Assembly: GCF_900111605.1 (NCBI RefSeq)
Contig: NZ_FOIA01000010.1
Location: forward strand, 1-64,000
Direction: 5' to 3'
Length of the DNA stretch: 64,000 nucleotides
DNA from: Nitrosomonas marina
GTDB lineage: Bacteria > Pseudomonadota > Gammaproteobacteria > Burkholderiales > Nitrosomonadaceae
Of the stretch, positions 1-64,000 are shown piece after piece. A model generated the notes under the pieces. The model did no database searches. It worked only from the letters and a program-made list of their open reading frames with translations, and had not been told where the DNA came from. The position numbers and the translations under genes are program-made. Within the stretch, counting starts at the first letter, position 1. Each line of letters opens with the position of its first letter.

Positions 1-149
1 CAACACGATACGCAAAGAATGCCGCATCGTTTCTGGCGGCTGTCCATATACGGTGCATCGCTATTTGGGCTAGTATCTTATGACGACACTATCTAAGATA
101 TTTCAAAACTTTATTGCCATATTCAACTGAATGGCATTGGAGGTAAGTA

Positions 150-514
150 ATGGCCAACAAAGACGCAAAGGGCAATAGGAATATTACCGATGAAGAAGCA
201 AGAAGGATAGTTGAAGAGGATTTGCGCAAGATTACAGACCGGTATCGAGAACTTTATGAACGGGAGCGCAGGATGAGCGCTGAATTGGAATCGTTGCGAC
301 GTGCCTCCAGCAGTGTGGAGTCGTCAAAAAGGAGAAACAGGCAAATACCGAAGCTTGCGTAGCATGTGGTGGCACAGGAAAGCGTAAATGTGTACAGTGC
401 GATGGGCGCGGTTGGTTCTATAACCAACAACTGAATACCCGCGAGCGTTGCCCCATTTGCAACGAGTCTGGATATGTTGAATGTCGTGGTTGCAGTGGAA
501 AAGGATACCGATAG
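150..514 (+). pseudogene. Frameshifted DnaJ-type zinc-finger protein
   Basis: A strong ribosome-binding site (ggaggtaagta) precedes ATG 150. The first frame gives 70 residues of charged, helical sequence and stops at 362. From about position 323 the -1 frame stays open to a TAG at 512-514 and encodes four CxxCxGxG-type repeats (CVACGGTG, CVQCDGRG, CPICNESG, CRGCSGKG), the zinc-binding cysteine-rich domain of DnaJ-family chaperones. That frame has no start codon of its own. Joining the frames at the five-A run (326-330) gives a single 121-residue protein: a helical N-terminus followed by the zinc domain. Family knowledge: such stand-alone zinc-ribbon proteins bind unfolded protein or act as scaffolds. 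The break could be a real mutation, a homopolymer sequencing error, or -1 slippage on the Lys codon. The join is my inference. Confidence 0.65.
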
Positions 515-659
515 TGCCTGATGCACTTACAGGAGTTTTGTAACGCATTGGACCGTGATAGAGTACTAGTACCATGAATTCGTAAGTACCTGTATTTGTT
601 TTTATTATCATGGCACTATAAGATACAGGACTAACACACTATCCACTGTTGCATTAAAT

Positions 660-1487
660 TCATCCAAACTCCGACCAACCCACGACTCCCGTATAAGCCG
701 TCAGCAATATGACGCACCCAAAAATGATCCGGTAATATGCAAATAACGTAAAATCGTGATTGCTGATAAAGCGCAGTAAGCCGCGTACAGCGACCAGAGC
801 ACTGAAAAACGCAGCAACGAAGCCAACGGCAAACATGCCAACATCGTTAAACTCCAGGATGGCGCGGTTTCTGTAGACGTCGTAGAACGTCGCGGCGAAC
901 ATGACGGGAATGGCCAGAAAGAAGGAGAACTCTGCAGCAGCTTTGCGCGACAGGCCGAACAGCAGACCACCGATGATTGTCGCGCCAGAGCGGGAAGTGC
1001 CAGGAATCAGCGCCAGACATTGCGCACAGCCGACTTTGAGCGCATGTTTCCAGTCCATGTTGTCGATATGCTCGACTTCAATCTGGTGATCGCGCCGCTC
1101 CGCCCATAAAATCACAATGCCGCCGATTACCAGTGCTGTTGCAACGGATAACGGATTAAACAGATACTGCTTGATGCTGTCGATAAACAGCAGGCCCAGC
1201 ACAGCCGCGGGCATGAACGCGATGAGCAGGTTCAATACAAAACGCTGCGCCGATTTCTCCGAGCCTATGCCCGTTATGACATCAACGATTTTTCGGCGGT
1301 ATTCCCAGCAGACAGCCAGAATCGCACCGAGCTGAATTGCGATCATGAAAACCTTTTCACGGTCCTCATTAAATTCCAGTAAATCACCGACAAGGATTAA
1401 ATGGCCGGTGGATGAAACCGGCAAAAATTCTGTTAACCCCTCAACAATTCCGAGGATTAACGCTTTAAACAGTAAGACCGGATCCAT
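660..1487 (-). CDS. uppP: Undecaprenyl-diphosphatase UppP/BacA
   Basis: An integral membrane phosphatase that converts undecaprenyl pyrophosphate to the monophosphate, recycling the lipid carrier for peptidoglycan and other surface polymers. It also gives bacitracin tolerance. The 275-residue length is normal for BacA. Both family signatures are present: [15 protein letters not shown] near residues 16-30, with the conserved glutamates, and PGTSRSG at 162-168. Hydrophobic segments run through the whole protein. It begins only 16 bp after the thiC stop on the same strand, so it is probably co-transcribed with thiC and may share the upstream TPP riboswitch. There is little doubt about the function. 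Confidence 0.96.
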
Positions 1488-1503
1488 GCGGGCCCCAGGT
1501 TAT

Positions 1504-3535
<2,032 letters not shown>

Positions 3536-3598
3536 CTGTGAAGCTAATAGAAATATGAAATAATTGCAAGTATATTATTTTTTTTAAAAAGAAAACAT

Positions 3599-4276
3599 AT
3601 GAACATTGAATTGAATCCTGAACAGTCATTAGAACATTCACGCTATAACATGGTCGTCCAGCAAATCCGCCCCTGGTATGTCCTGGATGATGAAGTTCTT
3701 GATTTATTGTATAAAGTGCGCCGAGAAGAATTTGTGCCGGCTGCTTACCGTCACGCAGCTTTTGTCGATATGGAAATTCCGCTGGGGCATGGGCAGGTCA
3801 TGCTCGCACCAAAAATGGAAGCACGTATTTTACAGGAGCTGCATATTAATAAAACGGACAAAATTCTCGAAGTTGGTACCGGAAGCGGTTATATGGCGGC
3901 TTTACTGGCGCAGCTTGGCAACCATGTATATAGCGTTGAAATTATCCCGGAGCTGAAACAGATGGCTGTGGCGAATTTGAGGGCGCATAATATCACCAAT
4001 GTGACGATTGAACAGGGTGATGCCGCACACGGCTGGTCCAAACACGAACCCTACGATGTCATCGTGATTACAGCTTCCACGCCGGTATTGCCTGACAGCT
4101 TCAAAAACAGTCTGAATACGGGTGGTCGCCTGTTTGCCATCATCGGGGAAGACCCGATTATGGAAGCAAAACTGATTGCTTGTACAGCACCAGGCAAATT
4201 TACAGTTAATACGTTATTCGAAACCAGCACAGCCGCACTGATCAATGCGGAACAGGCAAGCAGGTTTACCTTTTGA
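3599..4276 (+). CDS. pcm: Protein-L-isoaspartate O-methyltransferase family protein
   Basis: A SAM-dependent methyltransferase of the PCMT family, which methylates isoaspartyl residues in aged proteins so that they can revert to aspartate. The sequence shows the SAM motif LEVGTGSGY near residues 89-97, the preceding family region (VRREEFVP, IPLGHGQVMLAPKM) and a DVIVITAS stretch that matches motif II. Its 225 residues are typical. This branch commonly lies directly upstream of tolC in betaproteobacteria, as it does here (80 bp away), and some members are divergent enough that protein-repair activity is untested. The ribosome-binding site before ATG 3599 is weak. An isoaspartyl peptidase gene lies about 2.5 kb downstream on the other strand. 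Confidence 0.88.
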   Translation: MNIELNPEQSLEHSRYNMVVQQIRPWYVLDDEVLDLLYKVRREEFVPAAYRHAAFVDMEIPLGHGQVMLAPKMEARILQELHINKTDKILEVGTGSGYMAALLAQLGNHVYSVEIIPELKQMAVANLRAHNITNVTIEQGDAAHGWSKHEPYDVIVITASTPVLPDSFKNSLNTGGRLFAIIGEDPIMEAKLIACTAPGKFTVNTLFETSTAALINAEQASRFTF

Positions 4277-4376
4277 TACCCGCATATCAGTTTCAGTCAT
4301 TACACGTTTTACGGAACATCACACTATCCTCTTCTATTAATTCTTCGCAAACAGGTTGCTGGTTTTGACAACAGGT

Positions 4377-5699
4377 ATGTTACGTATAATGTTATTTTTA
4401 CTGGTTTTTTTCATTGGCGCAGCTAGCAGTTCGGCGTCAAGAGCTGCTAATCTGATGGATATTTATCAGGAGGCATTGGAAAAAGACGCGCAATATCAGT
4501 CCGCCCGTGCAGTTTATCAGGCGGCACAGGAAAAAATAACCCAAGGACGGGCCGGATTGCTGCCCAGTGTCAATTTATCGGCAACGCGCCAGACACAGGA
4601 AGTCGATACTACGCTGGGTCCTCCAGTCACGATCCAGAACCGAGGAATTGTTATTTCGGCGACGCAGCCACTTATCCGTTTTGAAAATTTTATTATTTAT
4701 TCGCAATCCAAAACCCAGGTATCGCAGGCTGAGTCGCAATTTGTTCTTGCAGCTCAGGATTTAATCCTGCGTGTCGCCCAGGCGTATTTCAATGTGCTTG
4801 ACGCACAAACCGACGTTGAAGTTGCTGAAGCGCAAAAGACAGCTATACTCAAGCAGCTCGAGCAGGCCCAGCGCAATTTTGAAGTCGGCGTCGCAACCAT
4901 TGTCGATACCAATGAAGCACAGGCGCGTTTTGATCTGACCCTGTCGCAAGAAATTGCTGCCCGTAACGCACTTGAAATCAGCAAGCGTGCATTGCAAAGC
5001 ATCATTAACCGTTTCCCTGGGCAGCTTGCCAGCGCGCATGAAATATCGACCGAGCTGCTTAGCTTGCCATATATCAGCATGGATGAATGGGTCGCAGCTG
5101 CGGAAGCACAGAATTACATGATAAAAATCCAGCAGGCGGCATACGATCTAGCTAACAAGGAAGTCAAAAAAGCCTGGGCGCAACACTATCCGACGGTCGA
5201 TCTCGTTGCTCAGTACAGTGATCAGACTGGTGTAGGCGGCGCGATAACCGGACGCGGTATTGATCTGACTTCTAAGTCAATCGGGTTGCAACTGAACCTG
5301 CCGTTGTTTCAGGGATTCGGTACACAGTCACGGGTTCGTGAAGCGATTGCCAATCAGGAAAAGGCGCAGCACGATCTGGAAAATACCCGTCGCGACATGA
5401 TGCTGCAGGTCCGCCAGCAATACCTCAATGTTACCAACGGAATTGCTCAGGTTAAGGCGTTAAAGCAAGCGCTTGTCTCAAGCCAGACACAACTTGATTC
5501 CACCATGCTTGGGCAGGAAGTCGGCGTTAGAACAGAGGTCGATGTACTGAATGCACAGCAACAATTTTACTCAGCGCGGCGCGATCTCGCAAAAGCCTAT
5601 CACGGTTATCTGATGTCCAGATTGCGATTGAGTGCTGAAGCGGGTGAACTCGATGAGGAAGTGCTTAAGCAGATAAATGTAATGCTTCAAGGTAATTAA
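4377..5699 (+). CDS. tolC: TolC family outer membrane channel protein
   Basis: The outer-membrane exit duct for tripartite efflux pumps and type I secretion. From ATG 4377 the protein is 440 residues. It opens with a signal peptide (hydrophobic MLFLLVFFIGAASSSASRA, cleavage before ANLMDIY). Two repeated coiled-coil/beta modules follow, with the usual DIYQEALEKDAQYQSA opening and NVLDAQ and VDVLNAQQQ helices that occur once per repeat. An in-frame TTG at 4356 would add seven residues. The ATG is preferred because it begins right at the signal peptide, although its ribosome-binding site is not convincing. It follows the pcm-like gene, a common betaproteobacterial arrangement, and no pump genes are adjacent. 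Confidence 0.94.
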   Translation: MLRIMLFLLVFFIGAASSSASRAANLMDIYQEALEKDAQYQSARAVYQAAQEKITQGRAGLLPSVNLSATRQTQEVDTTLGPPVTIQNRGIVISATQPLIRFENFIIYSQSKTQVSQAESQFVLAAQDLILRVAQAYFNVLDAQTDVEVAEAQKTAILKQLEQAQRNFEVGVATIVDTNEAQARFDLTLSQEIAARNALEISKRALQSIINRFPGQLASAHEISTELLSLPYISMDEWVAAAEAQNYMIKIQQAAYDLANKEVKKAWAQHYPTVDLVAQYSDQTGVGGAITGRGIDLTSKSIGLQLNLPLFQGFGTQSRVREAIANQEKAQHDLENTRRDMMLQVRQQYLNVTNGIAQVKALKQALVSSQTQLDSTMLGQEVGVRTEVDVLNAQQQFYSARRDLAKAYHGYLMSRLRLSAEAGELDEEVLKQINVMLQGN

Positions 5700-5842
5700 T
5701 CGTTTAGATCAGCTTTACTGCTGACCTGCAACCTTGCCCGGAAAAATCGGTGCACATGCGTATTTACGGCTGTAAGCCATGCGTGTACTGATATGAAAAA
5801 CAGCTCGTTCCGTGAATTGATTCGCGATAGACTGAAAAATGA

Positions 5843-5848
5843 TAAAAT
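5843..5848 (+). promoter_or_regulatory. Probable -10 box of rnpB
   Basis: TAAAAT at 5843-5848 lies seven bases before the first base of the RNase P RNA P1 helix (5855), where a start site would be expected. A possible -35 element, TTGATT at 5817-5822, is 20 bp away. That is longer than ideal, so only the -10 element is proposed. Confidence 0.45.
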
Positions 5849-5854
5849 GCCACC

Positions 5855-6149
5855 AAAGCTGGCCAGACAGTCGCTGTCCGCTGTTTCAAATCAGCGGGGA
5901 GAGGAAAGTCCGGACTCCATAGAGCGGGATGTCGGCTAACAGCCGACCGCCGTGAGGCGAGGAACAGGGCCACAGAGACGAGCGTATTGAGTTACGGTGA
6001 AACGCGGTAACCTCCATCCGGAGCAAAACCAAATAGGCAGGCGATGAGGTTGCTCGCGGAGCCTGCGGGTAGGTTGCTTGAATGCATGGGTAACCATGCA
6101 TCTAGATGAATGACTGTCCACGACAGAATCCGGCTTATCGGCCAGCTTT
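5855..6149 (+). ncRNA. rnpB: RNase P RNA, class A (catalytic subunit)
   Basis: The ribozyme that removes 5' leaders from tRNA precursors. The highly conserved GAGGAAAGTCCGGACTCC (CR-I and P4 strand) lies at 5901-5918, and ACAGAATCCGGCTTAT, the matching 3' core strand, lies at about 6123-6138. The terminal P1 helix is visible as AAAGCTGGCC (5855-5864) pairing with GGCCAGCTTT (6140-6149), which sets both ends and a length of about 295 nt. The internal GAGGCGAGGAACAGGGCCACAGAGACGAG segment, named by its parts GGAACAGGGCC and CAGAGACGAG, is also typical. Several small frames crossing this region on both strands are therefore not genes. Confidence 0.97.
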
Positions 6150-6165
6150 CCTGCTACGTATCATT

Positions 6166-6195
6166 ATCACGTTTTCAGCGTGGTTCGTGATTTTT
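6166..6195 (+). terminator. Possible Rho-independent terminator of rnpB
   Basis: ATCACG (6166-6171) can pair with CGTGAT (6186-6191), followed by a short T run to 6195. It begins 16 nt after the end of the RNase P RNA. The stem is short (6 bp) and the loop is 14 nt, so this is plausible rather than certain. Confidence 0.45.
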
Positions 6196-6225
6196 CCTGC
6201 GATTGTATTCTTTCTGTTGCCACAG

Positions 6226-6267
6226 CAAAGGCAAAGGCAAAGGCAAAGGCAAAGGCAAAGGCAAAGG
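6226..6267 (+). repeat. Hexanucleotide tandem repeat, seven copies of CAAAGG
   Basis: Seven perfect head-to-tail copies of CAAAGG span 42 bp with no mismatch, between rnpB and a decayed GST gene. No gene can be supported over it: the open frame that crosses it would read Gln-Arg repeats and would start inside rnpB. A perfect short repeat like this is expected to vary in copy number by slippage. Confidence 0.95.
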
Positions 6268-6445
6268 CGACCTCAATGTGTAACCGGGTTTTTCCAGAAT
6301 TTGACATCCTTTAAAAATGAATGAAATTCAATTCACTGAGATCGCATCCCATATTACTTGCAATAAACGAGTGAATGGGTTGAATTCCTGCATCAGTATG
6401 CATTGTGCTATTCAATTATCACGCTAATTTGAAAAAGGAAAACTC

Positions 6446-6716
6446 ATGCTCAGGCTATATCAGTTCGAACGTACCCGGGGTATTCCCAGCTTGAGTCCAT
6501 TATGTTGTGAATTGGGAACTTACATACGCAGTGCGAAATTGATTTTGAAATAATTTCCGCACTGCCGCCTGGTGCACCCAAAGGAAAGCTGCCCTAAAAT
6601 ATATCGGTTGCCCCATTGAGTCGCCGCTCAAGGCGCATGGTTCGGCAAAGAATAATTTTAAAGATTCCATTGCGCGGATTAGACAGAATTACGATTCTGA
6701 TCTGCAGTCAGTCTGA
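6446..6716 (+). pseudogene. Remnant of a glutathione S-transferase gene (N-terminal domain)
   Basis: A good ribosome-binding site (aaaaaggaaaa) precedes ATG 6446. The first 30 codons read MLRLYQFERTRGIPSLSPL and onward, closely resembling the thioredoxin-fold start of a GST subfamily that begins LYQFPRTWGIPNLSPFC. The frame stops at 6551-6553 after 35 codons. In the adjacent frame the text continues as IDFEIISALPPGAPKGKLP, which is the next piece of the same domain, so one frameshift near 6535 explains the break. A stop follows at 6595-6597. Beyond it a third frame keeps weak GST-like text (YIG, DSIARI, NYDSDLQ) until 6716, overlapping the tail of the next gene. The C-terminal domain is absent. 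This is a decayed gene, and the family assignment comes from memory of family sequences. Confidence 0.75.
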
Positions 6717-7718
6717 TGTATTGCAAGCAGCCAGCGATTCGGCGCCAGAGAAAACACCTGTATACGCGATACCATCGTTGCCAATGGCGCCGCGAAACAT
6801 GCCGCTTGTATTAAAGCGCATCGTGTAATCACCCTGTGCGTTCAGCAGAATTAATCCTCCTTCCCCACCGATGGTTGCTATTTCAGCCAGCGTATGATCA
6901 GCTGCTTCTGTTAAAGGCATGTTTTGCAGTTTGATCCGCGCTGCAGTATTGAATCCGGCTACGGTACGGATAAACATCTCTCCAGTACCAGTTGCAGATA
7001 CCGCGACTGAATGATTGTCTGCGTACGTGCCAGCTCCAATAATGGGTGTGTCACCGACACGCCCGAATCGCTTGTTTGTCAATCCGCCGGTAGATGTTCC
7101 GGCAGCAAGATTGCCGTGGCAATCCAGTGCTACAGCACCGACAGTACCATGTTTATCATTGTTTTCTTCCCAGCTATCCGTTTCCAAATCATGATCAAGT
7201 GCGATACGTTCTTTTGTGATGGCCTTTTGCAGCTGATCCCAACGGCGCTGGGAGTAGAAAAATGACGGCTCAACGATTTCAAGCGCCTGCTCGGCTGCAA
7301 ATTCTTCCGCACCACGCCCTATCAACAGCACATGACTGCTGTGCATCATGACTGCTCGTGCGGCGCGAATCGGGTTACGAATAGTGGTAACCGCTGCGAC
7401 CGCACCTGCCATATGCGTAGCGCCGTCCATGATTGATGCATCCAGTTCATTATTTCCTTCGTGACTGAATACCGCGCCTTTGCCTGCATTGAATACAGGA
7501 GAGTCTTCCATGATTACGATCGCAGCGACCACGGCATCTATACTGCTACCCCCGGCAGCGAGTACGGCATGACCTGCATGCAGTGATTGAGTCAATACCT
7601 TCATGAATGTGCGCTCGCGTTCCGGTTTCAGTTTATCTCTTTGAACAGCGCCTGCACCGCCATGTATTACTAATCGTAATGGAGCGTTATTATTTGACCG
7701 GATATTTGTTAAAGTCAT
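6708..7718 (-). CDS. iaaA: Isoaspartyl peptidase / type 2 L-asparaginase
   Basis: An N-terminal-nucleophile hydrolase that cleaves isoaspartyl dipeptides and, more slowly, asparagine. The protein is 336 residues. It shows the opening VIHGGAGAV (about 17-25), the AGKGAVF and ELDASIMDG blocks, and the autoprocessing site HGTVGAVALD, where Thr192 would become the N-terminal nucleophile after self-cleavage into alpha and beta chains. The substrate-binding GGLTNKRFGRVGDTPIIGAGTYA follows, seen as its parts GGLTNK and GDTPIIGAGTYA. There is no signal peptide, so the enzyme is probably cytoplasmic. It is divergent from the carbamoyltransferase/asparagine-synthase cluster, which may hint at linked amide metabolism. 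Confidence 0.93.
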   Translation of the reverse strand: MTLTNIRSNNNAPLRLVIHGGAGAVQRDKLKPERERTFMKVLTQSLHAGHAVLAAGGSSIDAVVAAIVIMEDSPVFNAGKGAVFSHEGNNELDASIMDGATHMAGAVAAVTTIRNPIRAARAVMMHSSHVLLIGRGAEEFAAEQALEIVEPSFFYSQRRWDQLQKAITKERIALDHDLETDSWEENNDKHGTVGAVALDCHGNLAAGTSTGGLTNKRFGRVGDTPIIGAGTYADNHSVAVSATGTGEMFIRTVAGFNTAARIKLQNMPLTEAADHTLAEIATIGGEGGLILLNAQGDYTMRFNTSGMFRGAIGNDGIAYTGVFSGAESLAACNTSD

Positions 7719-8138
7719 TAATTATTGCAGAGTTGGTGATTTTTAATCCGCCAGCCAGATCTTTATGCATGGCGGTTCATCGTATCAATATTAATGTTTT
7801 TAAATATGAATTCAAGAGAATGTCAACAGTGATTTAGGTGAATAAAACTGTCGCGTTTTTTATGTACGCTGTTTTGGGTTACAATATAGAACTAAAAAGT
7901 GGTAACAGTGTCAATAAGATTTCATCTAATGATTCTGCCGACTTATGCAGAACCAATTCAAAAACAAAAAAATTCTGATTCAACAACTTCCGGACCAGAT
8001 TACTGAACAACTGCTTTAGTATCCGGGTTCAACATGACGCATTCATAACAAAGGGTTGGGGCCACCGGCATTCAATCTGATGGGTCCAGATTTTATCCAC
8101 TTCACTTTTTATGCTATGCAACAGATTTTCACAGATTA
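7719..8138. other. Intergenic region with no supported gene
   Basis: This 420-bp divergent region separates the isoaspartyl peptidase from the symporter cluster and should carry the promoters of both. It is AT-rich with several A runs. I found only frames of about 25-45 codons without convincing start signals, and no hairpin followed by a T run. Confidence 0.5.
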
Positions 8139-8603
8139 ATGCATCTATTTCAAACGAAAGTAGATTTAAAAAAGAAAAGCATATCTTTTGGATTGTTTAC
8201 CGCTGTAATTCTGTTTTGGCAAAGCTGTGCAGGACAGGCCGCTGCTGTCGCATTTATGAATGACCGGCATATTACAAACAATACCGGTTACGTGCTGCTC
8301 AACTGGCAAAACAAGGAACTGATACCTGTTGAGTTGCAGCAAGCCGCACAATCCAGTTTCGACAATCCGATCACGTTATACGAAGGAAAAAACAGCTCAT
8401 TAATGCTCTCGGGTTTGGCGGACGGCACTTATTATTACCGTATTCGTGCTCATCAAAAACAACCTGGCACATGGTCCGATACAGTGAGGCTGGATGTTGC
8501 TCATTATTCACTTGCCAGAGTCTGGTTATTGTTTGTTGCTGGCGCACTTGTTTTTCTGAGTGTTGCCTGGGTAATCGTCAGGGGTGCAGCAGATGAATCA
8601 TGA
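8139..8603 (+). CDS. Fibronectin-type-III-like protein with C-terminal membrane anchor
   Basis: A 154-residue protein of unknown function. A hydrophobic stretch at about 17-37 (FGLFTAVILFWQSCAGQAAA) looks like a signal peptide or first membrane segment. Residues about 45-120 have the pattern of one fibronectin type III domain: GYVLLNWQN, a central strand LMLSGLADGTYYYRIRA, and a final WSDTVRLDV strand. A single transmembrane helix at about 127-148 (VWLLFVAGALVFLSVAWVIV) ends just before the C-terminus. The folded domain should face the periplasm. The gene overlaps the symporter gene by 11 bp, so the two are translationally coupled and this protein may be an accessory subunit of that transporter. 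That role is inferred from position only. Confidence 0.8.
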   Translation: MHLFQTKVDLKKKSISFGLFTAVILFWQSCAGQAAAVAFMNDRHITNNTGYVLLNWQNKELIPVELQQAAQSSFDNPITLYEGKNSSLMLSGLADGTYYYRIRAHQKQPGTWSDTVRLDVAHYSLARVWLLFVAGALVFLSVAWVIVRGAADES

Positions 8604-10020
8604 TGCAGTTTTTTTGTCCCCTTCGCTCGGTTGGTCTTTGCTGGTTATTATAAGCGTTATATGGATAGCATTGGGCACTTACTGGGGACGCAAGAACAAG
8701 CACTTTGAGCAGCATGCATTGGCGGGACGCAATGTCGGCCTGACGCTGGCATCTGCAACAGCAGTAGCTACCTGGATCACATCGAATACAACCATGCTGG
8801 CACCACAATTTGCGCTGCAGATGGGTATTTGGGGCATGCTTGCATACAGTACAGCTGCTTTTGGGCTGTTTCTTTTTGCGCCGATGGCAAAACGGATACG
8901 CGCGCTAATGCCACATGGTTATACCTCCGGCGATTTTATTCGTCTGCGCTACGGCAAGAAAGCATGGAGTATTTTTTTGCTGTTTACGCTGTTTTACAGT
9001 CTGGCCTGGCTGGTCAGCATGGCAATGGCAGGCGGCATCTTGCTAAATGCCTTGTCCGGAATTTCCTATGAGTATGGAATGAGCATTCTGCTGCTGGTAT
9101 GTGTCATTTATACTATGCGGGGCGGCCTATATGCCGTTATCGGCACTGATTTCATACAAAGTCTGATCATTCTGGCGGGTATTGTAATTGTCGGATTTGC
9201 AGTTTTGAATCATGTCAGTATAGAAACAATTCACGCCAATCTCACAGCTGAAAAGCCGATGCTGCTGAATATCATGTTTCCGGTTGCGATCATGGTTGTC
9301 TTTAATAATCTGCTGTTCGGATTGGGCGAAGTGTTTCATAACAATATCTGGTGGAGCAGGGCATTTGCTTTTCGAGAAGGTGTGGGCCAAAAAGCATTTC
9401 TTATTGCCGGATTTATCTGGTTGCCAATACCGGTTGCCGCCGGATTTATCGCTTTGGCATCCGGTGCACTGAATGTTGCGGTACCCAGCGCTGATATGGT
9501 TGGACCGCTTGTTGTTGCTAATGTGCTGGGCACGACTGGCGCAGTTGCAATTTTTATAGTTGTTTTTTGTTCCCTGGCATCCAGTATCGATAGTCTGCTG
9601 GCCGCAACGTCCGATCTTATTACTGAGGACATTTACCGCAAGATAGTTTATCCAAAGGCCAGTAGCGAGCAATTAAAAAAAGCTGCACAAATAGTAACGC
9701 TTTTGCTGGGCCTTACTGCATGGCTGGTTTGCCTGCCACGTATTGGAACACTGGCTACGGTTCTTTTTTTCGCTGGCCCGCTTGTTGGCAGCATGATCTG
9801 GCCGATTATTACCGGATTGTACTGGAAGCATGCAACATCTAGCGGCGCGATCTGCGGCATGTTACTTGGAAGCGCGCTTGGGTTGCTGGCCTACTTTCAG
9901 ATTGGCTGGTATATCGCTACGCTGGTAAGCGCTGTTGCATCGATGGCGTGTGTTATTTTCTTTGCCTACTGCTATCCGGCCAACTATGACTGGCATCAGT
10001 TAAAAGAAAAACAGGCGTGA
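8593..10020 (+). CDS. Sodium:solute symporter (SSS family), urea/ureide-type candidate
   Basis: A Na+-coupled membrane importer with about 13 hydrophobic helices. From ATG 8593, preceded by caggggtg, it is 475 residues; GTG 8584 is an in-frame alternative. The early block GRNVGLTLASATAVATWIT and the later SSIDSLLAATSDLITEDIYR are in the places of the SSS substrate and Na2 sites. To my eye the ATAVATWITSNTTMLA and TSGDFIRLRYG stretches resemble the DUR3-like urea branch more than the proline (PutP) branch, but the substrate cannot be read from sequence. Its stop codon overlaps the start of a 39-residue membrane peptide, followed by carbamoyltransferase-like and amidotransferase genes, which suggests uptake of a nitrogen compound for that pathway. 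Confidence 0.9.
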   Translation: MNHDAVFLSPSLGWSLLVIISVIWIALGTYWGRKNKHFEQHALAGRNVGLTLASATAVATWITSNTTMLAPQFALQMGIWGMLAYSTAAFGLFLFAPMAKRIRALMPHGYTSGDFIRLRYGKKAWSIFLLFTLFYSLAWLVSMAMAGGILLNALSGISYEYGMSILLLVCVIYTMRGGLYAVIGTDFIQSLIILAGIVIVGFAVLNHVSIETIHANLTAEKPMLLNIMFPVAIMVVFNNLLFGLGEVFHNNIWWSRAFAFREGVGQKAFLIAGFIWLPIPVAAGFIALASGALNVAVPSADMVGPLVVANVLGTTGAVAIFIVVFCSLASSIDSLLAATSDLITEDIYRKIVYPKASSEQLKKAAQIVTLLLGLTAWLVCLPRIGTLATVLFFAGPLVGSMIWPIITGLYWKHATSSGAICGMLLGSALGLLAYFQIGWYIATLVSAVASMACVIFFAYCYPANYDWHQLKEKQA

Positions 10021-10139
10021 TGTTTTCAACGGAATTTCTTGCATATCTGGTATATGGTGCACTGGGATGGTGTGCTGTTACAGGCGTCATTCTGATTATT
10101 ATGCTACTGAAAGAATGGAGAAAGGGTAATATATGGTAA
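10020..10139 (+). CDS. Small single-pass membrane protein (39 residues)
   Basis: ATG 10020 overlaps the symporter's TGA stop (TGATG), and the TAA at 10137-10139 overlaps the carbamoyltransferase start codon at 10133. The peptide begins MFSTEFLAYLVYGALGW, has one hydrophobic helix over residues about 7-30, and ends in a basic, tryptophan-containing tail KEWRKGNIW. Overlapping both neighbours means it is very unlikely to be a chance frame, because ribosomes would pass straight from one gene to the next. Small partner subunits of this size are known for some SSS and other Na+-coupled transporters, so a transporter subunit is a reasonable guess. I do not recognise a named family. Confidence 0.8.
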   Translation: MFSTEFLAYLVYGALGWCAVTGVILIIMLLKEWRKGNIW

Positions 10140-11224
10140 TTAAAACCGCAGCAAAAGTAGAGCATATTGTTCAAAGCGAACTGAAAACAAATCTGATCGG
10201 GCTTTGTCCTGAACCAGAAGGATTAATCAAGTTTCAGCCCAGAATTTGTTTGCAGAAACTTAAGGAACTGACATACAGATCCATTCTTTCCGCCGATCTT
10301 TTCGATACAGAAATGCTGAGAGAACTGGCCAAAGTTGCTGCTTATCTGCAGCTGAAAAAAATCAGCGCCGATAAAGTGCTAAACGACAAAATTATGGCAA
10401 CAGCATTTTTCGAGGCCAGTACACGGACGCGGCTTTCTTTTGAGAGCGCCATGCTGCGTCTTGGTGGAAAAACGCTAAGTGTCGCGGAAGCCGCTTTAAC
10501 GGGTGAGGCAAAAGGTGAAAAGCTGCTGGATATTGGACAAATGTTTAACAGTTATGCCGATATTGTAGTCATACGTCATACCCAGCAAAAAGCAATTCAG
10601 GAATTAAGCGAATATTTGCGCATTCCCATCATCAATGGTGGAAATGGTTCAGACGAACACCCAACGCAGGCGCTCGCTGACTGGTATGCGCTGCTGAAAT
10701 GGAAGCCAGATCTCATGCTCGGCGCAGCTTCTGAAGAACAGCTGCACCTCGGCATTGTCGGTACACCCGGAAGCATGCGAACCGTGAAGAGTTTTTTGAT
10801 ACTGGCGCTATTGTTCAGACACAACATCAGCCAGATTACCATCGTTTCTGAGATGGCTGATCCCCTGGGAGTTGAAGTACAGTCATTTTGCGATTCTAGT
10901 CCGATACCTATCGACATCAAAAATGATTTGCAGGAGGTGGTCGGCGAGCTTGATGTCATTTATATGAATTCGATCGCCTTTCTGGGTGATGGATACCGAA
11001 CTCTTGGATCCCGATTTAAATTGGATAAGGAGTCCAGACTTAAAAAAGGCGCCGTTGTTTTACATCCTCTGGCACGAAAAGATGAGCTTGATGTCAGTCT
11101 GGATCATACCCGGCACAATCTTTATTTTAATCAGGCGGATGGCGCTGTTTTTATTCGTCAGGCACTGTTATTGATTGTTTTTGGCCGTCTCGAGCAGGTG
11201 CTTCCCGATCATTTGATCGAATAG
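10133..11224 (+). CDS. Aspartate carbamoyltransferase-like enzyme with altered amino-acid site
   Basis: A 363-residue carbamoyltransferase. The carbamoyl-phosphate site is intact: FFEASTRTRLSFE at about 92-104, AKGEKLLD at 126-133 with the mobile-loop lysine, RHT at 148-150, and HPTQALAD at 176-183. The C-terminal HPLARKDEL at 311-319 also matches aspartate carbamoyltransferase (PyrB). The second domain keeps the arginine equivalent to PyrB Arg167 (SMRTVKS). However, the aspartate loop that should read TRVQKER after DILYM is replaced by NSIAFLGDGYRT after DVIYM (279-290). The beta-carboxylate ligands (Arg229, Gln231 in E. coli numbering, aligned from memory) are therefore missing. There is also a 35-residue N-terminal extension. 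The amino acceptor is probably not aspartate. It is not next to other pyrimidine genes. Confidence 0.88.
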   Translation: MVIKTAAKVEHIVQSELKTNLIGLCPEPEGLIKFQPRICLQKLKELTYRSILSADLFDTEMLRELAKVAAYLQLKKISADKVLNDKIMATAFFEASTRTRLSFESAMLRLGGKTLSVAEAALTGEAKGEKLLDIGQMFNSYADIVVIRHTQQKAIQELSEYLRIPIINGGNGSDEHPTQALADWYALLKWKPDLMLGAASEEQLHLGIVGTPGSMRTVKSFLILALLFRHNISQITIVSEMADPLGVEVQSFCDSSPIPIDIKNDLQEVVGELDVIYMNSIAFLGDGYRTLGSRFKLDKESRLKKGAVVLHPLARKDELDVSLDHTRHNLYFNQADGAVFIRQALLLIVFGRLEQVLPDHLIE

Positions 11225-11278
11225 TAAATTACAGAGCCAGAAAATTATTTGAATAATAAACGAACAGAGGTATAACTT

Positions 11279-13240
11279 ATGTGTGGTATAGCCGGTGTAT
11301 GGAGCCCATTCAGATACGATAAGAATAACGACAAATATATCCATCAAATGGCCGCACAGTTGCTGCATCGAGGCCCGGATGGCCGCGGGTTCCATTTCGA
11401 TACAAAAGATGGCATTGCCATGGCGCACACACGCCTGTCGATTATTGATCTGAATTCTGGAGAGCAGCCGATACATGATTCGCAGGCCCAGTTGACACTG
11501 ACCGCTAATGGAGAATTTTATGATTACAAACGTATTCGCGGATTGTTAACGGCAGAAGGGTTCAGTTTTTCTACCAAATCAGACAGTGAAATAGCATTGA
11601 AGCTTTATCGCAAATACGGATTATCATTTGTGGATCATTTGCGTGGTGAATTTGCCTTTGCCTTATTTGATGCAAAAAAACAGCAACTGATTCTGGTGCG
11701 TGACCGGTTTGGTATTCGCCCGCTCTTTTATCATATTACGGGCGAGGCTGTTTTTTATGGCTCGGAAATCAAATCACTTCTTGCCCACCCGCATGTTCCA
11801 AGTGATATTTCAAAAAAGGCGCAATTGCATCAGATGATGCAGGTCATGGTGCCTGGCGATTCGCTGTTTGAAAATATCCATGCTTTAAAACCCGGGCACA
11901 TGCTGATCATCGGGAAAGCTGGTGGCCGTATTTCAGTCACTGAAAAATGTTATTGGGATGCTGAATTTCCGTTAAACGGTGAGCATGCAGTGCGCAGTGA
12001 TCAGCAACATATAGAGGCGGTGCGTGAAACACTGATTGAATCCGTAGCGTTACGTCTGGAAGCTGATGTGCCGGTTGCCTGCTATCTCTCGGGTGGTATT
12101 GATAGCTGCTCAATCTTGGGCATGGCATCATCCATTCAGCAATCACCTGTTAAGGCATTTACAATCAGTTTTGATGATGAGCGCTATGATGAAGCTACCA
12201 TCGCAACTGAAATGGCCGAAAAATGTAATGCAGATCAGGATATTTTACGAGTTTCAGCATCCGACCTGTATGGTAAGAATTTTGAAAAAGCGATATGGTA
12301 TTCAGAGCGTACTTTTTATAACACGCTTGGTATTGCCAAAATGCTGATGAGCAAGCATGTTACTGACAATCATTTTAAAGTTGTTATCACTGGTGAAGGC
12401 GCAGACGAATTTTTTGGGGGATATGCCGCTTTTAAACGCGACATGTTTATTCATGACCCCGCTTATCAGACTGAAGCAATGGAAGCGCTGTTGCAAGCCA
12501 GCAATCGAGTTTTCAGTGGCTCTGTACTGGCAGAAAAAGCTGTTTCACATCCTGCATTCGAGGAAGTCATGGGATTCACGCCTTCATGGATACAGCCCTG
12601 GATGCTGGTGCTGGAACAGGTCAAGCCATTGTTGTCAGAAACATTTCTTGACCTATTAGGGGAATATGATCCGATAGCTGCTATTGCTTACAGTCTGGAT
12701 AAATCGAAACTCGATGGGCGGCATCCGCTTGATAAAGCGCAGTACAGCTGGATCAAGACCATGCTTGAAGGCCAGATCCTGAACTGGGGCGGTGATCGCG
12801 TTGACATGGCTAACTCGCTGGAATCTCGCCCGGCATTTCTCGATCATCATGTCACGGAACTGGCCGCTGATCTGCCGCCACATGTGCGTATACGCAATGG
12901 CGTAGAAAAATGGGTATTGCGTGAAGCAATGAAACATCTGTTGCCCGAGGTACTGTACAACCGCGAGAAATTTGCATTCATGGCCCCGCCGGCCCATACA
13001 GATCAAAATAAAACACAAGCCATTCAGGATCTAATCGATAAATATCTATCACCACAGCGCGTAATGCAAGCCGGTATCTTTAATCAACGAGCCATAAAAA
13101 AATTGTATAAAAACCAGGATGTTTCCGAGGATCATACAATGAAAACGCGAAAAGACATCATTCTCAATCATGCGATTGGATTGCATGCCATGAATGATAT
13201 CTTTATGAGGCGGCCTGCTACTGAAGAGTGTCTGGCTTGA
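11279..13240 (+). CDS. asnB: Asparagine synthase-like glutamine amidotransferase
   Basis: A 653-residue, two-domain enzyme. The N-terminal class II glutaminase starts MCGIAGVW, with Cys2 as nucleophile, then LLHRGPDG, TRLSIID and NGEFYDY. The C-terminal synthetase domain has the ATP pyrophosphatase loop LSGGIDSC (serine 271 onward), the FTISFDD block and GEGADEFFGGY. All catalytic features appear intact, so it should use glutamine ammonia and ATP to amidate a carboxylate. Asparagine from aspartate is the default reaction. Paralogs of this length often act in dedicated biosynthetic clusters. It lies 54 bp after the carbamoyltransferase-like gene with aggtataact before the start, and both probably act on the same unknown substrate class. 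Confidence 0.92.
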   Translation: MCGIAGVWSPFRYDKNNDKYIHQMAAQLLHRGPDGRGFHFDTKDGIAMAHTRLSIIDLNSGEQPIHDSQAQLTLTANGEFYDYKRIRGLLTAEGFSFSTKSDSEIALKLYRKYGLSFVDHLRGEFAFALFDAKKQQLILVRDRFGIRPLFYHITGEAVFYGSEIKSLLAHPHVPSDISKKAQLHQMMQVMVPGDSLFENIHALKPGHMLIIGKAGGRISVTEKCYWDAEFPLNGEHAVRSDQQHIEAVRETLIESVALRLEADVPVACYLSGGIDSCSILGMASSIQQSPVKAFTISFDDERYDEATIATEMAEKCNADQDILRVSASDLYGKNFEKAIWYSERTFYNTLGIAKMLMSKHVTDNHFKVVITGEGADEFFGGYAAFKRDMFIHDPAYQTEAMEALLQASNRVFSGSVLAEKAVSHPAFEEVMGFTPSWIQPWMLVLEQVKPLLSETFLDLLGEYDPIAAIAYSLDKSKLDGRHPLDKAQYSWIKTMLEGQILNWGGDRVDMANSLESRPAFLDHHVTELAADLPPHVRIRNGVEKWVLREAMKHLLPEVLYNREKFAFMAPPAHTDQNKTQAIQDLIDKYLSPQRVMQAGIFNQRAIKKLYKNQDVSEDHTMKTRKDIILNHAIGLHAMNDIFMRRPATEECLA

Positions 13241-13311
13241 TAACACAAAACCGGCTTATTCGGGAGGAAACGGCACAAAATATATGCGTTCGATATAATC
13301 AGAAAACCAGG

Positions 13312-16300
13312 TTATCCTTGTTCCATTGGCTTCTGAGTCGGCCGGACTCCTGCAGTATCTGATCGTGAGACGATGGTGATTTCTTCAGGCAGGCTTCTGA
13401 TATGAATATCCTGGTGTGGGAAGGCGATTTCAATTGCCGCCTCACGGAAACGTCGGTCGATTTCCATAAGTAGATCATGCCGTGTTTCCAGAAGCAGGTC
13501 GGGCTCTGGTATAAAGATTCTAAGTTCGAAATTCAATGAACTGTCACCGAAAGCCACAAAGCGTGCACTGGGTTCAGGATCTTTGAGTACATGTGGATGA
13601 TCTTGTGCGATAGATAACAAAATATCGTTGGCGAGCTTTGTGTCAGAACCGTATACGATTCCGACAGGAATGAGAATCCGCAAAATGGAGTCAGACAAAG
13701 ACCAGTTGATAACCTGCCCGGTAACAAACTCCTTATTGGGAATTATCAGTTCCTTCCTGTCCCAGTCAGTGACCGTGGTCGCGCGCATTTGAATGCGCGA
13801 AACTTTGCCGCTGATATTACCAAGTGTCACCACATCACCGACACGTACCGGGCGCTCAAACAGAATAATCAGACCCGAAACAAAATTGGCGAAAATCTCC
13901 TGCAGTCCAAAGCCAAGTCCAACTGTTACCGCTGCTGCAAGCCACTGCACTTTTGACCAGCCGATGCCAAGCGCACTAAATGTCATGGCAAAACCTACGA
14001 TAATGATAATGTAGCGAACAATGGAGGAGATTGCATAGCGGCCGCTTGGTGTAAATGGCAAACGCTGCAGTATGACAATTTCCAGCAATCCGGGAATATT
14101 GTTGCTGATAAAAAAAGTCATCATGAAAATAACGATCGCCAGCAGTATGCTGGCCAAAGTTATCGGTACCAGGTCCGTTATTTCAGCGCCACCCTCTGTT
14201 TGAGTGACTTCTGTATTCCACAGAACCACATCGTTCAGAATGTTGAAAGCTGGTAAAACCTGCGCCCAAATCAGCGCAATTCCGATGATAATCGTGAACC
14301 AGTGCGCTGTATTAAGCAGCTTCATGGTCTGCGTGCTGATGGCATCGACATCCAGGCCATCTTGCTCAACATTGATTTGATCGCCGCTTGTGTCGGCAGC
14401 TTTGGAGGCATCATCTGATTGCGCCTGTTCAGCCTGTGCAGCAAATTTTTTTCGCCATTGCTCGATCGCCAGCTTACGCTGTTCAATATTTAACCAGCGT
14501 ATCAGCAGAGCTTTGCCAATAATCACCGCAAAAACCAGCAACAGCGAGTTGATAATCAGCAGCGACAATTGTCCGGCAGTATACATATAGCCTGCGGCTG
14601 CGATGATGGTTAGCACAAAGGGTGTAATCAGCAGACTTGGAAACCATACGCCGGCCAGTCTGCTGATCCAGCCCTCGGCATTTTTGTCCAGATAATATTT
14701 CAGCAATCCCTTTTCAGGATGCATTAAACGATAAACCAGTACAGTTGTCGTTGCCATCAGTATGAAAAAAACCAGTCGCCCCAGAGAATCATGATGTGCT
14801 TCCGTCGGCTGTTCCTGTGTCACGACAAACACAAAGACCAGCGGTAAAGTTGCAGGAAGAAACCAGGCAAGCTGCTGTCTAGTTAACGCCATACTTTCAT
14901 GTTTCCAGCGAAAATGTAATTCACCAAGCCCTTCCTTTCGGCACAAATGACTCAACAGCAGACCCGAAAACAACAAATACGCCAGTGCGGCAAGGCCGCT
15001 GCCAATGGCAACAGCAAAAGTGGAATCAGTTTCGATTTGCTGGATGCGCCAGGCGATCAGGAAAATCAGTGACGGCCAGGCGAGTGCCATCAGTACTGTT
15101 ACCACAACGGCCCAAAGCGTGTCGGTAAACCGGGCTTTACTGAGTTTGGTGACATAGCGCCCAAGTACTGATAATTTCAATTTTAATAAGCGTTGCATCA
15201 ACAGCAACGCTATAGTGAAGAGAAGGAACGGCAGAATTACCAGAAAATTTTTTTTGACATCCTTGGCCACAAGCGATGCTGTTTGCAGCCAGGATGTAGG
15301 ACTGAAAAGCCAGGTCGCAGCTGCCCCCAAACGCTGAATATCCTGCAATTGAATTATCGGGGCGCTCTGGATCCAGAGAATGCGGGTATCGATAAACGCT
15401 TTATACTCGCTGATTAAGCCAATAAATTTGAGCTCGTGTTCCAGAATCGGATAAAGCTTCGTTTCGAAATAAACGTCATAAGCGCTGATCAGTTCATCCA
15501 GATAATCATTCTTTTGACTGTCCAGCGCTTGATACACAGCTTTTTGCAGTTGGTTGCGATCAGGTTCGGGAAGCTCGATTTTGGTATTTTTAATAAGCCG
15601 GGAAGCTTCAAAATCAAGATCAATCAATTCAAGCAGGCGATCTTCAAGTTCAATCCGTCGCAGCTGCACCTGATTGATTTCCTTGCTGTACGTTTCGATT
15701 TTTTTTTCATGGGTATCAATATCAGGCAGTTGCTTACGATCATTGCGCAGTTTTAACCCGATAGCGTTTGTCAGACCAGTCTGGTTTATTTTTTCCCGGA
15801 TCCGGTCATAGTTGCGTTGTGTTGCTGTTAATGCAAGATCGATACGTTTTTTTTCTTCGCTTAATAATGCACTGTTTGCCGTGATGCTTGCCAGTTCTGC
15901 TGCAAGTTGTCTGTTTTCATCCAGAATCGCGCGAACCAGTGGATGAGCAGTATCGGCTGCCTCGCTTGCGGTATCGGCTATCTGTTTAGCATGTTCGGCC
16001 GCTTCGGCCCGCCGGCGATTCATGATTTCTTCAAATACATTAAAATTGCGCTCCGCAATCAACACATCACGTTCCGCAACATGCCGTTGTGCGCGCAACA
16101 ATTCCCGCTGCTGATTATAACTGCGATCTTCGAGTTCAAGCTCCTGAATCAGCTGTTGCAGAAAATCGATTTCCATACCCTGCACAGTTTTCTGGGCGTC
16201 GCTGAGATGTTCTGCTGCCGGATCGGAAATGGCAGCTGTTTTTTGTTTCAACTCCTCAATCCGGGTGCGCGCTAATTTGATTTCTTCTTCGATTTTGGGT

Positions 16301-16854
16301 TGTCGTTCAGCACGTCGGGTGATTTCCTGCTCGATATCTGTTCGCGTTTTCCGGGCATCCGCCAGAATTTTTCTAACGGATTCAAATTGTAATTCAAGTT
16401 TGTCCAACGGCAGCTTCAGGTCTATATTATCAGTATTTAATTCCTCTTTTTGCAGCGGTGCATCCAGGGTTCGTTCAAGGGTTCTTAGTTGTTGGGGCGC
16501 ATTCTTGACAGCATTGACATAATATAATGCACGATTTGCCGACTCGATACTTTTATGTAAAAAATCATGAGCCTGACTTAATGAAGATAGCTCAGTCTGC
16601 TGTTGAGAATTTAACGAGTCTATTTTTTTTAAAGTTGTAATTCGCGCTTCAACATCTTTCAGTGTATGACTGAAATGATCCTGTTTCTTTTTTAGCGTCG
16701 TTTCAATATCTGTGTACGAACTGCCATTACTGGCAGCAGATATCGTGCTGTAAAGGAAGAATAAAACCAGCAGATACATGGTGCACGGTAAGCCCAATAC
16801 ATGGGATCTGCGAGTTCTGCGCTGGAGCAGTGAGAAAATGGAAGCAGTATTCAA
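13312..16854 (-). CDS. mscK: MscK/KefA-type mechanosensitive channel
   Basis: A 1180-residue member of the MscS superfamily that opens under membrane tension to release solutes during osmotic downshock. A signal peptide or first helix at about 25-43 is followed by a very long periplasmic region (to about 490) rich in heptad-like coiled coil (many ELEDR, QQELLR-type runs). Multiple membrane helices lie at about 530-900. The MscS pore module occupies the last 230 residues, with VTVGLGFGLQEIFANFVSG as pore helix, RPVRVGDVV and RATTVTDWD as the beta domain and IIPN after it. Length and layout match MscK rather than the short MscS. It converges with the asparagine-synthase-like gene. Confidence 0.93.
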   Translation of the reverse strand: MNTASIFSLLQRRTRRSHVLGLPCTMYLLVLFFLYSTISAASNGSSYTDIETTLKKKQDHFSHTLKDVEARITTLKKIDSLNSQQQTELSSLSQAHDFLHKSIESANRALYYVNAVKNAPQQLRTLERTLDAPLQKEELNTDNIDLKLPLDKLELQFESVRKILADARKTRTDIEQEITRRAERQPKIEEEIKLARTRIEELKQKTAAISDPAAEHLSDAQKTVQGMEIDFLQQLIQELELEDRSYNQQRELLRAQRHVAERDVLIAERNFNVFEEIMNRRRAEAAEHAKQIADTASEAADTAHPLVRAILDENRQLAAELASITANSALLSEEKKRIDLALTATQRNYDRIREKINQTGLTNAIGLKLRNDRKQLPDIDTHEKKIETYSKEINQVQLRRIELEDRLLELIDLDFEASRLIKNTKIELPEPDRNQLQKAVYQALDSQKNDYLDELISAYDVYFETKLYPILEHELKFIGLISEYKAFIDTRILWIQSAPIIQLQDIQRLGAAATWLFSPTSWLQTASLVAKDVKKNFLVILPFLLFTIALLLMQRLLKLKLSVLGRYVTKLSKARFTDTLWAVVVTVLMALAWPSLIFLIAWRIQQIETDSTFAVAIGSGLAALAYLLFSGLLLSHLCRKEGLGELHFRWKHESMALTRQQLAWFLPATLPLVFVFVVTQEQPTEAHHDSLGRLVFFILMATTTVLVYRLMHPEKGLLKYYLDKNAEGWISRLAGVWFPSLLITPFVLTIIAAAGYMYTAGQLSLLIINSLLLVFAVIIGKALLIRWLNIEQRKLAIEQWRKKFAAQAEQAQSDDASKAADTSGDQINVEQDGLDVDAISTQTMKLLNTAHWFTIIIGIALIWAQVLPAFNILNDVVLWNTEVTQTEGGAEITDLVPITLASILLAIVIFMMTFFISNNIPGLLEIVILQRLPFTPSGRYAISSIVRYIIIIVGFAMTFSALGIGWSKVQWLAAAVTVGLGFGLQEIFANFVSGLIILFERPVRVGDVVTLGNISGKVSRIQMRATTVTDWDRKELIIPNKEFVTGQVINWSLSDSILRILIPVGIVYGSDTKLANDILLSIAQDHPHVLKDPEPSARFVAFGDSSLNFELRIFIPEPDLLLETRHDLLMEIDRRFREAAIEIAFPHQDIHIRSLPEEITIVSRSDTAGVRPTQKPMEQG

Positions 16855-16923
16855 AATCTACGTGTCGAAAAGCAAGTGCGCCGGCAAAAGCAGCGCTTTG
16901 AACAAAAAATGTGCAATATAAAC

Positions 16924-18258
16924 TTATTTGGCATCCAGGTAAATTGTGATGCATGCACCTCTTGGTAAGTTTTGCTCAATTGACAAATCACCACCGTAGA
17001 CCTGAATGATATCCTTAACAATTGCAAGTCCGATGCCATGTCCTGGAATAGACTGATCCGCACGCACTCCGCGCTCAAGAATTCTGGCGATTTCATGTTG
17101 TGGAATACCTGGACCATCGTCTTTTACCTGAATGACGATTTGTTTCTGGTGGCGTTCGGCTGACAAGACAATCCGTTGGTCGCACCATTTAAAAGCGTTG
17201 TCAATGAGATTGCCAAGCAGTTCCATCAAGTCACCTTCGTCTATGCGCAAGCTGATTGTCTTATCAATGGCGATAGTAATTTCAGGATTCTTGGCATGGT
17301 GCGCCTTGCGGACGGTTTTTACAATACGATCTGCGACCGGGTACAGATAAACTGGGCGCATTCCAGGCGAACTTCCAGCGGTTGCTGCCCGTCGTAATTG
17401 ATACTGGATAATGTTGTCCATACGCTCGATTTGTTCTCGAACGGTTTTTTCTTCAGGTTTGCTTTGCCGGACCGTTGCAGCATTATGAAGGATGGCTAAA
17501 GGTGTTTTGAGACTGTGTGCCAGATCAGCAAGTGCATTGCGATAACGTTTTTGCTGTCTGCGCTCATGATTGATCAGCGAATTGATACTATCAGTCAGCA
17601 ATTTTAATTCACTCGGATAGTTGCCAACGACATTCTCCTGTTTACCCGATTCAATTGCCGACAATTCGATCGACACCTGGCGCATGGGTTGCAATCCCCA
17701 GCGCAGTACCAGCATCTGTGTAACCAGGAGTAGCACAGCCATGACACTCAGCCATCCCCAGAGATCTTCCCGGTAACGCTCGATTTGCGCATCAAAAAGT
17801 GCCGTGTCCGTAATCACATTAAAAGTCAATGGATAGCTGCCGGTCTCGGTTGTCCAGGCAACACCAAAACGATAAAGGAAAAAAGATTCACCCCTGATGA
17901 CAATTTGACTGAAATCTTTGCTGCCTTTGTCGAGGAGTTGAAGCTCGGGTAGTTTTTTGTTCAATGCCGAAGTCGATTGCCACACAACTTTTTCGGTATG
18001 ATTTACAATGAATGCATAGGTGTTCGCATTGGGGCGACTGAATTCGGTGTCAAGCAGATTGGTAGGCATTTCCAGTTCGCCGTCATCATCTACTTCGGCA
18101 TCTCCCATTAGCATGAGGAGTCTGGCCAACATTCTGTCCTGAACTCCCAGGCGGGCACTGTCATAAAATGCACGATCCAGTGCCAGTGCTATGCCCACAA
18201 TAAAAACCAGTAAAACACCAGTCGCACTGAATAGGATGCGCCTATTCAAAGACATCAT
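16924..18258 (-). CDS. Two-component sensor histidine kinase, PhoQ-like
   Basis: A 444-residue membrane sensor. Transmembrane helices at about 8-28 and 168-188 flank a periplasmic domain with the acidic stretch GDAEVDDDGELEM. A HAMP-like linker leads to the H box LADLAHSLKTPLAIL, the N box NLIDNAFKW, and the glycine-rich ATP boxes DDGPGIP and GHGIGLAIVKD. The acidic periplasmic patch and the H-box form resemble PhoQ, which senses divalent cations and cationic peptides, but the signal is not proven. Its start overlaps the response-regulator stop by 4 bp, so the pair are translationally coupled partners. Confidence 0.93.
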   Translation of the reverse strand: MMSLNRRILFSATGVLLVFIVGIALALDRAFYDSARLGVQDRMLARLLMLMGDAEVDDDGELEMPTNLLDTEFSRPNANTYAFIVNHTEKVVWQSTSALNKKLPELQLLDKGSKDFSQIVIRGESFFLYRFGVAWTTETGSYPLTFNVITDTALFDAQIERYREDLWGWLSVMAVLLLVTQMLVLRWGLQPMRQVSIELSAIESGKQENVVGNYPSELKLLTDSINSLINHERRQQKRYRNALADLAHSLKTPLAILHNAATVRQSKPEEKTVREQIERMDNIIQYQLRRAATAGSSPGMRPVYLYPVADRIVKTVRKAHHAKNPEITIAIDKTISLRIDEGDLMELLGNLIDNAFKWCDQRIVLSAERHQKQIVIQVKDDGPGIPQHEIARILERGVRADQSIPGHGIGLAIVKDIIQVYGGDLSIEQNLPRGACITIYLDAK

Positions 18259-18941
18259 GACGATTTATCACAAGCAATGGTAAAACGGTATCCTCGTCCA
18301 CGCAGCGTTTCAATAGGGTTCAATTCACCTGCTGGGTCCAGTTTTCGCCGTAACCGGCCCACCATAACTTCCAGCACATTGCTGTCTCTGTCTTCATCAT
18401 GTGGATACAGGTAATCCGTCAAGACCCGTTTTGATAACACTTCGCCTTGGTGCCGAATTAACAGTTCCAGCATACGGTATTCGAATGATGTCAGATCGAT
18501 CTTGCAATTATTGACAGTTACCTGTTGTGCTGAAACATCAAGCACGATCGAACCGCATTTTAATGAAGTGGATGGAATGCCGGTTGCGCGGCGCAGCAGT
18601 GCTTTTAGCCGTGCCTGTAACTCTTCTATCTGGAATGGTTTGGTTAAGTAGTCATCGGCGCCTAATTCAAGTCCCTGTACCTTGTCCTGCCAGCTGTCTC
18701 GTGCAGTCAAAATCAAAATGGGCAGGACACTACCCTGCTCTCTCAGTGTTTTAATGACTTCCAATCCAGATATGCCGGGCAGGCCCAGGTCGATAATTGC
18801 GGCATCCAGCGGATATTCATTGGCAATATACAAGCCCTCTCTGCCGTCACTGCATGTGTCGATCATATATCCCGCGGATTCAAGTTTCTGACGAATCTGT
18901 GTCTGCAGCTTTATTTCATCTTCAATGACCAGGATACGCAT
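18255..18941 (-). CDS. OmpR/PhoP-type response regulator
   Basis: A 228-residue transcription factor. The receiver domain begins MRILVIEDE, with the phospho-acceptor Asp51 in IIDLGLPG, the threonine of ILTARD and the lysine of LTKPF. The C-terminal winged helix shows LTSFEYRMLELLI, the recognition region DSNVLEVMVGRLRRKL, and the closing IETLRGRGYRF. It is paired with the overlapping sensor kinase and sits 42 bp downstream of a PepSY protein, giving a three-gene operon. By homology it probably binds direct repeats upstream of envelope-stress or metal-related genes, possibly including its own operon. Confidence 0.95.
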   Translation of the reverse strand: MRILVIEDEIKLQTQIRQKLESAGYMIDTCSDGREGLYIANEYPLDAAIIDLGLPGISGLEVIKTLREQGSVLPILILTARDSWQDKVQGLELGADDYLTKPFQIEELQARLKALLRRATGIPSTSLKCGSIVLDVSAQQVTVNNCKIDLTSFEYRMLELLIRHQGEVLSKRVLTDYLYPHDEDRDSNVLEVMVGRLRRKLDPAGELNPIETLRGRGYRFTIACDKSS

Positions 18942-18983
18942 GACCGCTACACAATCCGAACTGATTGTCTGATACGCCAGAAG

Positions 18984-19274
18984 CTAGTGGCCAGATTTGA
19001 TAGTTCCATCACTTACATTGACCTGAATGATATGAATAGAGCCCTGATCACTGAGAATTTTGACGCGATATACGTTTTCGCTGCGCCGGATATCCAGTAC
19101 GCGGCCTTTGATATGTTGTTGTGCAATTGTTATCGCCTGGCGTTGTGAAATTTCTGTATGCCGGTTTTCTGGATTTTTCACATTGATCGATTCATGGCGC
19201 TCACTGCTTGTGGCGGATATTGGAAAAAATGCGAATAAGAACGTGATCAAGAAAAATTTTTGCAATATATTCAT
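18984..19274 (-). CDS. Exported PepSY-domain protein
   Basis: A 96-residue protein with a clear signal peptide (MNILQKFFLITFLFAFFPISA) and one PepSY domain at about 39-94: ISQRQAITIAQQHIKGRVLDI followed by the strand pair YRVKIL and IHIIQVNVSDGTIK, quoted here in parts. PepSY domains are found in peptidase propeptides and periplasmic regulators. Small single-domain versions very often precede a PhoPQ-like two-component pair, as here, where they may modulate the sensor in the periplasm. The mechanism is not established. Confidence 0.9.
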   Translation of the reverse strand: MNILQKFFLITFLFAFFPISATSSERHESINVKNPENRHTEISQRQAITIAQQHIKGRVLDIRRSENVYRVKILSDQGSIHIIQVNVSDGTIKSGH

Positions 19275-19386
19275 AAGTCAGCAGCTTTATTGGCTAAACG
19301 ATACATGGCTAGTACATACCGTTTATGCATTGAATTAGGCAATTCGCCTGCGAGGAAAATGCTGAGTTCCCCGCAGGTGCATGAGT

Positions 19387-19821
19387 TCAATAGCGTAACA
19401 TAAAGCTTGCATTTCCGGTATTAACGCCTAGCATAACCTGTGGTGGGTAGGCATAACCCGCTGCTGGTGGATAGCTGATAACGTTTGGACCATAATTATA
19501 TCCGGGGCGGGTATTATAATACGGCTGATTGTAATACGGCCTGTTGTAGTATTGCTGCGGCGGGCTGTAAATTCTGTTATAGCCGCCGCCGTAATAAGGA
19601 TTATGACGATTGTAATGATGGCGTTTGTAGTGTCGCTTCTTGTAATGTCGATGGTGTTTGTGTGAATGCCCGTGGCCATAGTTATAATAATGGTGGTGAT
19701 GATGCGTATGACCAAACCGGTGGTGGCCCCTTCCCGCTTCAACTGCAGCGGGTATCGCCAGTATCAGCCCAAGCAGCATTGTAAGCACTATGTTGACAGG
19801 TGTTACCGTTCTGGTTTTCAT
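19387..19821 (-). CDS. Exported His/Tyr/Asn-rich low-complexity protein
   Basis: A 144-residue protein with a normal signal peptide (VLTMLLGLILAIPAAVEA, cleavage near residue 29) and a ggagggttcc ribosome-binding site. The mature part begins with a histidine-dense segment (HTHHHHHYYNYGHGHSHKHH) and passes into tyrosine-, asparagine- and proline-rich repeats (PYYNQPYYN). It ends in a more ordinary hydrophobic tail, VMLGVNTGNASFMLRY. No domain family is recognised. Histidine runs like this commonly bind zinc, copper or nickel in the periplasm, so a metal buffer is a reasonable guess, and the neighbouring sensor operon would fit a metal response. Both ideas are inference from composition and position. 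Confidence 0.75.
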   Translation of the reverse strand: MKTRTVTPVNIVLTMLLGLILAIPAAVEAGRGHHRFGHTHHHHHYYNYGHGHSHKHHRHYKKRHYKRHHYNRHNPYYGGGYNRIYSPPQQYYNRPYYNQPYYNTRPGYNYGPNVISYPPAAGYAYPPQVMLGVNTGNASFMLRY

Positions 19822-20230
19822 TGGAACCCTCCGTTTAGTTTATAAATGTTTCAAACATGTGTCAGACGGTTGAACTATATACAGTCAAACATGAATACAG
19901 ACTGAATACCACAAAATGTATCAATCCCATCAATTTCTGATTTTTTAAATTTGAGGTTGTTTTATTACTCTTTCATTAATTTCATACATTCAAACAAAAT
20001 CAGTTGAAATTATGAAGTTTTATTGCACGTCACCAGGAAAGAGGTTTGGATGCTCAGGGTGAATGAATAGTTGGTGGAATACAATTAATAATTCATTTCG
20101 TTGTACAATAATTCAACTAGTACTCTATCAATTTGATATTGCCGGGTTGAGTGGGCTTGTCAACATCCATGGGCTGGGTTGTGTCGAGTACTAGTCTGCC
20201 AGTCATGATTCATACCAAAGCTATTTTCAT
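19822..20230. other. Intergenic region with inverted ACTAGTACTC copies
   Basis: This 409-bp divergent region is AT-rich and contains no gene I can support. Its notable content is the inverted pair described separately at 20116-20195. It should also hold the promoters of the His-rich protein and of the unknown 444-residue protein. Confidence 0.5.
20116..20195. repeat. Inverted repeat ACTAGTACTC...GAGTACTAGT, 80 bp overall
   Basis: ACTAGTACTC at 20116-20125 is matched by its exact reverse complement GAGTACTAGT at 20186-20195, with 60 bp between them. The left arm extends to ACTAGTACTCTATCA (20116-20130), and the reverse complement of that 15-mer occurs at 556-570, about 19.5 kb away. The 10-mer is itself built from overlapping palindromes (SpeI- and ScaI-like). 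The geometry resembles a tiny miniature inverted-repeat element or the remnant of insertion-sequence ends, but no target-site duplication was seen. Confidence 0.5.
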
Positions 20231-21565
20231 ATGAGTGATGTAGATTCAATAAACGAATATTTTTCTCAAAGATTAGAATCACGAGCGATATATCGTAAGT
20301 ATGAAATCACCCACTGTCTCTCGGAGTTTGAGAATCAGGGATTTTCGTCGGAATACGAATATTTGAACAATTATTTTCATCGAAGGCTAGAGCAGGTTCG
20401 AGCTGATACACACAGCAGATCGAGTATCTTATGCGTCCCGATCCCTGATAATGGCAGTATTCCCAGGATATTGAACGATGTTTTTAACATTGAGGCCGTA
20501 TCCGGGATGGTTGCTAAAGCGCTCGGAACCGGAGAAAGACCTGATCCGGATGTGGATGTGCCGATCGAGGATGATGACCATGAATTTTTTGAAACAGAAA
20601 TTCTTGTAGGCGATGAAGTCGGCGAAGATAATCGTCAGGAAATAAGAGCCACTGGCGTACTGAAATTTTTCGATTTGATACCGGACTGGCTTTCCAATAA
20701 TCTGGATGCTTCAATAGTTCCTTTTGAAGACAGATGGCTGGTGACACTTGATGTGCACCTGAAAAGTACTGGGCATATTATTTTGAGGCCAGTGCCACTC
20801 GGCATGCAGCTCGATCCGTACAGCAACAGGAGAATTGTGGTCACATTGTTTATGCGAGGAGAAGTCAATACAAACGATAATGTGCCGTATCCCTTGGAAG
20901 TTGAGCTGGATTATGATCCCATTCTGGGTTTTCTCGATGATGAAATTGATATCCCCGGAGCGGGTCAAAAAACCATTATGGCGATTCATGAATTGTATGA
21001 CTCCGGAAATACAGTTGATGAACAAATCGAGGCATTGAAAAATGTGGAAAAAGAGCAGGAAAACTTCATGAATGAAGTTATTTCTGAAGTTGTTCCTAAT
21101 TCCCAGGTTAATAGCGAGGCCGGTCAAGACGATGAAATGGTCACCGATGATGAACTGATGGAGGTTGAGTTGTCTTTCTCAGGTCACCGCAAAGATGAAA
21201 TTACTTTAACGCTTGAGCAGCAGGTAGTGGTTTATGTTGATCCCACACATCTTGAGTATGCCGAGGCACAGCTCGCAGACGATCTTGTTTTTTTGACTGC
21301 GGATATGTCGCTGTCTTTCGGTCTGTATAATCCGGGGGCACCGCCTGATGGTTATGAAAATACCGAGAAGAACGATTATCTGCAATTGTATCTCAGTATT
21401 AAAGAAGGAAATAATGATACATTGAAAGACGCCATTAGACTTCGTGGCGGCCCGCTTTTAAAATTGGCGAGGCTCAAATTGCCTGCTCACTTGCCCAGAA
21501 AAAAACCCGAACAGGCTATTCAGGACAAATCGGTGCACAATTCAATGCAGTCCACCACCCAATAA
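20231..21565 (+). CDS. Unrecognised acidic 444-residue protein
   Basis: I do not recognise a family. The protein is soluble (no signal peptide or membrane helix) and strongly acidic, with patches such as PDPDVDVPIEDDDHEFFE and DDEMVTDDELMEVEL. The N-terminus (1-60) is charged and helical, with two similar EYF..RLE / NYFHRRLE segments. The region 120-260 alternates strand-like text (WLVTLDVHL, RIVVTLFMRGEV, LEVELDYDP). The stretch 270-300 is a likely coiled coil (EQIEALKNVEKEQENFMNE), and 305-420 is again beta-like. It ends with a basic tail (KLPAHLPRKKPEQ). It is preceded by a small inverted repeat and converges with mltA. Codon use is not obviously foreign. Start ATG 20231 has only a weak ribosome-binding site. 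Confidence 0.75.
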   Translation: MSDVDSINEYFSQRLESRAIYRKYEITHCLSEFENQGFSSEYEYLNNYFHRRLEQVRADTHSRSSILCVPIPDNGSIPRILNDVFNIEAVSGMVAKALGTGERPDPDVDVPIEDDDHEFFETEILVGDEVGEDNRQEIRATGVLKFFDLIPDWLSNNLDASIVPFEDRWLVTLDVHLKSTGHIILRPVPLGMQLDPYSNRRIVVTLFMRGEVNTNDNVPYPLEVELDYDPILGFLDDEIDIPGAGQKTIMAIHELYDSGNTVDEQIEALKNVEKEQENFMNEVISEVVPNSQVNSEAGQDDEMVTDDELMEVELSFSGHRKDEITLTLEQQVVVYVDPTHLEYAEAQLADDLVFLTADMSLSFGLYNPGAPPDGYENTEKNDYLQLYLSIKEGNNDTLKDAIRLRGGPLLKLARLKLPAHLPRKKPEQAIQDKSVHNSMQSTTQ

Positions 21566-21581
21566 TGCGTATTGACAGATT

Positions 21582-22784
21582 TTATTGTTGCGCAAGTTGC
21601 GGGACTGTATAACTGTTTGGCATCAACACCCATATGCTGCCCTGTTGCTTCATTCTACCGGCCTGGCTTGCCGCCTCTGGACCATACCCCCAGAAAAAAT
21701 CCACGCGGATACCGCCTTTGATTGCGCTGCCGGTATCCTGGGCTACCATTAGACGATTGAGCGGTTTGTCAGTGTTTGGCCATGTTGTTGCAAGAAAAAC
21801 AGGCGCGCCTTGTGGAATCGATCGAGGATCAATTGCAATACTACGACCCGCAGTTAGTGGAACACCGAGCGCGCCAATAGGACCACTCAGATCTTCAGGC
21901 AGTTCTCGAAAAAAAACAAACCGTGCATTTTGCTCAAGTAATAAAGGCAATTTGTCCGGATTCAGCTGCCCCCACTGCTTGATACCCTGCATGGAAGCTT
22001 TTTCCAAAGGCAGTTCGCCCTGCTGTACCAAAATTCGGCCGATTGAATTGTATGGATAACCATTCTGGTCGGCAAAACCGACTTTCACAATTTCGCCGGA
22101 CTCGAGCAGAATTCTCCCCGAACCCTGAATTTGCAGGAAAAACAGTTCAACTTCATCATTTACCCAAAATAATTCGTGGCCTTTCAAAATAGTTGGATCG
22201 CTCATGATTTCTGCACGACTGTAATATGGTACAACCCTGCGACCATCGAGACGGCCGCGTAGCCGTAAATCTTTGAGCTCGGGGTAAAGCGTACCAAGAT
22301 CTATTGTCAGTAATTCATCCGGCGCGCCATACACTGGATAGCGATAATGTTCCGACGGCTGACGGCTGCCGTGCAGTAACGGTTCATAATAACCAGTAAC
22401 CAGCCCTTTTTTATTGCCGTCATTGGCGATAACCTGATAGGGTGTGAATTGATTCTCAAAGAACATCCGCAGACTTTTGTTATCCGTTGCCTGCATGTTC
22501 GTCGCAGCGTTACAGACTTCCTGCCAAATCAGTTGTTGTCTCAATACGGAACAGCTTTGTTTAAAAGCCTGCCATGCTGCATAGAGATCGTCTTCAGACC
22601 AGCCCGGAAGGTTTGGCCAGTGCGCTACAACATGCGTTGATAGGCGTGTTTCATCCGGTAATTTTATTTCAGGTTTGTCGGTCTGTTTGACTGTTCCGGG
22701 TGATTCAGTGATTTTACTTGTGCAACCGGCGAGCAGTGCAAGCAATATTAAGATAATTGAAAAACAGGATTGGTTTTTCATCAA
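21582..22784 (-). CDS. mltA: Membrane-bound lytic murein transglycosylase A
   Basis: A lipoprotein that cuts the glycan strands of peptidoglycan, leaving 1,6-anhydromuramyl ends, during growth and recycling. The protein is 400 residues. The lipobox LLALLAGC gives an acylated Cys at about residue 21. The MltA core is clear: VTGYYEPLLHGSR, FFLQIQGSGRI, and the C-terminal 3D domain VAQDTGSAIKGGIRVDFFWG, which holds the catalytic aspartate. It should sit at the inner face of the outer membrane. Its gene converges with the unknown acidic protein, leaving only 16 bp between stops. Confidence 0.95.
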   Translation of the reverse strand: MMKNQSCFSIILILLALLAGCTSKITESPGTVKQTDKPEIKLPDETRLSTHVVAHWPNLPGWSEDDLYAAWQAFKQSCSVLRQQLIWQEVCNAATNMQATDNKSLRMFFENQFTPYQVIANDGNKKGLVTGYYEPLLHGSRQPSEHYRYPVYGAPDELLTIDLGTLYPELKDLRLRGRLDGRRVVPYYSRAEIMSDPTILKGHELFWVNDEVELFFLQIQGSGRILLESGEIVKVGFADQNGYPYNSIGRILVQQGELPLEKASMQGIKQWGQLNPDKLPLLLEQNARFVFFRELPEDLSGPIGALGVPLTAGRSIAIDPRSIPQGAPVFLATTWPNTDKPLNRLMVAQDTGSAIKGGIRVDFFWGYGPEAASQAGRMKQQGSIWVLMPNSYTVPQLAQQ

Positions 22785-22844
22785 ATATTGGTTAGAGTTA
22801 CAATTTAAATATTAACTATACAGCAAGCTTGAAATTTTATATAT

Positions 22845-22961
22845 ATGGAAAACAATTGGTGGCTATTGTTGGTTGAGGCGGCTGCGGCGCTGGGACTGTT
22901 TGTTTTTATCATCTGGTGGACGATGTTTTCAAAGAAAAAGAAAAAAGACAAAGATGACTGA
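22845..22961 (+). CDS. Small tryptophan-rich membrane protein (38 residues)
   Basis: ATG 22845 to TGA 22959-22961. The peptide MENNWWLLLVEAAAALGLF continues into a single membrane helix flanked by tryptophan pairs, then ends in a lysine- and aspartate-rich cytoplasmic tail (KKKKKDKDD). This positive-inside design is typical of genuine small membrane proteins and unlikely by chance. It lies between mltA and the Nif3 gene, on the opposite strand to both. The ribosome-binding site is weak. I do not recognise a named family. Confidence 0.6.
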   Translation: MENNWWLLLVEAAAALGLFVFIIWWTMFSKKKKKDKDD

Positions 22962-22994
22962 ATGTTTGTGTCGTTTATGTTGAACCAGTAAGCG

Positions 22995-23741
22995 TCAAAC
23001 AGGATTGTCAATATCGATAAACAGGTGCTGAAGGCCGAATTTTGTTGACAAATGCTCGCCAAGTGCCTGTATGCCATACCGTTCAGTAGCATGGTGTCCC
23101 GCAGCAATTAATGCCACGCCTGATTCACGCGCGGCGTGTACAGTCTGCTCAGAGATTTCACCAGTCAGGTAGGCATCGACATTTTGTGCAATTGCTTCAT
23201 CAATATAACCCTGGGCCGCGCCTGTGCACCAGGCGATACGTTGGATACTTTGTTCAGAGTTGCCGATAACAAGCGGTTCCCGTTTCAGAACCCGTAAGAT
23301 TTTTTCACCGAGTGCGCACAGAAGCATAGGTTCGGCAAGTTTTCCATGTACAATAATATCTTGTTCGCCAAACCGGCCGGTTTCGATAAACTCCAGCCGT
23401 TTTGCCAGTTGTGCATTGTTGCCAAGCTCGGTGTGGTAATCCAGTGGCAAATGAAAGGCAAATAAATTGATTTTGTTTGTTAACAGCATTTCAAGCCGTC
23501 GGGCTTTCATTCCAGTAATGCATGCATTTTCTCCGCGCCAGAAATAACCGTGATGCACTAGAATGGCATCTGCGCGATATGTCACAGCAGCTTCCAGTAA
23601 TGCGCGCGATGCTGTTACGCCCGTTACTATTGTATGTATATTCTCACGGCCTTCTACTTGCAGGCCGTTTGGACAATAATCCTTGAAACGGGGTATTTCC
23701 AGTAATTGATTTACGTAGTGTTCGAGCTCGTTTCTATGCAT
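22995..23741 (-). CDS. Nif3-like dinuclear metal centre protein (YbgI family)
   Basis: A 248-residue member of the Nif3/GTP-cyclohydrolase-I-type-2 family. Its N-terminus MHRNELEHYVNQLL...PNGLQVEG matches YbgI. HHG (VHHGYFW), FHLPLDYH and the late AGHHATERYG supply histidines and acids for the two-metal site. The in-frame ATG at 23765 would add eight residues. ATG 23741 is preferred because homologs begin there and aggac lies upstream. The biochemical role is unsettled: a metal-dependent hydrolase or metallochaperone is usually proposed. It is divergent from the DegS-like protease with about 80 bp between, a frequent neighbourhood in betaproteobacteria. Confidence 0.9.
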   Translation of the reverse strand: MHRNELEHYVNQLLEIPRFKDYCPNGLQVEGRENIHTIVTGVTASRALLEAAVTYRADAILVHHGYFWRGENACITGMKARRLEMLLTNKINLFAFHLPLDYHTELGNNAQLAKRLEFIETGRFGEQDIIVHGKLAEPMLLCALGEKILRVLKREPLVIGNSEQSIQRIAWCTGAAQGYIDEAIAQNVDAYLTGEISEQTVHAARESGVALIAAGHHATERYGIQALGEHLSTKFGLQHLFIDIDNPV

Positions 23742-23820
23742 GCGCTTTGTCCTGTGTAGTTGCACTAAATTACGAATCGCGATAAAAAGCGATTATATTA
23801 TCTTGGAGTGGTCAGCATAT

Positions 23821-24963
23821 ATGTACAGGCTTTGGTTGATTTTTGCACAAACTGCAACAATCCTATTGGCAATTTTTTTTGTAGTTTCTACGCTGCGTCC
23901 TGAATTGTTACCCTGGACGCCACGTGGAGAACTGGTAACGATCAAGGAAACAACGTCTAGCTATATTGAATCCAGGCCTGACAGCTATTATGAAGCAGCC
24001 AGCCGGGCGATGCCATCCGTAGTAAATATTTTTACCCGGCAGGCGGTAAAGGAAACACCGCAGCATCCGCTGTTGAATGATCCAATTTTTCAGCGATTCT
24101 TTGGCGAGCAGCTTGAACCCCGATTGCGACGCAGATCCAATCTCGGATCGGGTGTTATTGTCAGTTCTAATGGTTATATTTTAACCAATCTTCATGTCAT
24201 AGAGGCTGCGGATGAGGTGGAAGTGGCATTGTCCGACGGACGCAAGGTAGAAGCGGCTGTTATCGGGTCTGATCCGGAAACCGATCTGGCAGTCTTGAAA
24301 ATCGAATTGGAGGATTTGCCAACAATTATCTTTGGTCAGTCTGATCAGGCCAAAGTTGGCGATGTCGTACTGGCTGTCGGTAATCCGTTTGGCGTTGGTC
24401 AGAGTGTCACCATGGGTATCATAGGTGCACTGGGTCGTACAAAAGTAGGTATTAACACCTTTGAGGATTTTATTCAGACAGATGCAGCAATTAATCCCGG
24501 TAATTCAGGCGGAGCGCTAACGGATACTGATGGTAACCTGATTGGTATCAATACAGCAATTTATTCTCGATCTGGTGGGTCTCTGGGTATCGGTTTTGCT
24601 ATTCCGATTCATATTGCAAAAGAGATCATGGAACAGATTATTCAGTCCGGTCGTGTTATTCGTGGCTGGCTTGGCGTCAGTATGCAGGATATGAACAAGG
24701 AACTGGCTGATTCGTTTAATCTGGATAGCGTGACTGGCGCATTGATTGCGAGCGTTCTTAAAGACGGGCCTTCTGACAAAGCCGGCATTAAGCCTGGCGA
24801 TATCATGATCGCTATAGAAGGCGAGCCCGTAGAAAACTCCTCTGAGTTGCTTAACAAGGTTGCCGCACTCCCGCCGGGAGAAACAGTAACAGTAACGATA
24901 ATTCGTAGCAAAAAGAAAAAGAATATTCAAATTAAAGTGGGTGTACGGCCAAAGCAGCTGTGA
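23821..24963 (+). CDS. degS: DegS/DegQ-type periplasmic serine protease
   Basis: An HtrA-family protease anchored in the inner membrane and acting in the periplasm. From ATG 23821, with a GGAG upstream, it has 380 residues. A single N-terminal helix (about 4-23) is followed by a trypsin-like domain with the triad His125 (TNLHVIE), Asp155 (TDLAVLK) and Ser229 (GNSGGAL). One PDZ domain lies at about 285-375 (GWLGVSMQDM, DKAGIKPGDIMIAIEG). One PDZ domain and a membrane anchor fit DegS, which cleaves the RseA anti-sigma factor in enteric bacteria. No rse genes are nearby, so general quality control is also possible. A longer frame from 23740 lacks support. Confidence 0.93.
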   Translation: MYRLWLIFAQTATILLAIFFVVSTLRPELLPWTPRGELVTIKETTSSYIESRPDSYYEAASRAMPSVVNIFTRQAVKETPQHPLLNDPIFQRFFGEQLEPRLRRRSNLGSGVIVSSNGYILTNLHVIEAADEVEVALSDGRKVEAAVIGSDPETDLAVLKIELEDLPTIIFGQSDQAKVGDVVLAVGNPFGVGQSVTMGIIGALGRTKVGINTFEDFIQTDAAINPGNSGGALTDTDGNLIGINTAIYSRSGGSLGIGFAIPIHIAKEIMEQIIQSGRVIRGWLGVSMQDMNKELADSFNLDSVTGALIASVLKDGPSDKAGIKPGDIMIAIEGEPVENSSELLNKVAALPPGETVTVTIIRSKKKKNIQIKVGVRPKQL

Positions 24964-25089
24964 GTTAAATGCCGCTGACAGCTGCAGGCGTTGCGAATCG
25001 GAAAATTACAGGATACTCCGCGCAACAGAAACACAAGGCTTGTGAAACCATATAAGGTCTGGCTGGCGTAAGCAGAGCGGCCAAAAATA

Positions 25090-26220
25090 TTAAACTTCAT
25101 GACGCGACTTATGTGAATAATTTATCCAGCCAGCCTGATAGGGATTCGTGTCAATTGGTTGAGATAACCCCATGATGGCGTTAGTCAAAATTTCTGCGCT
25201 GGCTGGAGCCATTGTCACGCCGTATCTGAAATGGCCGCTATTGATAAACAGATTGGTTAAATCAGGATGTTGGCCAATAGTTGGTATGTTCTGTGGCGAT
25301 GCGGGGCGAAGTCCTGACCACTGGCGTATGATTGGCATTTTATATAATTGAGGTAAGACAGTAAGCGCTTTTTCCATGAGTTGTTTTTTTGCGTTAGCTG
25401 TAATTTGTTTGTTAAAACCTTTTTCTTCCGAAGTGCTCCCGACCAGAAGATGGCCATCCTTACGCGGGACAAGATATGAGCTGTTTTGAACCAGAATGGC
25501 TGGTATAGGTGGATTTTGAAATTTAAACAGCAGCATTTGACCGCAAACTGGCTTGATGATCAGGTTGTGTGCATGTTGTCCCAGAATCTGTGTACTCCAT
25601 GCGCCAGCAGCAATGATGTAGTAATCAGCGGCAAATCGACCGGAAGATGTCTGAAGCTGTTTCACGCTGTTTTGCTTGACAATTAAATGCTGTACTTTGC
25701 AGCTTTCAATAATTTCTCCTCCCAGTTGAATTACGCGTTGATGAAGTGCTTGTAACAACTTCGGATTGCGGATTTGGGCAATATCGGGTAAATGGATTGC
25801 CTGTTGCATCCTATCGCAACGGTTGATTGCTTCGAAGTTTTTGGAAGGTATAAGTCGAGATAAATTCGACAGGTGCATTCTGATATCATATTCTGAACAC
25901 CAGTTCATCGCGGCTTTGATGTTGTATGGCGGTAAAATAAACATTCCACATTTGGTGTACTCTGGATCGGTTCCTGTGAGTGCATGCAATGTAGATGTCC
26001 AATCTGAATAAATCCTGGCGCTGTATTGTGTTAATCGTGTAACAGCTTCAGAGTAATTCCATGGAATAAGTGGCGATAAAATACCGCCACCAGCCCATGA
26101 AGCCTCTTTCCCTACCTTACCCTGCTCCAGAAGTAATACATTAAAACCCTCTCGAAGCATCTTCTCAGCAGTTGCCAGTCCAATGATGCCCGCCCCTACA
26201 ATAATTGTATGCTGCTTCAT
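25090..26220 (-). CDS. thiO: Glycine oxidase ThiO (FAD-dependent)
   Basis: A flavoprotein that oxidises glycine to the imine used to form the thiazole half of thiamine. The 376-residue protein starts with the FAD dinucleotide motif IIVGAGIIGLATAE and ends with the DAO-type SGLRPASPQNIPTIG and INSGHFRYGVTMAP blocks, which close over the flavin. The GKEASWAGGGILSPL stretch is characteristic of ThiO. It is separate from other thiamine genes here, with thiC about 22 kb away, and no TPP riboswitch was seen upstream. Some caution is due because related amino-acid oxidases look similar. Confidence 0.9.
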   Translation of the reverse strand: MKQHTIIVGAGIIGLATAEKMLREGFNVLLLEQGKVGKEASWAGGGILSPLIPWNYSEAVTRLTQYSARIYSDWTSTLHALTGTDPEYTKCGMFILPPYNIKAAMNWCSEYDIRMHLSNLSRLIPSKNFEAINRCDRMQQAIHLPDIAQIRNPKLLQALHQRVIQLGGEIIESCKVQHLIVKQNSVKQLQTSSGRFAADYYIIAAGAWSTQILGQHAHNLIIKPVCGQMLLFKFQNPPIPAILVQNSSYLVPRKDGHLLVGSTSEEKGFNKQITANAKKQLMEKALTVLPQLYKMPIIRQWSGLRPASPQNIPTIGQHPDLTNLFINSGHFRYGVTMAPASAEILTNAIMGLSQPIDTNPYQAGWINYSHKSRHEV

Positions 26221-26418
26221 ATTTATACTATTGATTTTATTGAATAAAAAAACAATACAGATGCATGCGGGTAAAGACTCAATTAACGGAAGTTAGCGAT
26301 GTGGTTTGAATCTAAAAAGGGCGAGTACAGATGCACTGGTGGAATTCAAAAAAAGCTAAAGTCATTCTTAACTTCTACCGTAAAAAAGATAATTCGAGAT
26401 CGTTGTCAGAAGTGAAAA

Positions 26419-26943
26419 GTGAATAATTTAGCAATCGACAAAGGTTTTACTCTAATAGAGCTGCTCGTTACTTTAAGTGTAGCAGGTATTTTACTGGCTG
26501 TGGCGGCTCCAAATTATCAGGAATTTGTGCAGGAAAGCAGAATAACCGCGCAAAGCAACAGCATTTTATCTTCAATTATGCTGACAAAAAGTGAGGCAAT
26601 TAAACGAAACAGCCCTGCCACAATTTGTCCGAGTACCAGTGGTGCCGCCTGTACAGGTGGAACTGTTTGGTCGAACGGATGGATTGTATTTGCGGACACA
26701 AATAGTGACGGGGTGGTTGATGCCGGTGAAGAAGTTATCCAGGTAACAGCCGCATTTGCCGGTGGAAACACACTTCAGACAGCTGGTGGTGATTTACGGG
26801 TGACATTTTCAGCGAACGGTTTTTCCATGGGTTTTAATAGTACGTTTTCTTTATGCGACAGTCGCGGCTCCGCTCACTCAAGGGCAGTGATTTTGAATAA
26901 CCAGGGACGTGTCCGTACAGAGAAAGGGACAGCAGCATGTTAG
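26419..26943 (+). CDS. fimT: Type IV pilus minor pilin FimT/GspH-like
   Basis: A 174-residue prepilin-like protein. The leader NNLAIDKG is followed by the cleavage and methylation site FTLIELLVTLSVAGILLAVAAP, quoted in part, with Glu+5. The remaining part has the GspH/FimT beta fold with LTKSEAIKRN and paired cysteines (CPSTSGAAC, and CDSRG to the C-terminal C). A GTG codon (26419) is used because ATG is not available in frame near the leader. It heads the minor-pilin operon fimT-pilV-pilW-pilX-pilY1-pilE, whose products prime pilus assembly and form the tip complex. The pilV start overlaps its stop. Confidence 0.9.
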   Translation: MNNLAIDKGFTLIELLVTLSVAGILLAVAAPNYQEFVQESRITAQSNSILSSIMLTKSEAIKRNSPATICPSTSGAACTGGTVWSNGWIVFADTNSDGVVDAGEEVIQVTAAFAGGNTLQTAGGDLRVTFSANGFSMGFNSTFSLCDSRGSAHSRAVILNNQGRVRTEKGTAAC

Positions 26944-27434
26944 GTCATCAAAGCTGTGGCTTGCAAATGAACCATGTTCGCGGTTTCAGTATGCTGGAGG
27001 TGCTGATCACTGTACTGGTTCTTTCGCTGGGTTTACTTGGCATGGCCGGTTTGATAATGACGGGTATGAAGAGCAATACCACAGCGCATTATCGCTCTGT
27101 TGCAATTCATCAAACGCATGATATCGCTGACCGTATGCGCGCCAATCTGTCAGGTGTGAGGAATGGTTCTTACAATGATCTGACAACAAGTATTCCAGCC
27201 AGTAATGATTGCACTGCAGCTGAATGCGATGCCGATCAAATGGCCGTGTATGACCATGCTCAGTGGAATGCAGCCAATGCTAATCTGCTGCCAAATGGTC
27301 AGGGAACGGTCTCTGGCGATTTGGTTAACGGATATCTCATTACCATAATGTGGACAGAGAAAGACAGAGGCGGTGGATGCCAAGGAGCTGTGTCCCCTGA
27401 AACACGTTGTTTCCTAACCAGGTTCTCACCATGA
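26937..27434 (+). CDS. pilV: Type IV pilus minor pilin PilV
   Basis: A 165-residue minor pilin. The prepilin site GFSMLEVLITVLVLSLGLLG has the usual Gly-1 and Glu+5, after an unusually long leader of about 16 residues if ATG 26937 is used; ATG 26967 would give a shorter leader and may be the true start. The family-typical HQTHDIADRMRANL region follows. Four cysteines occur in the C-terminal half. Start and stop overlap the neighbouring pilin genes (ATG inside the fimT end, ATGATG at the pilW start), so the set is translationally coupled. Confidence 0.9.
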   Translation: MLGHQSCGLQMNHVRGFSMLEVLITVLVLSLGLLGMAGLIMTGMKSNTTAHYRSVAIHQTHDIADRMRANLSGVRNGSYNDLTTSIPASNDCTAAECDADQMAVYDHAQWNAANANLLPNGQGTVSGDLVNGYLITIMWTEKDRGGGCQGAVSPETRCFLTRFSP

Positions 27435-28189
27435 TGCAATTTGAAAAATCCGGACAAAGTGGTTTCACTCTGGTTGAGATGATGATTGCTTTAACGCTCG
27501 GCCTGGTGATACTGCTGGCTATTGGTACCGTGTTTGTAAGCAGCAGCCAGACATTTCGCGGACAGGAGGAAAATGCCCGTATTCAGGAAAGTGGCCGTTT
27601 TGCGCTCGAGATTATTGGTCGAAGCATTAAACAGGCGGGGCATGCTGATATTCCGTTCGCAGGATTTAAAGTGGCTTTCTCGGGTGTGCCAATAAACGGT
27701 ATCGATGGAGGCGGCGGCGTTCCAGATACATTGACTGTGCAATACGATGGCGTTATTGGTGACAATGACTGTGAGGGCACTCAAGTAACGGCTGCTGACA
27801 ATATTATCCAGAATTACTTTAATGTAGACGTGGCCAATGCACAATTAAGGTGCGATGGCGAAATTGATCCAGCTCCAGCTTTGCCGGCCGCTCCCCCTTC
27901 GGGTATTGTGCTGGTCGAAAACATAGAAGATCTTCAGATTCTTTACGGTATTGACACTGTTGGCGATCAATCAGCAAACCAGTATGTTGATACGCCAGCT
28001 GACTGGGATCAGGTAGTCACTGCGCGGGTTTGTGTGCTCGTGCGCTCAGACCAGAACAACATTGCTTCCGTCGGAAATAATTACCGGGACTGTAGCGGTG
28101 CATTGGCAGCTGTCCCTGCAGATGGTCGATTAAGGCGCGCGTTTACTGCCACATTCAATTTACGTAACCGTATCAATATATTGCCATGA
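27431..28189 (+). CDS. pilW: Type IV pilus minor pilin PilW
   Basis: A 252-residue minor pilin with prepilin site SGFTLVEMMIALTLGLVILL after a short leader. Then comes the PilW-typical ENARIQESGRFALEIIGRSIKQAGH segment, quoted here as ENARIQESGRFAL and IIGRSIKQAGH. Cysteines in NDCEGT, LRCDG, ARVCVL and YRDCSG may form two disulfides. ATG 27431 overlaps the pilV stop. Together with PilV, PilX, FimT and PilE it forms the priming and tip complex that carries PilY1. Confidence 0.92.
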   Translation: MMQFEKSGQSGFTLVEMMIALTLGLVILLAIGTVFVSSSQTFRGQEENARIQESGRFALEIIGRSIKQAGHADIPFAGFKVAFSGVPINGIDGGGGVPDTLTVQYDGVIGDNDCEGTQVTAADNIIQNYFNVDVANAQLRCDGEIDPAPALPAAPPSGIVLVENIEDLQILYGIDTVGDQSANQYVDTPADWDQVVTARVCVLVRSDQNNIASVGNNYRDCSGALAAVPADGRLRRAFTATFNLRNRINILP

Positions 28190-28776
28190 TAACGTCTTAT
28201 TCACTGCCAAAAAGTCAAGCCGGCGCAACTTTTGCAACAGGTCTGATTTTTTTAGTAGTACTGACACTGTTCGGAACTACAGCAATGCGGACAGCCGGTT
28301 TGGAAGAACGAATGAGCGGTAACCTGCGAGACCGGAATCTCGCACTTCAGGCAGCCGAAATGGCGCTGCGATATGCAGAGCAACATATCCGTGATAATGA
28401 TCCGGCGACAAATACACCAAGCCCCATTGATGGCGTGACTGGTTTTGATAATGTTTGCACAAACGGGCTATGCTACTACGGAGCAGGTGTTTCAGCACCG
28501 GGAGAGCCTGGAAATCCCGGAAATCCTGCTTGGGTCACGTACTGTACGCCGGATTGCCCAATCAGCTATGTGCCCGGAACTGTATTCAATGTGGACGGTG
28601 TCAATTTTACTGCGCCGGCCCTGCCAGCGGGTGTGCCCGCGCCCACATATATTATCGAAGGAATTAGGAAAACACCGCCGGGTAATGGTGTTCGTTATTA
28701 CTACCGTATTACCGCGCGGGCACTGGGAGCAAAACAGGGAACAGAAGTGCAGTTACAGGAAATTTTCAGACCCTAA
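28186..28776 (+). CDS. pilX: Type IV pilus assembly protein PilX
   Basis: A 196-residue PilX-family protein. Its N-terminus KSQAGATFATGLIFLVVLTLFG replaces the usual pilin glutamate region with the degenerate form seen in PilX, followed by the diagnostic RTAGLEERMSGNLRDRNLALQAAE, quoted here as EERMSGNLRDRNLALQAAE. The C-terminal half contains a proline/glycine-rich loop (SAPGEPGNPGNPAW) and paired cysteines (YCTPDCP). It overlaps the pilW stop (ATGATA). PilX and PilY1 work as a pair at the pilus tip, and pilY1 follows within about 50 bp. Confidence 0.92.
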   Translation: MITSYSLPKSQAGATFATGLIFLVVLTLFGTTAMRTAGLEERMSGNLRDRNLALQAAEMALRYAEQHIRDNDPATNTPSPIDGVTGFDNVCTNGLCYYGAGVSAPGEPGNPGNPAWVTYCTPDCPISYVPGTVFNVDGVNFTAPALPAGVPAPTYIIEGIRKTPPGNGVRYYYRITARALGAKQGTEVQLQEIFRP

Positions 28777-28828
28777 GACTTGCGCATGGATATAAAGCAA
28801 CTGGAAATTTACATAGGGTGTCGCGATC

Positions 28829-31800
28829 ATGATTGAAAATCTAGTACGTTCGATATTATTAATAAGTTTTGTGTGTTCTCAGGCAGTATTTGTAAAGCCA
28901 ATTTATGCATTGCCGCCATTATCAAACGGTCCGCTTTTTTTGGGCGGAAATATCTCGCCAAATGTGATGTTTACCCTGGATGATTCCGGGTCGATGCAGT
29001 TTGAAATCATGCCGCAGCATTTGATTATTCAATCCGTACGTTACATGTTTCCTCGTGCCAATGATGTTTATGGCGGCAGCGATTATTCCAATTATGTGGT
29101 AGATTTTGATCCGGCCAATAAATACACCGCTTCCTTGCGCTCCAGTTATGTCAACAACATTTACTACGATCCGACAGTAAGCTACCTGCCCTGGAGCAAT
29201 CATGATGGGTCGCTGATGAGTAATGCAGACCCTACCTGTGCGCCACACAATCCGATGATTACCGGTAAGGGATGCCGCAACCTTACCGTCAACAATACCG
29301 AAACTGCTCGCTGGTTGATGGATAATGGCGATCGATCCTGGTGGGAGTCAAGAACTTTTTACCCAGCGGTATACTTCAAATATAACGGCGGTAATGTGAA
29401 TTCCGCCAGCAGTTATACACAAGTTGAGATCAGATCCTCGACGCCAACATACGCTGGGGGAGCCAATCGCCTGGATTGCGCCGCCGTATTCACATGTACT
29501 TACGATGAAGAGATCCAGAACTTTGCAAACTGGTATACGTATTACCGATCTCGCATACTGCTGGCACGCGCCGGTATTGGCCGGGCTTTCGCCGAACAGG
29601 GCAATACCATGCGTGTCGGCTTTGCTGCTATTAACAAAAATTCAGAATCAATTGACGGCGTTTCGACCGAGGTTATTGTTAAAGGGGTCCGGCAATTTGT
29701 CGGCGCAAACAAGACAGATTTTTTCGATAATCTGTATGGATATACACTACGCGCTGCCGGCACACCACTGCGAAATTCGGTTGATTATGTTGGAAAATAT
29801 TATCAGCGTAATGATGATCGAGGGCCGTGGAGCGAAACGCCGGGCTCGAGTGGTGGCGTAGAATATGAATGTCGCCAGAACTATAATATTTTGATGACCG
29901 ACGGTTACTGGCATGATACTGACGATCCTTCACCAGGAGTCGGCAATGTTGATAATACAGCAGGCTCCACCATCACTAACCATTCATCACCGCCTACACC
30001 CCCGACATATACTTATACGCCGGAGCTTCCTTTTGCCGATGGTTACAGTGATACGCTTGCTGACATTGCTATGTATTACTGGAAAAATGATTTGCGTCCG
30101 GACATGGACAATAATGTGCCGACTAACCCCTCAGACCCGGCTTTTTGGCAGCATATGGTAACGTTTACCGTAGGCCTGGGTGTAAGCGGTGCCTTGAGTA
30201 CATTGCCAACGGGTTCGGAGACATGGCCTGATCCAACGGGTAATGATGAAACGCCTGCAAAGATTGACGATCTCTGGCATGCTGCTGTCAATAGTCGAGG
30301 AGAGTTTTTCAGTGCCGCAGACCCCAATGTTTTCGCCAGCGCTTTATCCAATACATTATCAACCATTATTGCGCGAACAGGTTCGGCATCAGCCGTGGCC
30401 GCCAACTCAAATTCCCTGATGACGAACGGGCGGATTTATCAGGCAAAGTTCAACAGTGGTGACTGGAGCGGACAGCTTTTATCAATTCCGATTGATGCAG
30501 CCGGTAATCTGGGTGCTACAGAGTGGGAAGCCGGCTCGGTCTCGCTTGCCGCTGCATCCATTAATCCGACGTCGCGTGTTGTCATCACAAAGGGCAGTTC
30601 AGATGGTGTTGCATTCGAATATTCAAATCTGACAACTGCCCAGAAAGGTTACCTGGATAAAAACGCAGCGGGTGTGACTGATAATTGCGGTCCTGAAAGA
30701 GTCACTTTTTTGAGAGGGAGCGGTAATCATGAAGGCGCGGGAGGGACATTCAATTGTGCCAGCGCCACCACGGTCAATAAATTCCGTAACCGCACAACCA
30801 GCAAGCTTGGTGATATTGTGAATTCAGGGCCCTTTTATGTCGGAAAACCGCGCGCCGGTTATTCTGATGTGGACCATCCGGGGTATGCTGCGTTTCATTC
30901 TACTTACCAAGATCGTTTGCCGGTTGTGTATGTCGGGTCAAATGATGGTATTTTGCATGGTTTTAATGCCTGCCTGCCTGGTATAACTTCAGGCTGTTCT
31001 GCTGCAGATGCCGGTAAGGAGATCATTACGTATATTCCAAGTATGGTATATGCTAATTTAAGCAGATTGACCGACAAGGAATATAACGCCAATCATCGTT
31101 ATTTTGTCGATGGTTCCCCGATGGTTGGCGACGCATATACAGGTTCATCACCAAGCTGGAAAAGTGTATTGGTCGGTGCTCTGAATGGCGGCGGTAAAGG
31201 TTATTTTGCACTTGATGTTACCAACCCGTCAGGGGTTTCAGGCTCTGCGCCAGCATTTACAACAGCCAACGCGGCAAATCTGCTTCTATGGGAATTTTCG
31301 GATGCAGATGATGCCGATGTGGGTTATAGCTACAACTATCCGCCAGTGAATGCATTTACCGGCCAGGCCAAACAGATTGCAAAAATGGAAAACGGCAAGT
31401 GGGCAGTTATCGTCGGCAATGGCTACAATAGTGATAACGGCAAGGCGGTCTTGTACATACTGTTCATATCGGGCGGCGAAGATGGCAATTGGACTGCAGG
31501 TACGGACTATATCAAGCTTGTCGCTGATACAGGGCCCAATAACGGTCTGTCGACACCAATTCCATTTGATTCGAATGGAAACGGATTGATTGATGTCGTT
31601 TACGCAGGTGATATCAAGGGTAATTTATGGAAATTCGATGTAAGTTCCGCTTCTCCATCAAGCTGGAATGTTGCGATTGGCGGTCTGCCACTGTTTGTAT
31701 CAGGCACACAAAAACCGGTGATTGCGCCACCGGTTATCAGTTTACATCCTGATGGAGGTCAATTAGTGCTGTTTGGCACAGGCAAATATCTGGAAACTGG

Positions 31801-32350
31801 TGATACGACCAACACCGATACGCAAAGTATCTATGGTGTCTGGGATCACAACACTTCTGCAACAATAACAGTCGGTGACCTGGTGCAGCAAGTAATTACG
31901 GATGCTTCCGTACGGACTGCCTCACAACATCCTGTAGATTATTCTGCATCAGTAAAAGGGTGGTATTTTGATTTGCCAATCAGTGGTGAGCGATTGACCG
32001 GTATTCCCGCACTTGAAGACGGTCTGTTTACCTTTACTACGATAATTCCCTCAGCTTCTCCCTGTGATTTTGGTGGCAGGGGATTTGTAAATACAGTTGA
32101 TTTTTTAACAGGCGGGATGCTGTCATTTCCTGCATTCGATATTAACAGAAATAATCGTATAGGTTTTGATGACGGATTGTCAGCAGGGGTTGAGATTGGT
32201 TTTTCTGTAGGAGGTGTAACAAGAATCCGGGGGACACTTGAGGACGTATTGGTTTCTTCGAGGGCGGATGGTACATTAATCAAGACACCTGCAACGAAAG
32301 GACTGGCGGGTCTTCGTGGCAGAATTACCTGGCGCGAACTGATTCAATAG
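28829..32350 (+). CDS. pilY1: Type IV pilus tip adhesin PilY1
   Basis: A 1173-residue secreted protein that caps type IV pili and acts in adhesion, surface sensing and control of retraction. A signal peptide covers about 1-28. A von Willebrand A-like region begins at once: its MIDAS motif DDSGS is at 51-55, with Tyr-rich text and cysteines following. The C-terminal half (about 620-1100) is the PilY1 beta-propeller (VVYVGSNDGILHGFNA, YFVDGSPMVGDA, SVLVGALNGGGKGYFALD). It contains a calcium loop DSNGNGLID at 914-922, which in Pseudomonas controls pilus extension and retraction. The ribosome-binding site is poor (atagggtgtcgcgatc). It lies in the minor-pilin operon between pilX and pilE. Confidence 0.95.
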   Translation: MIENLVRSILLISFVCSQAVFVKPIYALPPLSNGPLFLGGNISPNVMFTLDDSGSMQFEIMPQHLIIQSVRYMFPRANDVYGGSDYSNYVVDFDPANKYTASLRSSYVNNIYYDPTVSYLPWSNHDGSLMSNADPTCAPHNPMITGKGCRNLTVNNTETARWLMDNGDRSWWESRTFYPAVYFKYNGGNVNSASSYTQVEIRSSTPTYAGGANRLDCAAVFTCTYDEEIQNFANWYTYYRSRILLARAGIGRAFAEQGNTMRVGFAAINKNSESIDGVSTEVIVKGVRQFVGANKTDFFDNLYGYTLRAAGTPLRNSVDYVGKYYQRNDDRGPWSETPGSSGGVEYECRQNYNILMTDGYWHDTDDPSPGVGNVDNTAGSTITNHSSPPTPPTYTYTPELPFADGYSDTLADIAMYYWKNDLRPDMDNNVPTNPSDPAFWQHMVTFTVGLGVSGALSTLPTGSETWPDPTGNDETPAKIDDLWHAAVNSRGEFFSAADPNVFASALSNTLSTIIARTGSASAVAANSNSLMTNGRIYQAKFNSGDWSGQLLSIPIDAAGNLGATEWEAGSVSLAAASINPTSRVVITKGSSDGVAFEYSNLTTAQKGYLDKNAAGVTDNCGPERVTFLRGSGNHEGAGGTFNCASATTVNKFRNRTTSKLGDIVNSGPFYVGKPRAGYSDVDHPGYAAFHSTYQDRLPVVYVGSNDGILHGFNACLPGITSGCSAADAGKEIITYIPSMVYANLSRLTDKEYNANHRYFVDGSPMVGDAYTGSSPSWKSVLVGALNGGGKGYFALDVTNPSGVSGSAPAFTTANAANLLLWEFSDADDADVGYSYNYPPVNAFTGQAKQIAKMENGKWAVIVGNGYNSDNGKAVLYILFISGGEDGNWTAGTDYIKLVADTGPNNGLSTPIPFDSNGNGLIDVVYAGDIKGNLWKFDVSSASPSSWNVAIGGLPLFVSGTQKPVIAPPVISLHPDGGQLVLFGTGKYLETGDTTNTDTQSIYGVWDHNTSATITVGDLVQQVITDASVRTASQHPVDYSASVKGWYFDLPISGERLTGIPALEDGLFTFTTIIPSASPCDFGGRGFVNTVDFLTGGMLSFPAFDINRNNRIGFDDGLSAGVEIGFSVGGVTRIRGTLEDVLVSSRADGTLIKTPATKGLAGLRGRITWRELIQ

Positions 32351-32490
32351 TGTTGTAAATGATATGTGTGTACGTAAAAATATCGTTCATTGTTGCCACA
32401 AGTGCGGGTGGTGTTTAATTTGGTAGCTTGCTGTCAATGTGTAGCGGTTGCCAGGTTCCGTTTTAACAAAGTAACAAAAGGAAGGTAGAA

Positions 32491-32922
32491 ATGAAATACA
32501 ATAGAAAAAAAAGTGGTTCATGTGGTTTTACATTGATTGAGTTGCTTGTAGCTGTAGCAATAGTTGGCATAATTGCGGCCGTTGCCCTGCCTTCCTATCA
32601 GAATTATGTCAGGGATACGAATCGTGGCGTGGCGAAGACAGTTCTTTATGAGAACGCCCAGTTCATGGAACAGTTTTATACGGAAAACAATCGCTATGAT
32701 CAGGATCTTGCAGGAAATGCGGTTGTCATACCTTTAGCACAGTCTCCCAGAACGGGGAATATGCAATATCAGGTTTCAATTCAGGCTGTCGCGAACAATA
32801 CGTTTACCTTGCAAGCAGTACCTGTCGGTTCGATGGCCGGTGATTTCTGTGGAACGCTAACATTGACAAATACCGGATTACAAGGTGCCGGCGCAGATGT
32901 TGCTACTTGCTGGAATCGATGA
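32491..32922 (+). CDS. pilE: Type IV pilin PilE-like minor pilin
   Basis: A 143-residue pilin with leader KKSGSCG and the site GFTLIELLVAVAIVGIIAAV, then ALPSYQNYVRDTNRG. The region QFMEQFYTENNRYD and the closing cysteine pair (DFCGTLTL and ATCWNR, a D-loop disulfide) fit the PilE/ComP-type minor pilins that end such operons. It could be a minor subunit or the DNA-binding pilin ComP; sequence alone does not decide. An aggaaggtagaa ribosome-binding site precedes the start. It lies 140 bp after pilY1, a gap that could carry its own promoter. Confidence 0.92.
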   Translation: MKYNRKKSGSCGFTLIELLVAVAIVGIIAAVALPSYQNYVRDTNRGVAKTVLYENAQFMEQFYTENNRYDQDLAGNAVVIPLAQSPRTGNMQYQVSIQAVANNTFTLQAVPVGSMAGDFCGTLTLTNTGLQGAGADVATCWNR

Positions 32923-32952
32923 GAAACTGTCCTGTCCAATTAAATGAGTTAT

Positions 32953-33666
32953 TTATTTTTGTATTTCTTTTTCCATCTCTTCCAGTGACACATGGCGAAC
33001 GTCTTTACCTTTTACCATGTATACGACATATTCAGACATGTTTTTTGCATGATCACCAATGCGCTCAATCGCCTTTGCAATAAATAATATTTCGATTGAG
33101 GTGGATATCTTGCGCGGATCCTCCATCATAAAAGTAATCAAGTGACGCATAATAGAGCGAAATTCTTCGTCTACAAACTCATCCTGCCGCACAATTTTTG
33201 AGGCAGAATTCGGGTCCAGTCGCGCGAAAGAATCGAGGGCCTTTTTTACCATATCCATGGCGATGCTGGCGACATGCTTGATTTCCGTAAAGCGCGGTAT
33301 CTGTAAACGATCATTGGTGTATATCAATCGTGCCATGCGCGCTATTTTTTGTGCTTCATCACCGATGCGTTCAAGATCCGTGATGGTTTTAATGATCATG
33401 ACAATCATTCGTAAATCAACCGCAGTTGGTTGTCTGCGAACTATAATCTGACTGCAGATTTCATCGATAGATACCTCCATCGCATTGACGCGGTGATCAT
33501 ATTCGATAACCTGGTCAATCAGTTCCTCGTTGCCTGTGGTCAGTGCCTCAATAGCGCGCTCAATTTGTTCCTCTACAAAACCGCCCATTTGTAAAACACG
33601 CGTTCGTGCTTCTTCAAGATCAGCATCAAATTGTTTGGAAATATGTTCTTTATTCATTGTGAACAC
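32953..33666 (-). CDS. phoU: Phosphate transport regulator PhoU
   Basis: A 237-residue all-helical protein made of two copies of the PhoU three-helix bundle. Each copy carries the metal-binding E/DxxxD pattern (TDLERIGDEAQKI near 96-108; AIERIGDHAKNM near 199-210). It restrains the PhoR/PhoB system and the PstSCAB phosphate transporter when phosphate is plentiful. The N-terminus (KEHISKQFDADLEEARTRVL) is typical. No pst or phoBR genes are in the window; the upstream neighbour on this strand is rpiA, 41 bp away. Confidence 0.96.
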   Translation of the reverse strand: MFTMNKEHISKQFDADLEEARTRVLQMGGFVEEQIERAIEALTTGNEELIDQVIEYDHRVNAMEVSIDEICSQIIVRRQPTAVDLRMIVMIIKTITDLERIGDEAQKIARMARLIYTNDRLQIPRFTEIKHVASIAMDMVKKALDSFARLDPNSASKIVRQDEFVDEEFRSIMRHLITFMMEDPRKISTSIEILFIAKAIERIGDHAKNMSEYVVYMVKGKDVRHVSLEEMEKEIQK

Positions 33667-33707
33667 CTTTGTTGAGTTTGCACAAAAAAGGCAATTGTTA
33701 CTGGAAT

Positions 33708-34370
33708 TTACTCAGAATGCATGGTTTTAACACCTTCATCAGTGCCAAGCAGTAAAAGATCTGCTGCACGACGAGCAAAAAGACCATTCGTTACAATACC
33801 AGTTATTTGGTTGAGTGCGGACTCCATTTCAACAGGATTCAGAATCTGCAAACCGTGTACATCAAGAATGACATTGCCGTTATCCGTAATAAAACCCTGC
33901 CGAAGCGCCGGTTGTCCCCCTAATAACAAAATCTCCCGGGCAACATAGCTGCGTGCCATCGGAATGACTTCGATGGGAAGCGGGAAATTACCCAGAACAT
34001 CGACAAGCTTGGATTGGTCCGTAATGCACACAAATTTTCTTGCCACAGCTGAGACAATTTTTTCGCGTGTAAGTGCGCCGCCCCCTCCTTTGATCATATG
34101 AAGATGTGGGGTTATTTCATCCGCGCCATCGATATATACAGGAAGATCATCTACATTATTCAGATCAATCACTTCTATACCATGTGACTGGAGACGTTTT
34201 GCTGTTGCATCGGAACTGGCTACAGCTCCGTCTATTTTGTGTTTTACTTTTGCCAGTTCATCAATAAAATAATTTGCTGTTGATCCTGTTCCTACGCCAA
34301 TGATACTGCCAATTGAAATATGTTCAATAGCAGCTGCCGCTACGGCACGTTTCTGTTCATCCTGAGTCAT
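33708..34370 (-). CDS. rpiA: Ribose-5-phosphate isomerase A
   Basis: Interconverts ribose 5-phosphate and ribulose 5-phosphate in the pentose phosphate and Calvin pathways. The protein is 220 residues. Motifs: [15 protein letters not shown] (phosphate loop), [17 protein letters not shown] with the catalytic acid, and [14 protein letters not shown] with the conserved lysine. In an ammonia oxidiser that fixes CO2 it would also serve ribulose bisphosphate regeneration. It is transcribed toward phoU and diverges from mutL. Confidence 0.97.
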
Positions 34371-34449
34371 TTGTTTATTATCATCAACTGAAATTAAAAT
34401 AAATCATCCAGGTCATTATAATGTTTATGTTTTGCAATTGTACAATTTT

Positions 34450-36255
34450 ATGGCAGCTATAAAACTCTTACCTGAACTGTTGATAAACCAGATTGCTGCT
34501 GGCGAGGTTGTCGAGCGTCCAGCTTCGGCTCTCAAGGAAATTTTAGAAAATAGCATAGACGCCAGTGCAACCCGGATTGATATACAGCTTTTGCAGGGCG
34601 GTATAAAGCAGATGCGTATTACTGATAATGGTACGGGCATTGCCAAAGATGAGCTGATCCCTGCCCTGACACGACATAGTACAAGCAAAATCAGTTCTCT
34701 GGATGATCTGCACAAGATTACAAGTTTAGGATTCCGCGGTGAAGCGCTTGCCAGTATATCGGCTATTTCAAATTTAGTATTGACCAGTCAGACAGATACG
34801 CAAAATCATGCGTGGCAGGTACAGGTCAACTGTGGATCGATTACCCAGCCGCGACCAGCGGCACTAAGCAGAGGCACGGTTGTGGAAGCGCATGATTTCT
34901 TTGCGAACATTCCGGCAAGAAGAAAATTTCTGAAAACAGAAACAACTGAGTATACGCATTGTGAGGACGTGCTGAAGCGCATGGCTTTGGTGCGGCCTGA
35001 TGTTGAATTTACTTTGGAGCATAATGGAAAACTGCGACATCAATACCCGATTACTGATATATCGCAGCGAATTAAAGCTGTACTGGGCGAAGATTTTATG
35101 CAATCGGTTGCTAGTATCAATGAGCAGGCCGCCGATATAAGGTTGCAGGGCGTTGTTGCCTTGCCTGCGTACTCACGTGCATCACGTGACACACAATACT
35201 TCTTTGTGAATCATAGATTTATTCGTGACAGACTGATTGCTCATGCGATCCGGGAGGCTTACAGAGATGTGCTCCATTTGGATCGATATCCGGCTTTCGT
35301 CCTGTTTCTGGAAATGAATCCATCAGAGGTGGACGTCAATGTTCATCCGGCGAAATCCGAAATAAAGTTTCGCGATCCACGCGCATTGCATCAATTTATT
35401 TTTCATGCCGTTCAAAAATCACTGGCCAGGCCTTCAAAAGAAATGCATCCGGAACTGGTAACGAACGCGGGTTCTGAGTCAATGCCGCATTGTCCTAACC
35501 GGCCACCGAAAAAATTTGGAGTCGAGCAGCCGACAGAGTTATATCAGTCGTTGTTTGATATTGACGATGCGTATCTGAATACTTCCGCAGTAGCTGACAC
35601 AGGAGTGCAAGCAAATCGTAGATCTGATGTACTGATAGCAGACAGCGCATTAACGGAAAACGTACCTGACTTTCCACCGCTCGGTTTTGCGCTGGGTCAG
35701 TTGCATGGCGTGTATATTCTTGCACAGAATAATAATGGTTTGGTTGTTGTCGATATGCACGCAGCGCACGAACGGATTTTGTATGAAAAATTGAAGGCGG
35801 CAATGGATAGCCAATCGTGGTCCATGCAGGCACTTTTGATTCCTGTGACATTTCATGCGGATCGAGGCGATGTTGTTTTTGCCGAAGAAAATCTGGCGCT
35901 ATTTGAGCAGATAGGGTTTGAGCTTGCTATTCTCAGTCCAACTACGCTGGCTGTACGTTCGGTTCCTGCGATCCTGCAGCAGGCCGATATTGTGAAATTG
36001 ACCCTGGATATATTGCGTGAAATAAGAGAATACGGAAGTGATCGGGTGTTAACAGCTGGACGTAACGAAATCCTGGCTACAATGTCTTGTCATACTGCGA
36101 TTCGGGCTAACAGAACGCTGACTATTGCAGAAATGAATGCATTATTGCGTGAAATGGAAGCGACTGATCGTGCTGATCAATGCAATCATGGCAGACCGAC
36201 CTGGTACGAAATCAACATGGCAGGTCTGGATAAATTGTTCATGCGTGGAAAGTAA
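34450..36255 (+). CDS. mutL: DNA mismatch repair protein MutL
   Basis: The linker ATPase of methyl-independent or methyl-directed mismatch repair, coupling MutS to downstream factors. From ATG 34450 it has 601 residues; a TTG at 34432 is in frame but unlikely, because homologs begin about MAAIKLLPELLINQIAAGE. GHKL ATPase motifs: LENSIDA, DNGTGI, GFRGEALASIS. The C-terminal domain carries DMHAAHERILYE, which matches the MutL endonuclease signature DQHA(X)2E(X)4E except Gln to Met, plus a CNHGRP motif near the end. It is therefore probably a nicking MutL, unlike that of E. coli. No mutS or mutH lies nearby. Confidence 0.96.
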   Translation: MAAIKLLPELLINQIAAGEVVERPASALKEILENSIDASATRIDIQLLQGGIKQMRITDNGTGIAKDELIPALTRHSTSKISSLDDLHKITSLGFRGEALASISAISNLVLTSQTDTQNHAWQVQVNCGSITQPRPAALSRGTVVEAHDFFANIPARRKFLKTETTEYTHCEDVLKRMALVRPDVEFTLEHNGKLRHQYPITDISQRIKAVLGEDFMQSVASINEQAADIRLQGVVALPAYSRASRDTQYFFVNHRFIRDRLIAHAIREAYRDVLHLDRYPAFVLFLEMNPSEVDVNVHPAKSEIKFRDPRALHQFIFHAVQKSLARPSKEMHPELVTNAGSESMPHCPNRPPKKFGVEQPTELYQSLFDIDDAYLNTSAVADTGVQANRRSDVLIADSALTENVPDFPPLGFALGQLHGVYILAQNNNGLVVVDMHAAHERILYEKLKAAMDSQSWSMQALLIPVTFHADRGDVVFAEENLALFEQIGFELAILSPTTLAVRSVPAILQQADIVKLTLDILREIREYGSDRVLTAGRNEILATMSCHTAIRANRTLTIAEMNALLREMEATDRADQCNHGRPTWYEINMAGLDKLFMRGK

Positions 36256-36263
36256 AGAACCGT

Positions 36264-39200
36264 TCATGAATTATTCGGTACATATTGCAGAATGTGACTC
36301 AATAGCTCGCTATCCTTGTATGGTTTGCCCAGGAACTCATTGGCTCCCAGATCTAGTGCCATTTTACGGTGTTTGTCAGCAGTCCGTGATGTAATGACAA
36401 TAATAGGTATCTGCGCAGTATCGGTTTTTTCACGAATTTTTTCAATGAATTCGAAACCGTTCATTTTAGGCATTTCAAGATCAACCAGAATAATGTCTGG
36501 CTTGATTTGTGTAATCGTTTCAATGGCTTCAAGGCCATGCTTGGCGGTTAAAACATTGTAGCCCTCTCGTTCGAGAAGTCGACTGGTTACTTTACGTACA
36601 GTCAGTGAGTCATCGACGACCAGTACAGTTGCCGCAGACTTGATCTTATCAGCTGCGCGGTCAATAATTTCAGAAGCAGGCGTTTGTAAAATCAGCTGTA
36701 CGTCTTCACGGTTCAGCAATTTAAGTGGATTTAGAATGAGTGCAGGCGTGCCCTCGCCGGTTACAGTGACACCTTCTACTCCCGGTGCATGTAAAATCTG
36801 GGAGCCGGCCTGTTTAACGATGACTTCCCGGTTGCCAACTAAGGTATCAATATGAATGGCAAGCCGCAAATCACCGCTGCGCAGTAACAGGACGTGATTA
36901 TATTTTTTTGTTTCGGGTTTATTATCCAAATAACCCAGATAAAAGGAAATGTAGGAAAACGGATAAATATTTCCGTCATTATGTATCTGTCTATCCTGAT
37001 ATGCTTTCAGCAATGCATCGGCATTTATTTCCTGTACCTGTTCAACTATCGTTTCCGGTATTGCGTATACCTGATTGCCAGAAGATACAATGATTGCTTG
37101 TGTTACCGCTAGCAATAATGGCAACTGGATATGAAATACAGTTTCTCTGTTTTTTACTGTGCTGACCGATATATGGCCGCCCAGTTCGGATATATCATTT
37201 TGGACGATATCCATTCCTACACCGCGACCGGCGGTCTCCGTTGCCTGATCCTGTGTAGTCAGTCCCGGGGCAAAAATTAACGCCGCAATCTGATCGTCTT
37301 CCAATAATTCATTTTCATTAATCAGACCTTGCCTGATCGCTGCTTTACGGATATTTTCCAGATCGAGACCACAACCATCGTCGCGAATCGTAATGACGAT
37401 TTCGTTGTTGTTCTGTTGTAGATTCATCACAATCTGTCCGGTTTCCGGCTTGCCGGATAGAATGCGCTGGTCGCTTTTCTCAATACCGTGTGCAACCGCA
37501 TTACGCAAAATATGTTCAAGGGATGCACTGATTTTTTCTAAAACGCTGCGGTCAATCTCGGTTGCTTCACCCCGAATTTGCAAGCAGGCCTTTTTGCCAA
37601 GCTCATTTGCTGCTTTTCTGAGAACGCGATAGTAACGCTCCGAAATATGTCCAAACGGCACAGTGCGTATACGTATCAATTCCTGTTGCAGCTGATGGTT
37701 GACGTCTGCCTGCTGTGCCACTGCCTCAACCGCAGCAATATGTGCGGTTTTGAGATTTTTCTGCACAGTCATGACGTCATCGATACTTTCAGCCATGAGC
37801 CGGGTCAGCTCCTGAAGACGTGTGAAGCGATCGAGTTCAAGCGGATCAAAGGATTGATCGTTGTTGTGTTGATACGCAGTTCGTGAAGCCATTTGTGTTT
37901 CTGCCTGAATTTCGATTTCACGAAGCTGTCCATGCAAACGATCAATACTTTCAGTCAGATCCTGAAGGGATTGCTTAAAATGATTTAGCTGAGTTTCAAT
38001 TTTACTGCGAAAAATACTGGCTTCCCCGGAATCATTTACCAGGCGATCTATCAACTCGGCCTTTACACGCAACACATTGATTGGCTGGTGTGCATCTTCG
38101 AAATTTGCTTCAGATGAAATTAAGTGCTCCTGAGCGGATGAAATTTCCGATGCCGATATCTCATGTATCTTCGGTGATTCAGCACCGGTATCAGCTGCTG
38201 TCGCCGTACTTGTAATCTCTGGTGTCTGTTCGGCCTTTGCTTTTGATTGCAAGCGTTCAATAGTTTCACAGATCTGATCGAATTGATATTCAACAGTTTC
38301 GATAGCATGGCTTGAGACAACCGGGCTGTTGAATGCCTGCTCTACTTCTTCTTCAGTTGCATGAATCAATTCGCCAAGCTGCTGCGCGCCGATCATATGC
38401 GCGCTTCCTTTTAATGTGTGCAATAATCTAAGAAGACTGATACGAATTTCTTCATCCTGTGGCAAAATGCGCCACGCGCGCAGCTTTGTACTGATTTGAG
38501 GAATGGTGTCTTTTGCTTCCTCAAGAAAAGTCTGCATCAATTCTGTACTGACATCATCATGTATATTTTCAGCAATTTCCTGGAGTGAATCGACATGCCG
38601 GTTTGATTCCGTTTCTGTATAGTTAGCGGGCGGTGTTTTTTTGAGCCGGTACTCGTTCAAATTGACAGGTTCGGAACGATTTTCTGCCGCAGCTTCGTTG
38701 CTTCTTGTCTGGTGGTTTACGATTTCATGTATTAAAAATTGCCCCAGTTGCAGATCAGTATCATTCGGAAATTGCTGTTGCAGGACTTTTTTGAGCAGTT
38801 CGCTGATTTGTTGAATACAGTTTTGTATCAAATGCGTATCGGATTCCTGCAAATGCGCATCTGCTTCCATCAGCCGTGTCAGCCAGCTCTCGAGTGCGCT
38901 GCAAAGGTCGGCTACAAAATCCAGTTTTATAGCACGGGAAGTGCTTCCCAGGGTATGTATTGCCAGTAAAAACGGTTGATTGATTTTTGCCGGATGGGTG
39001 TTCAGCAGCATTTTCAATTCTCTTTCAAGAGTCGTCAAATGCTGTTTCGATTCAATGGCAAATATTTCAAAAAGATCAGCAGGAATAGAAATGCCACCAA
39101 TGGTAACTGCATCCTGTGTTACGTCGTTACTTATTAAAGAGTTGTCTGTAGAATTCTGTTCGAGGCGGTGTGTTTTTTCTTCGCCAGTACCCAGGCAATT

Positions 39201-41402
39201 GATCAGTTCCTGCAGTTGATCTGATTGAATTTCCGCTTTGCCTGTCGTTTTAAGGCTGTTACACCAATGCGTGAATGATTGATGCGCAATTTGCATCAAA
39301 TGAATCAGATCGTCGGTAACCTGTTTTTTTTCATTGAGCCAGTAATTTAGCGTTTTTTCCATAGTCCAGGCTGCATCGCTCAGAGAATCAAGTCTGACCA
39401 TGCGACCGCTGCCCTTTATGGTATGAAAGCCACGGCGGATGGTGGCAAGTGACTTCAAGTCCGACTTGTCCGACTGGCTGTTGACGGTACTTTCGGCGAT
39501 TTCGGCCAGAATTTCATCCGCCTCTTCAAGAAAGATCTCCAGTAATTCAGGATCCACGCCGGAATCAGTTTTGCTTCCCGGTTCGGGGTACGCGTTTTCG
39601 ACTGTCCCTGTTTCCTCGATATCAGTCTCTTCAGTTTCGGGATCGTTTGTTGATTCACCAGTAATCAATGATGTTGCAGACTTTTGGTGAGCAGTAGTTT
39701 CAAAAACCGCAATGGCGGAATCAATGACTCTGTGGTTCGCTTCAGGGTTGTTCTTGTATGCTTCCAGATAGAAACTTAAACTGCTTAATCCATCGGCCAG
39801 CAAGTTCTGTTCTTGGTGCGTCATTGCATAATCGTCAGCCAGGAGTTTTTTTGTCTGATTGATGCACAGATTCAATAAATGATGAGCACGCTTCAATTCC
39901 AGCATGTCAAGTACGCCAGCAGTCTGATGAAATAGTGTTAAAACATCAGGTAATGCTTCGCGTTCAGTAGGTGATAAAAAAAACTGTTCCACTTTCTTTT
40001 CGATCTGTTTTAGATTGGCGAGCATCTCCTGCACGGCTTGTTCCTGTAACTGTCTTTTCCGGGCCGGATTCTGGGTTTCGCCTGAGGAAGAAGTGGCATT
40101 TAGTCCTGCTTCGGCCTCATCAGTGGCGGTCACGGTTTTCAGGCGAGCAGAGATTGACTCAATCTGCGCCGACAGATCGTTTGGCAGCACATTAAAGTTT
40201 TCAAGAATACTTTCAAGATGCAGGAGCGCAGTTGCGATTTCCATCGTCGCTTGCTCATTCATAGTCGTTGAATGCGACTGCTTATTCTGCAAAGTGCGCG
40301 CCGCATGATCGATGGCATCGGTCAGTTGTTGTATCGGCAGGCATTGAAGATGCTTCGACAGTTCGCGGACGTGTGCCATATTTTCTAAAAATGACGTTAA
40401 ATCGATCTGCTTGCCAGAGCAAAATGCCTGCCAGTCTTCATTGGTTTGCTTGAGCGTTTCCCTGATTTTACACAAACTGTCATGTTGTACAGCCAGGTGG
40501 TCTGATTCAATCGCTTCGTGGGCTGTGACCGATGGCAGCGAGAAAGCTTTGCGTATTGCTTCAATTTGTTCGCTTGCCGGAAAGGACTGGTATCTGGCCA
40601 GGTGGTAAAGTAATTCGCGTATCAGTTGGGACGTATCTTGGTGGGAGCCTTCTGCTCTATGGCGCAGTATTTTTTCAACATTACCGCATAGCTTACGGCT
40701 TGATAGTTCGATCTCCGACTCCTGAGATATAAGGCTTTCCAGAAAACCGGCCGCTACCCACCAGAATATACGCTGTTCTGAAGGCCCGGGTAACTGCTCT
40801 ACCTCAGTAAGCGCGTGATGCATTTTTTCAAGATTTTCAGTAGCTGAAGGGTTTTTTAACCACTGTACCAGTCCCATTTGGTATTCCGTACGGGCGCGTT
40901 TGGCAAGTAATTTAAGTTGTTGGGAATTGCTTTCATTAACAGGGGGTTTTAATGGCGGGTCTGTTCTCAGAAAAGGGAAAAATAAATCCAGCTCTGATAC
41001 CTGCTGATTTCCTGTGAGATACATTAAATCCCGATAAGCTGAAAAAAGTCGCAGCGGGTTTCCTGTCGAGCCATCGATCAGATGGTTCAGATAGTCAAGA
41101 ATCGCATTGATAGCTCGATTGATTGTGTCCGTGCATGTCAGAACGGTATCGCTTCGCTGCGTCATCAAGTCGTCAAGTAGTAGCTCGATTTTACCGGTAA
41201 TGACAGTTATACTCTTTAGCTCGAGCACCTGGAACAGGCTGTCCAGCTGATTAATGTAGGTGCGGCATGTTTCAATCAGTTCCGGGTCGTTCGGATTCCG
41301 GCTGTAAGCCTCAAGATTTTCCTGTATGAGTGCAAATAATTCATGAATATTTTCCTTGATTCCCGCGATAGAAGAGATGTCAAGCCTGGTTTGCATATTC
41401 AT
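36264..41402 (-). CDS. chpA: Pil-Chp hybrid histidine kinase ChpA/PilL
   Basis: A 1712-residue CheA-like kinase that relays surface signals from PilJ to pilus motors and cAMP. In order: a long N-terminal region with degenerate helical Hpt-like repeats (1-620), an Hpt with FHTIKGSGRMV (about 660-680), a second with IHTLGSTSRAI in which the usual KG is replaced, a third with LHTLKGSAHMI (about 1010), then a dimerisation stretch. The HATPase domain has RNAVAHGIE, DDGCGLD and GRGVGMDIV, and a CheW-like domain follows. A C-terminal receiver (1590-1705) has DDS, the phospho-acceptor aspartate in LVDLEMP and KPY. The gene is 26 bp downstream of pilJ. pilG, pilH and pilI are not adjacent. Confidence 0.95.
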   Translation of the reverse strand: MNMQTRLDISSIAGIKENIHELFALIQENLEAYSRNPNDPELIETCRTYINQLDSLFQVLELKSITVITGKIELLLDDLMTQRSDTVLTCTDTINRAINAILDYLNHLIDGSTGNPLRLFSAYRDLMYLTGNQQVSELDLFFPFLRTDPPLKPPVNESNSQQLKLLAKRARTEYQMGLVQWLKNPSATENLEKMHHALTEVEQLPGPSEQRIFWWVAAGFLESLISQESEIELSSRKLCGNVEKILRHRAEGSHQDTSQLIRELLYHLARYQSFPASEQIEAIRKAFSLPSVTAHEAIESDHLAVQHDSLCKIRETLKQTNEDWQAFCSGKQIDLTSFLENMAHVRELSKHLQCLPIQQLTDAIDHAARTLQNKQSHSTTMNEQATMEIATALLHLESILENFNVLPNDLSAQIESISARLKTVTATDEAEAGLNATSSSGETQNPARKRQLQEQAVQEMLANLKQIEKKVEQFFLSPTEREALPDVLTLFHQTAGVLDMLELKRAHHLLNLCINQTKKLLADDYAMTHQEQNLLADGLSSLSFYLEAYKNNPEANHRVIDSAIAVFETTAHQKSATSLITGESTNDPETEETDIEETGTVENAYPEPGSKTDSGVDPELLEIFLEEADEILAEIAESTVNSQSDKSDLKSLATIRRGFHTIKGSGRMVRLDSLSDAAWTMEKTLNYWLNEKKQVTDDLIHLMQIAHQSFTHWCNSLKTTGKAEIQSDQLQELINCLGTGEEKTHRLEQNSTDNSLISNDVTQDAVTIGGISIPADLFEIFAIESKQHLTTLERELKMLLNTHPAKINQPFLLAIHTLGSTSRAIKLDFVADLCSALESWLTRLMEADAHLQESDTHLIQNCIQQISELLKKVLQQQFPNDTDLQLGQFLIHEIVNHQTRSNEAAAENRSEPVNLNEYRLKKTPPANYTETESNRHVDSLQEIAENIHDDVSTELMQTFLEEAKDTIPQISTKLRAWRILPQDEEIRISLLRLLHTLKGSAHMIGAQQLGELIHATEEEVEQAFNSPVVSSHAIETVEYQFDQICETIERLQSKAKAEQTPEITSTATAADTGAESPKIHEISASEISSAQEHLISSEANFEDAHQPINVLRVKAELIDRLVNDSGEASIFRSKIETQLNHFKQSLQDLTESIDRLHGQLREIEIQAETQMASRTAYQHNNDQSFDPLELDRFTRLQELTRLMAESIDDVMTVQKNLKTAHIAAVEAVAQQADVNHQLQQELIRIRTVPFGHISERYYRVLRKAANELGKKACLQIRGEATEIDRSVLEKISASLEHILRNAVAHGIEKSDQRILSGKPETGQIVMNLQQNNNEIVITIRDDGCGLDLENIRKAAIRQGLINENELLEDDQIAALIFAPGLTTQDQATETAGRGVGMDIVQNDISELGGHISVSTVKNRETVFHIQLPLLLAVTQAIIVSSGNQVYAIPETIVEQVQEINADALLKAYQDRQIHNDGNIYPFSYISFYLGYLDNKPETKKYNHVLLLRSGDLRLAIHIDTLVGNREVIVKQAGSQILHAPGVEGVTVTGEGTPALILNPLKLLNREDVQLILQTPASEIIDRAADKIKSAATVLVVDDSLTVRKVTSRLLEREGYNVLTAKHGLEAIETITQIKPDIILVDLEMPKMNGFEFIEKIREKTDTAQIPIIVITSRTADKHRKMALDLGANEFLGKPYKDSELLSHILQYVPNNS

Positions 41403-41428
41403 TGATGTAGCGTAATAAAAACAGAAAT

Positions 41429-43525
41429 TTAAATTTTAAAATTAGCCACCGATGCCTTGAGGTCAGATGCAAAGCCCGAAATTTGATTAATCGAGGCCGT
41501 TGTCTGCCGGGTGCCGTCAGTCGTCTGGCGTGTTATAAGCAGTATTTCTTCCATATTGTTGATCACCTGTTTGGCCGCCTGGGTCTGCGCATGAGTGGCT
41601 GTATAAATATGATTGACATGATCAGCAAGTCGTTTTGAGATCGTTTCGATCTCTTCAAGTGCTTTGCCTGCGATATTCGATTTTTGTGCACCCTTGATAA
41701 CTTCTCTTGTGCTTCTCTCCATAGCGGCGATCGTGTCGTATGTATCATTCTGACTCATTTTAATGAGCCGGCTGATCTGTTTACTGGCTTCTGCTGAGCG
41801 TTCTGCGAGTCGCTGCACTTCCTGCGCGATTGTGTTAAAGCCGCGTCCCGCTTCCCCCGCTGCCCTTGCCTGCAATGCAGCGTTTAATGCGAGAATATTG
41901 GTTTGTTCTGTGATATCTGAAACCAGCGCAATAATCTCACCGACTTCCTGAGAGCTTTCTCCGAGCCGCTTGATGCGCTTGGAGGTTTCTTGAATATAGG
42001 TGCGGATCTGCTCCATGCCGGCAATTGATTCGCGCACGGCGATACCGCCTCTTTCCGCGGCAGACAGCGATTGTTTGGCCACTTCAGCAGATCCGGATGC
42101 AGTATCTGAGACCTGATTGATGGATTCGGCCATGCCCAGAACGGCCACGGTGGTTTCTTCGATTTTGCTCGATTGTTGCTGGGTTGCGGATAGCAGTCTG
42201 GCGGATATTTGCTGTGCCCGGCCGGATGTGTTAACCACTTGTGTACTGGCGGTATTGACTTGTTTGACCAGGGTGTGCAGTTCATCAATGGTAAAATTGA
42301 CCGCATCGGCAATCACACCCGTAATATCCTCTGTTACAGCTGTACGTACAGTGAGATCGCCTTCGGCCATTTTTTTCATGTCGTCAAGCAGATCTAACAT
42401 GGCTGTTTGCGTGTCGTCCATCATGGATGTCGCAACCTTTGGTGCAAGGGTTTTTTTCTGACGTAACGTGTTAATGAACATGAAGAGCGACACGATGGTG
42501 ATTATCACCAGTACAACATGTATAAGCGTCAGCAGTTCTGTCTGGTTTGTATCTTCTACTTGCAAAGCTTTATCGAGCGCCACTATGCTGTTAAGAATCT
42601 CATCGCTCTGTTGAATGATTGTATTGGCAGCGGCCCTGGCTGCCATGACATCAGAAATCCCAGTTTGAATGGTATTGATATTATTGTCAATTTGTATAAA
42701 AAACGTCTCGATCATCGACAGCAATTGCTGTGTATCCGGATCATTGATCGCTGTAAGATCCAGTATATCGTGACCTTGATTAAATGCTTGCAAAATTGCT
42801 GAAAACTGCTTGCGGTCATGTGACAGTTGTTTTTTAATTTCTGAAACCGGCAGTTTGCTGGATAGCACGACATTAACGCTGCGTATCACATTTTGGGACA
42901 GTGTGTGCATCGCAGTCACAGCGCCAAGCGTGTCTGGTGAATCGCCGGTCAGGCTTAGGCGTTCAATTAACTCTTCGAGTTTTTTCGAGAGCGCGTCGCT
43001 GGTTGAGTTAATGGCTCCTGTTGCCTGGCCAAGGTCAACAAGCGTTTGCTGGTGACTGAGAATCAGATCAATCTTGTTTTCTTCCGGCTGCCAATTCTGA
43101 ATTAAATCTTCAAGATGAGCCTTCAAGTATGTTTGTGTAATGGCTGAAATATTGTGATGACGAAAATCGCCGCCATCTGCCAGCAGCATGAGATACTGAT
43201 TGATTCGTTTATGACTGTCTTCGAGTTGCGTAAAGGCATTCTTGCGGCCCGAAAAAACAAGTTGAAGCACTGCTGGAAGACGCAAAGTATGCGTTTGCAT
43301 CCGTGCGGTAATTTCCAGTCTTGCCGTATTCTTGCGCGTCTGTTCCAGATTGTAAGCAAGTACTGCGACCAGCAATAATGCAGACAGGATGAATAAGCCA
43401 GCCGAAAACTGAGTGGTGATTGAATAACTGGCGGAACTGCTATTGTCTTCCGGCGCGGTAACAGGTGACTTTGTTTTTTTCTCTGATTTAAAGATTGATT
43501 TAAACTTTGAAAAAATTCCCGTCAT
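41429..43525 (-). CDS. pilJ: Type IV pilus chemoreceptor PilJ
   Basis: A 698-residue methyl-accepting receptor of the Pil-Chp pathway. A short basic cytoplasmic N-terminus leads to a first helix (about 37-59, FSAGLFILSALLLVAVLAYN). A helical periplasmic domain carries PilJ-type repeats (ARLEITARMQTHTLRLP). A second helix lies at about 330-350, then a HAMP segment around 385-430 (GDLTVRTAVTEDITG), and the cytoplasmic hairpin tip EQTNILALNAALQARAAGEAGRGF. The ALQARAAGE form, rather than AIEAARAGE, is distinctive of PilJ. It is thought to sense pilin or surface contact and to signal through ChpA, whose gene follows in the same operon. Confidence 0.95.
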   Translation of the reverse strand: MTGIFSKFKSIFKSEKKTKSPVTAPEDNSSSASYSITTQFSAGLFILSALLLVAVLAYNLEQTRKNTARLEITARMQTHTLRLPAVLQLVFSGRKNAFTQLEDSHKRINQYLMLLADGGDFRHHNISAITQTYLKAHLEDLIQNWQPEENKIDLILSHQQTLVDLGQATGAINSTSDALSKKLEELIERLSLTGDSPDTLGAVTAMHTLSQNVIRSVNVVLSSKLPVSEIKKQLSHDRKQFSAILQAFNQGHDILDLTAINDPDTQQLLSMIETFFIQIDNNINTIQTGISDVMAARAAANTIIQQSDEILNSIVALDKALQVEDTNQTELLTLIHVVLVIITIVSLFMFINTLRQKKTLAPKVATSMMDDTQTAMLDLLDDMKKMAEGDLTVRTAVTEDITGVIADAVNFTIDELHTLVKQVNTASTQVVNTSGRAQQISARLLSATQQQSSKIEETTVAVLGMAESINQVSDTASGSAEVAKQSLSAAERGGIAVRESIAGMEQIRTYIQETSKRIKRLGESSQEVGEIIALVSDITEQTNILALNAALQARAAGEAGRGFNTIAQEVQRLAERSAEASKQISRLIKMSQNDTYDTIAAMERSTREVIKGAQKSNIAGKALEEIETISKRLADHVNHIYTATHAQTQAAKQVINNMEEILLITRQTTDGTRQTTASINQISGFASDLKASVANFKI

Positions 43526-43684
43526 TCATTTCTCCAATGATCTGCTGATTCTGTTTGAGATGGCAACAACTATCCGGATGCGCTATTGTAACGGTATATA
43601 GGGATAAGCAGGCTAAAATACAGGTGTTGTCGAAAACAACACGTAAAATTCCAGGAACATGGCAGATTTCAATGTTGATTAATC

Positions 43685-44722
43685 CTATTTGCCCGATAAG
43701 GTTTGATTATTACAGATTGCCTGTGCTACGTGGGAAATCAGACTGGGTCCTTGGTAAATCAGGCCGCTGTATACTTGCACTAGAGATGCACCGGCGGCTA
43801 TTTTTTCTTTGGCGTTCTGAGGTGACATGATGCCGCCAACGCCGATGATTGGAATGCTGTCTTCCAGACAATGCCGCAACTGTGCCACAATTGCCGTGGC
43901 TTTTTCAGTCAATGGAGCGCCGCTGAGCCCGCCTGCTTCCTGTGATATTGACAGATGATCGATACCTTGCCTTGACAACGTGGTATTTGTTGCGATAACA
44001 CCGTCAATGTGATGCTTTACGAGCAGCTGCGCGATAGTTGCTATATCCGGTTTTTCCAGATCGGGCGCAATTTTTACGACCAGTGGCGTATATTTGCCAT
44101 GGGACTGGCTTAGAGACAGTTGTTCGGACTTTAGTGCGGATAATAACTGATCCAGGGCGTCTTTTGCCTGCAATTGACGCAGGTTTTGCGTATTGGGCGA
44201 AGAAATGTTTATGGTAACGTAACTGGCGTAACAATATACCTTGGACAAGCAAATCCGGTAGTCTTCTATGGCTTTATCAATCGGCGTATCGTAGTTTTTC
44301 CCGATATTGATGCCCAGTACACCGCTATAGTTTGAATGAATGACGTTCTCAATTAACCGGTCGACTCCATGATTGTTAAAGCCCAGACGGTTAATAATTG
44401 CCCGTGCCTGCGGTATGCGAAAGATGCGTGGTGCGGGGTTGCCGGGTTGCGGTCGCGGTGTGACGGTGCCAATCTCCAGAAAACCAAAACCCAGCTCGGC
44501 AAGGGCATCCAGATATTCTCCATTTTTATCCAGACCTGCCGCGAGACCAACCGGATTAGGAAAGGTTATTCCCATAACGTGCTGTTCCTGACAGTTGATC
44601 GTCGGGCGCTTGAGCAAGCCAAACCTGAATGCTGTGTTAATTGCGTTTAAAGTAACATGGTGCGCTGTCTCGGGCTCCAGTTGAAAGAGTAGCGGACGCA
44701 ATATTGAGTAGAGCATTGGCAA
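43685..44722 (-). CDS. pyrD: Dihydroorotate dehydrogenase (quinone), class 2
   Basis: A membrane-associated flavoenzyme that oxidises dihydroorotate to orotate with ubiquinone as acceptor, step four of pyrimidine synthesis. The protein is 345 residues. The N-terminal amphipathic pair of helices (MLYSILRPLLFQLEPETAHH) forms the quinone tunnel of class 2 enzymes. NISSPNTQNLR includes the class-2 catalytic serine. FMN-binding blocks: NPVGLAAGLDKNG, GTVTPRPQPGNP, GVGGI and GASLVQVYSGLIY. It lies between bpt and pilJ on the same strand with about 100-160 bp gaps, so it may be transcribed with either or alone. Confidence 0.97.
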   Translation of the reverse strand: MPMLYSILRPLLFQLEPETAHHVTLNAINTAFRFGLLKRPTINCQEQHVMGITFPNPVGLAAGLDKNGEYLDALAELGFGFLEIGTVTPRPQPGNPAPRIFRIPQARAIINRLGFNNHGVDRLIENVIHSNYSGVLGINIGKNYDTPIDKAIEDYRICLSKVYCYASYVTINISSPNTQNLRQLQAKDALDQLLSALKSEQLSLSQSHGKYTPLVVKIAPDLEKPDIATIAQLLVKHHIDGVIATNTTLSRQGIDHLSISQEAGGLSGAPLTEKATAIVAQLRHCLEDSIPIIGVGGIMSPQNAKEKIAAGASLVQVYSGLIYQGPSLISHVAQAICNNQTLSGK

Positions 44723-44820
44723 ATTTGCAGGTTGTATTAAATCAATGTGGAGAGACGTTGGTCTCCATTTTAATGAGCGGCCGGTTTTGCCGCTTTCGGA
44801 ATTGGCCTGGTGTTCAGCTA

Positions 44821-45549
44821 TTATAGATCGTCGATCACATGTTCAAAGGGCATCCACTGGTTACCGATCAGAATTTCCAAAGGTTGAAAATTGGCTTTGT
44901 AATCCATTTTTTCATGTTTCTTGATCCAGTAGCCAAGATACAAATATGGCAAACCCAGCGCCCGGCATTGCTGTATCTGCCATAAGATGCTGTATGTGCC
45001 ATAACTCGCTTGCGCGACGTCGGGATCATAGAAAGTGTAAACTGCCGACAGTCCATCCGGGAGCAGGTCGATAAAACTGATGATACGCAGTCGCTCCATA
45101 TCATAAAATGAGATCAATCTTGAATTAACATGGCTTTGCAACAAAAAATTCCGATATTGCTCGCGCTTGTCGTGGTCCAGGTTGCCATCAACATGACGCG
45201 CATTCTGATAGCGCTGATACAGTAAAAAGTGCTCTTTTTTGTAGTGAAGTTGATGCTGCTGCGTAGTCATGCAATGGTGCCTTTTCCAGCTTCGGCGCTG
45301 CGAGCGGCTTGGAATGAATGAATCTACTTTGATGCGCACCGACAGACAGGCGCGGCAATGTTCACATTGTGGGCGGTAAATGAAATGCCCGCTACGGCGG
45401 TATCCCTGCTTCAATAGCCGGCCATAGGTCGTGGCGTCGATTTGATACTCAGGTGCAACAACTTCGGATCTTGCCATTTTATCGGGCAGATAACCGCAAG
45501 GATATGGATGCGTAGTATGATATTTGAGTGTCTTCATTGGATCATTCAT
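44821..45549 (-). CDS. bpt: Aspartate/glutamate leucyltransferase Bpt
   Basis: Transfers leucine from Leu-tRNA to proteins with N-terminal Asp or Glu, tagging them for ClpSAP degradation in the bacterial N-degron pathway. The 242-residue protein has the ATE/Bpt N-terminal cysteine region (PCGYLPDKMA) and CEHCRACLSVRI, then the GNAT-like C-terminal fold with LISFYDMERL, SAVYTFYDPD, GTYSILWQI and LYLGYWI. Its start overlaps the aat stop by 8 bp (ATGAATGA), so the two transferases are co-translated. Such aat-bpt pairs are common in betaproteobacteria. Confidence 0.95.
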   Translation of the reverse strand: MNDPMKTLKYHTTHPYPCGYLPDKMARSEVVAPEYQIDATTYGRLLKQGYRRSGHFIYRPQCEHCRACLSVRIKVDSFIPSRSQRRSWKRHHCMTTQQHQLHYKKEHFLLYQRYQNARHVDGNLDHDKREQYRNFLLQSHVNSRLISFYDMERLRIISFIDLLPDGLSAVYTFYDPDVAQASYGTYSILWQIQQCRALGLPYLYLGYWIKKHEKMDYKANFQPLEILIGNQWMPFEHVIDDL

Positions 45550-46237
45550 TCATAAAGCTAAAATCCCATTTTTTTCCCAGTGCTTTTGATTGGGTCCAGG
45601 TATTCAGTATTTGACTGAATTCGGCTCTGGGAATTTCACGTGCCCCGAACGATGCCAGATGCGCTGTTTTGACCTGGCAATCAATGACAACATACTCCCA
45701 CTGGAGTAATTGTCTGACCAGATACACAAATGCGATTTTAGACGCATCCGGCTTTCGTGAAAACATCGATTCGCCAAAAAACACCTTTCCCATGGCTATG
45801 CCATAGAGCCCTCCAGCCAGTTCGTCGTCGATCCAGGTTTCTACTGAGTGTGCCAGGCCGATTTCATGCAATGCTGAATAGGCAGCAACCATTTCAGGGT
45901 GAATCCACGTGCCGGGCTGGTTTTTGCGTGGTGCGGCGCAGGCCTGCATGACCGTAGCAAACTGGCTGTCGGTACGAATGTGGTAGCTATTTTTATTGAT
46001 TGATTTGCGTAGCGAACGGGATATTGTTAATTCTTTGGGGTACAGCACCATTCGTGGATCAGGGCTCCACCACAAGATCGGTTCATTTTCGTTAAACCAT
46101 GGAAAAATACCTTGCCGATACGCGTCAATCAAACGTGCTGGAGACAAATCACCGCCAATTGCGAGCAATCCGTTGGGCTCTGTTAATGCTTTATCCAGTG
46201 GAGGAAATGATGATTCGGATGAAAGAAAAGCAATCAT
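45542..46237 (-). CDS. aat: Leucyl/phenylalanyl-tRNA-protein transferase
   Basis: Adds Leu or Phe from aminoacyl-tRNA to N-terminal Arg or Lys of proteins, marking them for ClpSAP degradation. The 231-residue length is standard. Family signatures: FPPLDKALTEPNGLLAIGGDL, quoted here as EPNGLLAIGGDLSP, YRQGIFPWFNENEPILWWSPDPR as FPWFNE and WWSPDPR, the TWIHPEMVAAY block, and GKVFFGESMFSR. It heads a pair with bpt and lies about 240 bp upstream of a divergent outer-membrane protein gene. Confidence 0.97.
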   Translation of the reverse strand: MIAFLSSESSFPPLDKALTEPNGLLAIGGDLSPARLIDAYRQGIFPWFNENEPILWWSPDPRMVLYPKELTISRSLRKSINKNSYHIRTDSQFATVMQACAAPRKNQPGTWIHPEMVAAYSALHEIGLAHSVETWIDDELAGGLYGIAMGKVFFGESMFSRKPDASKIAFVYLVRQLLQWEYVVIDCQVKTAHLASFGAREIPRAEFSQILNTWTQSKALGKKWDFSFMNE

Positions 46238-46477
46238 AAATTCACCAATAAAGGATTATTTCAACTTATTCCTTGACTCAGGTCAAAGTTGTTGCGGCCA
46301 TTATCCAATAACATTAACAAACATCAAATGTATTTACGTGTGAGTCGGCCGTTTCGGTCGTAACAAAAAAAGAGAATGGATAAGTTTTCTTGTTCAGGAA
46401 AGCAAGAAACAACATGGCTTCAATAATACTATTTTTACATGTGTAGACAAAGAATTACATAAAAACCGGGGGATTGG

Positions 46478-47386
46478 ATGAACAAATTTTATAAAAAGGG
46501 CTGGCTGCCGGCCAGATGTGTGCTCAGTATCTTTATCTGGGTGCTGGTGACAACCGCACCACATGCCATGGCTCACAATACAGCGGCGAGAATCCAACAG
46601 CTGGAGCAAAGTTTGCAGGCTATTCAGGCAGAACTGGAAAAATTAAAATCCGAAAATGCACAGTCTGCGGAGCAGGTAAGACGTATCGAACAAACAACAA
46701 GCCAGACGGCAGAGAAAGTGGAAACTGTCCAGCGAACAAATACTGTACTGGAGGAACGCATGGAGCCTATTCTCAGCCAGGTGGAACAGAAAGACCGTAT
46801 GCTGTTCTTCAGAGGTGGTTTTACGCATATGATGAATCACCGCAATGGTGCGACTATTCAAAGTCAGGTGCTGCCCATCGGCGCTCAGGACAGGGCTGAT
46901 CGGAATGGCTGGTATATTGGAGCAGGGCTGGACTGGAACCTGACTGACGATGTCTGGGGTATTATTCCGAATACCTCCATATTTGCCGAATTGATGTTTG
47001 AATATAAAGAATTCGGACATGATATTTCAGGTAATGGTGCGGTAGGTAATGTGCCCAGCATGCTGGCAGGTGGTGAACTGAACCCGATTCACGTTACTGT
47101 TAATCAATTTACGCTGGCTGCTTCTCCAAAAATAAAATTTTTCAAGGGTTCGAAATTCCGTCCGTGGATTATTCCCGCAGGTTTGGCCATTCATGTTCTT
47201 AGTCCACCCACTGAATCCATTACGTATATACAGCCGGGCGTCCAGTTTGGGGCGGGGGTTGATTACCATCTGTGGAAAAACTTTTTTGTCGGTATTGATG
47301 GGCGTTACCAGCTGACAGCAGGTAAGATCGATGGTGTGAATCTGAGCGGGATGACTGCTGGTGGTTATCTGGGAATTGGATTTTAA
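46478..47386 (+). CDS. Outer membrane beta-barrel protein with N-terminal coiled coil
   Basis: A 302-residue exported protein. The signal peptide covers about 1-33 (LSIFIWVLVTTAPHAMA). Residues about 35-100 form a heptad coiled coil (RIQQLEQSLQAIQAELEKLK, then VRRIEQTTSQTAEKVETVQ). From about 110 on the sequence has alternating aromatic and glycine-rich strands (FFRGGFTHMM, WYIGAGLDWNL, FAELMFEYKEF, GGYLGIGF) ending in a C-terminal Phe, the outer-membrane insertion signal. The layout suggests a small barrel with a periplasmic coiled coil that may reach the peptidoglycan or trimerise. I do not recognise a specific family. It is monocistronic, ending in a strong terminator. Confidence 0.85.
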   Translation: MNKFYKKGWLPARCVLSIFIWVLVTTAPHAMAHNTAARIQQLEQSLQAIQAELEKLKSENAQSAEQVRRIEQTTSQTAEKVETVQRTNTVLEERMEPILSQVEQKDRMLFFRGGFTHMMNHRNGATIQSQVLPIGAQDRADRNGWYIGAGLDWNLTDDVWGIIPNTSIFAELMFEYKEFGHDISGNGAVGNVPSMLAGGELNPIHVTVNQFTLAASPKIKFFKGSKFRPWIIPAGLAIHVLSPPTESITYIQPGVQFGAGVDYHLWKNFFVGIDGRYQLTAGKIDGVNLSGMTAGGYLGIGF

Positions 47387-47503
47387 AATTTAAACGGTCT
47401 TATGTAAGTATAAACCGAATGTTTCAACGTCGTTTCAAATAGATCGTTGTTGTTTGAGCGATGAAAGTGGTAATAAAGTTGCAAGTTCGTGACGAAGCCG
47501 TTT

Positions 47504-47534
47504 CACCTCACTGTCTCAGTGAGGTGTTTTTTTT
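47504..47534 (+). terminator. Rho-independent terminator after the outer-membrane protein gene
   Basis: A perfect 10-bp stem CACCTCACTG / CAGTGAGGTG (47504-47513 with 47517-47526), a TCT loop and an eight-T run to 47534. It works in the plus direction only, because there is no matching A run on the other side. It is about 120 bp after the outer-membrane protein stop. Confidence 0.93.
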
Positions 47535-47563
47535 GTTAATTCAGCAGGGGCAACGGACTGCCA

Positions 47564-48400
47564 TTAATGATCGCCACCGGATCTGGCAAGCAGTGCATCA
47601 AGAGTGCGCGTGCTGAGGAAACGTTTGAGTATGCCAAACAGATAGGTAGGGAAAGTGACATAGTAGCGTGGATGCGGTTTATCCGATTCCAGTGCATGAA
47701 CAACGCGCCTAAGAACAGCCTCGGGTGGAAGCGTGAAAGGTACGGCGGGTCCTTTTGTATTCAGTCTTTTGAGCACTTTGCGATAGCGTTCGCGATGAAT
47801 GCTTTTTTCCACATCAACATATTTCGCCAGCATTTTGACAGCATTTTCACGGAATTTACTTTCAATTGGGCCGGGCTCAATCAGACTGACGTAAATGTTG
47901 CTGCCTGTTAATTCGAGACGCATGGTGTCGCTTAGCCCTTCGATGGCATATTTGGTTGCATTATATGCGCCTCGGTAAGGCAGTGATACGAATCCCAGCA
48001 CCGAGCTGTTTTGAATGATGCGACCATAACCCTGCTTGCGCATCACAGGCAAGACCAGATTAGTCAGTTCCTGCCAGCCCAGAACGTTGGTTTCAAATTG
48101 ATCGCGCAACGCTTTGCGGCTTAAATCCTCGATCGCGCCCGGCAAGCCATAGGCACCGTTGTTGAATAGCGCATATAACTCTCCGTTTGTCTGGTGCATG
48201 ACATGTTCAAAGGCCTGAGCGATAGAATCTGAATCCTGCAGATCAAGACGAAAGCTTTCCAGGCCTTCGTTAAGTAACATCTCGACACTTTCCTGGCGAC
48301 GTGCTGTGGCGAAAACGCGATAGCCGTGCGTATGCAGCGCCTTGGCAACGCAATAGCCAATACCGCTTGAACAGCCTGTAATTAAAATTGTTTTTTCCAT
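47564..48400 (-). CDS. Short-chain dehydrogenase/reductase (SDR)
   Basis: An NAD(P)-dependent oxidoreductase of 278 residues. The cofactor motif TGCSSGIG (8-15) is followed by ATARR, which with the arginines suggests NADPH. FNNGAYG stands in the NNAG position. The catalytic tetrad is present: Ser in QNSSVLGF, and YNATK. This branch, with EPGPIESKFRENA and a long C-terminal tail, resembles the uncharacterised YbbO-like SDRs. The substrate is unknown. It converges with the outer-membrane protein gene and diverges from the DUF6164 gene. Confidence 0.93.
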   Translation of the reverse strand: MEKTILITGCSSGIGYCVAKALHTHGYRVFATARRQESVEMLLNEGLESFRLDLQDSDSIAQAFEHVMHQTNGELYALFNNGAYGLPGAIEDLSRKALRDQFETNVLGWQELTNLVLPVMRKQGYGRIIQNSSVLGFVSLPYRGAYNATKYAIEGLSDTMRLELTGSNIYVSLIEPGPIESKFRENAVKMLAKYVDVEKSIHRERYRKVLKRLNTKGPAVPFTLPPEAVLRRVVHALESDKPHPRYYVTFPTYLFGILKRFLSTRTLDALLARSGGDH

Positions 48401-48523
48401 GATGGTCTGTATGATAGTTTAAATCCGCCTGTGATAACATCACTTGACAATCAAATGAGCGCAACGATAGCATCATTCAGACAAGAAATCCTTGGTTTAC
48501 GTGCAATAGAAAAAATTCTTTCA

Positions 48524-48904
48524 ATGTCAAAAATTTTATTTAAACTAAATGGCGTTCCGGATGATGAGGCAAATGATGTACGCGCATTGCTGAGTGACAA
48601 CGATATTGATTTTTTTGAAACAGCAGCCGGAAACTGGGGCGTTTCCATGCCGGCCATCTGGTTAAGGGATGAAAACCAGTTCGATAGGGCGCGCGCGTTG
48701 CTGGATGAATACCAGCAGGCACGAACAATCAGGATGCGTGAAGAATACGACAGCCTGAAGAAGTCCGGGAAGCATAAAACATTACTCGACGCAGTAAAAG
48801 AAAGGCCCGTTCTGTTTATTGTTCACCTTGCTGTAACCATACTGGTAATCTATTTATCGCTGCGGCTGGTGATTGACATAAGCGAAATAGGTCTGAAAGA
48901 ATAG
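48524..48904 (+). CDS. DUF6164 family membrane-anchored protein
   Basis: A 126-residue protein of unknown function. The start ATG 48524 is chosen because homologs begin MSKILFKLNGVPDDEA; a longer frame from 48431 is not supported. The N-terminal domain (1-70) looks like a ferredoxin-like fold (VRALLSDNDIDFFETAAGNW, then MPAIWLRDENQFDRARALLD) similar to other small putative signal-transducing domains. A helical, charged stretch follows, then a single membrane helix near the C-terminus (VLFIVHLAVTILVIYLSLRL). The cytochrome P460-like gene follows about 65 bp downstream and may be co-transcribed. Confidence 0.85.
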   Translation: MSKILFKLNGVPDDEANDVRALLSDNDIDFFETAAGNWGVSMPAIWLRDENQFDRARALLDEYQQARTIRMREEYDSLKKSGKHKTLLDAVKERPVLFIVHLAVTILVIYLSLRLVIDISEIGLKE

Positions 48905-48969
48905 CATCTTCATGGGGATGTATAGAAGGGATCACTTTGTTTCGTACGACCATAAATAAGGAGAAAACG

Positions 48970-49494
48970 ATGAAAGGAATTTTGAGAATAGTTGCAGCGC
49001 TACTGGCAGTAACGCCTATTTATGCATATAGCGGTGGTAACCCGGAATTTGTTAAATTCCCGGAAGGCTATGCAAAAACCTTTACCAAATATGCCACTGC
49101 AAATCGTGCCAATCAGACACAGGTTGCCAGGCTTTACGCCAACGATACGGCAATAAACAGTTATAAAGCAGACCAGAAAGGCGATCCGGGCTCTGTAGTG
49201 GTAATGGAAATTTACAGTACGAAAACCGGTGCAGATGGAAAGCCGATACCCGGTGATGATGGTATTTTTGTCATAGATTCGCTGGCTGCTGTAGCTGTTA
49301 TGGAAAATCGTGATAACTGGGACGATGCCTATTCAGCAGAAGACCGCACAGGTAACTGGGGTTTTGCGGTTTATAATCCGGATGGAACCGAAAAAAGCAA
49401 TGATTTGAACTGCGTACAATGCCACACCCCGCTTTCTGGGCAGGATTATCTGTTTACATATCAGAAACTGGTCGATTTTGTAAAAAACCACTGA
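48970..49494 (+). CDS. Cytochrome P460-family c-type haem protein
   Basis: A 174-residue periplasmic protein. Start ATG 48970 has a perfect ribosome-binding site (aaggagaaaacg); the upstream in-frame ATG at 48937 is not needed. A signal peptide covers about 1-20. The haem site CVQCH is at 148-152, near the C-terminus, as in the family. The central region YANDTAINSYKADQKGDPG (quoted in part) aligns with the P460 segment that holds the lysine cross-linked to haem in Nitrosomonas cytochrome P460. Whether Lys66 or Lys70 plays that role cannot be told here. Family members oxidise hydroxylamine with NO to N2O (P460) or bind NO (cytochrome c'-beta). It fits an ammonia oxidiser's need to handle toxic nitrogen intermediates. 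Confidence 0.88.
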   Translation: MKGILRIVAALLAVTPIYAYSGGNPEFVKFPEGYAKTFTKYATANRANQTQVARLYANDTAINSYKADQKGDPGSVVVMEIYSTKTGADGKPIPGDDGIFVIDSLAAVAVMENRDNWDDAYSAEDRTGNWGFAVYNPDGTEKSNDLNCVQCHTPLSGQDYLFTYQKLVDFVKNH

Positions 49495-49812
49495 TTCTGT
49501 TTGATTGATTTACAGTACATCGAGACGACAGGTAATTCTGACGGAATGGTTCGCGTCGGTATTAATCCCCTGTTTCTCGGTGGCTGTGCCCGCCAGCCGT
49601 TTTCGGGATTTTTATTCCGATCATAATCCTTATGATGCCGGATAGCGCAAGCTGTTGTTTGTAGAATATTCGGCGTGCCAAAGAGGCGTGTGTTGCGTTG
49701 CTTTCTACCCGATCATTTTTCAGCCCTGGTTTTTTCTTTCCTTGCACCGTAGCGTAAGCAACAGTCAACAGCCAATCCAGGCAAGTTTAATCTGTGTTGT
49801 AAAAATTTTTTC
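49495..49812. other. Intergenic region with no supported gene
   Basis: These 318 bp between the P460-like gene and the cupin gene contain only short frames without start signals. A 68-codon frame on the minus strand has no recognisable similarity and no ribosome-binding site. I see no clear hairpin terminator or repeat. Confidence 0.5.
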
Positions 49813-50130
49813 ATGAAAGCTGACAATATCTTTTCTGCAATCCCCGTCAATCTGGATTCAGAGATGTTTGAAGTGCTGCTGCAGAGCGACAACGTCACCA
49901 TCGAGAGAATTGTTTCCAGAGGCCATCAATCGCCGGATAACGGTTGGTATGATCAGGATAGAAATGAATGGGTACTGGTGCTAAGGGGACGCGCCGAGCT
50001 CATGTTCGATGATCAAACTGTAATCTCTCTGGATGCAGGGGATTATATTCATATCCCTTCACACAAAAAACACAGGGTCAACTGGACGGATCCGGAACTG
50101 GACACTGTGTGGCTTGCAGTGCATTTCTGA
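49813..50130 (+). CDS. Small cupin-domain protein
   Basis: A 105-residue single-domain cupin. The two cupin motifs are visible, although the metal ligands in motif 1 are weak: NEWVLVLRGRAELMFDD (motif 1 region, with Glu) and AGDYIHIPSHKKHRVNWT (motif 2, with histidine ligands). The stretch WYDQDRNEWVLVL is typical of a group of uncharacterised bacterial cupins of this size. It is probably a metal-binding enzyme or ligand sensor in the cytoplasm, of unknown substrate. It is monocistronic, and no ribosome-binding site is evident before ATG 49813 (aaaaattttttc). Confidence 0.88.
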   Translation: MKADNIFSAIPVNLDSEMFEVLLQSDNVTIERIVSRGHQSPDNGWYDQDRNEWVLVLRGRAELMFDDQTVISLDAGDYIHIPSHKKHRVNWTDPELDTVWLAVHF

Positions 50131-50242
50131 CAACTTTTTAATTACAGGCTAAACGATGAATAACGCTGATGCTGCAACGATCTTGCCAGCAAAATACTGT
50201 TTTGCTTAAGAATTTCACCTGAATTGTGCCGGATGAGCGTTT

Positions 50243-50617
50243 TTAAGGAAGATTGTCAGGTGTTTCCGACACCAGTTCTGCCACCAGTTTGTTCTTGTCA
50301 AACAGTTTGAAATTGATCCGGTAGTGATCGTCAGCTTTTAAATTAAAGGACGATGTGGAAATCGCTTTCGGTTGATTGGGTTGTAACAACAGTTTACCAC
50401 TCTGCCGCGTGCTGGAGCGCCCGGATTTTCCCTGTTTGTCTACGTCAAGCGTATATCGCAAATTGAATGCACGTAATGCTTTGGCATACGGGGTGAAAGT
50501 AACCTGATTGTCCGCAGCTACATCCTTTTCTATCCATAGTATGATTTCTGCTGATTCAGCATGCGGAATAACGCCGGTCAGAACCGGGAACAACAGCAGG
50601 GTAAGGATATTTTTCAT
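50243..50617 (-). CDS. csgH: Curli accessory protein CsgH (CsgC-like)
   Basis: A 124-residue periplasmic protein with signal peptide MKNILTLLLFPVLTGVIPHAESA, quoted here as LTLLLFPVLTGVIPHA, and an immunoglobulin-like beta fold. The stretch FNLRYTLDVDKQGKSGRSST with RQSGKLLL, then YRINFKLFDKNKLVAE, fits the CsgC/CsgH family, which keeps curlin soluble in the periplasm and stops premature amyloid formation. CsgH is the version found outside enteric bacteria. It is the last gene of the minus-strand curlin group, about 200 bp after csgA. The assignment is by fold pattern and location. Confidence 0.8.
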   Translation of the reverse strand: MKNILTLLLFPVLTGVIPHAESAEIILWIEKDVAADNQVTFTPYAKALRAFNLRYTLDVDKQGKSGRSSTRQSGKLLLQPNQPKAISTSSFNLKADDHYRINFKLFDKNKLVAELVSETPDNLP

Positions 50618-50820
50618 GACTCAATTCAGAATTTGCGTGTACTTGATATGTGCAAACAGTCACTTGTAATGTATTGACTGAAGCAGGTTTGTTTGGCTGA
50701 TGCTTCGCTGTTATTTTAAATAGCATACGAAGCACCAGCAAGGTGCTGACTGATCGGATCGAGATGCCGCATATTGATTGCCTGCCGATAACATCAGCGC
50801 TGTTGTATGGCCTTATAAAA

Positions 50821-51750
50821 TTAAGGCGCCTGGAAAATGCTCGCGTAATTGCCGGCACCACCTGTCTGGTTAATGGTGGCGGTATCGCCCACACCAAGCT
50901 GAGTTATGTATGCCTGATTGACATTTCCGGATTGCCCCAGTCCTGACTGATTGATCACGGCGGTGTTGAGTTCATTGGCCTGATTGATATACGCGTCGTT
51001 GTAGTTGTTGGTTTGAACAATAGTTGCGCTCAGGTCATTACCATTTTGGAGTATATCAGCATTGCTGTTGAATGCACTATCCTGCGTGATTGACGCTGTC
51101 ACGTTAGTGCCGCCGGTCTGATAAATATATGCCGTGGCGTTATCACTCACATTGATTTGATCGATAGTCGCTGAAGCGCCGACTACATCCACTTGCTGAA
51201 TCTCGGCTTCTGAAACAAACGAATTATCCTGATTAATGCTGGCTGTTGAATTATCCGCATTGTCCTGGTCAATGATAGCAATGTCAGTAGTCGTATTTGA
51301 TTGCGTAATCGTTGCCGCAGAGTTATCAGACGTATTTACCTGCGATATTGTCGCATCGCTATTAAAGACATTTGTCTGCAGGATGGTTGCTACTGCATTG
51401 AAGGAATCATCCTGAGTGATTGTGTCGATGTTGTTGTCGCCCTGAGTATCAATCGTGGCGGTCATTGCCACCACACTGTTGGACTGATCAATGGTGGCGC
51501 TGTTTCCTTCGCCCGTTTGTGTCGTATTGGCCGTAGCGTCAAATACGTTATCCTGGGTTGTGGCTGCATCATTGAGGGTGCCCGTTTGCGTAATGGTCGC
51601 ATTGGAATCAGTCGAGCTTGTTTGCTGGATATCTGCTGTATTATCGTCACCATCCTGATTGATTGTGCCGGTATTATTTGCGGCAAATGCTGCGCTGCTC
51701 ATACCGAAAATTGCTGCGACTAACAGTGCGCTTGTTCGTTTGCTATACAT
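50821..51750 (-). CDS. csgA: Major curlin-like amyloid subunit (CsgA type), expanded
   Basis: The main fibre protein of curli, secreted through CsgG and polymerising outside the cell into amyloid. From ATG 51750, seven bases after GGAG, it has 309 residues; an in-frame ATG at 51795 is unsupported. After a signal peptide (SALLVAAIFGMSSAAFA) the mature chain is almost entirely about 24 strand units of 11-12 residues with the pattern A-x-I-x-Q-x(4-5)-N (for example NATITQTGTLN, STASINQDNSF), equal to roughly twelve double-strand curlin repeats. E. coli CsgA has five. It is rich in Asp, Asn, Thr and Ile, with almost no aromatic residues. Confidence 0.9.
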   Translation of the reverse strand: MYSKRTSALLVAAIFGMSSAAFAANNTGTINQDGDDNTADIQQTSSTDSNATITQTGTLNDAATTQDNVFDATANTTQTGEGNSATIDQSNSVVAMTATIDTQGDNNIDTITQDDSFNAVATILQTNVFNSDATISQVNTSDNSAATITQSNTTTDIAIIDQDNADNSTASINQDNSFVSEAEIQQVDVVGASATIDQINVSDNATAYIYQTGGTNVTASITQDSAFNSNADILQNGNDLSATIVQTNNYNDAYINQANELNTAVINQSGLGQSGNVNQAYITQLGVGDTATINQTGGAGNYASIFQAP

Positions 51751-51908
51751 TTCATTTCTCCTTTCAGTTGGGTTTGATGAACCTTGATATGTCACAAATA
51801 GAAATTTAATCAGTTTTGTTTATCTGTGCCTGACTCCTTCTGGTTATGTGTTAATCAACATGTGCTTTCTCCATTAGAAATGTATGTTGCGTGCTTCGGG
51901 GGGGCATG

Positions 51909-52436
51909 CTACTGCCACACTTCTGTATGAATATTGTTGCCTGTCTGGTGAATTGATATGAACTGACCGGAGTTAAACTGTTCCAGCAAAATCTGATTTC
52001 CAGCTCCATTCTGGATGATCTCTGCCGCGCCAAAGTCACCCAACTGGCGTACATCGGTCCGATTAATGGTTCCCTCCTGACTGATATAGATCTGGTTACC
52101 AACGCCTGACTGCGCGACATTAGTGCTGTTATCTATACCATCCTGATACATCAGTGCGTGCTGCGTATTGCCAGATTGATGGCTTTGTAGGTTGTTATGG
52201 TTGCCGGTCTGGGTTATCTGGGCGTAAAGATTCGAACCATGCTGCGTAGATAGTGCATTGTTATGGCTACCGTTCTGGTCGATGCTGATCTCCAGATCCG
52301 AATAAGACGCGAGGTCATATCGGGTTTGCGCACTGGCAGCTGTGACGCTGACAAACTGCAATACGGCAAGCAGTATCAGCAATCGAATGAAGCGCTTGAA
52401 TTTCGTCTGTTTTGGCATGGGTGTTTGCACGCTCAT
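51909..52436 (-). CDS. csgB: Minor curlin subunit CsgB (nucleator)
   Basis: A 175-residue secreted protein that nucleates curli on the cell surface. After a basic N-terminus and signal peptide (LLILLAVLQFVSVTAASA) come about six curlin repeats with the Q-x-G-x-x-N rhythm (SIDQNGSHNNA, QITQTGNHNNLQ, NVAQSGVGNQIYI, EIIQNGAGNQILL). The shorter length, the Gly-Asn-rich repeats and the more irregular, partly charged last units match CsgB better than CsgA. It lies directly upstream of csgA on the same strand (about 160 bp), as in the csgBA operon, and diverges from csgD. Confidence 0.9.
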   Translation of the reverse strand: MSVQTPMPKQTKFKRFIRLLILLAVLQFVSVTAASAQTRYDLASYSDLEISIDQNGSHNNALSTQHGSNLYAQITQTGNHNNLQSHQSGNTQHALMYQDGIDNSTNVAQSGVGNQIYISQEGTINRTDVRQLGDFGAAEIIQNGAGNQILLEQFNSGQFISIHQTGNNIHTEVWQ

Positions 52437-52839
52437 CGCTTACGAAAAATATGGCTTCATGATTGCATTTATCCTCTGCAAATAAAACTGACAGAAAGTA
52501 TGAAATTTACAGGGATAGTTAGTTGAAAATAGTACTTAAGTGTAAAAAATCGGCTGGCGGGAAACGAAGTCAATGTAGAAAGTCACACGTTAGTAAAGGA
52601 TTGTTTCATTGGGAGCAGTCGATTGAGCAAAGATGGTCGCGTTGTTATTGCTGGTGTCGGTTTTTCTTACATTTCGCTTCTTCTGGTTTTCGTGATCAGT
52701 ATAATTATATGATTTCTATGAAATTATTATTTATGGCATAAAATTTGCTTTTTTAACATATAAGGAGTCGCTAGCTGAGAAGAGATTTTATAAAGCATAA
52801 AATAATTATGAAATATGAATAAGCCTTTTTGTTTTCAGG
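52437..52839. promoter_or_regulatory. Divergent csgB-csgD control region
   Basis: About 400 bp between csgB and csgD with no supported gene (a TTG-initiated frame of 72 codons on the plus strand has no family features). It is strongly AT-rich toward csgD, with ataaggagtcgctagc at about 52760. By analogy with enteric bacteria, where the csgBA/csgDEFG intergenic region integrates many regulators, it should hold both promoters. I could not define the individual binding sites. Confidence 0.6.
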
Positions 52840-53523
52840 ATGCGGAGGAGCGTTGAATCTGAGATGAGTACAGGAATACCTCAACACAGGGTTTTATTGA
52901 TAACTAAAAAAAGTGTTCAGGTGGATTTTCTGATCAAATTCTTCAATTCAAAAAAGATTGCTTGTACGCAACGCGAAGCCTGGGATGTCGAGAAACCGGT
53001 CCTTAACGCCTCGACAATATTAATGATCGATTTCCTGGTGAATAATCCGGAACTGATTGATCAACATATGAGCAGGCTGAATAAGAAACTGTCCCGTTTG
53101 CCTATTTTTGGCTTATTCAATATTGATCAAAAATACAATACCGGGAAGTTGATTAAACTGACGCGCTGGGAAAACTTCAGATTTTGTTTTCTGAATACCA
53201 TTTCAGAGAAACAGCTGTTGTCCGGTATCTCGACAGTTGCTCAGGGTGATTACTGGTTGCCACGTGAGTTACTAAATGCGGTTCTGAAAAAAATTCATCA
53301 TTCGAATAATATGTCGCCGAAGCAGCAGTTGATAAATTTGACTAAAAAAGAGAAGGTTATTTTAAATTTAATATCGGAAGGCTATTCCAATACCAGGATA
53401 GCAAACAGTCAGTTTGTAACAATTCATACGGTAAAGCGGCATGTATACAATATTTTCAGGAAAATTAATGTAAGTAACCGTGTTCAGGCCGTACAGTGGT
53501 TCAATTCCATTGATCAACGTTAA
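52840..53523 (+). CDS. csgD: LuxR-family curli regulator CsgD
   Basis: A 227-residue transcription factor, probably the activator of csgBA. The N-terminal 150 residues resemble the receiver-like CsgD domain (VLLITKKSVQVDFLIKFF, ILMIDFLVNN), without a clear phospho-acceptor set. The C-terminal LuxR helix-turn-helix is plain: LTKKEKVILNLISEGYSNTR, then VTIHTVKRHVYNIFRKINV. ATG 52840 overlaps the best ribosome-binding site (ggaggag at 52844-52850), so ATG 52864, eight codons later, may be the real start. It heads the plus-strand csgDEFG group. Confidence 0.92.
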   Translation: MRRSVESEMSTGIPQHRVLLITKKSVQVDFLIKFFNSKKIACTQREAWDVEKPVLNASTILMIDFLVNNPELIDQHMSRLNKKLSRLPIFGLFNIDQKYNTGKLIKLTRWENFRFCFLNTISEKQLLSGISTVAQGDYWLPRELLNAVLKKIHHSNNMSPKQQLINLTKKEKVILNLISEGYSNTRIANSQFVTIHTVKRHVYNIFRKINVSNRVQAVQWFNSIDQR

Positions 53524-53645
53524 TGTGAAAGATTAAACAATGTTTCCGTTCACTATTGCGGTGGTGCTGCCGGCTGTTATCAAAAAATACAGCCAGTTAA
53601 TTCGACTGGCTTGTTAAATGAAAGATTTTGCCAACAGCTGAAATT

Positions 53646-54161
53646 ATGAAAAATATTCCTGGTGATCTGGCACAGAGGTGCCGCAGTAATCGACCGGGCT
53701 CGACTATCCGCAGGTGGTTTGCAGTGTTAGCTCTGGTATCTGTGGCAATATTTTTGGGGGGAAGTATGTCTGCATTCGCTCTCGATGAGGGTGTTATAGA
53801 GAACAATGCGCAGGGACAGCAGGATCTGCTTCAGGATATCGATGGTGGCATTGTAGTCGATCACACAATTACCATGATTGCGCATGAGTTTTATCAGCAT
53901 TTCGTCAAATTCTGGCGGGACCAACCCGCATTTTCGACTCATAATTTAACAATTTATGAAAGACCGACAGCGCGTTGGGGAAGTATTGTATGGATTGAGC
54001 ATAAAAATATCATTATTTTTCGGGCCAATCTATTTAGTGCGCGTTCCAAAACTGAGGCTATCGCTGAAATGGCAGCAAAAAATATCAATCAGCAACTGGA
54101 ACAGATTGAATTGCAGGATTTGTTGTTTGATGATCCCGATCTGACCAAGGAAGGCTATTAA
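53646..54161 (+). CDS. csgE: Curli secretion specificity factor CsgE
   Basis: A periplasmic protein that caps the CsgG channel and gates curlin export. From ATG 53646 it has 171 residues; the longer frame starts at a TTG (53628) and is less likely. A hydrophobic signal (FAVLALVSVAIFLGGSMSAFA) precedes the mature domain. The family text VVDHTITMIAHEFYQHFVKFW and LTIYERPTARWGSIVWIEH, with RSKTEAIAEMAA, is clear. The gene stops 18 bp before the csgF start, indicating one operon with csgF and csgG. Confidence 0.93.
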   Translation: MKNIPGDLAQRCRSNRPGSTIRRWFAVLALVSVAIFLGGSMSAFALDEGVIENNAQGQQDLLQDIDGGIVVDHTITMIAHEFYQHFVKFWRDQPAFSTHNLTIYERPTARWGSIVWIEHKNIIIFRANLFSARSKTEAIAEMAAKNINQQLEQIELQDLLFDDPDLTKEGY

Positions 54162-54179
54162 TTGAGAGGTTGTTCACAA

Positions 54180-54587
54180 ATGAAAAAACTGCAATGCTTA
54201 CTATTGTTTTGTTGGATGAGTTTGTCCCCGGCCCATGCGACCGAGCTGGTTTATACTTTCAAGAACCCTGCGTTTGGCGGCAACCCACTAAATGGTCCGG
54301 CGCTGCTGAATAATGCCCAGGCACAAAATGACGAGAAGGATCCGTTTGGTGATCAGACGCCTTTGGAAAAATTTAATGAGACGCTGCAAAGATCGATTCT
54401 GAATCGGTTAAGCGCAACAGTGGCCGGTCAGGTCATCGGTGACCAGGGCGGGCTGATTCCGGGTACGGTGGAGACGACTGATTTTATTATCGATATCGTT
54501 GATGTTGGTGGCGGCCTGCTGACTATAACAACTACTGATAAAGTAACCGGTAACAGTACATCTTTCTCAATTGATAATAACTTTTAA
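54180..54587 (+). CDS. csgF: Curli assembly factor CsgF
   Basis: A 135-residue exported protein that binds the outer side of CsgG and anchors CsgB. Start ATG 54180 lies ten bases after GAGAGG; a TTG start at 54162 would only add six residues. Signal peptide LQCLLLFCWMSLSPAHA, then the diagnostic ELVYTFKNPAFGGNPLNGP, the part known to insert into the CsgG pore. The C-terminal strands (DFIIDIVDVGGGLLTI) fit the family. The stop is followed by the csgG start after a single base. Confidence 0.95.
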   Translation: MKKLQCLLLFCWMSLSPAHATELVYTFKNPAFGGNPLNGPALLNNAQAQNDEKDPFGDQTPLEKFNETLQRSILNRLSATVAGQVIGDQGGLIPGTVETTDFIIDIVDVGGGLLTITTTDKVTGNSTSFSIDNNF

Positions 54588-54588
54588 G

Positions 54589-55509
54589 ATGTTCTTTTCG
54601 TTTTTATACATGTTGTTTTACCGGTACAGGCACCTGGTTCTCATTATATCAATCGCGGTATTGATCGGCGGTTGTGCAACCAGCATCGTGACCACGCAGA
54701 CTCCCGCGCGTTTGACACCGGCATCCGCAACCTATAAGGACCTGGTCAAGTTGCCGAAATCGAAAGGTAAAATTCGTGTTTCTGTGTATGGTTTTCGCGA
54801 TCAGACCGGTCAATTCAAACCAACCCCTGCAAGCGCTTTCTCCACGTCTGTAACGCAGGGTGGTGCGAGCATGCTGGTCAAGGCACTGCTTGATTCGCAA
54901 TGGTTCATACCTGTCGAACGAGAAGGCTTGCAAAATCTGTTGACTGAGCGAAAAATCATTCGTGCTGTGGAGCAGCAACGGCCTGACATTGAACCGGAGC
55001 TGCCCACACTGTTTCCTTCCAGCGTTATTCTGGAAGGCGGTATTGTCAGTTACGATACGAATGTAAAAACAGGCGGTCTGGGCGCGCGTTATTTTGGGAT
55101 AGGCGGTTCTGGTGAATACCGGACTGACCAGGTAACGGTTACCCTGAGGGCCGTGGATGTTAGAACCGGCAATATCTTCAGCAGCGTATCGACGACCAAA
55201 ACCGTATTCTCTTATGCGCTTGAAGCCGGCGTATTCAAGTTTCTGACATTTAACCGCCTGCTTGAAGCGGAAGGAGGTTATACCAGAAACGAACCTGCGC
55301 AGCTTTGCGTAAATGAGGCCATTGTCGCCGCGGTCATTCATTTGATCATTGACGGAATTGAAAGTGGAAAGTGGTTTTTGGAAAACCCTGATGACTACCA
55401 GTCCCCTGTTATTCAGGGATATCTCAAGGAACGAAACGAACTACTCTCACTGGAGACAGTAGAGCGGAGCGAGATGTTGCGAAGCGCATCTGAACCGGTG
55501 ACAAAATAA
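54589..55509 (+). CDS. csgG: Curli export channel lipoprotein CsgG
   Basis: An outer-membrane lipoprotein that forms the nonameric secretion pore for curlins. From ATG 54589 it has 306 residues; the TTG at 54571 lies inside csgF and is less likely. Lipobox LIGGC at about 26-30. Then family text: KIRVSVYGFRDQTGQFKP, the constriction loop YDTNVKTGGLGARYFGIG, quoted in parts, YRTDQVTVTLRAVDVRTG and the barrel strand SSVSTTKTVFSYALEAG. The C-terminal RNEPAQLCVNEAIVAAV helix is also typical. It completes a full csgDEFG set, so curli secretion should be functional. Confidence 0.96.
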   Translation: MFFSFLYMLFYRYRHLVLIISIAVLIGGCATSIVTTQTPARLTPASATYKDLVKLPKSKGKIRVSVYGFRDQTGQFKPTPASAFSTSVTQGGASMLVKALLDSQWFIPVEREGLQNLLTERKIIRAVEQQRPDIEPELPTLFPSSVILEGGIVSYDTNVKTGGLGARYFGIGGSGEYRTDQVTVTLRAVDVRTGNIFSSVSTTKTVFSYALEAGVFKFLTFNRLLEAEGGYTRNEPAQLCVNEAIVAAVIHLIIDGIESGKWFLENPDDYQSPVIQGYLKERNELLSLETVERSEMLRSASEPVTK

Positions 55510-55729
55510 CAGCCTCAACAGGTTCGTAAAGGACTGCCTGAACCGTTTAGTATTATGCAGTCTGGCTGTCGTCGTGTGTATGTGAGGTAAAAGATTCTGT
55601 TGTTGGTCCCGATTCTTTACCGAAATAATTGTCAGCAAGAAACCGGTTTAACAGATTTGCGTATCTTTCTCTGTTGCTGGCCGGAAAATGCAAATTTATA
55701 ACATCAGTTAGCCTGTCGGGAGGCTGAGA

Positions 55730-56491
55730 ATGGACTATCTTGAAGCATTTGTCACAATGATCGGCCATATTGCATGGCCGGCGACTGCAATCGGTATTGC
55801 CGTCATAGCCCGTAAGGAATTGCGAAGCGTGATTTCGGCGCTTGCAAAAAGAATCGAAGACAAGAGCAGTGCTGTTTCGATTACCAGAGAAGGTGTAGAA
55901 ATCAAGGCAGTTGTCGAAGCGCAGGAAGCGCGTATTATATCCATGCAGGCGGAGCAGGATCAGGTCAAATCGCTGGCGCTTCAGCATTTCAAGGCAGCAC
56001 AGCCACTTGGAATTAAGACGCTGAAGCATACCGGTTTGCAGGATATCGACGCTCATCTGCGGGAAATGGCCGATGCTTACATGGCGATCAATCTTCCGGA
56101 TTACTCGGAACGTACAAGAGCCAAAAATGCGGCTGCGGGACAAATGGCCTTTTATATTGTCTCAAACAGGATCAATAAAGATCAGCTAGCCAATGAGAAC
56201 CACGAAGGGCTGCTGATCGGATTGGCAGAATCGATCATACTGTCGGCTGAGACCGGTGATGCCGAAAGACTGCTTAAAGCCGCGCCAGGTGCAAAAAGAC
56301 TGCATGTTCGCTATCGCGTGCTCATTGCCTTAACCAAACTGCTTGAAAGCAATCTATTGCCGCTGGCCGATATAGGAATAGTGCGAGCGCTGCTTGGCGA
56401 ATATGAAGTGGGCGCTGACAGTTCCCTTAAGCGTTTGATTTCCAATGTTACATCACTCGTTAATGGTCTGATTAGTATCCCGAAAGATTAA
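55730..56491 (+). CDS. Unknown membrane-anchored helical protein
   Basis: A 253-residue protein I do not recognise. A good gggaggctgaga ribosome-binding site precedes ATG 55730. A hydrophobic N-terminal helix (about 8-26, VTMIGHIAWPATAIGIAVIA) should anchor it, with the rest in the cytoplasm. Residues 28-75 are a likely coiled coil (KRIEDKSSAVSITREGVEIK and onward). The remainder is predicted helical with no visible motif (AMINLPDYSERTR type text, then ALLGEYEVGADSSLKRL). It follows csgG by 220 bp and is probably not part of the curli machinery. Confidence 0.8.
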   Translation: MDYLEAFVTMIGHIAWPATAIGIAVIARKELRSVISALAKRIEDKSSAVSITREGVEIKAVVEAQEARIISMQAEQDQVKSLALQHFKAAQPLGIKTLKHTGLQDIDAHLREMADAYMAINLPDYSERTRAKNAAAGQMAFYIVSNRINKDQLANENHEGLLIGLAESIILSAETGDAERLLKAAPGAKRLHVRYRVLIALTKLLESNLLPLADIGIVRALLGEYEVGADSSLKRLISNVTSLVNGLISIPKD

Positions 56492-56775
56492 AATTATTGA
56501 AAGACAGCGTACTGGCAATTCAGGTATACATGACAGCTCAAGCGTGAATTATCGCTGTCTGATGGCCCGAAAGAACAAAAGCGAACGGGTAATAAAGCTG
56601 CCGTCAATTTGCGTTTAAAGGGAGTATTAGAAATTCTGTTTCCTGTTACACGTTTCCCGTTCCGAATACCGCGTCAGTTATTTTCCCGGGTTTTCACTGT
56701 GCAGATACGTCAGAAACCTGTTGCCGCTTCAACGGTATCGGGTGACGATCATCGCCACCCGTTCTATGCCAGGGT

Positions 56776-57324
56776 TTAGGCCGCGAGTGTATCAACGACC
56801 GGAAAGTCGATTTCAGTACCCAGAACTTCATTGATATAGTTGGTCAGGGTATTAAGTGCGACATTACCGATAATTTCAACAATTTCAGCATCGCTGTAGC
56901 CCGCATCACGAACTGCCTGCAAGTCGCTATCAGAGACGGCGCCCCGGTTTCTGGCGATCTTGACGGCGAAACTGACTGCGGCGGCAGCCTTCGCATCGCT
57001 GGATGTTCCTCTGCGGGCTGCTTCAATCTCGGCTTTGCTCAGTCTGGCAAGATTGGTGCCCAGGTAGCTGTGAGCGGCAAGGCAATAATTGCAACCATTG
57101 ATCTGGGCAACAGCAAGTGCAATGCGCTCGCGTGTTTGCGGTGAAAGTGAGCCCTTTCCAAGTGCACCGTTCAGCCCCAGATAGCCTTCAAGAGTCTGGG
57201 GGCTGTTGGCAACGATACGGAACAGGTTTGGAACACTTCCCAGCAGTTTGTTCACTGCTTCAAGCGACCCTTTTGAAGCTTCCGGTGCATCGTTGATTGA
57301 TGCGGGTGTATGTATACGTGACAT
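56776..57324 (-). CDS. Carboxymuconolactone decarboxylase / AhpD-like protein
   Basis: A 182-residue protein of the CMD/AhpD superfamily, a small helical antioxidant or peroxidase-type fold. The active-site motif is clear: EIALAVAQINGCNYCLAAHSY, quoted here as INGCNYCLAAH, with the CxxC pair and the following His. The upstream ALGKGSLSPQTRERIALAV supplies the conserved acid. Start ATG 57324 has GGAGA six bases upstream; an upstream ATG at 57342 lacks one. It lies divergent from a LysR regulator with palindromic sites between, so it is probably under that regulator's control. A peroxide or electrophile detoxification role is likely. Confidence 0.92.
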   Translation of the reverse strand: MSRIHTPASINDAPEASKGSLEAVNKLLGSVPNLFRIVANSPQTLEGYLGLNGALGKGSLSPQTRERIALAVAQINGCNYCLAAHSYLGTNLARLSKAEIEAARRGTSSDAKAAAAVSFAVKIARNRGAVSDSDLQAVRDAGYSDAEIVEIIGNVALNTLTNYINEVLGTEIDFPVVDTLAA

Positions 57325-57372
57325 AACTGTTCTCCTTGTCAATTAGTGAATGGAGTAATGACTATACAGTTA

Positions 57373-57417
57373 TTCATTAATGAAATAATTGGTTAAAATA
57401 GTAATTAACTATTACTA
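57373..57417. promoter_or_regulatory. Two palindromic candidate operators between lysR and the AhpD-like gene
   Basis: TTCATTAATGAA (57373-57384) is a perfect 12-bp palindrome. TAGTAAT (57399-57405) and ATTACTA (57411-57417) are perfect inverted arms around TAACT. Both lie in the 132-bp divergent intergenic region. Dyads of this kind, with a T-N11-A core, are where LysR-type regulators usually bind, often overlapping both promoters. Binding by the adjacent regulator is inference. Confidence 0.6.
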
Positions 57418-57456
57418 AATGCGTAATAATAATCTCATGATAAGGATGAATATTCA

Positions 57457-58356
57457 ATGGATAAGCTGGAAACAATCCGTATCTTTGTCGAAGCGGCCGT
57501 CAATCGGAGTTTCGTGGCGGCAAGCCGTAATCTTGATATATCAGCGCCTGCGGTGACTCGAGCGATTGCTCAGCTGGAAGCATCTTTGAGGGTAAAACTG
57601 TTCAACAGGTCAACACGGCATGTTCGCCTGACCGATTCAGGCGAACGGTTTTTAACGGATATGAAGCAACTCCTCGAAGATCTGGAACTTGCAGAAGCGG
57701 CGGCGTCCGGGAGCTATCTGAACCCAAAGGGGACTTTGTCCATTACCGCCCCGGTATTGTTCGGCCAGAAATACATCATGCCCATTGTCGCGGAATATCT
57801 GGGGCTGTACCCGGACGTTTCGGTAAAGACCGTGTTTTATGACCGCGTCTGCAATTTGCTGGAAGAAGGCCTGGAAATCGCAATCCGTATTGGCCACTTG
57901 CAGGACTCAAGCCTCTATGCGGCGCATGTAGGGAATGTCAACCGCGTCATCTGCGGGTCTCCCGGATATTTTTCAACTTACGGTATTCCGAAGCACCCCG
58001 CCGATTTAGCCGGCCACAAGATCATCATGGCCTCTACGGTTGAGCCTTCAACATCGTGGAAGTTCGTAGCCTCCGGTACAAAAGAAACAGTCAAGATTAC
58101 GCCGCACCTTGATTGCAACCATAACGGCGCTGCGCTGAATGCCGCTATCCTGGGGTGCGGTGTCACGCGGTTGATGTCCTATCAGGTTGGGGAGGATATT
58201 CAGGCAGGAAGGTTGCAGAAAGTACTCGACGCGTACGAATCAGACCCGCTCCCGATTCATATTATTCATCTTGAAGGGCGCCGAACCACCGCAAAAATAC
58301 GTGCTTTCATAGACCTGTCTGTCGAACGTTTAAGAGCGAACCCTTTTATTAACTGA
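57457..58356 (+). CDS. LysR-family transcriptional regulator
   Basis: A 299-residue regulator. The N-terminal winged helix-turn-helix reads METIRIFVEAAVNRSFVAAS-like text here as KLETIRIFVEAAVNRSFVAA, then ISAPAVTRAIAQLEASLRVK, LFNRSTRHVRLTDSG. The C-terminal two-lobed effector domain begins at about 90 (GTLSITAPVLFGQKYIMPIV) and shows the IAIRIG and LLEEGLEIA strands. It belongs to the large AaeR/DhcR-like group whose ligand is usually unknown. It is divergent from the AhpD-like gene, so repression or activation of that gene and itself is expected. Confidence 0.94.
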   Translation: MDKLETIRIFVEAAVNRSFVAASRNLDISAPAVTRAIAQLEASLRVKLFNRSTRHVRLTDSGERFLTDMKQLLEDLELAEAAASGSYLNPKGTLSITAPVLFGQKYIMPIVAEYLGLYPDVSVKTVFYDRVCNLLEEGLEIAIRIGHLQDSSLYAAHVGNVNRVICGSPGYFSTYGIPKHPADLAGHKIIMASTVEPSTSWKFVASGTKETVKITPHLDCNHNGAALNAAILGCGVTRLMSYQVGEDIQAGRLQKVLDAYESDPLPIHIIHLEGRRTTAKIRAFIDLSVERLRANPFIN

Positions 58357-58455
58357 AAATAGGATATTTCAAGGAAGTTTTTACGCAGCGAAGCCGTTGT
58401 CACTGTTTAAAACTTGACCGTGTAATTCGGGGTCAATGAAATCGGTACATATTAA

Positions 58456-58638
58456 ATGTTATCCACACTTTCCAGATGCTTTGTAATCTTCTCGCTGCTT
58501 TTTGCTTCTGCTGCGGTTGCCTGGTATTGTTTACTTCATCGTCCAGATCTTCTTGCAACCAATCTGTTGCTGCAGGTGCTCGTCTTTATCTTCTATGGAA
58601 CAGCGGTAGTGTTAAAAGCAAAATTTAATAGACTTTAG
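58456..58638 (+). CDS. Small two-helix membrane protein (60 residues)
   Basis: ATG 58456 opens a frame of 60 codons that reads MLSTLSRCFVIFSLLFASAA and onward: a first hydrophobic helix at about 8-26, a short polar loop with HRPD, and a second helix at about 35-53, then a basic end KAKFNRL. The hydrophobic pairing and positive end are those of a genuine membrane protein, but the ribosome-binding site is poor. Its stop abuts the hrpA stop (58639). I do not recognise a family. Confidence 0.5.
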   Translation: MLSTLSRCFVIFSLLFASAAVAWYCLLHRPDLLATNLLLQVLVFIFYGTAVVLKAKFNRL

Positions 58639-61600
58639 CTATTTCCTGATTTTTTCCCACAATTTCTCCAGTCGCTTCACCGAGACCGGTTTTGGTGTTT
58701 TCAGTTCCTGTGCGAACAGCGACACTCGGAGTTCTTCGAGTTGCCAGCGGAATTCGGTCAGATTCAGGTCATCGATGCCTAGTTTCCGGTGTTTTTCGAG
58801 ACAATGCTGGTAACGCGACCAGAGTACATTGATTTCCGCAGCTTGCTGTTCGTCGCGCGGCAGGTTGCCGGACGATTTGTCCAGGCGTACGCGCATGGCT
58901 CTGAGGTAACGCGGAAAATGTTTTAGTCGTTCCCATGGTGTTTCACCAATAAATCCGGGATAAATCAGATGGTTGAACTGCTGGTCGAGATCGGCTGCAA
59001 TACGGGGATTGGCTTGTTTGGTCGACGACCTGTATTGCATCAATGCATGATAAGCTTCGGCGATTTCACCCAGCACCCGGGTATAATTTTCGATTACATG
59101 CGGCAGGCGCTCTCTCGCCTTTGGTAGCTGAGCAGTATAGGCCTGTTCTGTTCGGGGAAGCGGATCGTTTCCGACAAATGCACGGTCGGCAATGGTGTCG
59201 ATCAAATCCTGCTTCAGCTCGCCGGGATTGATGCATGTGGTTAATTGCAACGCAGCCTGGCGAAAACCGGGGATGCTTTTATCGAGCTGCTTCATGTGTT
59301 CCCGAAATTCAAGCTGCATCAGTCGGCTGACTCCTTTACGCATGGCCTGCTCGGCTGTAGCCGGGGTATCAAACAGGCGGATCGCCACATGATCTTTTTC
59401 GTCGACAAGCGCCGGGTACCCGATCAGCTTGCGCCCGCTGCGCGTGAAGGTGATTTTCTCAGGCAGATTGCCAAAATCCCAGTGTTTGATATCGTCACGC
59501 TCGATACCGGCTTTTTCATCATCAAGACTCAACTGGCGAAATGTGGATTGCGCCGCACTGCCAAACTGGGCTTGCAGCGCGGCGAGATCGCGGCTCATTG
59601 CGCATTCTTCGCCAGCTTCGTTGACAATTCTGTAATTCATCAACAGGTGCGGTGGCATGGTTTTATCTGCCCAGGTGTCGACAGGAATGGTCAGTGTTGT
59701 TTTGCGCAAAATAAATTTCGTCAGTGCGTCGCGAAGCGCTGCATCCTGCGGGGATCCAGACTGCCATTGCAGAAACTCTGTCACCGATTCGGGGATTGGC
59801 ACAAGCAGGCGGCGTACCTGCTTGGGAAGTGCTTTCAGATACCAGGTTATTTTTTCGCGGACCAGTCCGGGCACAAGATAATCAAACTGTTCGGCATCAA
59901 GCCGATTCAGCACGGGCAGGGGGATGGTGACTGATACACCGTCGAGCACGTGCCCCGGCTCAAAGCGGTAGCTGAGTGCAAAGCTGCTGCCGTCGGATAA
60001 TGCAAGTCTTTCCGGGAATTGCACTTCGACCGCATCACCCGAATGCCGGGTCAGCAGCTCACGGTCCAGATACAGCAGCTTTGGGTTCTCGCGCTCGGCC
60101 TGCTTGCGCCAGTGCTCAAATCCGGCGCCGTTATAGATGTGGTGCGGAATGCGCTCATCATAAAATGCAAAAATCGTTTCATCGTCTACCAGCACGTCCT
60201 GTCGCCGGGTTTTATGTTCCAGATCCTCGACTTCCTTGACAAGCAGACGGTTATGCGCAAAAAAAGGCGCCTGAGAGTGATACTCTCCGGCAACCAGTGC
60301 GCCGCGGATAAACAGCGCTCGCGATTCTTTCGGATTAATTCGACCGTAGTGAACCGGCCTTCTGGTGACGACAGGCAATCCGTACAGAGTGACGCGCTCA
60401 TAGGCAATGACCTCGGCACGTTTTTTCTGCCAGTGCGGATCGAAATAATCGTGCTTGCAGAGGCTGCCCGCAATTTTCTCCAGCCATGCCGGATCGATAC
60501 GCGCGACACAGCGTCCGTACAGTCTGCTGGTTTCAACCAGTTCAGCGCAAACTGCCCATTTGGCCTTTGCTTTGCCTTTTTTAAGCGCGGACCCCGGAAA
60601 GACTGAAAATCTGATGCCGCGTGCGCCCAGATATTCACCTTCTTTTTCGGTTTTGTAGCCGATATTGCCAAGCAGTCCTGCAAGCAGTGCGCGATGTATT
60701 TCATCATAGGTTGCCGGGATTTCGTTGGGCCTGAAACCGAATTCCTTAACCAGTACATTAAGCTGGTTATGGATTTCCCGCCATTCGCGCAGACGTCGAT
60801 AAGACAGAAACTGATCGCGGCACTGTGCGACGAGTTTGCGGTTTGATTTCTTGTTTTTGAGCAGTTTGTCAAAATATTCCCATAGTTTGAGGTAGCTCAT
60901 AAAGTCGGAACGCTCGTCAAGAAACCGTCGGTGCGCCTGATCGGCAGCGTCCTGATACTCGAACGGTCTGTCGCGCGGATCTTGCAGACTGAGTGCCGAG
61001 GCGATGATAAGCACTTCGTGCAGACAGTTCTCGCGCTTGGCCGCCAGCACCATGCGCGCGATGCGAGGGTCAATAGGAAATTTCGCCAGTTGCCAACCCA
61101 GTCGGGTCAGGCGCTTGTTCTCGTCAACGCCCCCGAGTTCTGTCAGTAATTGATAGCCGTCCGCGATCATGCGTGCAGACGGCGGTTCCAGAAATGGAAA
61201 GTTTTCCACATCGCCGATTTTCAGCGATTTCATGCGTAAAATCACTGAAGCCAGCGACGAGCGCAGAATTTCGGGATCGGTGAATTCCGGCCTGGTCTGA
61301 TAATCCTCTTCTGAATACAGCCGGTAGCAGACACCGCTGGCGATACGTCCGCAACGCCCGGCGCGCTGGTTGGCTGAAGCGCGCGATATTTTTTCCGTCT
61401 GCAGTTGCTCGACTTTGTTGCGATAGCTGTAGCGGTTAATACGTGCCCAGCCTGAATCGATAACGTAGCGTATTCCCGGTACGGTCAGTGAAGTTTCTGC
61501 GACGTTGGTTGCGAGCACGATGCGTCGTACCTGACCTGGCCTGAATACACGCTCCTGCTCGTTGAATGACAGGCGCGCAAACAGCGGCAGGATTTCCGCA

Positions 61601-62412
61601 CCGGGAACGTCGGATTGCTGGCGGTCGAAATGATGTTTGCGCAACGATTCGGCAGTTTCGCGGATTTCGCGCTCTCCTGGCAAAAAAACCAGAATGTCGC
61701 CCGACTGGCTTGTTTGTACGATTTCATCGACAGCATTAAGAATTTTTTGTTGCATATCGACATCCTCATCGTCTGGCACGACTGGCTGATAGTGAATTTC
61801 AACGGGATAGGTGCGTCCCGAGACTTCAATCACCGGCGCATGATTGAAATGTCTGGAAAATCGTTCGGCATCAATAGTGGCGGATGTCACAATCAGTTTG
61901 AGATCGGGCCTTGACGGCAATAACCGGTGGATATAACCCAGCAAAAAATCGATGTTCAGGCTGCGTTCGTGCGCCTCGTCGATAATAAGGGTATCGTAAG
62001 CCAGCAGTCTGGGGTCACCTTGCGTCTCTGCGAGCAGGATACCGTCGGTCATGAGTTTGACATAACTTTCAGTGCTGACCTTGTCTGAAAATCGCACCTT
62101 ATAACCAACTGTTTGTCCCAGCGCCGTTCCCAATTCCGCAGCGATTCGTTTAGCAACCGAGCGGGCAGCGATACGGCGTGGCTGGGTATGGCCGATTATT
62201 CCATGCACGCCACGCTGTAGTTCCAGGCATATTTTGGGTAACTGCGTGGTTTTTCCTGAACCTGTCTCGCCGCAGATAATGACAACCTGATTCTCGGCGA
62301 TCGCCTGTTTAATGGCTTCGCGTCTGGCAACTACGGGCAGGCCATCGGGATATGCCGGCTGTGGCAGACGCGCCAGCCGGCATGTTGATTTGTCCGGTAA
62401 GTCGGTTTCCAT
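58639..62412 (-). CDS. hrpA: ATP-dependent RNA helicase HrpA
   Basis: A 1257-residue DEAH-box helicase that rescues stalled and collided ribosomes. In order: Walker A GETGSGKTT (about 48-56), motif Ia TQPRRIAARSVA, the DEAH box IIDEAHERS, the SAT motif VTSATIDAERFSRHF, then domain 2 with FLPGEREIRET, TNVAETSLTVPGIRYVIDSG (in parts) and QRAGRCGR. The winged-helix, ratchet and OB segments follow, and the long C-terminal DUF3418 region (about 650-1250) is complete, so the gene is full length. It is followed 15 bp away on its upstream side by a GST gene; djlA lies beyond it on the same strand. Confidence 0.97.
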   Translation of the reverse strand: METDLPDKSTCRLARLPQPAYPDGLPVVARREAIKQAIAENQVVIICGETGSGKTTQLPKICLELQRGVHGIIGHTQPRRIAARSVAKRIAAELGTALGQTVGYKVRFSDKVSTESYVKLMTDGILLAETQGDPRLLAYDTLIIDEAHERSLNIDFLLGYIHRLLPSRPDLKLIVTSATIDAERFSRHFNHAPVIEVSGRTYPVEIHYQPVVPDDEDVDMQQKILNAVDEIVQTSQSGDILVFLPGEREIRETAESLRKHHFDRQQSDVPGAEILPLFARLSFNEQERVFRPGQVRRIVLATNVAETSLTVPGIRYVIDSGWARINRYSYRNKVEQLQTEKISRASANQRAGRCGRIASGVCYRLYSEEDYQTRPEFTDPEILRSSLASVILRMKSLKIGDVENFPFLEPPSARMIADGYQLLTELGGVDENKRLTRLGWQLAKFPIDPRIARMVLAAKRENCLHEVLIIASALSLQDPRDRPFEYQDAADQAHRRFLDERSDFMSYLKLWEYFDKLLKNKKSNRKLVAQCRDQFLSYRRLREWREIHNQLNVLVKEFGFRPNEIPATYDEIHRALLAGLLGNIGYKTEKEGEYLGARGIRFSVFPGSALKKGKAKAKWAVCAELVETSRLYGRCVARIDPAWLEKIAGSLCKHDYFDPHWQKKRAEVIAYERVTLYGLPVVTRRPVHYGRINPKESRALFIRGALVAGEYHSQAPFFAHNRLLVKEVEDLEHKTRRQDVLVDDETIFAFYDERIPHHIYNGAGFEHWRKQAERENPKLLYLDRELLTRHSGDAVEVQFPERLALSDGSSFALSYRFEPGHVLDGVSVTIPLPVLNRLDAEQFDYLVPGLVREKITWYLKALPKQVRRLLVPIPESVTEFLQWQSGSPQDAALRDALTKFILRKTTLTIPVDTWADKTMPPHLLMNYRIVNEAGEECAMSRDLAALQAQFGSAAQSTFRQLSLDDEKAGIERDDIKHWDFGNLPEKITFTRSGRKLIGYPALVDEKDHVAIRLFDTPATAEQAMRKGVSRLMQLEFREHMKQLDKSIPGFRQAALQLTTCINPGELKQDLIDTIADRAFVGNDPLPRTEQAYTAQLPKARERLPHVIENYTRVLGEIAEAYHALMQYRSSTKQANPRIAADLDQQFNHLIYPGFIGETPWERLKHFPRYLRAMRVRLDKSSGNLPRDEQQAAEINVLWSRYQHCLEKHRKLGIDDLNLTEFRWQLEELRVSLFAQELKTPKPVSVKRLEKLWEKIRK

Positions 62413-62427
62413 AATCCGGCAGATCCC

Positions 62428-63030
62428 TTATTTTTTTTGCATAACCGCCAAAAAAATATCCGATGACAATCGCGCATCAAGCCATCGAATCAGGTGTATA
62501 TACTGTGACGCATTAAACCAGTCTTTATCGACATGGGCAAACTGCCGGATAAACGGGAAAATGGCAACATCCGCGACCGTCAGTCGGTCACCCATCAGAT
62601 AATCATTGTGGCATAGTCGCATATTCAGTGCCTCCAGGAAAAATATCGCTTGCTCCCTATAATGTTCAGTCGGGTGTTCAGGATGGCGTACCGAGTATTT
62701 ATATTTGTTGAGCGCTTCTTTAAAAGCACCATCGTTTTGTGAGATCAGCGACTCAGCTTTGTCAGACAGCTTGTTTGGACCATCCAGCCATTGTTCAGGG
62801 TCGTTTATTGCCAGCGCCCATTTCATTATATCGAGACTCTCTTCGATGACGCGACCATCGGCTAATCGTATAACAGGTACGGTGCCTTTGGGTGAACATT
62901 CCAGAAGCGCAGCGGGTTTGGCACGAAGATCGACTTCATGCATATTCACGTCGATACCGCTGACTTTAATGGCCATCCTGGCGCGTATGGCATAAGGACA
63001 GCGGCGAAATGTAAACAGCAATGGTTTCAT
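62428..63030 (-). CDS. Glutathione S-transferase family protein
   Basis: A 200-residue two-domain GST. The thioredoxin-like N-terminus reads LLFTFRRCPYAIRARMAI, with the Cys of RCPYA in the omega/beta-class active-site position. SPKGTVPVIRL with the cis-proline, and EESLDIMKWAL with the glutathione-binding Glu-Ser, complete the site. The helical C-terminal domain contains GDRLTVADVAIFPFIRQF, the N-capping box of GSTs. A Cys active site favours thiol transfer or dehydroascorbate-type reactions over conjugation. It is in line with djlA (upstream) and hrpA (downstream), with short gaps that suggest one transcript. Confidence 0.94.
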   Translation of the reverse strand: MKPLLFTFRRCPYAIRARMAIKVSGIDVNMHEVDLRAKPAALLECSPKGTVPVIRLADGRVIEESLDIMKWALAINDPEQWLDGPNKLSDKAESLISQNDGAFKEALNKYKYSVRHPEHPTEHYREQAIFFLEALNMRLCHNDYLMGDRLTVADVAIFPFIRQFAHVDKDWFNASQYIHLIRWLDARLSSDIFLAVMQKK

Positions 63031-63045
63031 GTGCTAAATTGCAGA

Positions 63046-63837
63046 TCAGGTTGTAGAGTGGTGTTGGGCACGGTGTTTTTTGATCAGATCATATGCTGTC
63101 TGAATTTCCTTGGCCTGTTCGGTAGCGACGGAAACCATTTCCTCCGGAAGCCCCTGGCCTGTCAGTTTGTCCGGGTGATACTGGCTCATCAGTTTGCGGT
63201 AAGCGCGCTTGATCTCCTGGTCCGAGCTGCGACGGCCAACACCAAGCGCCTTGTAGGCTTCTTCCAGTGCATCGCCCGAAGTTACAGACTGACCGCCAGC
63301 AAAACGCGTTTGGTTAATCACCATCTCCAACAGACGGTCGTATGCTGCCTTGCTATAACCCAGACGCCCGGCAATTTCTTTTAACAACCGTGATTCTGCG
63401 GTATTCAGCTGTCCGTCCGAAAGCCCCACGCTGATCAGATACACCAGCAGCATTTGCCGTAGATTGCCAGAGCTGCCGCACACGGCCATGAACTCGGCCA
63501 GCTTAGGTTTGATATCGAACATGGGTGTAGCGCCGCGCTTAAACAGCGCGATCGCTTTGAGCCGATGATCGGATGTCATGCCGAGCTGCCGCATGAACTG
63601 CTCGACGTGCGCCACTTCATTTTCGGAGACCCGGCCGTCGACTTTGGCCAACTTTCCCATCAGAACAAAAACGGTTTCGAGAAACACGGACTGGCGGCGT
63701 GCAGGCGAAATAAAATTCATGCCGCCAGCGCCCGGGGATTTAAACCGGTCAATGATGCTGCCCACTAAAAATCCCAGCATACTTCCCAGGATACCCAGGA
63801 CAAAAAAGCCTGCTATGGCGCCCAGAAACTTAAACAA
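63046..63837 (-). CDS. djlA: Membrane-anchored DnaJ-like co-chaperone DjlA
   Basis: A 263-residue DnaK co-chaperone of the inner membrane. An N-terminal glycine-rich helix (about 5-30, GAIAGFFVLGILGSMLGFLV) spans the membrane. A TerB-like helical domain follows (about 48-165, with KLAKVDGRVSENEVAHVEQ and GLSDGQLNTAESRLLKEIA). A C-terminal J domain (about 195-255) has the HPD motif in YRKLMSQYHPDKLTG. This order, a single membrane helix, TerB and a C-terminal J domain, defines DjlA. It should stimulate DnaK at the membrane. It begins the djlA-GST-hrpA run. Confidence 0.94.
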   Translation of the reverse strand: MFKFLGAIAGFFVLGILGSMLGFLVGSIIDRFKSPGAGGMNFISPARRQSVFLETVFVLMGKLAKVDGRVSENEVAHVEQFMRQLGMTSDHRLKAIALFKRGATPMFDIKPKLAEFMAVCGSSGNLRQMLLVYLISVGLSDGQLNTAESRLLKEIAGRLGYSKAAYDRLLEMVINQTRFAGGQSVTSGDALEEAYKALGVGRRSSDQEIKRAYRKLMSQYHPDKLTGQGLPEEMVSVATEQAKEIQTAYDLIKKHRAQHHSTT

Positions 63838-64000
63838 AATATTTTTCGGAAAACTTCATACAAGTGCAGCGACAAGCTATTCGACAGCATGGGCTATGCA
63901 AAAACAGTAATTCATTATTATATTATACTGCCTGACGGCCGGATGAATCATCATCCGGCCTTTTGGACAGGTCAGCCACATACCAGTCCATTGCCGATTG

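Follow-up and report, generated by a model that had tools for sequence, protein, structure and literature searches.

The 64,000-nucleotide window analysed here, a stretch of the Nitrosomonas marina genome, carries five close-packed open reading frames, all confirmed on the plus strand between positions 8139 and 13240:

8139 to 8603, plus strand: FN3/Ig-like membrane protein (predicted model; relatives found by tblastn)
8593 to 10020, plus strand: SSS-family Na+:solute symporter (PF00474, E = 1.5e-28)
10020 to 10139, plus strand: 39-residue single-span membrane peptide with a Trp at its C-terminal end (small ORF, position kept in relatives)
10133 to 11224, plus strand: ATCase-like carbamoyltransferase with an altered acceptor site (PF02729, PF00185)
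11279 to 13240, plus strand: AsnB-like glutamine-dependent amidotransferase (Asn_synthase, GATase_7)

The symporter starts at the ATG at 8593, with a GTG at 8584 as a possible alternative. Its stop codon shares one base with the ATG of the small peptide, and the start of the carbamoyltransferase overlaps the 3′ end of the peptide ORF. The initial annotation had described genes packed with overlapping ends, which is true of three of the four junctions but not of the last, where 54 bases separate the carbamoyltransferase from the amidotransferase. A promoter and terminator scan gave no signal, with 8 promoter-like sites versus 12.2 in shuffled sequences and 6 terminator-like sites versus 5.1. 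Mechanosensitive channel genes adjoin the unit in the window and also in two other loci (L168 and L170), a setting that favors the compatible-solute reading given below.

Locus counts were made on 80 of 94 related stretches, the other 14 having been left out before counting. Seventy-two of the 80 listed loci, which come from seven phyla, hold all five genes in one conserved order. Of the eight incomplete loci, six end at a contig edge, and the other two (L070 and L094) had room for the FN3-like gene but showed no match to it. Rhodopirellula baltica strain BR-MGV carries the cassette. In a sample of 369 genomes, the carbamoyltransferase was present in 23 and the symporter in 22, every one of the latter a carbamoyltransferase carrier, and the amidotransferase accompanied the carbamoyltransferase in every case (Fisher p with the carbamoyltransferase, shared ancestry being ignored: symporter 1.6e-34, amidotransferase 4.5e-32). 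This near-perfect co-occurrence of the symporter extends to genomes in which it is unlinked to the enzyme genes. Taken together, gene-order conservation and co-occurrence indicate that the grouping exceeds chance. The order is thus conserved across genomes, and the independent scattering that would have spoken against a common unit was not observed, although three retrieved genomes have the transporter genes separated from those for the enzymes.

Within the transporter part, the symporter was found in all 80 listed loci and scored 100.2 bits against a PF00474 gathering score of 22.8 bits, while reaching neither the PutP nor the PanF equivalog cut-off in the profile search. The earlier description of its upstream neighbor as fibronectin-like is borne out by the predicted fold more than by the sequence: the best Pfam match (E = 0.0031) falls under the Pfam cut-off, whereas the model contains a signal helix followed by seven strands and a C-terminal transmembrane helix, and Foldseek matches it, at low TM-scores, to Ig and FN3 domains. 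By tblastn, a relative of this protein adjoins the symporter in 74 of the 80 listed loci. The 39-residue peptide matched no Pfam or NCBIfam family in the profile search, and a hydrophobic, Trp-ended small ORF occupies the same place in 80/80 listed loci; we infer that it is probably a symporter subunit. As predicted from sequence, the FN3-like protein, the SSS permease and the small peptide constitute a dedicated three-part Na+ symporter. A cell-surface or signaling system, with the FN3-like protein and the symporter as sensor or exporter of a modified amino acid, is very unlikely as an alternative: the FN3-like domain is predicted to be extra-membrane and the amidotransferase resembles the XrtA/PEP-CTERM enzyme, though below the cut-off, but no exosortase or polysaccharide genes recurred among the flanking families inspected.

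The carbamoyltransferase exceeds the cut-offs of OTCace_N (PF02729, E = 3e-38) and OTCace (PF00185, E = 3.2e-11), and its 180.7 bits on the PyrB model TIGR00670 fall under the cut-off of 236.95 bits. On the same model, the separate PyrB gene of the host (L002) scores 299 bits, over the cut-off. The N. marina genome encodes its own PyrB and its own ArgF, each above cut-off; a genome with no other pyrB, named beforehand as part of a refuting result, is thus not what was found. In structure comparison with ATCases, the carbamoyltransferase model reaches Z 37.4; the enzyme shares with PyrB a common fold (Z about 37, with 30-33% identity among the best rows) and a common carbamoyl-phosphate site. 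Acceptor-site residues were read in 111 sequences of the family. The carbamoyl-phosphate residues are invariant wherever a letter is present, as is the equivalent of E. coli R167, the arginine for the alpha-carboxylate. E. coli R229, which we take to read the side-chain (second) carboxylate of aspartate, is replaced by Ser in 63 and by Ala in 47 of the 110 members counted at this position, with Arg in none; host PyrB has Arg here, and the family thus departs from PyrB at this residue. Moreover, the loop that follows is about seven residues shorter than that of host PyrB, and the P268 equivalent is Ala. Loss of the R229 equivalent, together with retention of the R167 equivalent and of an invariant Asn adjacent to the R229 position, fits an acceptor that is an alpha-amino acid lacking a carboxylate in its side chain. 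The aspartate site, previously described as lacking, is therefore lost in its R229 equivalent but retained in its R167 equivalent. We propose that the enzyme is a putative glutamine carbamoyltransferase. A family tree was built from 48 of the 111 sequences, with a root and PyrB branch that are unreliable because of a long branch, and a plasmid search with the carbamoyltransferase gave no match at E 1e-60.

The amidotransferase matches Asn_synthase (E = 6.5e-84) and GATase_7 (E = 3.6e-39), and Cys2, SGGIDS and GEGxDE are conserved in 18 aligned members. It passes TIGR01536, glutamine-hydrolysing asparagine synthase (417.9 versus a 267.1-bit cut-off), a broad model whose match does not fix the substrate, and stays below TIGR03104, N-acetylglutaminylglutamine amidotransferase (311.7 versus 570.1 bits), and TIGR03108, the XrtA/PEP-CTERM amidotransferase (373.2 versus 816.9 bits). 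Passing the generic asparagine-synthase cut-off would also suit an ordinary duplicated PyrB and asparagine synthase next to a transporter, a reading that the conservation of the unit, the co-occurrence, the acceptor-site changes and the separate PyrB and ArgF of the host leave barely credible. Degenerate pyrB and asnB copies were ruled out, the active-site motifs having been checked and found intact. The strict partnership with the carbamoyltransferase argues for an amide acceptor other than aspartate, and the proposed target is the alpha-carboxylate of carbamoyl-glutamine. The NAGGN amidotransferase amidates an N-blocked glutamine to yield an uncharged osmolyte. The cassette would resemble that system in using an AsnB-type enzyme for an uncharged, amidated osmolyte, but it differs in the missed TIGR03104 cut-off and in having a carbamoyltransferase as partner.

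A carbamoylated, alpha-amidated amino acid is the product expected of a carbamoyltransferase and an amidotransferase, and such a compound, carbamoylglutamine amide (CGA), has been known for decades as salt-protecting; the available part of the published account reports it from one organism, E. marismortui. The likeness is to a compound rather than to a gene system, and that part of the account names no genes; the open-licence literature yielded no published assignment of genes for CGA, and subscription papers may hold one. The enzyme pair was present in 10/10 genomes of a genus identified by markers as Ectothiorhodospira, a genus-level match to the CGA producer in which E. marismortui is not singled out. 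Against CGA, the accessible portions of the sources describe it as a minor solute in E. marismortui, with no CGA signal in a Raman study, and do not list it among the solutes of R. baltica DSM 10527. The same chemistry on a different neutral alpha-amino acid (e.g., asparagine), whose ureido-amide would serve as osmolyte or nitrogen reserve, is possible though doubtful: the site residues disfavor a second carboxylate yet do not single out glutamine, and CGA goes unreported for R. baltica, but CGA is the known ureido-amide of the genus in which all 10 genomes have the enzyme pair.

Additional genes adjoin the unit in relatives, namely, a carbamoylase-family hydrolase in 53 and an isochorismatase-type amidase in 23 of the 80 listed loci, which could reverse carbamoylation and amidation. 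All seven retrieved neighborhoods have the order carbamoylase-amidase-carbamoyltransferase-amidotransferase; of these, five belong to the genus assigned to Ectothiorhodospira. The profile model passed by the hydrolase is labelled allantoate amidohydrolase, which counts against CGA, as does the score of the amidotransferase above the generic asparagine-synthase cut-off. These hydrolases and the dedicated symporter would also suit a nitrogen store or salvage system, in which the unit makes or imports a nitrogen-rich ureido compound, the hydrolases free ammonia and the carbamoyltransferase might run backwards to carbamoyl phosphate. We consider this unlikely, since the ATP-using amidotransferase is the constant partner of the carbamoyltransferase, which favors synthesis, no carbamate kinase was seen among the recurrent flanking families inspected, and the profile search found no carbamoylase of this family above cut-off in the N. 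marina genome. Altogether, the conserved unit, the separate PyrB and ArgF, the reverse-fitting hydrolases and the enzyme pair in the CGA genus support a ureido-amide made by carbamoylation and amidation, and to this extent the initial interpretation is upheld.

Our preferred reading, with a probability of about 0.6, is that the cassette is a compatible-solute unit that makes CGA and recaptures it by the symporter. L-glutamine would be carbamoylated at its alpha-amino group by the carbamoyltransferase, with carbamoyl phosphate as donor, and the amidotransferase would convert the resulting carbamoyl-glutamine to CGA through amidation of the alpha-carboxylate. The symporter complex would take back leaked CGA with Na+ and may thus serve product recapture instead of precursor import. 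In hosts with the extra hydrolases, a drop in salinity would lead the amidase to cleave the 1-amide and the carbamoylase to release the carbamoyl group. We infer substrate, product and osmotic role from the gene sequences, and the link to salinity from organism names and neighbor genes; an osmolyte role is favored over a signal or a pure nitrogen store. The chances are slightly better than even for a broader version, in which CGA would be widespread both as a compatible solute and as a nitrogen-rich reserve, and the cassette that makes it would have spread horizontally to seven phyla or more, marine ammonia oxidisers and an anammox lineage among them. In this version the carbamoyltransferase would be of the pyrimidine type but adapted to glutamine, the alpha-amidating enzyme would be of the AsnB type, the Na+ symporter would work with an FN3 protein and the 39-residue subunit, and many hosts would have their own amidase/carbamoylase recycling branch. 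If true, this would supply CGA with the genes and enzymes of its synthesis, a transporter and a pathway of breakdown, none of which we found in print for this compatible solute. It would also make CGA, reported from one purple bacterium, predictable from genomes in several phyla, correct likely mis-annotations as aspartate carbamoyltransferase and asparagine synthase, and point to a four-nitrogen solute in ammonia-dependent organisms.

CGA in Nitrosomonas is a prediction of this reading. The species name N. marina was absent from the papers among the matches listed in our literature search on its solutes, and PMC13342039, on ectoine in Planctomycetota, gave no matches to the terms sought. The available part of an R. 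baltica stress transcriptome (PMC2754498) includes an asnB gene, RB12191, that could not be tied to the cassette. Ectoine synthase was not found in the N. marina genome or in G026, the two cassette carriers in the genus sample, but was found in two congeners, which favors the compatible-solute reading. A MarR-type gene occurs near the cassette in some genomes, and the available part of PMC7876524 describes MarR-type EctR1/CosR regulators in ectoine gene clusters; in both systems, genes for solute synthesis can have a MarR-type gene close by, but their chemistry differs. Compared with the PDB, the MarR-type gene of one locus (L087) matched general MarR proteins only, so its kinship to EctR/CosR is no more than a suggestion.

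The five plus-strand genes that the initial annotation placed in this unit are directly seen as claimed, with the expected domains, and the packing with overlapping ends that it described holds for the first three junctions; the fourth, between carbamoyltransferase and amidotransferase, is a gap. The cassette and its flanking genes are arranged as follows:

6711-7718, minus strand: Asparaginase_2-family gene (1.3e-105), upstream of the cassette and directed away from it
8139-8603, plus strand: FN3-like protein, overlapping the symporter gene
8593-10020, plus strand: symporter, with one base in common with the peptide gene
10020-10139, plus strand: 39-residue peptide, overlapping the carbamoyltransferase gene
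10133-11224, plus strand: carbamoyltransferase, followed by a 54-base gap
11279-13240, plus strand: amidotransferase
13315-16854, minus strand: large mechanosensitive channel gene (MscS_TM, 3.6e-84), convergent with the cassette

The carbamoyltransferase of the window genome (3,489,905 bases, 92 contigs) shares 98% identity with its counterpart in Nitrosomonas marina Nm22 and 81% with the one in N. aestuarii Nm36. The adjoining channel gene has a 93% counterpart beside the cassette in Nm22 (L035) and no match in the N. aestuarii locus L034, so the surroundings of the cassette differ in N. aestuarii. At 6225-6268, in the interval that separates a TolC-like ORF from the asparaginase-type gene, lie 7.3 perfect copies of the 6-bp unit GCAAAG.

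The cassette is a real, conserved unit. When genome contigs were queried with the carbamoyltransferase, 94 related stretches were confirmed. Among the best 80 of these, compared by tblastn with the window proteins, symporter and carbamoyltransferase were each found in 80/80 and the amidotransferase in 78, the exceptions (L107 and L110) ending at a contig edge. The FN3-like protein was found in 74. Four of the loci without it begin at a contig edge (L047, L076, L078 and L109); the other two, L070 and L094, gave no tblastn match and have sufficient room. The 39-residue peptide was matched by tblastn in 44 of the 80 loci, and the symporter-carbamoyltransferase interval holds a small hydrophobic ORF ending in Trp in all 80, a trait shared by 99/3033 small forward ORFs of these loci, cassette ORFs included. 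From these per-gene counts all five genes were seen in 72/80 loci, bearing out the conserved gene order that the initial annotation had proposed to look for. Loci came from Pseudomonadota, Cyanobacteriota, Planctomycetota, Verrucomicrobiota, Spirochaetota, Bdellovibrionota and Myxococcota, with Cyanobacteriota, Spirochaetota and Bdellovibrionota each represented by a single metagenome-assembled contig, and many record names hint at a marine or soda-lake source. Our literature search found no published description of the unit.

Co-occurrence was evident among 369 evenly drawn genomes of the class, the window genome included. The carbamoyltransferase (E <= 1e-70) was detected in 23 genomes, the symporter (E <= 1e-100) in 22, every one a carrier, and the amidotransferase (E <= 1e-150) in 24, made up of 22 carriers and two non-carriers (Fisher p of 1.6e-34 and 4.5e-32 for symporter and amidotransferase, shared ancestry being ignored). 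The amidotransferase scored 590 and 509 bits in the non-carriers G197 and G293, 899-953 bits for full-length copies in other carriers and 1173 bits for the window gene. The sole carrier without a symporter, G139, is an 81% complete genome, and the sole one missed by the amidotransferase cut-off, G301, has a partial gene adjoining the carbamoyltransferase in a short fetched locus. The symporter lies inside the short flanks, which stop short of the FN3 gene, for 18/22 carriers (window genome excluded); in G382, G166 and G302 it stands away from the enzyme genes, and in each of the three an FN3 relative adjoins it together with a peptide ORF ending in Trp. The strict co-occurrence of the symporter with the enzymes suits product recapture and would also fit precursor uptake or sensing.

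The carbamoyltransferase matches PF02729 and PF00185, and its AlphaFold2 model (mean pLDDT 88.2; loop 282-287 below 50) aligns structurally with ATCases at Z up to 37.4. It falls below the PyrB cut-off, whereas the host's separate PyrB (L002) and ArgF (L001) exceed their own; this ArgF lies behind an aminotransferase ORF. We aligned 111 family members (the window, the 80 named loci and 30 further), labelling sites by the residue numbers and roles of E. coli ATCase. The equivalents of S52-T53-R54-T55, K84, R105, H134, Q137 and R167 never vary among the sequences that have a letter there, and Asn279 of the carbamoyltransferase is invariant in 110. The R229-equivalent position is Ser in 63/110 and Ala in 47/110, the following segment lacks about seven residues relative to host PyrB, and the P268-equivalent position is Ala in 109/110. 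From this pattern of site residues we infer an acceptor that would combine an alpha-carboxylate with a neutral side chain. With 417.9 bits against a cut-off of 267.1, the amidotransferase clears the broad asparagine-synthase model; it is below the cut-offs of the NAGGN and XrtA amidotransferase models. Since 18 aligned members retain Cys2, the SGGIDS loop and GEGxDE, both half-reactions should be functional.

Clustering of 540 flanking ORFs directly revealed recurrent neighbours. The first is a hydantoinase/carbamoylase-family hydrolase that passes TIGR01879 and NF006771 (labelled allantoate amidohydrolase) in 4/4 scanned and has an N-carbamoyl-L-amino acid hydrolase as best PDB match; the model of the N-carbamyl-L-glutamate amidohydrolase ErtE ranked second for the scanned hydrolases, but its cut-off was missed. 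The second is an isochorismatase-fold amidase, far under the cut-offs of its nearest models, including biuret amidohydrolase and RutB, with N-carbamoylsarcosine amidohydrolase among its 28 PDB matches. By tblastn, with query loci self-counted, the hydrolase occurs in 53/80 loci (including three partial matches of 167-309 residues) and the amidase in 23/80; a MarR-type gene occurs in 7/80, two query loci included. These hydrolases could reverse carbamoylation and amidation. In the window genome, no hydrolase exceeded the NF006771 cut-off (best 62.3 vs 399 bits).

Photosynthetic reaction-centre genes were found in 2/22 carriers tested, G166 and G382, which belong to one genus. All ten genomes of that genus have the carbamoyltransferase (partial match in G435), the adjoining amidotransferase and a HiPIP. 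In its mature form, the HiPIP of G434 is identical at 71/71 residues to PDB 1hpi, presumably the E. vacuolata protein. The ectoine synthase model, positive in 4/61 genomes in a separate search, gave 0/10 here in a search in which no control genome was positive. BetA exceeded its cut-off in 6/10, fell below it in G166 and was absent from G382, G430 and G432. The E. vacuolata HiPIP structure paper is in the reference list of PMC5439954, where it is cited without the PDB code. PMC7824335 describes Ectothiorhodospira as lacking ectoine synthesis, and E. mobilis and E. marismortui as lacking the choline route. Taken together, the reaction-centre genes, HiPIP match, ectoine synthase and BetA results and these statements lead us to conclude that the genus is Ectothiorhodospira. 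The order carbamoylase-amidase-carbamoyltransferase-amidotransferase recurs in 7/7 fetched neighbourhoods, five from this genus and two (G302, G139) from other families; four have a MarR-type match upstream. Downstream, L168 and L170 have a mechanosensitive-channel gene and L171 shows a 59-residue match.

Carbamoylglutamine amide (CGA) occurs in E. marismortui, as stated in PMC1224877; PMC3857566 describes it as a minor solute so far from this one organism and reports no CGA signal by Raman, and PMC7824335 lists it as a possible solute in passages that give no genes. The sequence data establish the genes, their conservation and co-occurrence, the site residues and the neighbours; from them we infer the substrate, product, transport direction and osmotic role of the cassette, the product most likely being CGA or a close ureido-amide that serves as a compatible solute. 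Against this, sucrose, glutamate, trehalose and MGG are reported for Rhodopirellula baltica DSM 10527 extracts in PMC3694870, yet R. baltica strain BR-MGV carries the cassette (L087). The cassette may be missing in DSM 10527, be unexpressed under those conditions or make another product. In the Nitrosomonas sample, ectoine synthase was not found in the two cassette carriers and was found in two other congeners, which fits an alternative solute and is no proof of one.

Within that sample, the carbamoyltransferase was present in 1/36 congeners (G026, 81% identity), the best match in the remaining 35 being no better than E 7.6e-21. In the tree, the Nitrosomonas proteins group with an Oscillatoriales sequence (88/64, not strong), and both are nested among Scalindua, spirochaete and bdellovibrio sequences (98/96, well supported) and Alphaproteobacteria, separate from the 22 other gammaproteobacterial rows. 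This placement and the patchy distribution point to spread of the cassette by horizontal transfer. Two members of the host's order, G043 (L006) and G049 (L007), have ATCase-like genes (29-32% identity, E ~1e-32) whose match level lies between the cassette family and usual PyrB. In G435 the carbamoyltransferase is split over two frames (L173, 6669-7741), its match covering the final two thirds only and its start lying in a separate 147-residue ORF; this is probably a frameshift or sequencing error.
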